DNA from: a virus
Length of the DNA: 31,037 bases
Strand: one strand, 5' to 3'
IMG/VR virus record: IMGVR_UViG_3300022074_000226
Location: 1-31,037 of that record
Shown here: piece by piece, positions 1 through 31,037 of the stretch
How positions within the stretch are numbered: the stretch's first letter is position 1
Layout: each line of letters opens with the position of its first letter
Translations under genes and position numbers: made by a program
The notes under the pieces: model-generated
The model's input: only the letters and a program-made list of their open reading frames with translations
What the model was told of the DNA's origin: nothing
The model's database searches: none

Positions 1-1287
1 ATGCAAGTTAAGATACCTTATAAGCCTCGTCCTATACAGGCTGAGATGCACACTCATTTAAAGCGATGGAATGTGTTAGTTATGCACAGACGCTTTGGTA
101 AGACTGTCTGGGCTGTTAATGAATTGATAAAGAAGGCTCTGACTTGTGAGTTACCAAGACCTAGGGTTGCTTTTGTTGCCCCTACCTTTACACAGGCCAA
201 GCGGATTGCATGGGATTATGTAAAATACTATGCGGGTGTAATACCAGGTGCTACGTTTAATGAAACTGAGTTGCGGGTAGATTTCCCTAACGGTGCTAGG
301 CTAACCCTCTTATCAGCAGAAAACCCAGATAGTTTGCGTGGTATTTACTTAGATCTATGTATCTTTGATGAATTTGGTATGCAGAACCCTAGAGTGTGGG
401 GGGAAGTTGTTAGACCAGCCCTATCCGACAGAGAGGGCGGCGCGGTGTTTCTAGGTACACCAGCAGGGCATAATCATTTTTTTGATCTATTAGAGCAAGC
501 TAAGTCTGAGGAGGCTAATGGCTCTGACCAGTGGTACTGGAAGATTGTAAAGGCCAGTGAAAGCCAGCTAGTTAAAGAAGCCGAACTGGATGCTGCACGG
601 GTGCAAATGACGCCAGAGCAGTATGAGCAGGAGTATGAGTGTTCGTTCACGGCTGCTATTATAGGAGCTTATTATGGAAAGTTGCTCACAGATGCTGATG
701 ATAATGGACGTATTACAAGAGTACCATATGATCCTGCTTACCCTGTGCATACCGCTTGGGATCTGGGTATAAACGATTCAACAGCCATATGGTTTGCACA
801 AGTATTTAGAAGCGGTGCTGTTAATGTTATTGACTACTATGAGAGTAGCGGTGTTGGATTAGATCATTATGCTGAAATATTACGGCAGAAAGATTACCAC
901 TGGGGGGATCACTTGGCTCCTCACGACATTGAGGTACGAGAATTAGGTAGCGGTAAGAGTAGGCTGGAAACGGCATTTAGTTTGGGTATAAGGTTTAGAG
1001 TTATTCCTAAGATGAAAGTAGCTGACGGTATTAACGCGGCAAGGATGCTTTTACCTAAATGCCACTTTGATAGAGATAAATGTGAAACAGGCGTAGAGAT
1101 GTTACGTCAGTATAGGCAGGAATGGGATGACCGCAAAAAGACTTTTAGAGATCACCCGCGCCATGACTTTACGAGCCATGCTGCGGATGCGTTTAGGTAT
1201 CTGGCTGTTGGGTTGGAGAATAAACAAAGCTTTACTAAACCTCCGCAACAAATCGCGGTTAATGAATATAATCCTTTCTCGATATGA
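1..1287 (+). CDS. terL: Terminase large subunit (DNA packaging ATPase/nuclease)
   Basis: This is the motor protein that pumps phage DNA into the prohead and cuts it. The N-terminal ATPase shows a Walker A-type loop at residues 29-35 (HRRFGKT) and a Walker B ending in the catalytic pair D123-E124 after a hydrophobic run (LDLCIFDE). A GTP triplet at 152-154 fits the coupling motif. The C-terminal nuclease half has acidic residues in the expected places: D254 in WDLG, the HDIE segment near 308-311, and D396 in AADAFRY. At 428 residues it is on the short side for the family but has both domains. The window begins exactly at its ATG and the N-terminus looks complete. No small terminase subunit is visible; it would lie upstream. 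Confidence 0.95.
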   Translation: MQVKIPYKPRPIQAEMHTHLKRWNVLVMHRRFGKTVWAVNELIKKALTCELPRPRVAFVAPTFTQAKRIAWDYVKYYAGVIPGATFNETELRVDFPNGARLTLLSAENPDSLRGIYLDLCIFDEFGMQNPRVWGEVVRPALSDREGGAVFLGTPAGHNHFFDLLEQAKSEEANGSDQWYWKIVKASESQLVKEAELDAARVQMTPEQYEQEYECSFTAAIIGAYYGKLLTDADDNGRITRVPYDPAYPVHTAWDLGINDSTAIWFAQVFRSGAVNVIDYYESSGVGLDHYAEILRQKDYHWGDHLAPHDIEVRELGSGKSRLETAFSLGIRFRVIPKMKVADGINAARMLLPKCHFDRDKCETGVEMLRQYRQEWDDRKKTFRDHPRHDFTSHAADAFRYLAVGLENKQSFTKPPQQIAVNEYNPFSI

Positions 1288-1697
1288 CGCACGAAATGTC
1301 AAAGCCGTTCGTTTTGGCACTGGTAGAAAATAGCGAATATCATAGTTGGTGGAGTGATAAAGAAGTACGGCAATACGTTGATACGCCTATGAGTCTAGGC
1401 CAGTACGTTGTGTTTTGTGATGACGATTTTGAGCCTATAGGTTATGCAAGTTGGGGCTTTCCTAATGAGCGACAGATACAAAAATACCTAATAGAAAATG
1501 TATTTCCTGTGGATGGTTTTAGTGGGGGTGGGGATACAGTTTGGATTGTGGACTTTATTTGTTTGGGCGGAAAGAGTAATATAGCAAAATCATTTCGTTA
1601 TTTAAAAGATGAATTAAAAGAAACTGGACTTAATAAAGCTATATGGTTACGGACAGAAACAGGCAAACTTGGCTGGTTTAAGTTAAAGGAGACTTGA
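1284..1697 (+). CDS. HlyC-like (RTX toxin-activating) lysine acyltransferase
   Basis: The 137-residue protein resembles the HlyC/TAAT family, which moves fatty acyl groups from acyl carrier protein to lysines of RTX toxins. By recall of the HlyC sequence, three blocks line up in order: a His followed by W at 20-22 (HSW), PIGYASW at 51-57 against HlyC PVAYCSW, and WIVDFICLGG at 87-96 against WFIDWIAPFG. The two catalytic residues known in HlyC (His23 and Asp92) therefore correspond to His20 and Asp90 here. It lacks the HlyC C-terminal tail. The ATG overlaps the terminase stop codon (ATGA), so the two are translationally coupled. No RTX toxin is encoded in the window, so its target is unknown; it may modify a virion or host protein. 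A GNAT-fold relative of other specificity is the main alternative. Confidence 0.75.
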   Translation: MTHEMSKPFVLALVENSEYHSWWSDKEVRQYVDTPMSLGQYVVFCDDDFEPIGYASWGFPNERQIQKYLIENVFPVDGFSGGGDTVWIVDFICLGGKSNIAKSFRYLKDELKETGLNKAIWLRTETGKLGWFKLKET

Positions 1698-1698
1698 T

Positions 1699-2427
1699 AT
1701 GGGCAGTGGTAATGGCGGCGGCGGTGGAAACGATAATGCTTTCACACCTGATCGCAGACGCAGAGAAGAAGAAGCTAGGAGAGGCCGTGAGTTTGAAAAG
1801 CAACAGCTAAAAAAATCTGCTGAAGCACTACAAGCTAAAGATCGGGCTAGCTCTACTCGTGATCCTGACTTTGGTGCTAAAGCTCCTGCCCCTGCCCCAC
1901 AGATGGGCAGAAGCCCTGGTGCCTTCCAAGCAATGTTAGGTAGCACTGGACAAGGTGCAAAGGATGCGGCGGCGTTAGCTGGGCGTTCTGAGTTTGGCAG
2001 TAAAAGCAATTTTAACGCACTTGGCAAAATGGTTTCTGAGGCTAGAGGAGAAACAGACATTCTTGTTCCAAGCGCAACTACTGCTGGTGCAGCTATACTT
2101 AAAAGACAAATGAACGAGTCCATGCTTCAAAAAATTATTGCTGGTGGCAAGCCTGTGTTTAGCGGTGGTAATATTGTTGGCGTTGATGAAAACGGAACTT
2201 TTACTGGTCAAGCTAGTGCAAGCCCATTGGCTTCCAAACCAACTATAGAACAGCAAACAAGAGATGATCCTGCAATAACGCCAGAAATAACCCCAGAAGT
2301 AATAGAAGATGATGTAACTGTATCTGGCGATCCAACCATTATGGGACGCAGTAAGCGCAGAACACGCGGTAAACGTAGCGGTCTTGCTGGTAAAACTGAT
2401 GAGTATGGTATTCTTGTTACTACATAA
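1699..2427 (+). CDS. Hypothetical low-complexity protein of the packaging/head region
   Basis: The 242-residue product is not recognised. It begins with a glycine-rich stretch (GSGNGGGGG) followed by an Arg/Glu-rich segment around residues 19-40 that could form a charged helix. An Ala/Pro-rich linker comes next, then an acidic patch (about residues 190-210) and a very basic segment near 213-228 (SKRRTRGKRSG). No enzymatic motif or membrane segment is visible. The start follows a good ribosome binding site (AAGGAG, ending nine bases before the ATG). It lies between the acyltransferase and the portal block, where podoviruses often carry small head-associated proteins. The disordered look and charged ends suggest a structural or nucleic-acid-contacting accessory, but this is inference. 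Confidence 0.75.
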   Translation: MGSGNGGGGGNDNAFTPDRRRREEEARRGREFEKQQLKKSAEALQAKDRASSTRDPDFGAKAPAPAPQMGRSPGAFQAMLGSTGQGAKDAAALAGRSEFGSKSNFNALGKMVSEARGETDILVPSATTAGAAILKRQMNESMLQKIIAGGKPVFSGGNIVGVDENGTFTGQASASPLASKPTIEQQTRDDPAITPEITPEVIEDDVTVSGDPTIMGRSKRRTRGKRSGLAGKTDEYGILVTT

Positions 2428-2438
2428 AGAGGTATAAA

Positions 2439-2651
2439 ATGTCTTTCTTAACGCCAAAAATATCTACGCCACCACCACCACCAGCCCCAGAGCCGCCTGA
2501 TGAGACTGATTACGCACAAGCTGCTGCTTTGTCAGAAGATGCTATGGCACAGGAACGGCGTGGGCGTAAGGGCAGAAAGTCAACGCAAGTTGCTGGGATA
2601 TTGGGCAAAGAGTCCGAAAACTCAGTGATGAAACCTACATTGTTAGGATAG
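2439..2651 (+). CDS. Small proline-rich protein preceding the portal
   Basis: This 70-residue protein has a run of prolines near its N-terminus (STPPPPPAPEPP, residues 9-20). An acidic/alanine segment and a basic patch (RRGRKGRKS, about residues 40-48) follow. Small proteins with this MSFLTPK-like start and a proline run directly upstream of the portal recur in podovirus genomes; I recall the pattern but know no function. The start is preceded by AGAGG in the short gap after the previous gene, and the stop is three bases before the portal ATG. It is probably disordered and probably a minor structural or assembly factor. Confidence 0.75.
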   Translation: MSFLTPKISTPPPPPAPEPPDETDYAQAAALSEDAMAQERRGRKGRKSTQVAGILGKESENSVMKPTLLG

Positions 2652-2654
2652 GAC

Positions 2655-4241
2655 ATGGAAAAGCAGAATGAAGTCATAGCTAGGTTTGAATACCTAGAAA
2701 GCCAGCGTTCCAACTGGGATAGCCATTATCAGGAACTGGCAGACTACATGCTGCCACGAAAAGCCGATATTGTGCGTAAGCGCAGTCGCGGTGAAAAAAG
2801 AACGGAGCTTATATTTGACGGTACTGCACTGCAAGCCGTTGATTTACTTGCATCTTCTTTGCACGGAATGCTTACAAGCGGAGCTACGCCTTGGTTTCAT
2901 TTAACCCTAAAAGATGACCAGCTAGGCCGTAATGAAGAAGTGCAAGCTTGGTTAGAAGATACCAGTTCTCGTATGATGAGAGCTATAACAATGTCTAACT
3001 TTGAAACCGAAGTCCACGAAATGTATGTGGATCTGGTTGTTTTTGGCACGGGCTGTATGTTTGTCGAAATGGACAATACCAGCTTACGATTTAGCACACG
3101 GCACATATCAGAGTTTTATGTAGCTGAAGATCAGTATGGAATCGTTGACACTGTATTTCGTAAGTACAGATTGCCAGCAAGACAAGCGGTGCAAAGGTTT
3201 GGCTTAGAAAACGTAGGCAAGTTTATTAAAAAAACATTTGAGAAAAAGCCTGATGAGGAAGTAGCTATTCTTCATTCTGTAATGCCACGCAAAGAACGCG
3301 ATCCTACTAAACGGGACAATAAAAATATGCCTTTTGCTTCTGTGTATATCTGCATGGAAACAAAGATGGTTATACAAGAAAGCGGGTTCCAAGAGTTCCC
3401 ATACGTTGTTCCGCGCTTCCTCAAGGCAACTGGCGAAGTGATGGGGCGTTCCCCAGCTATGGTGGCGTTGCCAGATGTTAAGATGCTTAATCTAATGTCA
3501 AAGACCATTATACAAGCTGCACAGAAACTAATTGATCCTCCGCTTTTGGTTCCTGATGACGGATTTCTTCTCCCTGTCCGTACCCAGCCTGGGGGACTCA
3601 ACTTCTTTAGAAGTGGCACAAGAGATACAATTACGCCACTAAACACAGGCGCAAACATACCTATTGGCCTGAGTATGGAAGAACAGCGCAGAACGGCTAT
3701 ACGTTCAGCATTCTATGTAGATCAGCTTCTAACAGGCGGTTCGCCTAATATGACAGCTACAGAAGTTGTGCAACGCCAAGAAGAGCGTATGCGCGTTATC
3801 GGGCCAGTACTAGGGCGTTTGATGAATGAGATGCTACGCCCAATGATTGATCGTATATTTGCTTTAATGTTACGGGCAGATATGCTGGCAACACCGCCAG
3901 AAGTTCTACAGGGTCTTGATGTAGATGTTGAGTATGTATCACCACTAGCACGCGCACAGAAATCAAGTAGCCTTAACAGCACAATGCAAGCACTAGAAAT
4001 ACTGCTTCCATTAGCTCAAGCGTTGCCAGTAGCCGAACATATTAATGCTGATGGTTTGGTAAATCACATTATGGACAGCCTTGGCGTTCCTAAGAAAGTT
4101 GTAAACCCACAGTCTGAAGTTGACGCCGTAAGAGAAGAACAAGCGGCACAGCAAGAGGCTATGATGGCTCGTCAGGCAGAAACACAAGATGTACAAGATG
4201 TAGCTCAATTAGCGCAAGCATCAAGGATGGTATCTAAATGA
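2655..4241 (+). CDS. Portal protein (T7-type head-to-tail connector)
   Basis: This protein forms the ring at the capsid vertex through which DNA enters and leaves and to which the tail attaches. The 528-residue length matches T7 gp8-type connectors (about 536). Family-typical segments are visible: an N-terminal region with WDSHYQELADYMLPRK, the central LIDPPLLVP block around residues 291-299, PGGLNFF shortly after, and MTATEVVQRQEE near residue 366. The last is followed by a long helix-forming stretch (the clip/wing to stem region). The C-terminal 40 residues are Gln/Ala-rich. It overlaps the next gene by four bases. Assignment to the head-tail connector family is firm; I see no oddities. Confidence 0.95.
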   Translation: MEKQNEVIARFEYLESQRSNWDSHYQELADYMLPRKADIVRKRSRGEKRTELIFDGTALQAVDLLASSLHGMLTSGATPWFHLTLKDDQLGRNEEVQAWLEDTSSRMMRAITMSNFETEVHEMYVDLVVFGTGCMFVEMDNTSLRFSTRHISEFYVAEDQYGIVDTVFRKYRLPARQAVQRFGLENVGKFIKKTFEKKPDEEVAILHSVMPRKERDPTKRDNKNMPFASVYICMETKMVIQESGFQEFPYVVPRFLKATGEVMGRSPAMVALPDVKMLNLMSKTIIQAAQKLIDPPLLVPDDGFLLPVRTQPGGLNFFRSGTRDTITPLNTGANIPIGLSMEEQRRTAIRSAFYVDQLLTGGSPNMTATEVVQRQEERMRVIGPVLGRLMNEMLRPMIDRIFALMLRADMLATPPEVLQGLDVDVEYVSPLARAQKSSSLNSTMQALEILLPLAQALPVAEHINADGLVNHIMDSLGVPKKVVNPQSEVDAVREEQAAQQEAMMARQAETQDVQDVAQLAQASRMVSK

Positions 4242-4441
4242 ACGAACAGATAACAAAACTTAAAACCATGTATACTGATGTTTTTGAAAGTAATGCTGGT
4301 AAAAAAGTTTTAGGAGATCTTGAGGCAAGATGTAATTGGAGAACCTCAAGTTATGTAGCTGGCGATGCTAATGCTACAGCATTTGAAGAAGGGAAACGTG
4401 CAGTTTTATTGCACATATACAACATGATGAATGAGGAGTAA
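4238..4441 (+). CDS. Bbp19-like small structural protein
   Basis: This 67-residue protein starts inside the portal stop codon (ATGA). It resembles the small Bbp19-type proteins first named in Bordetella phage BPP-1, which lie between portal and scaffold genes. The shared pattern is a start of the kind YxDVFxSxxGxKVLxDLxxRC, an aromatic or positive central loop, and a C-terminal helix of the kind AFEEGKRAVLLHIYNMM. It is probably one helix-loop-helix unit. BPP-1 Bbp19 is listed as a virion or assembly protein without a known mechanism. Position and pattern both support the call, which rests on memory of the family rather than on an alignment. Confidence 0.75.
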   Translation: MNEQITKLKTMYTDVFESNAGKKVLGDLEARCNWRTSSYVAGDANATAFEEGKRAVLLHIYNMMNEE

Positions 4442-4444
4442 TTT

Positions 4445-5299
4445 ATGTCAGAGCAAGTTGCCGAACAGGTAGCCCAGCCAGAAACAGCCCCATCAATGCT
4501 GGAAACCCCAGCAGAGGTTGCACAAGGCGGGTCTGGTAACGGTTTCATGGAAATGATACCAGAAGATCTAAGGGAGCATCCAAGTCTTTCACCTATAAAG
4601 GATGTTGGGAATCTAGCGCGTTCTTTTGTTAATGCACAAAAACTTATTGGTGCAGACAAGATACCGTTTCCAACAAACCCCTCACAGGAAGATTTAGATA
4701 ATATTTACAGTAGGTTAGGCAGACCAGAAACCCCAGAAGGATACGAACTATCAGCAGATGGAAATGTAATTACAGAGCAAGTAGCTGAAGAATATTCTGG
4801 TATAGCTCATAAGCTTGGGCTTACACCCCAACAAGCATCTGGAATACTTGACTACTACAAAGGTTCTATAGGTCAAAGCGCAGAGCAAATGGAACAGATT
4901 GCTCAAGAAAAATTAGAGCAAACTACTAATGACTTAAAACGTGAGTGGGGTAATGCTTTTGAAAACAAAGTTGCTGCCGCGCAGGACATTGTAGAGCAGT
5001 TTGCTGGTAATGAAATACTAGGTATGCGTCTTGAAGATGGCACTATGATTGGCAACCACCCTGCTTTTATCAAAGCATTTGCTGCTATAGGTGAATTTAA
5101 ATCTACAGTAACAAGCGAAGATACAATAAACGATGGCGCAAGAAACTCTGTGTTTACGCCAGCACAAGCGCAAGCAGAGATTGACGCTATTATGAATGAC
5201 AAGAGCCACCCTTACCATGACAGAAAGAATGTCACGGGGAGGCAGAGAGCCATAGAGCATGTAAATAGCTTGTTCACAATGGTTCATGGAAGCGAATAA
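4445..5299 (+). CDS. Capsid scaffolding/assembly protein
   Basis: The 284-residue product is acidic and Gln/Glu-rich. It has an unstructured N-terminus, a central segment with LGRPETPEGYEL (about residues 95-106), and long heptad-like helical stretches between about 115 and 190. The phrase RPETPEGYEL and the following helical region are typical of podovirus scaffolding proteins that chaperone capsid assembly and then leave the prohead. Its place between portal and major capsid is the standard one. The ATG is preceded by GAGGAG four bases after the previous stop codon region. No protease motif is seen, so scaffold removal probably does not involve this protein cutting itself. Confidence 0.85.
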   Translation: MSEQVAEQVAQPETAPSMLETPAEVAQGGSGNGFMEMIPEDLREHPSLSPIKDVGNLARSFVNAQKLIGADKIPFPTNPSQEDLDNIYSRLGRPETPEGYELSADGNVITEQVAEEYSGIAHKLGLTPQQASGILDYYKGSIGQSAEQMEQIAQEKLEQTTNDLKREWGNAFENKVAAAQDIVEQFAGNEILGMRLEDGTMIGNHPAFIKAFAAIGEFKSTVTSEDTINDGARNSVFTPAQAQAEIDAIMNDKSHPYHDRKNVTGRQRAIEHVNSLFTMVHGSE

Positions 5300-5301
5300 T
5301 T

Positions 5302-5538
5302 ATGGAAGATGAATTATCCCCATTGGCAGTTCGCTTAGAATGCCTTAGAATGGCAGTCGAGTTTGGTACGCAACGTGATGTTACTAACCCAGTTGAACTG
5401 GCTGAAAAGTATCATAGTTGGGTAACGCAACGGGGTAGCGGTGCAAACCGTCCCAAAGACAATCGGATAGACGATAGCCTTATGGTGGCTCAAAAACCTA
5501 GAAGTGTCCGTAAGGGTAGCGCATCGAAAACAATGTAA
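5302..5538 (+). CDS. Small hypothetical protein between scaffold and capsid
   Basis: This 78-residue protein is not recognised by function. The N-terminal half is helical in character (LAVRLECLRMAVEF, then NPVELAEKYHSWV at about residues 30-42). The C-terminal half is basic and Ser/Lys-rich (PRSVRKGSASK). The combination of RLECLRMA and a later ELAEKYxxWV recurs in small phage proteins next to scaffold genes, so it is likely conserved. It starts two bases after the scaffold stop codon and is followed by a 30-base gap holding the capsid ribosome binding site. A head-assembly accessory role is a guess from position only. Confidence 0.7.
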   Translation: MEDELSPLAVRLECLRMAVEFGTQRDVTNPVELAEKYHSWVTQRGSGANRPKDNRIDDSLMVAQKPRSVRKGSASKTM

Positions 5539-5557
5539 CTTAAACCGTGTGAAACAA

Positions 5558-5571
5558 GGAGACATAATATG
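5558..5571 (+). promoter_or_regulatory. Strong ribosome binding site of the capsid gene
   Basis: AAGGAGACATAAT directly precedes the capsid ATG at 5569. The same GGAGACATAA string precedes the tail fibre ATG at 18291, and variants (AAGGAGACTTGAT, AAGGAGAAATAA) precede 1699 and 19750. It is the best Shine-Dalgarno match in the head region, in keeping with the high copy number of the capsid protein. Confidence 0.6.
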
Positions 5572-6447
5572 TCATCAGAAATCACCACGGCATTTGTGCA
5601 ACAATACTCTGCAAACGTGCAGATGTTATCACAGCAGATGGGTTCTCGTTTGCGTGATACGGTGCGGATTGAAAATATTGTTGGTAAGAATGCCTTTATA
5701 GATCAGATTGGTGTGGCAACGGCACAGCTACGCACATCGCGAAATGCAGACACTCCACAGATTGATACCCCTCACGGGCGTAGACGTCTTTCTCTAGCTG
5801 ACTACGAGTATGCTGATCTCATTGACGATCAGGATAAAGTTCGTATGTTGATTGATCCGACTTCATCTTACGCTATGGCTGCTGCTGCTGCTATGGGACG
5901 TGCGATGGATGACGTTATCATTGCTTCTGCAACTGGTGCTGCCTCAACAGGCGAAACTGGTTCTGGCACAGCAAACCTAGATGCAACTACTAACTCAGTA
6001 GGTTCTGCATCTTCAAACGATGGACTAACTGTTGCAAAACTAGTTGAAGCAAAGCGTAAACTAGATGTGCAAGATGTTGATCCTTCGATCCCACGCTACA
6101 TTGCGGTTAGCCCAAAGCAGATCGAAGATTTGTTAGGAACAACCCAAGTAACAAGTTCTGATTTCAACACAGTCAAAGCTTTGGTTTCTGGCGATGTGGA
6201 TACCTTTATGGGCTTCCGCTTTGTCATGTCAAACCGTCTAAGCATTGACAGTAACGACATCCGTAAGTGTTTTGCATGGGCTGAAGATGGTCTTACCTTG
6301 GGTATTGGTAAGGACATTTCTGCTAGGATTGATGAACGCGCAGACAAAGGTTATGCAACCCAAGTTTACTATTGCATGAGTATCGGTTCGGTACGCATGG
6401 AAGAAAACAAGGTTGTACAAATCTTCTGTGATGAAACCCCAGACTAA
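5569..6447 (+). CDS. Major capsid protein
   Basis: The 292-residue protein has the features of the podovirus capsid family that includes BPP-1 Bbp17. These are an N-terminal helix with FVQQYSANVQMLSQQMGSRL, then RRRLSLADYEYADLIDDQDKVRMLIDP around residues 71-97, and a helix rich in alanine (YAMAAAAAMGRAMDDVI, about 101-117). A Ser/Gly/Thr-rich loop at about 120-150 follows. The C-terminal part (IGKDISARIDERADKGYATQVYY, then RMEENKVVQI) fits the closing strands of an HK97-type fold. It follows the scaffold block and the strongest ribosome binding site of the region. No cleavable N-terminal delta domain is evident, consistent with a separate scaffold gene. Confidence 0.9.
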   Translation: MSSEITTAFVQQYSANVQMLSQQMGSRLRDTVRIENIVGKNAFIDQIGVATAQLRTSRNADTPQIDTPHGRRRLSLADYEYADLIDDQDKVRMLIDPTSSYAMAAAAAMGRAMDDVIIASATGAASTGETGSGTANLDATTNSVGSASSNDGLTVAKLVEAKRKLDVQDVDPSIPRYIAVSPKQIEDLLGTTQVTSSDFNTVKALVSGDVDTFMGFRFVMSNRLSIDSNDIRKCFAWAEDGLTLGIGKDISARIDERADKGYATQVYYCMSIGSVRMEENKVVQIFCDETPD

Positions 6448-6459
6448 TAGGAGCTAGAG

Positions 6460-6939
6460 ATGACTACTAGAAATTCAGACTTAGTAGCAAATCTTGAGGC
6501 TTCCCCTCAAGTTGCTAATAAAGCCCAAGAGCTACAAGGCGTTGTCCGTATAGCTCAAGGTAATGTTGCTTTGTTGGCTGGTGATAGCACTAACGGTGAT
6601 ATTGTTATGCTTGCGCCAGTTCCTAGTAACGCAACTATTATGTCTTTGCGTGTAGGCACAGATGCCCTTGGTGGTAGCTGTACTTATGATGTTGGCATCT
6701 ACACAGATGCTGGTGCAGTAAAAGACATTGACTTCTTTGCCACTTCTGTTGCCGATGGCGCAGCAGTAGCAGAGTTGCGTTACGAGGCAGCTAACCTCAA
6801 CACTACTGGGCAACAGCTATACACAATGGCTGGTGATAGCACTGATCCAGGCGGGTTCTACTACATTGCGGCAACCTTTGACGCAACTGGTGGCACTGCT
6901 GGTGATATGGCTTTTATCATTGAGTATGTTGTAAACTAA
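6460..6939 (+). CDS. Probable capsid decoration/head fibre-like structural protein
   Basis: The 159-residue protein is rich in Ala, Gly, Thr and Asp and alternates short beta-type segments. It has no enzymatic motif and no membrane segment. The run VANKAQELQGVVRIAQGNVALLAGDS near residues 18-43 and the closing GDMAFIIEYVVN look like the strands of a beta-sandwich exposed on a virion. It lies 12 bases after the capsid stop codon with its own AGGAG site and is followed by a terminator-like hairpin, so it is probably made at levels close to the capsid. A decoration protein is the best guess; a minor head protein is possible. Confidence 0.6.
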   Translation: MTTRNSDLVANLEASPQVANKAQELQGVVRIAQGNVALLAGDSTNGDIVMLAPVPSNATIMSLRVGTDALGGSCTYDVGIYTDAGAVKDIDFFATSVADGAAVAELRYEAANLNTTGQQLYTMAGDSTDPGGFYYIAATFDATGGTAGDMAFIIEYVVN

Positions 6940-6950
6940 ACAAGTTAGAA

Positions 6951-6979
6951 GGGGCGGCGGTCTGCTGCCCCCTCTCCCC
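6951..6979 (+). terminator. GC-rich hairpin closing the head module
   Basis: GGGGCGGC (6951-6958) pairs with GCTGCCCC (6964-6971), eight pairs with one G-U, around a five-base loop. The following tract CTCTCCCCTTT is pyrimidine-rich but poor in T, so it may be a partial terminator. It lies directly after the capsid and decoration genes, where phages often reduce read-through into the tail genes. Confidence 0.55.
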
Positions 6980-6993
6980 TTTAGGAGTTTGCT

Positions 6994-7590
6994 ATGTCCT
7001 CAGTAGTTGACATTTGTAATGAAGCGATGGATTTGTTAGGCGCGGCAACGATAACGTCACTGACCGAAAACTCCAAAGAAGCTAGACTTTGCAATAGAAA
7101 ATTTGATCTTACACGAGATGCAGTGCTACGCGCACATCCTTGGAATGTTGCGATAGCAAGAGCAGAGCTTGCGGCAAGCAGTGTAAGCCCTGAGTTTGGT
7201 TTTAGTCACCAGTTCCAATTACCTACTGACCCTTATTGCTTGAGGGTTCTTTCGTATTGGAACACTAATGTAAACAATGATCTTGCTGCATATGACAGCA
7301 ACAGAATGTTTAAAATAGAAGGCCGCAGAATTTTAGCTAACGATGATGCTTGCAAGATTATCTACATATCACGTTTAACAGATACAGAAGATTATGATTC
7401 GTTGCTGTCTAACGCGATAGCTCATAGGCTTGCGGCTGACACAGCTTATGCTATCACTGGTAGTAACTCTGTAGCCCAGCAAATGTACACCATGTATGAA
7501 GCTCGCTTGAAAGAAGCGAAAGGTGTGGACTCTATGGAAGGCTACCCAGAACAGCCAGTAGCGGATTACTTTATCGATATTAGGTATTAG
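6994..7590 (+). CDS. Tail tubular protein A (gp11-like head-tail adaptor)
   Basis: The 198-residue product matches the pattern of T7 gp11-type adaptors, the ring that joins portal to tail nozzle. It opens with a helix of the kind VVDICNEAMDLLGAATITSL, then RKFDLTRDAVLRAHPWNVAIARAEL around residues 34-60. FQLPTDPYCLRVL (about 74-86) and a C-terminal helical region (AHRLAADTAYAITGSNSVAQQMY) follow. Length (T7 gp11 is 196) and position just before the large nozzle protein agree. AGGAG precedes the ATG. It is separated from the next gene by three bases. Confidence 0.88.
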   Translation: MSSVVDICNEAMDLLGAATITSLTENSKEARLCNRKFDLTRDAVLRAHPWNVAIARAELAASSVSPEFGFSHQFQLPTDPYCLRVLSYWNTNVNNDLAAYDSNRMFKIEGRRILANDDACKIIYISRLTDTEDYDSLLSNAIAHRLAADTAYAITGSNSVAQQMYTMYEARLKEAKGVDSMEGYPEQPVADYFIDIRY

Positions 7591-7593
7591 AAC

Positions 7594-10329
7594 ATGGCGC
7601 GGATTTCCAGCATTATAACTAATTTCCGCGCTGGAGCCTTGTCTCCGCGTTTGTTTGGACGCATAGATCTAGCTAAATACAATGAGGGTGCAGAAACCCT
7701 ATCTAATATGATGGTCTTTCCTCAAGGCGGTATTACTAGACGGCCTGGAGCGTACTATGCTGGTGCATCAAAAGATGGCGGCAAAGTAAGGTTAATGAAC
7801 TTTGAGTTTAGCGATGAGCAAGCTTACGTTCTTGAGTTCGGTGCTAATTATATCCGTATATTTAAAGATGGCGGTATAGTTACTGAAGCGGCTAAAACAA
7901 TAACAGCTATTACAAAAGCCAACCCAGCAGTCGTAACTGCAAACTCTCACGGTTATAGCAACGGTGACAGAGTTATGATTTCTGGCGTTGTAGGGATGAC
8001 ACAAGTAAACAATGTTGAGTTTACAGTGGCTGGCGTCACCACTAATACATTTCAGTTGTCTGGCGTAAATAGTTCAGCATACACCACGTATGGCAGTGGC
8101 GGCACATCTGGTAAGATTGTAGAAATAACCACAACTTATTCTGTTACAGAAATATTTGAGTTAAATCATGCACAGTCTGCGGATGTTTTATATCTAGCTC
8201 ATAAAAACCATGAACCAGCAAAGCTCACTAGAACAGTGGCTCACACTGGATGGACACTTGCCGATATAGAATTTTACAATGGCCCATATTTAGATGAGAA
8301 CATTACCACAACAACATTACACGTTTCAGCGGAATCAGGAAGCGTAACAGTTACCGCATCTGCTAGTACATTTGAGGCTGGTCATGTTGGTTCTGTATGG
8401 CGGTTGCGTGAGATTATTGAGGCAGCCCATCCAGAGTGGGAAACAAACACTACCTATGCTCAGAATGATGAAGTTCGTTTTGGTGGTAATGTGTATCGCA
8501 ATACAACTGCTGGTAATACAAACGGTGGCAAACTACCGCCTGTTCACACAGATGGTGATGAAACATACGGATCTATTACTTGGAAGTTCTTGCACAGTGG
8601 CACTGGTAGCATGGTAATAACTGCTGTAGCCAGTGCAACAAGCGCAACAGCAACAGTGCAAACTAAAAGCGGTTTCTTGCCTAAAGCCTTTGTCGGATCA
8701 AGCGGAGCATCTACTCGTTGGTCAGAAGGGGCGTTTAGCGGCGTTAGAGGCTTCCCCAGAGCCGTTGCGTTCTATGAGGAGCGTTTGTACTTTGCAGGGA
8801 CTACACACCAGCCACAGACCGTATTTGGGAGTGTTTCTGCTGACTTCGAGAATCATTCACCAGGGACGAATGATGACGATGCAGTAAGCTTTACTATTGC
8901 ATCAGATCAGGTAAACGTAATTAAGCACATGCTTCCTGCACGTTTCTTGCAAATACTGACTACAAGCTCAGAGTTTACGTTATCTGGTGGTTCTGGCACA
9001 CAGCCTGTTACACCTACAAACGTAAATGTATTGCGTGAAACTACCTTTGGCATATCAGATATTAGACCATTACGGGCTGGCAACAGTACAATTATGCTAC
9101 AAAAGGGTCAGGAAAAGGTTAAAGAGATTACCTTTGATTTAGACACTGACGGCTTGCTTGGCATCGATCTAAGTATTCTTGCAGACAATATACCGCGTGG
9201 TGGCCTGACTGACATGGTGTGGCAGCAAGAGCCTGAGTTATTGCTTTGGTTTGTACACACTGATGGCAGATTGATCGGTTTGACTTATGACCGTGCTAAT
9301 GGCGCAGTCGGATGGCATGAACACACTATAGGCGGTACAAGCGCACAAGTCACAATAACAGTAAGTGATTACGCAAACATAGCTGTCGGCACTACTTTGG
9401 TATTAACAAAAAGCGATGGCACACAAGTTACATTTACATCTGAAGCGGCTGGGGGAACATCACCAGCTTCATCGCTAGGGTTTAGACCAAACGAAAGCAA
9501 CGACACCACAGCAGACAACATTTTTACTGCTGTTAATGCACACGCAGATTTTGTTGTAGAAAACCCAGCAGCGGCAGTCGTTACTATAAAAGAGGTTGCG
9601 CCTACGGCTGGCGGTTTATTGTCAATCAAAAGTTCTGATACAACTAGATTAACCACGACAAACCAAGCAGCGGCTATTGTTGAAAGCATTACAGCTATAC
9701 CAAGCGGATCTGAAGATCAGGTTTATGTATCTATTAAAAGAGAAGTAAACGGTAGCACTGTTCGCCATATATGCTTTTTAAGCTCTATCTACTTTAACGA
9801 CACTATTACTGATGCCTTTTTTGTTGATAGCGGTTTAACATACGATAGCACTGCAACAACCACCATTAGCGGCCTTAACCACCTAGAAGGCGAGGTTGTA
9901 TCTATATTAGCTGATGGATCTACGCATCCTGATAAGACCGTAACTGACGGTACTGTTACTTTAGACAGAAGCGCAAGTAAGGTTCATATAGGTTATGGAT
10001 ACACATCTTTTGTAAAAACACTGCGCTTGGAAGGCGGTGCTGATGATGGTATTTCGCAAGGTAAAATCAAGCGTATTCATGGTGTTACCGCTAGATTCTT
10101 AAACACTGTTGGGGCAGAGATAGGCTCTAACCTCACTGGTTTGGACAGAATACCTTTCCGCGATAGCAGCATGGAAATGGATGAAGCTGTGCCAATGTTT
10201 ACAGGCGATAAAGAAATATCATTCCCATCTGGTTACGATACAGATGCACAGATTGTTATTAGGCAGAATCAACCTTTGCCAATGACAATACTTGCAATCA
10301 TGCGGAGGTCTAATACTTTCGATGCTTAA
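7594..10329 (+). CDS. Tail tubular protein B / tail nozzle protein
   Basis: The 911-residue protein begins like other podovirus nozzle proteins: NFRAGALSPRLFGRIDLAKYNEGAETLSNMMVFPQG-type text, then RRPGAYYAG and FEFSDEQAYVLEFG. Two inserted modules are visible. Residues about 105-173 (PAVVTANSHGYSNGDRV to YGSGGT) match the E1-FCCH-like beta-domain often found in phage tail proteins. Residues about 278-335 (WETNTTYAQNDEVRFGGNVY to ITWKFL) look like a carbohydrate-binding module with paired aromatic residues. Residues about 585-700 form a further Thr/Ala-rich insertion. T7 gp12 has 794 residues, so the extra length is accounted for by these modules. Its job is to form the distal tail tube; the insertions may bind surface sugars. 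Confidence 0.88.
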   Translation: MARISSIITNFRAGALSPRLFGRIDLAKYNEGAETLSNMMVFPQGGITRRPGAYYAGASKDGGKVRLMNFEFSDEQAYVLEFGANYIRIFKDGGIVTEAAKTITAITKANPAVVTANSHGYSNGDRVMISGVVGMTQVNNVEFTVAGVTTNTFQLSGVNSSAYTTYGSGGTSGKIVEITTTYSVTEIFELNHAQSADVLYLAHKNHEPAKLTRTVAHTGWTLADIEFYNGPYLDENITTTTLHVSAESGSVTVTASASTFEAGHVGSVWRLREIIEAAHPEWETNTTYAQNDEVRFGGNVYRNTTAGNTNGGKLPPVHTDGDETYGSITWKFLHSGTGSMVITAVASATSATATVQTKSGFLPKAFVGSSGASTRWSEGAFSGVRGFPRAVAFYEERLYFAGTTHQPQTVFGSVSADFENHSPGTNDDDAVSFTIASDQVNVIKHMLPARFLQILTTSSEFTLSGGSGTQPVTPTNVNVLRETTFGISDIRPLRAGNSTIMLQKGQEKVKEITFDLDTDGLLGIDLSILADNIPRGGLTDMVWQQEPELLLWFVHTDGRLIGLTYDRANGAVGWHEHTIGGTSAQVTITVSDYANIAVGTTLVLTKSDGTQVTFTSEAAGGTSPASSLGFRPNESNDTTADNIFTAVNAHADFVVENPAAAVVTIKEVAPTAGGLLSIKSSDTTRLTTTNQAAAIVESITAIPSGSEDQVYVSIKREVNGSTVRHICFLSSIYFNDTITDAFFVDSGLTYDSTATTTISGLNHLEGEVVSILADGSTHPDKTVTDGTVTLDRSASKVHIGYGYTSFVKTLRLEGGADDGISQGKIKRIHGVTARFLNTVGAEIGSNLTGLDRIPFRDSSMEMDEAVPMFTGDKEISFPSGYDTDAQIVIRQNQPLPMTILAIMRRSNTFDA

Positions 10330-10744
10330 CGTAATCCCTTTTAAGAAAGAGCATGTGCTAGATATAAAAACACGCTTTGCCTTTTCGCATGAAGGTAAGC
10401 TGTCGTTAGCACAGAATGAGGGATGCCCTGCTTACACTGTTATGGAAGATGATGAGGTCATTGCTATAGGCGGTGTGTCTTTAATGTGGCAAGGCGTTGG
10501 CGAAGCTTGGATGGTAGTCAGTGAAAAAGGTTATTCAAAGCCATTATCCATAGCTAAGTATTCATTGTATTTGTTTAACCACATTCAAGAATTTCACAAA
10601 TTTCACAGAATACAGGCAAGCGTTGCCGTAGTTGATGAAACTGCTAACAGATTTGTGAACTGGCTTGGATTTGAAATTGAGGGTATCATGCCTAAGTATG
10701 GGCTGGATAAGTCTGACTACTTTAGATATGCGAGGATAGCGTAA
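10322..10744 (+). CDS. gp13-like internal virion protein with acetyltransferase fold
   Basis: The chosen ATG at 10322 overlaps the nozzle gene stop codon; GGAGG sits 13 bases upstream. The 140-residue product has the GNAT-like pattern of T7 gp13-type proteins. It opens with a strand and helix (NVIPFKKEHVLDI), has a central hairpin (YTVMEDDEVIAIGGVSL, about residues 38-54), then a later helix and VNWLGFEIEGIMPKYG (about 114-129), typical of the last GNAT strands. T7 gp13 sits at the same position between the tail tube and gp14 and is needed for stable internal proteins. Whether this one acetylates anything cannot be told; a clear acetyl-CoA loop of the RGxGxG type is not seen. Confidence 0.75.
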   Translation: MLNVIPFKKEHVLDIKTRFAFSHEGKLSLAQNEGCPAYTVMEDDEVIAIGGVSLMWQGVGEAWMVVSEKGYSKPLSIAKYSLYLFNHIQEFHKFHRIQASVAVVDETANRFVNWLGFEIEGIMPKYGLDKSDYFRYARIA

Positions 10745-11199
10745 TGGATCCTATTACTATAGCAGCAGGGGCAACTGCCGTATCAGGAATGATGGGGTAC
10801 AAAGGCAATATGGCCTCTGCAAAAGCTGCCAGAGGAATAGGTGAATTTAACGCTACCTTGGCAGAGCAAGAGCGTGATTTGCTAGTACGGCAAAAAACCC
10901 AGCAAGAATCTAATATGCGTAAGAACTCAAACAGGCTTGCTGGCGCACAAAGAGTAGCAACAGCGGCGTCTGGCATACAGATGACAGGAAGCCCGTTAGA
11001 TGCGATTGCAGACACATTCTTTAATACAGAGTTAGACGCCCTAAACATTAGGTTTGCTAGAGATATAGATGAATTAAACAAAACATCTGAGGCCGCGTTA
11101 GCTCGTGCATCCGCGTCTGCAAGATCATCAGCGTTTAAAACACAGGCTTACAGCACACTATTGTCTGGCGGTTCTCGTTCTGCACAACTACTGGCTTGA
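10744..11199 (+). CDS. Internal virion protein B (gp14-like)
   Basis: The ATG overlaps the preceding stop codon (TAATG). The 151-residue protein has a hydrophobic N-terminus (ITIAAGATAVSGMMGY), then a long Ala/Arg/Gln-rich helix. RVATAASGIQMTGSPLDAI (about residues 75-93) and a second long helix follow. This layout is that of T7 gp14-type ejection proteins, which leave the capsid first and form the pore in the host outer membrane. T7 gp14 has 196 residues, so this is a shorter version. The following gene starts 12 bases downstream. Confidence 0.75.
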   Translation: MDPITIAAGATAVSGMMGYKGNMASAKAARGIGEFNATLAEQERDLLVRQKTQQESNMRKNSNRLAGAQRVATAASGIQMTGSPLDAIADTFFNTELDALNIRFARDIDELNKTSEAALARASASARSSAFKTQAYSTLLSGGSRSAQLLA

Positions 11200-11210
11200 T
11201 AGGATAAGAC

Positions 11211-14120
11211 ATGAAAATACCAATGTATAACAAGGGGATGGGTCAAGCGGTAGGTACGCCAGCAGGAAAAGTAAGCCCACGGGCTGACATTGGTACATTT
11301 GCAGCACCTGCACAAGCAGCGGCACAGTTTGCTAATCAAGTTGGTCAGGTTGCTTTTCAGTTTGGTATGGCTGAGAAGAAAAGGGAAACTGACAGAGTAT
11401 CTAACGAAGAAGCGGTGCGAATACAGTCTGAGGCAGACGATTTAATTCTTAATAATCAAGACACAGAAACCGCAGTTTTTTCTCGAAACTTTAAAAAGTT
11501 TGAAACAAAAAAGTTAGCAGAAATTGATCGTATTAAGAACCTTACAAACAGCCAGCGTGATGCGGTCAAAGCCCGTGTCTCTCGCATTATGTTATCTAAA
11601 GCTGCTGCTGGAAAACAAAACACATTTAACCGTGGGCAAGCGCAAAGTTCTTTAGCTGCTAACGAAGTTCTTGATGCAAACATCAACGAAATGGGAACTC
11701 TTAATCCTTCAGACCCAAGGTATAAAGAACTCTACAACACTAACGTAGACGAAATAAACAAAGGCGTGGCAAACGGGTTGAAGCTTAATTACACAGAGAC
11801 TTCCATGAATTTGGCTGTAAGTAGCAGAAACTATTACAATAATATACAATCTGCAAACTCTACTGCAAAACTTGATGCCATAACTGAAAATATTACAAAC
11901 GATAAAACTTTACCAGTAAAGACACTGCAAGCTTTGTTAGCTAATGCCTCTGCGCGTGAAACAGTTATAAACTCTGACAACTTAGAGTCAGCTAAAGGAA
12001 GTATTGCAGATATTGCTTCTAGAGCAACCCCAGATCTACTTACAGAAATAGCAAAAGCATACACAAGCAATGAACCCATTACATTTGAGTTGGGTGGGGA
12101 AAAAGAAGCAATAGACCCATCTAACCTAACCTCATCTGCAAGATTGCAAATGGCTGGCCTTGCTTTGCAGTTCCATAATCAAGGTGTAGCAGAAATAACT
12201 GACAACCTGATTGGAAGAATTGGTGCTGTTCAAGATAACACTACACAAGATCAGCTTAAGCAAGCGGCACAACAAGCAATGGATGGTAATAACTTTACCA
12301 TTACAGATGATAAAGGTGTAGTTGGTGAGTATGACATATCTCAGGTATCAAATGCTCAAAAAATAAAGATTGCAAGTGCGCTTAATGATGCGGCTCTTAA
12401 GCTAGACGATACCATTTCAACTGGCATGGTAGTTCAAATGAACGATGTCATTGGTAGTGGTGCAAGCCCCGATAGTGTAGTTGCCTCTGCAAAAAGCATG
12501 TATGATCCAGTTTCCATGTCTAGCAAAGGGCAAAAGGCATCAAACGTAGATGCTATAATCTATGACTCTGCTGACCAGACTGTTGATGGAATTACCAGAC
12601 AAATAACGGAAAACAAACTAGAAAACGTGCCAGAGATGTTAGCGCAGTTAAATGCAGCCGAAGCTTTGCTAATACAGGACTTTGATGGCAGAGGTGCGTT
12701 TTCTACAAGAATAGATTCATTAGGTAATAATACACAAACCACTTTAGACAAAATATCAACAGCTAGAAAAAACATATCTAAAGCGATAAACGCTCAATCT
12801 ATCGGGCAAGTAAGCGTTCAAGACTTTATGAATAAGCGACTTTCTTCTTTTGGTTTGAAAGAGTCAGAAAAGGATGCCGTTATAAACGCTGGGATGTCTA
12901 AAGCTGCACAACTTGCTGCTAAAAACAATAGTAATACAATGGACGTACAGTTTGATCTGCTTGAAGGTAACAACGTAGTCTACAAACCTTTCAAAGAGCG
13001 TTTGGGTCAAGCCTCATCGGTTGGTAGAAGCGGTGTATTAGAAGAAGGCACTCCTGAGTTTCAACAGGTGCGAGAAGCTTTAGTCACATATAATGCTATG
13101 GGGCGTTATCCTGCTGTACAAAACAATCACACTACGGAAGATGATAGAACATTCTTTGACGCTGTAAATCAAAGGTTGCCATACGAGACACTAGAGCAAG
13201 CAATGATAAACGTGTCTAAAGCAGCGCAAAAAGACATTGATGTTACAGTTCCACTAAAAGCTATTGAGCAAAGCGTTAGAAATATTACCTCTGAAACAGA
13301 GGGTAGTTTCTTTGTTTCTTTGTTTACTGACCAGCCAACAGAATTGCAGAACAAATCAGACGTACAGCAAAAGTTAAAGAACAGAGCATTAGATTATGTG
13401 CGGCTGGGCGTTGGTGAGAAAGAGGCAGTCGAGGCAGCAAAGGTAGATATGGTTAAAAGCCATGTGCTTGTGCGTGGCATACTGACACCCAAGACGGTTG
13501 GATTGCCAGATAATATTAATGAGATGGCAAACCGTGCTGTAGCGCAATCTATTCAGTTCCGTGATGAAAAGAAACTTGGTGTAGCAATTATAGCAGAGGA
13601 TGAGCTAGAGGCTTCTGAGTTATCTATTGTACAAGGCACGGCAGACCCGAATGTATGGGTTTTGGTGCGTGATGGCGGCATACCAGTACAAGGTGCAATC
13701 TATAGTGATGTGGCAGAAACGCCTACTGATGAGGCTGTAGCACCTGTTGACGTTAAGTTTGTTACATGGACTACTACTGAATTAAAACAACTCTTAAACG
13801 CTGACGCTGCGGCACTAGATCAGGCTAGAATTGATAAGTTTAACAATAGAGTTAGACAGACAGCAAAAGATATTGCAAACGGTTACAATATTGACCAAAG
13901 CCTATTAACAACAGGCGCACCAATGTACACAGGGTCTGAGTCAGAGGTTAAGGCATTTGAGGAAGAACAAGAAATTATAGATGCACAAGAGGGCTTTCTT
14001 AGTTCTGAGTTCGTGACAAGTACAAGAGATAGCCGCAGAAGAAGAAGTGCATCTAGCAGTACTCAAACTGGCTCTACTCAACAAGACAGTGGGTTCCAAG
14101 CGTTCCCATTTGTTTACTAA
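11211..14120 (+). CDS. Internal virion protein C (gp15-like ejection protein)
   Basis: The 969-residue protein is predominantly helical, Gln/Asn/Ala-rich, and lacks membrane segments. After a Gly/Pro-rich start (PMYNKGMGQAVGTPAGKVSP) there are long coiled stretches to about residue 850. A low-complexity Arg/Ser/Thr/Gln tail (RDSRRRRSASSSTQTGSTQQD) ends with FPFVY. Size and position between a gp14-like and a gp16-like gene identify it as the counterpart of T7 gp15 (747 residues), which forms the periplasmic tunnel during DNA entry. The assignment is by context and composition; I cannot point to a conserved catalytic motif. RBS is weak (GATAAGA). Confidence 0.75.
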   Translation: MKIPMYNKGMGQAVGTPAGKVSPRADIGTFAAPAQAAAQFANQVGQVAFQFGMAEKKRETDRVSNEEAVRIQSEADDLILNNQDTETAVFSRNFKKFETKKLAEIDRIKNLTNSQRDAVKARVSRIMLSKAAAGKQNTFNRGQAQSSLAANEVLDANINEMGTLNPSDPRYKELYNTNVDEINKGVANGLKLNYTETSMNLAVSSRNYYNNIQSANSTAKLDAITENITNDKTLPVKTLQALLANASARETVINSDNLESAKGSIADIASRATPDLLTEIAKAYTSNEPITFELGGEKEAIDPSNLTSSARLQMAGLALQFHNQGVAEITDNLIGRIGAVQDNTTQDQLKQAAQQAMDGNNFTITDDKGVVGEYDISQVSNAQKIKIASALNDAALKLDDTISTGMVVQMNDVIGSGASPDSVVASAKSMYDPVSMSSKGQKASNVDAIIYDSADQTVDGITRQITENKLENVPEMLAQLNAAEALLIQDFDGRGAFSTRIDSLGNNTQTTLDKISTARKNISKAINAQSIGQVSVQDFMNKRLSSFGLKESEKDAVINAGMSKAAQLAAKNNSNTMDVQFDLLEGNNVVYKPFKERLGQASSVGRSGVLEEGTPEFQQVREALVTYNAMGRYPAVQNNHTTEDDRTFFDAVNQRLPYETLEQAMINVSKAAQKDIDVTVPLKAIEQSVRNITSETEGSFFVSLFTDQPTELQNKSDVQQKLKNRALDYVRLGVGEKEAVEAAKVDMVKSHVLVRGILTPKTVGLPDNINEMANRAVAQSIQFRDEKKLGVAIIAEDELEASELSIVQGTADPNVWVLVRDGGIPVQGAIYSDVAETPTDEAVAPVDVKFVTWTTTELKQLLNADAAALDQARIDKFNNRVRQTAKDIANGYNIDQSLLTTGAPMYTGSESEVKAFEEEQEIIDAQEGFLSSEFVTSTRDSRRRRSASSSTQTGSTQQDSGFQAFPFVY

Positions 14121-14135
14121 ATAATAGGATTGCAA

Positions 14136-17100
14136 ATGGCGATTAGATATAACAATCCAGGCAATATTAGAGGTGGGCAGGATTATGCTGGTGAAACAGG
14201 TGAGTTTTACACAGCCTCTGATGGCAGTCAGTATGTAATATTTGACACCCCTGAGATGGGGTTAAGAGCATTGTTTGTTGATCTTAGGTCAAAGTTAAAT
14301 GAGTTTGACGGGGATATTGACCAAATAATAAACAAGTATGCCCCGCCATCAGACAACAATCCTACACAGAGATATGCAGAGTTTGTAAAGTCTAAGGTTG
14401 GCAAGGACAAGGCCACAGTAGAAGATCTGCCTAAGTTAGTATCTGCTGTTATAAACTTTGAAAACAAGCCAAATGTAGCAAAAACATATACTAAGCCTGA
14501 GTTGCTAAATACAGCATTTGAACTTTCATCAGTGTCTATGCCAAAGCAAACAAGACTTGCTGATGCAATGGAATTAATAAAGCCAACAGACAAGCAAGAT
14601 CTAAGTATATTAGAAACGCGCAAGCCTATTGTTGATGCGCCTGTGGCTGATGACACACCTATAATAGAAACACGGGAAGAACAGCCTGTTGCATTAGCGC
14701 AAGATGAAACTCCTATAATTCAAGACAGACAAGTTCAAGAGCCAGCAGCAGAAGAAAGCGTACAATTAGATTTATTAGAAGATAGGCAACCAGAAGAACG
14801 CGAACTTATTAGCTTTGAAGATGATGTTAATGTTCTTGAGCAACGGCAGAAGCCAGCAGCAACGCAAGGCATAGTGCGTGATGAGTCAGGTATTATACGC
14901 ACCAGAGTTGCCCCAGCCGAAACTTCTCTAAAGCTAGAAACTGACGTTATAAAGCCAGAAGATCTAACACCAGAAGGCATGGAAAAAATGCCTTTGAAAA
15001 GACAGCCGTTTGTTCCACAGCCAGTAAAGCAACAAGTCCTTTCAGAGTTATCCCAGAAAGACTTTGAGTCATCTGTTGATTTTGGGGATGCAGCAAAGGC
15101 TGCGTTTGCCGAAGAAAACATTATGTCTTGGATGTATAGAAACTCACCAGAGTTTGAGCCTGATCCTGATTTTATGTTAGATGAAAAAACATATAACGAA
15201 TTAGTTAAGGACATCCCAGAAGATTATCGTGATTTTGTGCTGGATTCTTCCAGCCTTGCACATGCAAAAGCTTTGCGAAACCAAGTTTTAATTTCTATGG
15301 AAAACGATAGAAAGCTTGCAGAGTACGGATGGTCAGGCGTTGGCTTGCGTGTAGCAGCAAGCATGTTAGATCCTGCCGCTGTTTTTGCGACTGTTGCAAC
15401 AGAGGGTGTAGCTGCCCCCGCTATATGGGGTAACAAGGCAACAAGGCTTGCTAGAGCGTTGCGAGGCTCTTTTGGCGGTGCGGTAAGCACAGCGGCTATT
15501 GAGTCTTACCTAGTGTCTCAGAACGCCACCAAAGACCCGTATGATATATTGTACGGCGTTGCTGGGGGTTTTGTACTTGGTGGTGCTATAGGTGCGGCTC
15601 TTGGCAAAAGCGACAAAGAGTTTGTTTCTGCTATGCAGTCAATGGACACCGCCTCAAGAAACGCGCAAATAGAAGATATTGGTAAGGTAATACAGCAAAA
15701 AGGGTTTATTACAGAAACAGCAATCCCTAAGTCTGCTTTACCGCAAGTGGCGTTGCCTAGTTCATTTGATCCCAGTGCTGGTGCTATGGCAAACCCTTGG
15801 TCAAAGCCTATCCAAATATCAGATCTAAGAACAGATACTAATGATTTCCTATTAGATATAGGTCAGCCAGCATTTAGTGATTTACCGTTAGCACCAAAGC
15901 TAAGTATGACAGGCCAGCTTAAAAAATCTGAAGTTTCTTCCGTTAGGTATGCTGGTAATATTCTTGGAGAGGATGCGGTTGGCTTTAATCAAGGCGGCGA
16001 GGTTATGGAGTCTACAGCAGACATCCTTAAAACAAACGCCACAAAAGCTGATTTTACTAAGTTTTATCAAGTATATCAAACTGCCTATACTGATTGGGCT
16101 AAAAGCCAAGGTATCGGATATTTGAAGCGTACATTTGGCGGCACACGGCAACAGTTTGGAGAATTAGTTGCAGACGCTATAGAAAGCCCACAACTTAATC
16201 ATCACCCAGATGTTGTTCGGGCGGCGGCAAGACAATCAGAAATATTTGCAGATGTATTAGGCAGGGCAAAAAAAGCGCAAGTAAAAGGCTTTGACTCAAT
16301 TCCAGAAGATTTAACGTATTTTACTCATTTGTGGAGTCCGTACAAATTTGCAGAGGCAAATAGAGCATATGATGAAAGAAATGTAATAGAACTCTTAAAA
16401 ACATCTATAATGCGTGGAACGCCAGAAATAGATGAAGAAATTGCTAAGAAAATGGCAGAACGCATGAACACAAAATTGCGTAAAGCAGATGCTGGTATGG
16501 ACAGCGGCCTTGCTAGAGTGTTCTCAACAGATCAGAAAGATGTATTGCGAGATATTCTTGTAGATGAGGATATTTTAGATCAGGCAGATGCAGATAGACT
16601 TATAGCTTTGTTTGATAAGCCAAGGCAAGGATTGCCATCTCGTGCAAAACAACGGTTAAAGCTAGACATTAACACAGAGTTAAACCTTGAGAATGGCAAT
16701 ATAATCCGTATCAAAGACCTTATGGATCGTGACGCAGAGCAAGTGTTTTCTGCTTACATAACTCAGATGGAAGGACGTATAGCTTTAGCGCAAAAAGGCA
16801 TTAGATCTGATGGTGACTATCAACGCCTTGTCCAAAGAATAGGAGATGATGCTGCTTCTGTTCATGGCGCAGGGTCTGTAGATAAGATAAAAGGAGATTT
16901 AGAAACTATAGACGTATTGTACAATATGATCTTAGGAAGAACCTCACCATTAATTAGCAACCCTACTGGCACATCTGCAAGGCTTGCAAGGCTTGCTCAA
17001 GACTATAACTTTATACGTTTGATGAACCAAGTTGGGTTTGCACAGGTAGCAGAATTAGGCAACGCATTGGCTATAGGTGGATTTCGGGGTTTGCTACAAG

Positions 17101-18227
17101 TAATGCCTGAGATGCGATCTATGCTTAAAAGGGCAAAAAATGGAGAACTTGACGATTCTGTAGCTAGAGATCTTGAGGCGTTTGCTGGTATTGGTGCGGA
17201 TAGATTAATCAATCAATCGATGAATAGATACGATGCACAGGATTTGTTTGTGCGTGGCAGAGGCGATGTAATTGATAAAGCATCTTTTGGCATCCAACCT
17301 ATAAAACGTATTGTTGCAGATATATCAGGTATGGCTCCCATAACGCTTGCTCTTGAACGTGCGGCTGGGCGTATGGCTGTGCAGACAATAACTGACTTGG
17401 CATTCACATCTCGCAAATTGTCAGCAAAAAGATTGGCTGGCCTTGGCTTAGATGAGGATATGACAAGAAAAGTCCTTGACCAGATTAGAGAAAACGCCGT
17501 AACCACCCCTTCTGCATTTTTTAAAAATAGAAAAGTAAAATCCATTAACTTGTCAAATTGGCAAGATGAAGCAGCAAGAGATGCTTTTGTTCTAGCAATA
17601 TCACGTTGGACAAGACGCAGTATTCAGCAGAATGATGTAGGCAATCTTAACAAATATATGACTACTACCTGGGGCAAGCTTCTTACACAGTTCCGTACAT
17701 TTATGCTGGTGTCTTACGAAAAACAAACCTTAAACTTATTGTCTGCAAAAGACTTTAGGGCTGCTACAGCAATGTATACATCTGTGTTTTTTGCTGGGGC
17801 TTCTTACATAGGTCAGACTTCTTTAAATGCACAATTTAGAGAGGATAAACAAGAATACCTAGATAAACGGCTTTCAGTTAAAGAAATAGGTAAGGCGGCG
17901 TTTCAGCGTAGCTCTTGGGCTTCTTTGATTCCTGCTATGGTTGACTCAGGTGCGCTTTTCTATTTAGACCAACCTGTTTTTGCTTATGGAAGAACAACTG
18001 GCTTGGCTTCAAATTTGGTTACAGGAGTCCCAGTAGTTGACCTTGGGCAAAAAGCCCACACTGTGATTACTGGTGGCTCAAGAGCTTTGTTAAATCCAGA
18101 CTACCAATGGTCACAAAGCCAGCAACGTGCCTTAAATTCTATTGCGCCTTTGCAAAATGCTCTTGGAATAAAGGCTGGGTTACAAAAGTTGGTAGACCTA
18201 CAGCCTAAGTACGATAATTTGGATTAA
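14136..18227 (+). CDS. Internal virion protein D (gp16-like) with N-terminal peptidoglycan-type domain
   Basis: I chose the ATG at 14136 over the in-frame TTG at 14130 because AGGA at 14126 then has a six-base spacing. The 1363-residue size compares with 1318 for T7 gp16. Residues 1-110 begin IRYNNPGNIRGG and contain YVIFDTPEMGLRAL and TQRYAEFVKSKVG, a domain I associate with phage peptidoglycan-degrading proteins. Residues about 157-260 carry six copies of a short motif (separate entry). Residues about 395-450 have alanine-rich hydrophobic segments (AGGFVLGGAIGAAL) that could enter the inner membrane. The C-terminus has WTRRSIQQNDVGNLNKYMTTTWGKL and TQFRTFMLVSYEKQTLNLL, typical of gp16-like ends. 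It probably opens the cell wall and lines the DNA channel. Confidence 0.85.
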   Translation: MAIRYNNPGNIRGGQDYAGETGEFYTASDGSQYVIFDTPEMGLRALFVDLRSKLNEFDGDIDQIINKYAPPSDNNPTQRYAEFVKSKVGKDKATVEDLPKLVSAVINFENKPNVAKTYTKPELLNTAFELSSVSMPKQTRLADAMELIKPTDKQDLSILETRKPIVDAPVADDTPIIETREEQPVALAQDETPIIQDRQVQEPAAEESVQLDLLEDRQPEERELISFEDDVNVLEQRQKPAATQGIVRDESGIIRTRVAPAETSLKLETDVIKPEDLTPEGMEKMPLKRQPFVPQPVKQQVLSELSQKDFESSVDFGDAAKAAFAEENIMSWMYRNSPEFEPDPDFMLDEKTYNELVKDIPEDYRDFVLDSSSLAHAKALRNQVLISMENDRKLAEYGWSGVGLRVAASMLDPAAVFATVATEGVAAPAIWGNKATRLARALRGSFGGAVSTAAIESYLVSQNATKDPYDILYGVAGGFVLGGAIGAALGKSDKEFVSAMQSMDTASRNAQIEDIGKVIQQKGFITETAIPKSALPQVALPSSFDPSAGAMANPWSKPIQISDLRTDTNDFLLDIGQPAFSDLPLAPKLSMTGQLKKSEVSSVRYAGNILGEDAVGFNQGGEVMESTADILKTNATKADFTKFYQVYQTAYTDWAKSQGIGYLKRTFGGTRQQFGELVADAIESPQLNHHPDVVRAAARQSEIFADVLGRAKKAQVKGFDSIPEDLTYFTHLWSPYKFAEANRAYDERNVIELLKTSIMRGTPEIDEEIAKKMAERMNTKLRKADAGMDSGLARVFSTDQKDVLRDILVDEDILDQADADRLIALFDKPRQGLPSRAKQRLKLDINTELNLENGNIIRIKDLMDRDAEQVFSAYITQMEGRIALAQKGIRSDGDYQRLVQRIGDDAASVHGAGSVDKIKGDLETIDVLYNMILGRTSPLISNPTGTSARLARLAQDYNFIRLMNQVGFAQVAELGNALAIGGFRGLLQVMPEMRSMLKRAKNGELDDSVARDLEAFAGIGADRLINQSMNRYDAQDLFVRGRGDVIDKASFGIQPIKRIVADISGMAPITLALERAAGRMAVQTITDLAFTSRKLSAKRLAGLGLDEDMTRKVLDQIRENAVTTPSAFFKNRKVKSINLSNWQDEAARDAFVLAISRWTRRSIQQNDVGNLNKYMTTTWGKLLTQFRTFMLVSYEKQTLNLLSAKDFRAATAMYTSVFFAGASYIGQTSLNAQFREDKQEYLDKRLSVKEIGKAAFQRSSWASLIPAMVDSGALFYLDQPVFAYGRTTGLASNLVTGVPVVDLGQKAHTVITGGSRALLNPDYQWSQSQQRALNSIAPLQNALGIKAGLQKLVDLQPKYDNLD
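14604..14915 (+). repeat. Six-copy degenerate peptide repeat within the gp16-like protein
   Basis: Six short motifs with a hydrophobic pair, two polar residues and an Arg occur in order: ILETR, IIETR, IIQDR, LLEDR, VLEQR and IIRTR. Their starts are 18, 18, 19, 20 and 20 residues apart, and most are followed by a Pro within four residues. The linkers are acidic and Pro/Ala-rich, so the region is probably disordered. Diverged DNA sequence shows that the repeat is kept at the protein level. Confidence 0.7.
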
Positions 18228-18258
18228 CTTTAACCTACTTTCTAAAACGCTAAATATT

Positions 18259-18290
18259 TGGTATATTAAGAAACCGTTTGGAGACATAAG
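18259..18290 (+). promoter_or_regulatory. Possible extended -10 promoter and strong RBS of the tail fibre
   Basis: The 63-base gap before the fibre gene is one of few on this strand. TGGTATATT (18259-18267) fits an extended -10 element; no good -35 lies 17 bases upstream. TTTGGAGACATAAG follows and places GGAGA eight bases before the ATG. The ribosome site is clear, the promoter is tentative. Confidence 0.35.
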
Positions 18291-19739
18291 ATGACAGTCA
18301 GCAGTACCACAACTAAGGTTAGCTACAGTGGAAATGGTAGCACAACAGCGTTTGCTTATACCTTTAAGGTATTTGATGAGGATGATCTTACAGTTATTCT
18401 GCGTACTGATTCGACTGGTGCGGAAGCCGTACAAACCAAGACAACCCATTACACGGTGTCAGGTGTTGGAAGTGCGAATGGGGGCAACATCACTTTCGGT
18501 ACAGCCCCTGCATCTGGACAAACGATAGTTATTCGCCGTAGTGCAGCACTTACACAGACAACGGATTACACTCCAAACGATCCGTTCCCTGCGGAAGAAC
18601 ATGAGAACGCACTAGACAAGCTGACATTCCTAACACAGCAGATTCAAGAAGAAACAGATCGCTCTATAAAACTATCACGCACAAACACAATGACTTCCAC
18701 TGAGTTTACTGTGGGTGCAACAGATCGTGCTAATAAGATACTAGCATTTGATAGTAGCGGTGAGATTAGCGTTACGCAGGAGCTTGGTACTTTTAAAGGT
18801 GATAGCGCAACAACAACTACTGTAGCTTTCAAAGTGCGTGACATTATGAAAGCAACCACGACTGCACAGTTAAACAACATATACATTTGTATTGCTGATT
18901 CTGTAATTGGTGATGCGCTTACAGATACAGCCCATTTTGCGTTGTTAGTTGATGCGGTGTCTGCCGCTACATCTGCCACAGCAGCCGCCTCAAGTGCCAC
19001 AGCAGCCGCGTCAAGTGCTTCGACAGCCTCTGGTCACAAGGATACTGCGACAACAAAGGCATCAGAAGCCGCGACTTCGGCTACGGCTAGTGCGACTTCG
19101 GCAACAGCTAGTGCAAGTTCTGCGACAGCGGCGGCATCAAGCGCAACAGCGGCAGCAGCGTCTTTGGATGCTTTTGACGATGTTTATCTAGGCGCAAAGT
19201 CTAGTGATCCAACAACAGATAATGACGGCGATGCCCTAAATGCTGGTGACTGGTATTTTAATACTACAAGTAACGTTGGACGGATATACAACGGATCTTC
19301 ATTCCAAGACCTGACGGTTGGCACAACAGCTACGACAGCAGAGTTAAATTACAATGACACTGGTGCTGCCGTAGGTACGGTTGTAGCCAGCAAAACAGTA
19401 ACTGTTGATGCAAATAAAGACGTTGCTAGTTTCCGTAACATCACACTTACAGGCGAGTTAGACGCTGGATCGCTGGACATTAGCGGCAATGCTGACATTG
19501 ACGGTACGCTAGAAGCTGATGCTATGACCTTGAATGGTACAGCTATTACAGCTACTGCTACACTAGACACAGGCATATCTAATAACAATGTTCCCAAGTT
19601 CACAAGCGGTGTTGCAGACGATGATTTTTTGCGTGTAGCTGGCACTGCTATTGAAGGCCGATCAGCTTCTGAGCTTTTATCAGACATTGGTGCGGCAACG
19701 GTTGATGACGCAACCGCACTATCGCTCGCACTAGGATAA
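18291..19739 (+). CDS. Tail fibre protein with T7-type N-terminal domain
   Basis: Residues 1-130 have the T7 gp17 N-terminal pattern that anchors the fibre to the tail: YSGNGSTTAFAYTFKVFDEDDL, then THYTVSGVG, FGTAPASGQTIVIRR and ENALDKLTFLTQQIQEE. Residues about 220-292 are a Ser/Ala/Thr-rich helical spacer made of short repeats. After that comes an aromatic/Asp-rich block (LNAGDWYFNTTSNVGRIYNGSSFQDL) and beta-repeats of the kind LDISGNADIDGTLEADAMTLNGTAI, ending in ATALSLALG. At 482 residues it is short, and no obvious receptor-binding tip domain is present. The small genes that follow may supply the tip. Confidence 0.88.
   Translation: MTVSSTTTKVSYSGNGSTTAFAYTFKVFDEDDLTVILRTDSTGAEAVQTKTTHYTVSGVGSANGGNITFGTAPASGQTIVIRRSAALTQTTDYTPNDPFPAEEHENALDKLTFLTQQIQEETDRSIKLSRTNTMTSTEFTVGATDRANKILAFDSSGEISVTQELGTFKGDSATTTTVAFKVRDIMKATTTAQLNNIYICIADSVIGDALTDTAHFALLVDAVSAATSATAAASSATAAASSASTASGHKDTATTKASEAATSATASATSATASASSATAAASSATAAAASLDAFDDVYLGAKSSDPTTDNDGDALNAGDWYFNTTSNVGRIYNGSSFQDLTVGTTATTAELNYNDTGAAVGTVVASKTVTVDANKDVASFRNITLTGELDAGSLDISGNADIDGTLEADAMTLNGTAITATATLDTGISNNNVPKFTSGVADDDFLRVAGTAIEGRSASELLSDIGAATVDDATALSLALG
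18952..19163 (+). repeat. Ser/Ala/Thr-coding repeat in the tail fibre gene
   Basis: Two adjacent 21-base units at 18975-18995 and 18996-19016 differ at one base (GCCACAGCAGCCGC then C or G, TCAAGT). Further degenerate copies of the ATSATA/ASSATA code run to about 19163. Such tracts can expand or shrink by slippage and would change the fibre spacer length. Confidence 0.75.
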
Positions 19740-19749
19740 GGAGAAATAA

Positions 19750-20106
19750 ATGGCTAACACTTTTAAAGTAGTATCGCATGATGTGATGCCAGCATCATCA
19801 GGTACGCCAGAAGCGTTATACACAACGCCTGGATCAACAACCACGGTTGTGATTGGCCTGACGGTTGCAAACATACACACAGCCCAAGTTACAGCATCTG
19901 TAAAGCTGGTTTCAGATACGTCTGGCGGTGGCCGTGCGGCAACAAACACAACTACGTTTCTTGCAAAGAATGTACCCATACCAGTCGGCTCATCCGTTGC
20001 GCCTTTGGTTGGAAAAGTAGTGCTGGAAACAACTGACGTAATTCAAATTGATTGTTCAGTAGCTGATAAAGTTAGCGTGACCATGAGCATTATGGAGATA
20101 ACCTAA
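19750..20106 (+). CDS. Small beta-rich structural protein following the fibre
   Basis: The 118-residue product has no recognised enzymatic motif. It alternates Thr/Val-rich strands: STTTVVIGLTVANIHTAQVTASVKLV at about residues 29-54 and VISQ-like strands to the end. A conserved-looking FLAKNVPIPVGSSVAPLVGKVVLETTDVIQI segment falls at about residues 69-99. This wording (IPVPxGSSLxxLxGKxVLxxxDxI) recurs in small phage tail-associated proteins and suggests a compact beta-sandwich. It has a good RBS (AAGGAG) and overlaps the next gene by one base. A fibre-associated or virion-surface role fits its position. Confidence 0.65.
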   Translation: MANTFKVVSHDVMPASSGTPEALYTTPGSTTTVVIGLTVANIHTAQVTASVKLVSDTSGGGRAATNTTTFLAKNVPIPVGSSVAPLVGKVVLETTDVIQIDCSVADKVSVTMSIMEIT

Positions 20107-20303
20107 TGACAACGACAACGCCATTTATAGGCAAGTCTGGGGATCAGTCTGAATATGCGGCTGTAATCCGTCAGAATGAACAGTCTGTGGTGTCATCATT
20201 GCAAATTGATGCAACCAACAACGCTATGTCTGCGGGTCCTATATCTGTAGCTTCTGGGGTCACTGTCACGATTGCTGACGGTGGTACGTGGGTGATTGTA
20301 TGA
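20106..20303 (+). CDS. Small fibre-associated protein with an AMSAGP tail motif
   Basis: This 65-residue protein ends with NAMSAGPISVASGVTVTI and then GGTWVIV, a beta-strand signature I know from the ends of tail-fibre proteins in many phages. There it probably forms part of a trimer-stabilising or attachment stem. The N-terminal half is polar and unremarkable. It begins at the A of the previous stop codon and its own stop overlaps the next ATG (ATGA). It may act as a detached piece of a fibre encoded as a separate chain. Confidence 0.6.
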   Translation: MTTTTPFIGKSGDQSEYAAVIRQNEQSVVSSLQIDATNNAMSAGPISVASGVTVTIADGGTWVIV

Positions 20304-20686
20304 GTACGTTAAAAGCAGATACCATCCAATCGACAGGCGGCGGTGCGGCTACGCTGACTAAGCAGAGTGCGGCAAAGGCGTGGAATCACTTTGATGGTAC
20401 TGGAACCGTTGCTATAGATAATTCGTTTAACATCAGTTCTTTAATAGATTCCACTACAGGTCAATATGCTAGTGCTTTCACTAATAATATGTCATCAACA
20501 CAATACCCAAACACAGGTCATTCAAGGCATGATGGTGGTGTTAATGCTTTGTTTTCTACCTCTAACAAAGACAATTACCCGCCAATTACAAGCAGTTGCG
20601 GGATAGATAGTTTTTCTTCAGATGGAAATCAAAACCAAGTAGATAGTGACCAGATGTCGCAAGTTATTCACGGAGACCTAGCATGA
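20300..20686 (+). CDS. Adhesin-like fibre cassette protein, copy 1
   Basis: I chose the ATG at 20300, which overlaps the previous stop codon, over an in-frame GTG at 20288. The 128-residue product begins STLKADTIQS and has SAAKAWNHFDGTGT near residues 25-38 and a C-terminal GDLA. It is a paralogue of the protein at 21395-21787, which has KIKADTLEHS, GSAKAWVNFDGTAS and the same GDLA end. Proteins with KADTI and AKAWxxFDGTG are common after fibre genes in marine phages and are thought to be virion surface or receptor-binding parts. The centre, between FNISS and GDLA, differs completely between the two copies. Confidence 0.65.
   Translation: MSTLKADTIQSTGGGAATLTKQSAAKAWNHFDGTGTVAIDNSFNISSLIDSTTGQYASAFTNNMSSTQYPNTGHSRHDGGVNALFSTSNKDNYPPITSSCGIDSFSSDGNQNQVDSDQMSQVIHGDLA
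20672..20686 (+). repeat. 15-base junction repeat, copy 1
   Basis: GGAGACCTAGCATGA encodes the GDLA end of this gene and at the same time supplies the ribosome binding site and start codon of the next. An identical copy lies at 21773-21787 after the paralogous gene. Both copies do the same double job. Confidence 0.8.
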
Positions 20687-21225
20687 GTGAAGTAAAGACA
20701 AATAAAATCAGCAGTCTTGCTAGTAACAACGACATTACATTAGAGCCTGATGGCACGGGTAATGTGGTTGTGTCAGCAGTCTTGACAGCTAATGCAGGTT
20801 CTATTGGAATGGGGCCAGCCTTCTTTGCTCATCCAGCCAGCGCACAATCAGTATCACAGGCAACCTTTACAAAAATAGCACTTGGCACTGAAGTTTATGA
20901 TACCGACAGCAAATTTGCATCTGATAAATTTACTCCAACTATAGCTGGATATTATCAAATTAATGCCTCTGTAACTTTTGCCAATGCAACTTTTACTCAA
21001 GCTGGTGCTATTTTGCAAATTCGTAGAAATGGAAGCAATTACGCTGGGTTTAATTCTGTAGTCGGTGGGTTTGAATCTCGACATGGAATTAATGGTTCGG
21101 CTTTGGTGTATTTAGATAGCGATGACTATGTGGAAATGTGGATTTATAACACAAGTTCAGCAGTAACGATTGCCCACGACACTGGTGAAACTCACTTAAG
21201 TGGTGGAATGGTGAGGAAAGCATAA
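20683..21225 (+). CDS. C1q/TNF-like domain virion protein
   Basis: The 180-residue protein begins SEVKTNKISS and LEPDGTGNVVV (a short stem of the kind seen at fibre tips), then carries a C1q-like jelly roll from about residue 48. PAFFAHPAS opens the domain, FTKIALGTEVYDTDSKFAS and FTPTIAGYYQINASVTF follow, then ILQIRRNGSNYA, LVYLDSDDYVEMWIYN and the final HLSGGMVRKA. This is the standard order of C1q motifs, including the YxxxAxVxF strand and the FSGxLL-like closing strand. Such domains form trimers and bind proteins or sugars, so this is a good candidate for the receptor-binding tip. It starts four bases before the previous stop codon. Confidence 0.75.
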   Translation: MSEVKTNKISSLASNNDITLEPDGTGNVVVSAVLTANAGSIGMGPAFFAHPASAQSVSQATFTKIALGTEVYDTDSKFASDKFTPTIAGYYQINASVTFANATFTQAGAILQIRRNGSNYAGFNSVVGGFESRHGINGSALVYLDSDDYVEMWIYNTSSAVTIAHDTGETHLSGGMVRKA

Positions 21226-21395
21226 TGACATTATACGATAAAATTATAAAAATTTATCCTGCTCTTGAAGGTAAGGATTTCTTTACTGTTGGTATCATAC
21301 TTGAAAACTTATCGGATGGTAATGGTGACTATATTAAAAGTTGGAATCACGCTAGTCTTTCAAGACCAACACAAAGTCAGTTGGAGGCTGCATAA
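21225..21395 (+). CDS. Small tail-assembly-type protein (56 residues)
   Basis: This short gene fills the gap between the C1q-like gene and the second adhesin copy, with overlapping stop/start codons at both ends (TAATG). The product begins TLYDKIIKIYPAL, has FFTVGIILENLSDG in the middle and ends in PTQSQLEAA. The YDKIxxIYPxL and final P(T/S)xxQLxA pattern is typical of small proteins associated with tail fibres or their assembly. The overlaps at both ends are the main reason to accept it. Confidence 0.65.
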   Translation: MTLYDKIIKIYPALEGKDFFTVGIILENLSDGNGDYIKSWNHASLSRPTQSQLEAA

Positions 21396-21787
21396 TGGCA
21401 CTAGGTAAAATAAAAGCAGATACCCTAGAACACAGCACCGCAGGGTCACTTAATACACAGTACGTTGTGAATGGTAGTGCGAAGGCTTGGGTAAATTTTG
21501 ATGGCACCGCATCGGGTGCGGCGGCTAGAAATTCATTTGGAGTTACTTCAATGGATGACAACGGAACTGGAGATTACGATGTAAATTTATCTAGTGCAAT
21601 GTCTGGTGCTAATTATGCTGTAGTAGTTGGTCAAGGCAGATATAACGAAGGAAGTTATAGTGGTCAGTATGAGATTAGTATTGCAACCGTAGCAACAACA
21701 TCCCTGCAAATTTTTAGTAATACCGTTGCTTCAGCTAAAGCAGATTATAGCTATAATGCAATTGCTTTCTTGGGAGACCTAGCATGA
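21395..21787 (+). CDS. Adhesin-like fibre cassette protein, copy 2
   Basis: The 130-residue paralogue of the protein at 20300-20686 keeps the KADT start, the SAKAWVNFDGT block at about residues 28-38, a following NSFGVTSMDD and the C-terminal GDLA. In the middle it has DYDVNLSSAMSGANYAVVVGQ and later strands typical of a small beta-domain, replaced by unrelated text in copy 1. It is probably exposed on the tail and may bind host surface sugars. Duplication followed by exchange of the central part is the simplest explanation of the pair. Confidence 0.65.
   Translation: MALGKIKADTLEHSTAGSLNTQYVVNGSAKAWVNFDGTASGAAARNSFGVTSMDDNGTGDYDVNLSSAMSGANYAVVVGQGRYNEGSYSGQYEISIATVATTSLQIFSNTVASAKADYSYNAIAFLGDLA
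21773..21787 (+). repeat. 15-base junction repeat, copy 2
   Basis: Second exact copy of GGAGACCTAGCATGA (first at 20672-20686). It again encodes the GDLA end and the ribosome binding site and start of the following gene. Confidence 0.8.
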
Positions 21788-22263
21788 CAGTGACACCAGA
21801 ATTTCAAGGCACACACTTATGGGATAGGCTTTGTTGGGCAAAGGAAAATCTAGACGGTGTACAGTCTGACTATCGTGTTGTGTATGAGGACAGCGTAGAT
21901 GAGTGTGCTAAAATACTGGTTCCTGACCCTAACTGGATGGCGTGTGCGCTACAAGGCGGTATCCTGCCTCCTGTCGAAGTGTACTGGGAACTAGCCAAAG
22001 ATGAAGCACAGCCTGACTTTGTGAAGCATACCAGAGGGCATTTACTGCACAACACAAAGCCCATTGAGGCGATGACCGAAGAACAAGCTATTGAATACTT
22101 GATTATGAAAGACTGCCCACAATCCGTATGGAAAGAGTGGGATAGCGGCAACAAGCCTAAGATGGTTATCTGCCGTAAAGACCAGCTTCCAGCCACAAGA
22201 GAGTGGCGCAATGCTTGGAAGATAAGTGAAGAACTAGCCACTGATGAAACAATAGCCGCGTAG
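21784..22263 (+). CDS. Hypothetical fibre-region protein with an RNAW motif
   Basis: The 159-residue protein is Trp-rich (LWDRLCWAKENL, then WMACALQGG and YWELAKDEAQPDF) and acidic. Near its C-terminus is a DCPQSVW block and then REWRNAWKISEE at about residues 139-150. A matching RHFRNAWSLSG block lies in the next gene product. Proteins of this kind with an LPxxREWRNAWK end occur beside fibre genes in marine phages, and a role in fibre assembly is likely. No enzymatic motif is seen. The start overlaps the previous gene through the 15-base repeat. Confidence 0.6.
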   Translation: MTVTPEFQGTHLWDRLCWAKENLDGVQSDYRVVYEDSVDECAKILVPDPNWMACALQGGILPPVEVYWELAKDEAQPDFVKHTRGHLLHNTKPIEAMTEEQAIEYLIMKDCPQSVWKEWDSGNKPKMVICRKDQLPATREWRNAWKISEELATDETIAA

Positions 22264-22273
22264 GAGAAACCTA

Positions 22274-22645
22274 ATGGCAACAACATATATTGTAGATAAA
22301 GACGGCAACCAAGCAGATGCCTCTGCCGTCACAAAACCTTCTGATCGCCACTTCCGTAATGCGTGGTCACTTTCTGGCACTGTCATTTCCGAAGATATGG
22401 ACGCGGCAAAAGTTATCTTTAAGGACAAGATTCGTGAAGTACGTGCGCCACTGCTGGATGCAGAGGACGTAGTGTATATGAAAGCACTTGAAGCAAGCGA
22501 TAGTTCTGCACAGTCAGCATCGGTAACTAAAAAGAACGCACTGCGTAATGCACCAGCCGCTTCTGCAATTACTAGTGCTGACACGATTGCAAAACTTAAA
22601 GCGGCTTGGGATACAAGCGTCCTTGGCGATAGCCCATACGCATAA
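22274..22645 (+). CDS. Tail assembly chaperone-like protein
   Basis: The 123-residue product begins TYIVDKDGNQ, has RHFRNAWSLSG at about residues 28-38 and then KDKIREVRAPLLDAEDVVYMKALEASD at about 54-80. KKNALRNAP follows. The order R-x-x-L-L-D, an A-L-E-x-x-D and a (R/K)-x-A-L-R-(D/N)-x-P is the classic signature of tail-fibre or tail assembly chaperones. The tail-fibre region position agrees. It has a GGAG site ten bases upstream and ends in an overlap with the next ATG. Confidence 0.65.
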   Translation: MATTYIVDKDGNQADASAVTKPSDRHFRNAWSLSGTVISEDMDAAKVIFKDKIREVRAPLLDAEDVVYMKALEASDSSAQSASVTKKNALRNAPAASAITSADTIAKLKAAWDTSVLGDSPYA

Positions 22646-22815
22646 TGAGCAAGCCAACAGCCGCATCTGTACAGGCACAGATAGACACTCACGAAGCAGT
22701 CTGCGCTGAACGCTGGAAAGAAACCATCCTGCGTATAAAGCGTATTGAGCACATTATGATTGGTACTGCTGGTACTACAATTCTTTTGCTTATAGGCATA
22801 ATAGTAAATGGATGA
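22645..22815 (+). CDS. Small single-membrane-segment protein, XhlA/holin-like
   Basis: This 56-residue product starts in the previous stop codon (TAATG) and ends in the next start (ATGA). It has a polar helix with ERWKETILRIKRIEHIM (residues 22-38) and then one membrane segment (GTAGTTILLLIGIIV, about 40-54). A charged helix followed by a single C-terminal membrane span is the layout of XhlA-type haemolysin/holin partners. It opens a run of six small membrane proteins before the lysozyme. Function is inferred from shape and position. Confidence 0.6.
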   Translation: MSKPTAASVQAQIDTHEAVCAERWKETILRIKRIEHIMIGTAGTTILLLIGIIVNG

Positions 22816-23000
22816 TCCATGTATTCCTGCTGTTTGTCTTTATTGGATCGCAGGGTGACAGGCAATTAGTTAGCAATGATATGTATTTTAAATCGCTAGA
22901 TGATTGTACATGGTACGCACAAACCCTTCACAAACAGGGATCACAGATAACAGCTTATTGTCTACCAGCTACTGTAGATAAAGACACAAAGGTGTACTGA
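22812..23000 (+). CDS. Small exported or membrane-anchored protein
   Basis: The 62-residue product has a hydrophobic start (IHVFLLFVFIG, residues 2-12) that could be a signal anchor. A short periplasmic domain with Cys32 and Cys50 follows, which may form a disulphide. FKSLDDCxWYAQTLH is a phrase found in small proteins of marine phage lysis regions. No lipobox is seen, so it is not an obvious outer-membrane spanin. Start and stop overlap both neighbours. Confidence 0.55.
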   Translation: MIHVFLLFVFIGSQGDRQLVSNDMYFKSLDDCTWYAQTLHKQGSQITAYCLPATVDKDTKVY

Positions 23001-23692
23001 TGGAACCCATTTCTACTGCACTGGCTGGAATCGCTCTCGTTAAAGGAGCTACTGACGCTATAAAGGCGGCTATTGGCACTGCAAATGACATCAGTGAGAT
23101 CGCTGGATATATCGACAATCTGTTTGATGGTCAAGCACAAGTAAATAGAGAGCGTAATAAACGATCTGGTGTTGGTGCTATGGATGGCATTGGCGGCGTA
23201 GCATCTGAAATGATCGACGCTAAGTTAGCTCAAGAAAAAATGTATGAAGTATCAATGTTGGTTGACTTGCGTTTTGGCAATGGTACTTGGAAAAGCATTG
23301 TTGAGGAACGAGCCAGACGCATACAAGCTCAAAAAGAACGTGCTAGACAAGCAGCCTTAGAAAAAGCGGCACAACGAAAAGAAATTTTTGATGGCTTGAC
23401 TATGCTGTTTTATCTAATCATGGGTGTTTTGTTTGTTGGTTTAATTGTTCTGGTTGCTTTTAAAGCTAGTGCGTCTAATCCTAAAATGACAACATGCCGC
23501 TTGGCACATACCGAAGTGATAAGCAAAGATGAAGTCATTTGTTTTTATCAAGGCGCAAATAACACACAAGAACAGCACACATCATCACTGTACATAGGTT
23601 GCTCACGCTCTTATCAATGTGAATATAACCCTAGACCCTCTGGCTACTCTCTAAAGGGTACGTTAGATAGCATAAAGGATGCGTTAAAATGA
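23000..23692 (+). CDS. Coiled-coil, one-span membrane protein with a Cys-rich end
   Basis: The 230-residue product has an Ala/Ile-rich N-terminal helix and then a strongly charged coiled coil at about residues 100-128 (VEERARRIQAQKERARQAALEKAAQRK). One membrane span at about 134-154 follows, then a C-terminal domain with four cysteines (C166, C181, C201, C207). With positive charge before the span, the Cys-rich domain would face the periplasm, where two disulphides could form. I do not recognise a family function. In the lysis region it could act as an inner-membrane anchor or spanin-like factor, or alter the host envelope. Confidence 0.6.
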   Translation: MEPISTALAGIALVKGATDAIKAAIGTANDISEIAGYIDNLFDGQAQVNRERNKRSGVGAMDGIGGVASEMIDAKLAQEKMYEVSMLVDLRFGNGTWKSIVEERARRIQAQKERARQAALEKAAQRKEIFDGLTMLFYLIMGVLFVGLIVLVAFKASASNPKMTTCRLAHTEVISKDEVICFYQGANNTQEQHTSSLYIGCSRSYQCEYNPRPSGYSLKGTLDSIKDALK

Positions 23693-23883
23693 GCGTAGAA
23701 ACATTTCTAAGATGGAAAATAATGCCCCGATTAATGATGTTTGTTATGACAGTCATGTATATTAGAGTCATTGAATGGGGCATTAGCCTGGATGATTTAA
23801 CTACGCAGCAAAGCGCAATGATAAGCGTTGTTTCTGGTGCGATGACAGGGGCATTTGCAGTCTGGTTAGGCAGTGAAAAATGA
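23689..23883 (+). CDS. Two-span holin candidate
   Basis: The 64-residue product has two membrane segments (about residues 13-29 and 42-60). A short acidic turn (SLDDLTTQQ) separates them, and a Lys/Arg-rich start (FLRWKIMPR) suggests both ends in the cytoplasm. Size and topology fit class II holins, which open the inner membrane for the lysozyme. It overlaps both neighbours by four bases. A second holin candidate lies at 24170-24547, so one of them may be a regulator or antiholin. Confidence 0.6.
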   Translation: MSVETFLRWKIMPRLMMFVMTVMYIRVIEWGISLDDLTTQQSAMISVVSGAMTGAFAVWLGSEK

Positions 23884-24173
23884 AACAAGCGGCTACAAAA
23901 CTAAACGAAGCAAGTGAAATAACAATTCCTTTGCGTAATCTTATTAGTATGATTGCGTTTACTGCTGTTTCTGTTTGGGTTTATTTTGGTCTGACAGAAC
24001 GGATTAGTTTTCTTGAGCATAACCTTGAGCTTACAATGCAAGAGGTTGAAGAAAATGATAACTGGATAGATGATTTTGAACCGCCTAAGTCTGTCCAAGA
24101 TACTGTGGCAAGGGTACATGATCTTGAGATTGAGTTAGCAAAATTGAAATTATCAATGGAGTTAAATAAATGA
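23880..24173 (+). CDS. Inner-membrane coiled-coil protein, spanin-like shape
   Basis: The 97-residue product has a membrane segment at about residues 20-37 after a basic or polar start, then a long charged helix (ERISFLEHNLELTMQEVEENDNWIDDF). A Pro-containing break and a second heptad-rich helix (VARVHDLEIELAKLKLSMEL) follow. One N-terminal span followed by a periplasmic coiled coil is the layout of an inner-membrane spanin. No overlapping or embedded lipoprotein partner is found, so the call rests on shape alone. Confidence 0.55.
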   Translation: MKQAATKLNEASEITIPLRNLISMIAFTAVSVWVYFGLTERISFLEHNLELTMQEVEENDNWIDDFEPPKSVQDTVARVHDLEIELAKLKLSMELNK

Positions 24174-24547
24174 TACAGGCACTGATCCCGATTGTAGGTA
24201 ACTTGGCTGGCTCTTGGTTGCAGGGCAAGGCTGATGAGAAGAAAGCCACCAGTGAAGCCAAGGTAGCCAAAGCCAAAGCGGAAGCAGAGGTAATGAAGGT
24301 TGCCGCTACGCATGAGGCTGGCTGGGAAAAGATAATGGCTCAAGGTAGTCAAGATAGCTGGAAGGATGAGGCATGGACTGTTTTGTTCATAGTTATAATA
24401 GCTATGTGCTTCATTCCACCTTTACAGCCCTTTGTTGAGCGTGGGTTTGCTGCGTTAGATACAACACCCGATTGGTTTCAATGGGCAATGTATGCTAGTA
24501 TAGGTGCGTCATTCGGTTTGAGAGGTCTGAAAGGACTGAGAAAATGA
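24170..24547 (+). CDS. Holin family protein resembling the GTA three-span type
   Basis: The 125-residue product has a hydrophobic start (ALIPIVGNLAGSWL) and then an Ala/Lys/Glu helix (residues 20-50). SWKDEAWTVLF leads into a membrane segment at about 69-85 and another span lies at about 103-118. The order of amphipathic helix, a Trp-rich SWKDEAW segment and paired spans matches the gene-transfer-agent-type holin family. It lies next to the two-span candidate and close to the lysozyme. A second holin in one phage is not rare. Confidence 0.65.
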   Translation: MIQALIPIVGNLAGSWLQGKADEKKATSEAKVAKAKAEAEVMKVAATHEAGWEKIMAQGSQDSWKDEAWTVLFIVIIAMCFIPPLQPFVERGFAALDTTPDWFQWAMYASIGASFGLRGLKGLRK

Positions 24548-24741
24548 AGCGCAAACCTAGTAAGCCTAAGTCTAAATCTCGTGTAAATGAGGCTGGTAAT
24601 TACACCAAGCCAACCATGCGTAAGAACTTGTTTAATCGGATAAAGGCCAGTGGCAAGGGTGGTAAACCAGGCCAATGGTCTGCAAGAAAAGCGCAGATGC
24701 TTGCCAAGCAATACAAAGCTAAAGGCGGGGGGTATAGATAA
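24544..24741 (+). CDS. Basic mini-protein 1 (KGGKPGQWSARKAQ type)
   Basis: The 65-residue protein is about one third Lys and Arg and has a single acidic residue. Its text VNEAGNYTKPTMRKNLFNRIK and GGKPGQWSARKAQMLAKQYKAKGGGY is a pattern I recall from many marine phages and some bacteria, with no proven role. It may bind nucleic acid. Overlaps with the neighbours are ATGA and TAATG. It is the first of five basic mini-proteins in 1.5 kb. Confidence 0.75.
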   Translation: MKRKPSKPKSKSRVNEAGNYTKPTMRKNLFNRIKASGKGGKPGQWSARKAQMLAKQYKAKGGGYR

Positions 24742-25001
24742 TGCCACTGAAAAAGTCACAGCGCAGTCTTAAATCATGGACAAAGCAGAAGTGGCGCACC
24801 AAGTCTGGCAAGCCTAGCACACAGGGCAGAAAGGCTACTGGTGAGCGTTATCTTCCGTCTGCGGCTATTAAGTCTCTATCCCCTGCTGAGTATGCTGCGA
24901 CTACCAGAGCAAAGCGCAAGGCTACAAAGGCTGGTAAGCAAGTATCAAAACAGCCTAAAAGGATTGCTAGGAAAACCAGAAGGTTTAGAAAGGTAAAGTG
25001 A
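24741..25001 (+). CDS. Basic mini-protein 2 (DUF5872-like)
   Basis: The 86-residue protein reads LKSWTKQKWRTKSGKPSTQG, then TGERYLPSAAIKSLSPAEYAAT and a Lys/Arg-rich tail. I associate the WTKQKWRTKSGKPS and GERYLP pattern with the DUF5872 family found in phages and marine microbes; function unknown. It has only two acidic residues. Binding to DNA or RNA through its basic surface is plausible. It begins in the previous stop codon and ends in the next start. Confidence 0.75.
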   Translation: MPLKKSQRSLKSWTKQKWRTKSGKPSTQGRKATGERYLPSAAIKSLSPAEYAATTRAKRKATKAGKQVSKQPKRIARKTRRFRKVK

Positions 25002-25117
25002 TGAAACGAGCAGCAAAAGCTAAAGTCAAAAAGGTAGCGGCTGGATTACGCAAGGCATCTCGTTCCCATGCAAAACAAGCTAAAGTTTTGACAAAATTAG
25101 TAAAGAAAAGCAAATAA
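25001..25117 (+). CDS. Basic mini-protein 3 (38 residues, no acidic residue)
   Basis: A very short gene fills the space between the DUF5872-like gene and the lysozyme; its ATG overlaps the previous stop codon (TGATG). The product, starting MKRAAKAKVKKVAAGLRKAS and ending LTKLVKKSK, has 15 or more Lys/Arg and no Asp or Glu. It reads as one amphipathic basic helix, like a histone tail or a cationic peptide. It could condense DNA or disturb membranes. I know of no family. Confidence 0.6.
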   Translation: MKRAAKAKVKKVAAGLRKASRSHAKQAKVLTKLVKKSK

Positions 25118-25119
25118 AG

Positions 25120-25569
25120 ATGAACAAGGATCGTTTGCGCGAAGAAATTGCAGAAGATGAAGGGTGTAAGTATGAAATATACTTAGATCATTTGTCTTTG
25201 CCCACTTGTGGAATAGGTCATTTGGTTTTGGAGAGCGATGAAGAATACGGCAAGCCTGTAGGCACTGTTGTGGAACAAGAAAGAGTGCGTAAATTATTTG
25301 ATCTTGACATTGCTGTTACGATTGATGAATGCAAAGTTTTGTACACAGACTTTGACAATCTTCCAGAGGAATGCCAACATATAATTGCTAACATGATGTT
25401 TAACATGGGCAGACCTCGACTCAGTGCTTTCAAAGGTATGAAAGCTGGTGTAGATGCCCGTGATTGGGACAAGGCCGCAGATGAAATGGTTGATAGCCGT
25501 TGGTACACTCAGGTTCCTAACCGTGCCAGAAGGCTTGTAGACAGGATGAGGGCGTTGAGTGATGGCTAA
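25120..25569 (+). CDS. Endolysin, T4-type lysozyme (GH24 muramidase)
   Basis: The 149-residue enzyme cuts the glycan of peptidoglycan at the end of infection. The catalytic triad is complete: E14 in EDEG, D23 and T29 before GIGH, with the same spacing as E11, D20 and T26 of T4 lysozyme. Later family blocks include NMMFNMGRPRLSAFKGM (about residues 91-107) and SRWYTQVPNRARRLVDRMR near the C-terminus. No signal peptide or SAR segment is present, so it needs a holin. It starts two bases after the 38-residue gene and its last codons overlap the next gene by eight bases. Confidence 0.93.
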   Translation: MNKDRLREEIAEDEGCKYEIYLDHLSLPTCGIGHLVLESDEEYGKPVGTVVEQERVRKLFDLDIAVTIDECKVLYTDFDNLPEECQHIIANMMFNMGRPRLSAFKGMKAGVDARDWDKAADEMVDSRWYTQVPNRARRLVDRMRALSDG

Positions 25570-25867
25570 AACACCAGCATGGCAACGCAAAGCTGGTAAG
25601 AACCCTAAAGGCGGTTTAAACGCCAGAGGACGGGCTTCAGCAAAAAAGCAGGGTATGAATCTAAAAGCCCCTGTAAAGAAGGGTGACAACCCTCGTAGGG
25701 CGTCTTTCCTAGCACGTATGGGAAACATGAGAGGGGCAGAGAGAAAGAATGGTAAACCGACAAGGCTACTCCTGTCTCTCAGGGCATGGGGTGCAAGCAG
25801 CAAGGCTGACGCAAAGTCGAAGGCGAGGGCAATATCAAAACGTAACAAAGCAAAGAAAGGAAAATAG
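25562..25867 (+). CDS. Basic mini-protein 4 (DUF6321-like)
   Basis: The ATG at 25562 lies inside the lysozyme gene; an in-frame GTG is one codon upstream. The 101-residue product has AWQRKAGKNPKGGLNARGRAS, then APVKKGDNPRRASFLARMGNM and GKPTRLLLSLRAWGASSKADA, which I associate with the DUF6321 family of phages and bacteria. About a quarter is Lys or Arg, with three acidic residues. The family has no proven function that I know. The conserved polar pattern suggests a nucleic-acid or nucleotide contact. Confidence 0.75.
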   Translation: MAKTPAWQRKAGKNPKGGLNARGRASAKKQGMNLKAPVKKGDNPRRASFLARMGNMRGAERKNGKPTRLLLSLRAWGASSKADAKSKARAISKRNKAKKGK

Positions 25868-25869
25868 TC

Positions 25870-26013
25870 ATGCCAATGGGCAAAGGGACTTACGGATCGA
25901 AGCGGGGACGCCCCGCAAAAAAGAAAGCAGCTAACGGTAAGAAGCTGACTGCAAAGCAAAAGACTTTACCAACTGCTTTGCAAAAAAAGATTATGAAGTC
26001 TAAAAGATCTTAG
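25870..26013 (+). CDS. Basic mini-protein 5 with an AT-hook
   Basis: The 47-residue product has no Asp or Glu and contains SKRGRPAKKK at residues 10-19. This holds the RGRP core of the AT-hook, which binds the minor groove of AT-rich DNA. It is the last gene on this strand before the convergent operon; its TAG overlaps the stop codon of the opposite gene. The start lies two bases after the previous stop. An architectural DNA-binding or packaging-associated role fits the motif. Confidence 0.65.
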   Translation: MPMGKGTYGSKRGRPAKKKAANGKKLTAKQKTLPTALQKKIMKSKRS

Positions 26014-26276
26014 ATTAAAGGCTCACCACCAGCCGCAAGGTACTGAGTAAGGCACTCAATGACATACGCCTCAGTCAGATACCCATAGCTTGTGTGACCA
26101 TCTATAGGAATGATGTGCTTGGCTTTCATAGGTTGGAAGCCATGCGCTTCTATCATTCTAAACAATCCCCATCCACTTAAAGTAAGGCCAGCATAGTAAT
26201 CACTAGCTGCTGGCCTCGCTTCTGCTAGGCTCGTTTGATTTCCATTCTTGAGTAAAACAACATTGTCTTGTGCCAT
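26010..26276 (-). CDS. Hypothetical protein at the end of the leftward operon
   Basis: The 88-residue product has no recognised domain. Its body (GWGLFRMIEAHGFQPMKAKHIIP, then YLTEAYVIECLTQYLAAGG) looks like a small helical protein. GGGAG lies about ten bases before the ATG. Its first 74 bases overlap the end of the neighbouring 66-residue gene in another frame. The stop codon overlaps that of the opposite-strand AT-hook gene. Confidence 0.6.
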   Translation of the reverse strand: MAQDNVVLLKNGNQTSLAEARPAASDYYAGLTLSGWGLFRMIEAHGFQPMKAKHIIPIDGHTSYGYLTEAYVIECLTQYLAAGGEPLI

Positions 26277-26403
26277 AACAAAGCAATCTCCCTAATCCAT
26301 TAATAACCCAAGTGCCAGCTTTCAACCCGTGCTTTTCTCCGCATCTATCACAAGTAACTGATGTTTCTGTGTGGCTGTACTGGCGTTTGGGTTTGTTTCG
26401 CAT
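26203..26403 (-). CDS. Small Cys-rich, probably zinc-binding protein
   Basis: The 66-residue product has a CxxC pair at residues 18-21 (CDRCGEKH) and further cysteines at 42, 48 and 49, suggesting one zinc site. The N-terminus is basic (RNKPKRQ). GAGGAA lies six bases before the ATG, a good ribosome site. The gene follows the structured intergenic region directly, so it is the first gene that region could control. The C-terminal Ser/Glu-rich part overlaps the next gene and may be poorly constrained. Confidence 0.6.
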   Translation of the reverse strand: MRNKPKRQYSHTETSVTCDRCGEKHGLKAGTWVINGLGRLLCYGTRQCCFTQEWKSNEPSRSEASS

Positions 26404-26417
26404 TTATTCCTCATATG

Positions 26418-26540
26418 AAAAAAAATATACGGTGATGCAATTACTTGGCTATGATAAAAGTGGTTACTTGCAAGCTTAACGCATAGCGCATTACATCTGT
26501 CGTCCGATGCCGTATCACCGCTTTCGAGTAAGCAACCACT
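26418..26540 (-). ncRNA. Candidate structured RNA with interleaved stems and a U8 tract
   Basis: The 149-base gap between the SSB-like gene and the Cys-rich gene folds on the leftward RNA. P1 pairs 26540-26530 (AGTGGTTGCTT) with 26469-26459 (AAGTAACCACT), 11 pairs with one G-U. P2 pairs 26520-26514 (CGGTGAT) with 26436-26430 (ATCACCG). P3 is a local hairpin of TAATGC and GCGTTA (26493-26477), again with one G-U. P1 and P2 interleave as in a pseudoknot. An eight-U tract (26425-26418) follows P2. The two G-U pairs would be C-A mismatches on the other strand, which points to a leftward RNA. It may be a small RNA or a leader that governs the two genes downstream. Confidence 0.5.
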
Positions 26541-26552
26541 AACTTAATTTAA

Positions 26553-26897
26553 CTAAAATGGTATATCACTGTCATCAAGATCTTCTATTGGCGCAGTCTT
26601 TGGATGATGTTGTGCCTGTACTGACTCTGCTACAGGCTTTAACCCACCCTGGGACACACCGTCAGAGATGCTATCGCCAGCTTGATAGGCAGATGCTGCC
26701 CTGATGCTGATACCGATACTGCCATCATCATTAATAAAACCACTGACGCTATAATTTTGGTCTGCTCTTAGATGAATGTCAGCAGGGCTACCATCTTTGA
26801 ATGGCTTCCATTTGCTGTTGCCATAATCTGCTTTTGACTTATCGTCTGTGTTCTTAAACAAACGCATTGAACATACTGTGTGATACTTCATTGCCAT
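26553..26897 (-). CDS. Single-stranded DNA-binding protein (SSB-like, acidic DIPF tail)
   Basis: The 114-residue protein ends in DLDDSDIPF, almost the conserved tip of bacterial SSB (acidic run, then DIPF), which docks replication and repair partners. The body (residues 1-75, with WKPFKDGSPADIHLRADQNYSVSGFI and SIGISIRAASAY) has strand patterns compatible with an OB-type fold but does not match classical SSB closely. A Gln/Ser/His-rich linker joins the two. AAGGAG, eight bases upstream of the ATG, lies in the end of the previous gene. It would coat single-stranded DNA during phage replication and recombination. Confidence 0.7.
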   Translation of the reverse strand: MAMKYHTVCSMRLFKNTDDKSKADYGNSKWKPFKDGSPADIHLRADQNYSVSGFINDDGSIGISIRAASAYQAGDSISDGVSQGGLKPVAESVQAQHHPKTAPIEDLDDSDIPF

Positions 26898-26898
26898 T

Positions 26899-27564
26899 TT
26901 AATTGCTCCTTGGCTTTAGTGCTGCATTTCTGCGGATTAATATTTCCTTACATCTCTGGTGTAGTTCTGGTGCTGCGTTACTCATTTCTCCCATTTGTTC
27001 CTGCAACCATCCAGACTTCATATACTCTTGCAATTCTTTATATGTCCTCTTGTTAGTTGCCTTTACATCGATCTCACGCAGTAGATCACGATACTTTTGC
27101 AGACCGTCTGCCCCGTCAGGTTCTGGTTCTTCAACAGGCGGTATGTAATTACCACCAGATTTCTTTAAGCTGTCAGCTTCTTCTTCACTGTAAACAAATC
27201 CGCTTGCACCAATTAGCTTTAAAATCACGCGATCTTTTGCACGTTTCTCTGCCATTGCCCAAGGGTATTCGTTTTTGTTGTTAGCTGGTGTAGCCTCTCC
27301 TATTGACCAAGCTGTTAAGGAATCCATATTGCCCCTTACACAAACCACTGCTATTTTTGCTTGTGATTGTGCCTCTATTATTTGAGGCGGTTCAAAGACT
27401 ATATTAACATGGTCAGCAATACGTTCTAGGGCAGCATGAAGTATAACAGGTGTGCCGTGACAGTTCCAAACTGACCCTTTATCTATTGCTGGGTCTAACC
27501 CACAAGCCACAATTAACTTGCTCAGATGCTCTGGCAATGTGGCATTTCTCTTAGCATAAGCCAT
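26899..27564 (-). CDS. Putative single-strand annealing (recombination) protein
   Basis: The 221-residue product has a conserved-looking core AWSIGEATP at residues 85-93 and YPWAMAEKRAKDRVILKL at 100-117, followed by GASGFVYSEEEAD. The core recurs in phage proteins placed with exonuclease and SSB genes. The AxxxAxKRAxxDxxLxLxG arrangement is reminiscent of Erf/Rad52-type annealing proteins. The C-terminal part is Glu/Lys-rich and helical. Here it lies three bases upstream of the SSB-like gene, in the same operon as the PD-(D/E)XK exonuclease. That set makes an exonuclease/annealase/SSB module likely, but the call is mostly contextual. Confidence 0.5.
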   Translation of the reverse strand: MAYAKRNATLPEHLSKLIVACGLDPAIDKGSVWNCHGTPVILHAALERIADHVNIVFEPPQIIEAQSQAKIAVVCVRGNMDSLTAWSIGEATPANNKNEYPWAMAEKRAKDRVILKLIGASGFVYSEEEADSLKKSGGNYIPPVEEPEPDGADGLQKYRDLLREIDVKATNKRTYKELQEYMKSGWLQEQMGEMSNAAPELHQRCKEILIRRNAALKPRSN

Positions 27565-27716
27565 TACAATTTCTCCTTACTTATCCCCAGCTTGTCGGCA
27601 ATGAGATGTATGAATACTTCCCATGTTTTCTCGACTGTGTTTAGCTTTGTTTCCAGATCTATTACCCTAGCACATAGCTCATCTATGCGCTGTTCTAGTT
27701 CTTGTTTCTCAGTCAT
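27564..27716 (-). CDS. Small coiled-coil protein (50 residues)
   Basis: I place the start at 27716, where GGAG lies nine bases upstream, rather than at upstream codons inside the neighbouring gene. The product TEKQELEQRIDELCARVIDLETKL is one heptad-rich helix, then KTWEVFIHLIADKLGI. It overlaps the previous gene by eight bases and the next by TAATG. A dimerising accessory of the recombination proteins is possible; no family is recognised. Confidence 0.6.
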   Translation of the reverse strand: MTEKQELEQRIDELCARVIDLETKLNTVEKTWEVFIHLIADKLGISKEKL

Positions 27717-28041
27717 TATCTGGCTCCGTATAAAACTCTGTTGCCCACATGATAAGCTGGCCTCTACCGCTTTTACCTTTGCGCTTACGGCTATCAACTT
27801 TAATCAAGCCTTTCTCTTTTAGCTGCTTGTATCTAGCTGTGACGGTGCTATAACGGTGATGTGGCAGGGCATTTAGTACCTCGTCTGATATGCACCCTGT
27901 CACCCCAAACTCCCAGATAGCATCTAAAACAACGCTTTCCATGTGTGAGGCATCAATGCTTGTAGCCGCATCGTGGCTGGTAGCAGGATCATTACGTCGA
28001 ACCAGCTTGTATGCTGGTGTATCAAAAAGATCGTTCATCAT
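27709..28041 (-). CDS. Winged-helix DNA-binding protein
   Basis: The start at 28041 is preceded by AGGA with seven-base spacing and overlaps the previous stop codon (TAATG); the TTG further upstream is unlikely. The 110-residue product has RRNDPATSHDAATSID at residues 15-30, then a helical segment VVLDAIWEFGVTGCISDEVL, HRYSTVTARYKQLKEKGLI (recognition helix and wing start, about 62-80) and a basic RKRKGKSGRGQ wing. This is the usual layout of small phage winged-helix proteins. It could regulate the operon or help replication initiation. Confidence 0.65.
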   Translation of the reverse strand: MMNDLFDTPAYKLVRRNDPATSHDAATSIDASHMESVVLDAIWEFGVTGCISDEVLNALPHHRYSTVTARYKQLKEKGLIKVDSRKRKGKSGRGQLIMWATEFYTEPDND

Positions 28042-28355
28042 TACTTGATCCTTTCGCAACGGTAAGTTTCTGTGCCTTTGACAATGCGAGTTTTAAGTGA
28101 CTTTTTGCCATAATAAACATTCATAAAGCTATGCAGTCGATTACGCATTTGTGCATTAGGAACAATCGTTACATCGCCAACCTCTATTTTTGACAACAAA
28201 TTATGCAAGTCGCCAGTACGTATCCTGCCATTAGAAACAGTCACATCGAATGGCACAATTTTAGGGGGCGTAATAGGGGGTATTGCGCCACTTTTTTTAG
28301 CGTTAAACACCGCGTCCTTTATCTTCATAAGATATTTCCAAGTAATAACTTCCAT
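28041..28355 (-). CDS. Hypothetical basic protein of the recombination operon
   Basis: I use the ATG at 28355, overlapping the exonuclease stop codon (TAATG), with GGAG six bases upstream. The 104-residue product has a hydrophobic and basic start (ITWKYLMKIKDAVFNAKKSG), a Pro-rich stretch (IPPITPPKIVPF) and then a region with IEVGDVTIVPNAQMRNRLHSFMNVYYGK. The last part has the feel of a small helix-turn-helix or nucleic-acid-binding fold ending in a basic strand (TRIVKGTETYRCERIK). No family is recognised. Confidence 0.6.
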   Translation of the reverse strand: MEVITWKYLMKIKDAVFNAKKSGAIPPITPPKIVPFDVTVSNGRIRTGDLHNLLSKIEVGDVTIVPNAQMRNRLHSFMNVYYGKKSLKTRIVKGTETYRCERIK

Positions 28356-29245
28356 TACAAACTCCATGCTTGCTTTGCTAGTGTTAAGATTGAATGCCCA
28401 TGCCTACGTGCAATCTCGTTATAATCTGGCTGTACCAGACCAAACAGTGTACGCCATGAGCCGTTAGCCGCACGGAAAAGGTTTTGTGTAACCTTCCAAC
28501 TTTGCACGGCTTCACTGTATGCACGGTTCAGATTTTCCTCTGACAGTGCGTTACAATTCTCTGGTGTTGCTATGTGCCAGCCAGCCCCTGTGACAAACAG
28601 CAAAGCTGGTGTCTCGCCTGTGGCTTTCCAATAAATAGATTGTTGCGTGACTTGTTGCCATGAAGGCTCAGTCTTTGGCTTTGGTGTGCGCCAAGTGCGC
28701 GTACCGTCTTTCTTTGTAGGGTTTCGCACGGGCAGTGAGCATTTAAGATCTAACTGTCTGCCGCCACCGCTAAAGTCCTGATACAGCATGATAGGCACAT
28801 CACTCTCAGGCTCATCATGCCATCGTTGATATTCACCACTGATCTGATTAGCTCGTTCAAAAAAATAATTAACGCCCTCAACAGCAGACGCAATCATGTC
28901 AGGTATGACAACCGAACAGGCATCCATTTCCTCTGCGTCTTTACCATCATCCCAATCAAACGGCTTATGCTCATGGAACTTTGACATAGCATGTCTGGTA
29001 GCCTCTGCAATGGTCATGCCCTCTTGCTGGCCTATGATTGGATTGAAATCATCTAGTCCAAGAAACAGGTTTACCCCGTGCTGTACGCAGATGCCAGCCC
29101 ACGGTTTTGAGGACATTGGAAATTTTATATTATGCTCCTCTCTCAACCAAATTTTTAAGATCATCTCGTACTTTAATGCTGTAGCTCCGCTGGCACTATC
29201 ATGCCGCAAACCCATATCAGCCAATGCTTCTGGTGCTTTTTTCAT
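28355..29245 (-). CDS. PD-(D/E)XK exonuclease (RecB/Cas4-like)
   Basis: The 296-residue protein has the nuclease core in order: His56 in VQHGVN, D157 in the LYQDF segment, D166-L-K168 (LDLK, the DxK motif) and then QQVTQQSIYWKATG at about residues 197-210, the Q-x(3)-Y helix typical of RecB/Cas4 folds. PALLFVT supplies the next strand. It is the first gene of the leftward operon and would make single-stranded ends for the annealing protein. The ribosome binding site is poor (AAAGGGC, ten bases upstream). Substrate polarity cannot be read from the sequence. Confidence 0.75.
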   Translation of the reverse strand: MKKAPEALADMGLRHDSASGATALKYEMILKIWLREEHNIKFPMSSKPWAGICVQHGVNLFLGLDDFNPIIGQQEGMTIAEATRHAMSKFHEHKPFDWDDGKDAEEMDACSVVIPDMIASAVEGVNYFFERANQISGEYQRWHDEPESDVPIMLYQDFSGGGRQLDLKCSLPVRNPTKKDGTRTWRTPKPKTEPSWQQVTQQSIYWKATGETPALLFVTGAGWHIATPENCNALSEENLNRAYSEAVQSWKVTQNLFRAANGSWRTLFGLVQPDYNEIARRHGHSILTLAKQAWSL

Positions 29246-29283
29246 GTTTTGATTTGCCCTTTGTTTTTTTAGAATGTTTTTTA

Positions 29284-29312
29284 GGATTAACGTGTGATTG
29301 ACTAACTGTCAA
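29284..29312 (-). promoter_or_regulatory. Leftward early promoter of the recombination operon
   Basis: On the minus strand TTGACA (29312-29307) is a perfect -35 box. TAATCC (29289-29284) follows after 17 bases as a -10 with four matches. Transcription would start near 29277 and leave about a 30-base leader before the exonuclease ATG at 29245. Confidence 0.6.
29298..29312. promoter_or_regulatory. Operator dyad shared by two divergent promoters
   Basis: TTGAC and GTCAA form a perfect inverted repeat around five bases (TAACT). Flanking TGTG and CACA extend it with one unpaired base. Each half-site is part of the -35 box of one promoter, so a dimeric regulator bound here would block both at once. 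The Cro/CI-type protein encoded next door is the obvious candidate. Confidence 0.55.
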
Positions 29313-29326
29313 CACATTGTTACTAT
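29298..29326 (+). promoter_or_regulatory. Rightward promoter of the regulator gene
   Basis: TTGACT (29298-29303), a 17-base spacer and TACTAT (29321-29326) make a strong sigma70-type promoter. The -10 ends six bases before the ATG at 29333, so the predicted start of transcription falls on or next to the start codon. Confidence 0.7.
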
Positions 29327-29332
29327 CTTTTT

Positions 29333-29530
29333 ATGAAATTAAAAGATTATTTAAAAGCTAAGAAAATATCACAAGCACGTTTTGCGAGGCGTCTGAATAT
29401 GTCTCGCTCTGCTGTATCCAGGCTACTTGATGGCAGCAGGTTTCCATCACCTGAGACTATCAGGCGTGTATCATTAGCAACAAACGGTGAGGTAACGCCC
29501 AATGACTTCTATGACCAAGCCATGCAGTAG
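29333..29530 (+). CDS. Cro/CI-type helix-turn-helix regulator, probably leaderless
   Basis: The 65-residue protein is a single XRE-type domain: LKAKKISQARFARRLNMSRSAVSRLLDGSRFPSPETIRRVSLATNGEV, with the recognition helix at about residues 24-33. There is no oligomerisation or cleavage domain, as in Cro-like proteins. No Shine-Dalgarno sequence precedes the ATG, and the promoter -10 ends six bases upstream, so the mRNA is probably leaderless, as for lambda cI from its maintenance promoter. It likely binds the adjacent dyad and controls itself and the leftward operon. The stop codon overlaps the next gene. Confidence 0.8.
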   Translation: MKLKDYLKAKKISQARFARRLNMSRSAVSRLLDGSRFPSPETIRRVSLATNGEVTPNDFYDQAMQ

Positions 29531-29759
29531 ATGTAAGGGCAAAGGTTTCTCTTATGTAAAAGATTACTTTGACCCTACTGATGTAGTGCCAGAGGATTGT
29601 GAACTGTGTGATAGCACTGGCAAGGTGCGTGACATAATCCATCAGGGTGATGGCTCTTTCTCTGTTACGCTAAGTGATGGGCGTTGTGTTAAGTGCCTCT
29701 CTAACATGAACGATAACAGCAAATGTGATGTATGTGGATTGAGGTATAACAATGGTTGA
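29502..29759 (+). CDS. Zinc-ribbon-like protein with four CxxC pairs
   Basis: The 85-residue product has CxxC pairs at 8/11, 33/36, 62/65 and 75/78. The first two (CSRCKGKG, CELCDSTG) are the CxxCxGxG pattern of DnaJ-type zinc centres. It could hold two zinc ions. GAGGT lies eight bases before the ATG at 29502; a second ATG nine bases on is possible. It overlaps the regulator by 29 bases and the nuclease by eight. It may be an adaptor for protein or nucleic-acid binding; the exact role is unknown. Confidence 0.65.
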   Translation: MTSMTKPCSRCKGKGFSYVKDYFDPTDVVPEDCELCDSTGKVRDIIHQGDGSFSVTLSDGRCVKCLSNMNDNSKCDVCGLRYNNG

Positions 29760-30153
29760 TAGTCGTACAAAAGGCGCGGCCTTTGAAAGATTTGTCATCA
29801 CTGCCATCAAAGACAACCTTGGCGAACAGCTACCAGAAACACCCAAGCGCAACCTCTCTCAATATCAGGTGGCTGGTGAGGCAGACATAGTTATCCCTAA
29901 ATGGTCTATTGAGTGCAAAGCCTACGCATCAGGCGGCAACTACAAGCAGGGCTGGTGGAAGCAAGCCTGTGACTCTGCTGAAGGCACAGATATGTTTCCT
30001 GTATTGATCTATAAGTTTAATAACAGACCGATCAAGTGCGTGATCCAGCTTATGGCTGTATGCCGCGATTTCTCTTATGATCCTAGTCTTGTGTGTGAGG
30101 TTTCTCTGCTAACTTGGTTTGAAATTGTTAGAGAAAGTTACGGAGAGGGTTGA
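29752..30153 (+). CDS. Hjc-like PD-(D/E)XK nuclease, probable Holliday junction resolvase
   Basis: The 133-residue protein begins SRTKGAAFERFVITAI, with E12 in the FER motif. It then has VAGEADIVI with D45 and WSIECKAY with E54 and K56, the complete E...D...ExK set of Hjc-type resolvases. A later GWWKQACDSAE helix fits nucleases of this group in phages. It would cut branched DNA before packaging. It ends at the start of the 30150 promoter: the last codon and stop GGT TGA overlap its -35 box. Confidence 0.75.
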   Translation: MVDSRTKGAAFERFVITAIKDNLGEQLPETPKRNLSQYQVAGEADIVIPKWSIECKAYASGGNYKQGWWKQACDSAEGTDMFPVLIYKFNNRPIKCVIQLMAVCRDFSYDPSLVCEVSLLTWFEIVRESYGEG

Positions 30154-30177
30154 CAGCTTTTTTTCTGTTCGTATAAT
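30150..30177 (+). promoter_or_regulatory. Perfect-consensus sigma70 promoter without a gene on its strand
   Basis: TTGACA (30150-30155), a 16-base spacer and TATAAT (30172-30177) match consensus at all twelve positions. The predicted start is near 30184. No open reading frame of note follows on this strand; the next genes are on the opposite strand. The promoter therefore probably makes a non-coding RNA that runs antisense into the gene at 30291-30521. Confidence 0.75.
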
Positions 30178-30184
30178 CAGCTTC

Positions 30185-30212
30185 GCTGTGTATAGCCGCG
30201 CAGCAAGTTTTT
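30185..30212 (+). terminator. Early hairpin with T5 directly after the promoter
   Basis: GCTGTG (30185-30190) pairs with CGCAGC (30199-30204), six pairs with one G-U around an eight-base loop, followed by AAG and TTTTT. It begins within a base or two of the predicted transcription start, so it may act as an attenuator or a stabilising 5' hairpin. Confidence 0.4.
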
Positions 30213-30243
30213 CCTTCGCACTATTGCTTTTCTATATTTGTAT

Positions 30244-30285
30244 AAAAAAAGAAACATTGCTTAGTAGTACTGCCACGCGGCAATG
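30244..30285 (-). terminator. Leftward terminator of the 30291 regulator gene
   Basis: On the minus strand CATTGC (30285-30280) pairs with GCAATG (30260-30255) around a 19-base loop that can pair internally (GCC with GGC is possible). TTTCTTTTTTT (30254-30244) follows. It lies just after the stop codon of the leftward gene. Confidence 0.55.
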
Positions 30286-30290
30286 CTAGG

Positions 30291-30521
30291 CTATATTGCT
30301 AATTGCAATTCTTTAATATGTCTATCTGCTAACTTTAGTTCTTTGGTTAGTCTTTCCACATCCTTTCTAGTTTGAATTAGCAATTCAATAGTTTTAGGCA
30401 CAGGCACTTCGCCTTTCTCATAATATGATATGGTTCTAAGTGATACGCCTATTCTCTGAGCCATCAAGCCTTGGGATATACCAAGCCTTGCTCTTTCTGC
30501 TTTGATTTCTGCTTTGGTCAT
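30291..30521 (-). CDS. Small helix-turn-helix regulator with a coiled-coil tail
   Basis: I use the ATG at 30521, with AAGGA about ten bases upstream, rather than the GTG at 30581, whose text is low quality. The 76-residue protein has an XRE-type domain at about residues 8-40 (ARLGISQGLMAQRIGVSLRTISYYEKGEVPVP) and then a heptad helix (TIELLIQTRKDVERLTKELKLADRHIKEL) that should make it a dimer. It lies opposite the antisense promoter unit. A second regulator beside the one at 29333 suggests a two-protein control circuit. Confidence 0.75.
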   Translation of the reverse strand: MTKAEIKAERARLGISQGLMAQRIGVSLRTISYYEKGEVPVPKTIELLIQTRKDVERLTKELKLADRHIKELQLAI

Positions 30522-30557
30522 GCTATTAAAATCCTTCCTTGCTTTGCTAGTGAGGCT

Positions 30558-30597
30558 GGGCTGTGCTGATGCCCTTGGCACAGCCCTTTCTCTTTTA
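30558..30597 (+). terminator. Strong rightward intrinsic terminator
   Basis: GGGCTGTGC (30558-30566) and GCACAGCCC (30578-30586) form a perfect nine-pair stem around an 11-base loop. TTTCTCTTTTA follows on the plus strand. No T-tract follows on the minus strand, so it works rightward, although the only leftward-facing neighbours are genes on the other strand. It fits as the end of the RNA from the 30150 promoter. Confidence 0.65.
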
Positions 30598-31017
30598 CTA
30601 ACTAACTTGAGTTACGCGGCAATGTGCCGCCGCAGTTACATTGATAATCAGAATGTAATCACCCTCATCATTTCTTTTGTATGACAACGCCAGCAGATCG
30701 CCAGCTATGGCCTGTTTCTTTATGCCTGATATACTAACGCGCCTGTCTGAACGCATGACTGTGCGGTACAGATTTACGCGGCATGGCGTGCCATCGTCAT
30801 ACTGGCCTTCTATCGTTACCTTATCGCCATTGGTCATGCTTTCCATGTCATGCCCTAGCAATAGCGCAAGCCTTCGTATGCTGGCATTGGCGTCAATGAT
30901 ATGCTTATCCAGCATAGTCTTTGTTAGGCGTAACGTGCCAATATCAGGCGATAGGCTTTCGATTATCCTATTCTCTTTACGCTTTGTAGCTTCTTCATTG
31001 CTTGTAAATTTAGTCAT
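30598..31017 (-). CDS. Hypothetical protein
   Basis: The 139-residue product is not recognised. It has a charged start (TSNEEATKRKENRIIESL), a helical middle (MLDKHIIDANASIRRLALLLGHD) and then beta-type segments (KVTIEGQYDDGTPCRVNLYRTV, DYILIINVTAAAHCRV). The late part could be a small beta-barrel or a nucleic-acid-binding fold. AAGGG lies eight bases upstream of the ATG. It is upstream of the small regulator gene on the same strand, with the terminator-like stem in between. A perfect GCGGC/GCCGC hairpin lies within its last codons. Confidence 0.65.
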   Translation of the reverse strand: MTKFTSNEEATKRKENRIIESLSPDIGTLRLTKTMLDKHIIDANASIRRLALLLGHDMESMTNGDKVTIEGQYDDGTPCRVNLYRTVMRSDRRVSISGIKKQAIAGDLLALSYKRNDEGDYILIINVTAAAHCRVTQVS

Positions 31018-31037
31018 GGCTTTGCCCTTTCTCTGCT

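Follow-up and report, generated by a model that had tools for sequence, protein, structure and literature searches.

Comparative sequence evidence for a conserved double-pseudoknot RNA in three unrelated phage contexts

Structured RNAs are known from phages, and to our knowledge few structured noncoding RNAs of environmental phages have been described. In the viral DNA analyzed here (IMG/VR record IMGVR_UViG_3300022074_000226, a stretch of 31,037 nt hereafter called the window), two genes of a leftward operon are separated by a gap of 149 nt at 26404-26552, raising the question of what this gap encodes. A sequence-only reading had placed in it a leftward RNA with pseudoknot-like pairing, possibly a switch-type terminator. 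Comparison with relatives in other phages bears out the knotted leftward RNA, since compensatory changes are found in the homologs, and leads to a different fold and a different reading of its role.

The gap, its neighbors and its relatives

The gene upstream of the gap (26553-26897, minus strand) encodes a 114-aa protein with the acidic C-terminus DDSDIPF, which is probably a single-strand-binding protein (ssb); the name is putative, as the protein has no Pfam or PHROG match. Downstream lies a gene (26203-26403, minus strand) for a 66-aa protein with a CxxC motif, which is kept in L002-L009, in L005 and L006 as a relative. The gap is the sole sizeable one in the leftward operon, as had been noted from the sequence and as was confirmed up to 29245; the other apparent gap, at 27565-27708, is occupied by a short ORF with an internal ATG. 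Farther upstream, a 116-aa protein encoded at 27709-28059 (minus strand) matches the penicillinase-repressor family (BlaI-type winged helix) just above the Pfam cut-off, and is a possible regulator of the operon.

Searches with the neighboring proteins identified close relatives in L002, L010 and L023, in which the RNA is 98% identical to that of the window, and in L003 and L022 (82%); none was found in isolate phages. A 16-nt core piece, GCGCTATGCGTTAAGC, was then searched in IMG/VR and led to two further settings, with L027 found via a looser pattern. As a result, the element, here named RNA-B, was located in three contexts, with a single copy per contig. In the first (window, L010 and L022), it lies between the ssb gene and the CxxC gene. 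In the second (L021 and L027; RNA 80% identical), it lies between a DUF932 gene and a gene for a 98-aa protein in a temperate phage carrying integrase- and repressor-like genes. In the third (L013, L014, L016, L018 and L019), a more distant RNA-B is located 3' of a 66-67-aa ORF, where an operon reaches its 3' end and faces the DUF6378 and primase-helicase genes, which are convergent with it. The pattern matches L011, L012, L015, L017, L020, L024-L026 and L028-L043 were rejected because the wider core and the partner arms are missing, as was L046, the sole match among the GTDB genomes, which is also contained in a long open frame. L021 (~7672-7718) and L027 (matching site) carry, between RNA-B and the DUF932 gene, a 13-bp hairpin, AAATGGTGAATAA...TTATTCACCATTT, which is possibly a terminator and would make RNA-B a separate transcript there.

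Database searches returned no known counterpart. No Rfam 15 family matched the whole window at the gathering score; searches of the RNA region of the window and of L018 with E values of up to 10 gave nothing credible, and L021 gave sub-gathering matches only, mostly in flanking sequence. BLASTN of RNA-B against isolate phages and plasmids, two core-pattern scans of 84,980 GTDB species genomes and scans with the loop or P3 freed yielded no relative or new member, ARAGORN found no tRNA or tmRNA, and the literature searches retrieved no description. RNA-B is thus, as far as these tools reach, an undescribed structured phage RNA within the databases and genomes scanned.

Fold of RNA-B and the comparative evidence for it

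The minus strand of 26427-26540 is predicted to encode a conserved structured RNA of ~115 nt, all parts of which are given below on that strand. Helix P1 joins the 5' arm AGTGGTTGC (26532-26540) to the 3' arm GTAACCACT (26459-26467). In the window alone it extends to the 11 pairs that had been proposed, AGTGGTTGCTT (26540-26530) with AAGTAACCACT (26469-26459), including one G-U, and it passes the compensatory-change test in homologs. P2 pairs ATACGG (26510-26515) with CCGTAT (26427-26432). P3, an 8-pair helix that had been overlooked, joins GATGTAAT (26490-26497) to ATTGCATC (26434-26441), the latter preceded by a conserved GTA. P5 is formed by GACG (26501-26504), within an invariant CG..CG.CA motif, and CGTT (26478-26481). 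A candidate P6 between AGCG (26519-26522) and CGCT (26485-26488) is tentative: its pairs (A/G-U, G-C, C-G, G-C) are possible in all ten sequences, with a single one-sided change. The loop GCGCTATG (26482-26489) and AAGC (26474-26477) are identical in 10 of 10 family sequences, and the unpaired joining base between P3 and P2 (26433) is always A. Together with CG..CG.CA, these make up ~20 mostly unpaired core letters that are nearly invariant, partly as an effect of the search, since the ten sequences were found through a GCGCTATG-type core or close kinship.

The predicted topology is a double pseudoknot, in which P1 crosses both P2 and P3. The hairpin P1 would enclose the 5' arm of P2 and the small hairpin P5, with the 5' arm of P3 in the P5 loop. 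The 3' arms of P3 and P2 form one continuous strand (P3, A, P2), which would thread back from downstream to pair with the two 5' arms. A weak promoter-like pair, ATGACA-18-TAAATT (26546-26575, minus strand; 9 of 12 matches), ends 6 nt before P1; it could start RNA-B, and matches of such quality are expected by chance.

Evidence from the single sequence is suggestive only, as the nested folding energy of the 123 nt is no better than that of shuffles (z = +0.82); nested minimum-energy folding is uninformative here because the structure is knotted. Among 1000 dinucleotide shuffles of the 123 nt, an interleaved stem pair equally strong arose in 2 and an equally strong single stem in 20. It is the comparative evidence that settles RNA-B. 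Ten distinct sequences from the three unrelated contexts were aligned, falling into two main groups: window, L010, L021, L022 and L027 in one, L013, L014, L016, L018 and L019 in the other. The groups align gap-free over 42 nt (5' arm of P2 to AAGC) and 18 nt (GTA, P3 3' arm, A, P2 3' arm). Variable linkers were excluded, because MAFFT alignment of whole RNAs sets the 3' arms in the wrong place between the groups; with linkers excluded and blocks chosen by the author, the alignment leans towards structure. Standard pairs occupy 94.8% of 270 cells, against a shuffled mean of 81.0, and none of 500 shuffles reached the observed value. The covariation score was 0.495 versus 0.259 for shuffles, again reached by 0 of 500. 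Two-sided changes occur in 12 of the 27 pairs (matched by 4 of 500 shuffles), many of them sharing one origin since there are just two main groups; variation within groups is also seen at P1 pairs 5 and 7 and P2 pair 6. Sliding the helix partners lowered pairing to 30-44%, and an exhaustive 5-bp scan of 2278 placements, with thresholds of at least 90% paired and any compensatory pair, returned only P1, P2, P3 and P5. Moreover, a covariance model built from the five window-type RNAs, with P2 and P3 entered as pairs, recovered each of the five RNAs of the second group at its proper position (E 3e-7 to 3e-4); the ten sources searched gave no further matches. Two local hairpins, TAATGC/GCGTTA and CATC/GATG, were dropped, as they do not keep all their pairs in relatives.

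Support differs among the helices, with P3 together with P2 being the best supported in this alignment. P3 is paired in 98.8% of cells, and three of its pairs show two-sided changes (U-A/C-G, G-C/U-A, A-U/C-G). In P2, five of six pairs differ at both positions when the two groups are compared (for example G-C/U-A, C-G/A-U, A-U/G-C and U-A/A-U). P1 is paired in 87.8% of cells, a figure that counts three outer pairs unused by the second group, and four of its pairs have two-sided changes, with variation such as G-C/G-U/A-U and U-A/C-G. P5 is paired in all cells and shows one-sided, consistent changes only (G-U to A-U in L022, G-U to G-C in L027, A-U to G-U in L021).

On the leftward strand, 21 cells hold G-U and 3 hold A-C, which identifies the element as an RNA of that strand. 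This asymmetry argues against a DNA element such as an origin, recombination or packaging site, for which proximity to the ssb gene and the mobile-cassette behavior described below might speak, and a chance fold is excluded by the covariation and by the model matches across groups; taken together, these explanations are very improbable.

The conserved P2 also bears on termination. The register favored by the sequence-only reading, CGGTGAT with ATCACCG, does exist in the window, interleaved with P1, as 7 pairs, or 8 if a flanking G-U is counted, but it is not conserved, being broken by a G.A mismatch in L021, L022 and L027. The register named as its competitor, ATACGG with CCGTAT, is the one that passes the comparison with homologs. 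The two registers in the window, and the U8 tract that follows the P2 3' arm at 26425-26418, as had been reported, would suit a switch-type intrinsic terminator. However, besides the loss of the alternative register, the tract is not conserved: it is U6 in L022 and UUUCUUU in L021 and L027, and no U tract directly follows the structure in the second group. In addition, a hairpin ending at the tract would need a loop of ~77 nt, no terminator-like site was detected in the window, and a short-loop, G+C-rich hairpin plus U run kept in relatives was not found. Such a terminator is hardly probable, the least so of the explanations considered.

Gain, loss and a second knotted RNA

RNA-B is present or absent as a unit, like a cassette. 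L005 and L006 are syntenic with the window and have no RNA-B; in its place, at ~3336-3475, is a short ORF overlapping the CxxC gene, indicating that the gap holds interchangeable inserts. Likewise, no RNA-B match was found in the 77-80% primase relatives of L013-type phages that were checked. The window and L003 share 98.3% identity in the ssb gene and 94.0% in the next gene, whereas RNA-B is only 82% identical; RNA-B of L022 and that of L021, an unrelated phage, are 79.5% identical. These values suggest that RNA-B alleles, which differ between near-identical phages, have been replaced, with fast change as an alternative.

A second covarying, pseudoknotted phage RNA, RNA-A (GTTGAACGG...CCGCAAGC), is present in L056, L064, L075 and other primase relatives, ~400-500 bases past the primase gene on the opposite strand (~1140-1235 in L018). 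In L013-type phages RNA-B lies directly downstream of RNA-A, and the relatives L055-L078 carry RNA-A alone. The four helices of RNA-A are paired in 98.6% of 286 cells, compared with 35-52% for slid versions; two-sided changes are seen in 13 of 26 pairs (a count reached by 53 of 500 shuffles), and no shuffle of 500 reached its covariation score. Rfam gave no credible match to RNA-A in L018. Like RNA-B, RNA-A has a P1 hairpin, a single A linking two downstream pairings (M-A-K in RNA-A, P3-A-P2 in RNA-B) and AAGC beside a small inner hairpin. In RNA-A, however, it is the other pairing element that lies within the inner hairpin, and the conserved letters differ; the two RNAs are alike in topology. 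The cassette pattern, along with a second RNA of like topology, suggests that phages exchange such RNAs like accessory genes. It is conceivable, and put forward tentatively, that RNA-A and RNA-B represent an undescribed superfamily of small double-pseudoknot RNAs that unrelated marine phages exchange in cassette form, and that are either a new class of self-cleaving ribozymes or RNA effectors directed at host machinery. On the strand opposite RNA-A, L075 shows a weak match (5611-5687, plus strand; E 0.0027, below gathering) to suhB/mmgR, an alphaproteobacterial sRNA, possibly due to a terminator-like hairpin there.

Function and comparison with known systems

Comparison among the ten sequences shows the fold, the strand, the near-invariant core, the lack of a fixed neighboring gene, and gain and loss as a unit. 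Since the core is nearly invariant, the helices vary freely and no neighbor is fixed, two readings fit: an RNA that stands alone and binds a partner, or a ribozyme that cleaves itself. The reading we prefer, held with less than even confidence, is that early transcripts carry RNA-B as a structured, stand-alone RNA of the phage. In the window, it would be transcribed early on a polycistronic RNA, flanked by ssb and the small gene, and would persist, or be released, as a folded RNA. Such a module would most likely show its invariant core to a protein or RNA of either the host or the phage, instead of regulating one particular downstream gene. Against this stands the location of RNA-B upstream of a gene in two of the three contexts, and a cis role is possible.

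One such role would be that of a riboswitch or other ligand sensor for the downstream gene, as might be suggested by a pseudoknot with an invariant core ahead of the start codon in the window and in L021 and L027. This is unlikely because unrelated genes follow RNA-B (one for a 66-aa CxxC protein, another for a 98-aa protein), and because in five phages the next gene lies on the opposite strand, leaving no downstream gene on the strand of RNA-B. The 3' arm of P2 also ends well ahead of the ribosome-binding site and leaves it uncovered, and the three unrelated contexts, one with a convergent gene, match neither the one-pathway genes nor the expression platform of a riboswitch; overall, we regard a sensor as improbable. 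Nor does RNA-B resemble the ToxI RNA of type III toxin-antitoxin systems, in which short repeats in tandem precede the gene for an RNase toxin: there is one copy per contig, the 66-aa and 98-aa genes that follow RNA-B match no family, and L013-type phages have their next gene on the opposite strand.

A cis-acting mRNA element is less remote, though still rather unlikely. RNA-B would then be a knotted block for protection of the transcript, for instance against exonucleases, or for its processing, and its U-rich tail would help translation of the next gene. RNA-B does lie inside or at the end of operons, in the second group at the operon 3' end after another knotted RNA, and a U-rich stretch precedes the ribosome-binding site in the window, L010 and L022. 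However, a mere block needs no invariant core, the U tract is not kept, and relatives of identical gene order dispense with RNA-B.

The main rival to the stand-alone reading is a new class of self-cleaving ribozyme, which we consider unlikely, if somewhat less so than the cis element. Such a ribozyme would cut the transcript between ssb and the small gene or, in the second group, trim the operon 3' end. The freely varying helices around ~20 nearly fixed unpaired or core letters would suit it, as would a compact knotted fold in phage noncoding gaps, sense to its neighbors and amid unrelated genes. Protein-binding RNAs would nevertheless be expected to show an equal conservation pattern, neither a cleavage site nor a known catalytic motif is recognizable, and no Rfam ribozyme family matches the RNA region at E up to 10. 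With its defined fold, nearly invariant core and recurrence across unrelated phages, RNA-B lends itself to direct testing.

In placement, RNA-B is similar to the isolated HDV-like theta ribozymes of phages, which occupy noncoding gaps sense to their neighbors (PMC10879173). Like HDV-like and theta ribozymes, it has interleaving P1 and P2 in a nested pseudoknot (PMC10879173). Unlike them, it has no short P3 hairpin joining P2 to P1; its 8-bp P3 instead pairs the inner hairpin loop with the strand equivalent to the unpaired J4/2 of HDV. HDV-like ribozymes carry the catalytic C at the first position of that junction (PMC10879173), whereas in RNA-B a single A follows the paired P3 and precedes the 3' arm of P2 in 10 of 10 sequences, leaving no place for a catalytic C. 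Other phage and marine motifs were named from comparative genomics, such as wcaG and manA (PMC2864571). Whereas these are mostly 5'UTR regulators tied to gene classes and RNA-B has no fixed gene partner and fits no Rfam model, RNA-B is like them in being a covarying RNA of marine metagenomes and phages.
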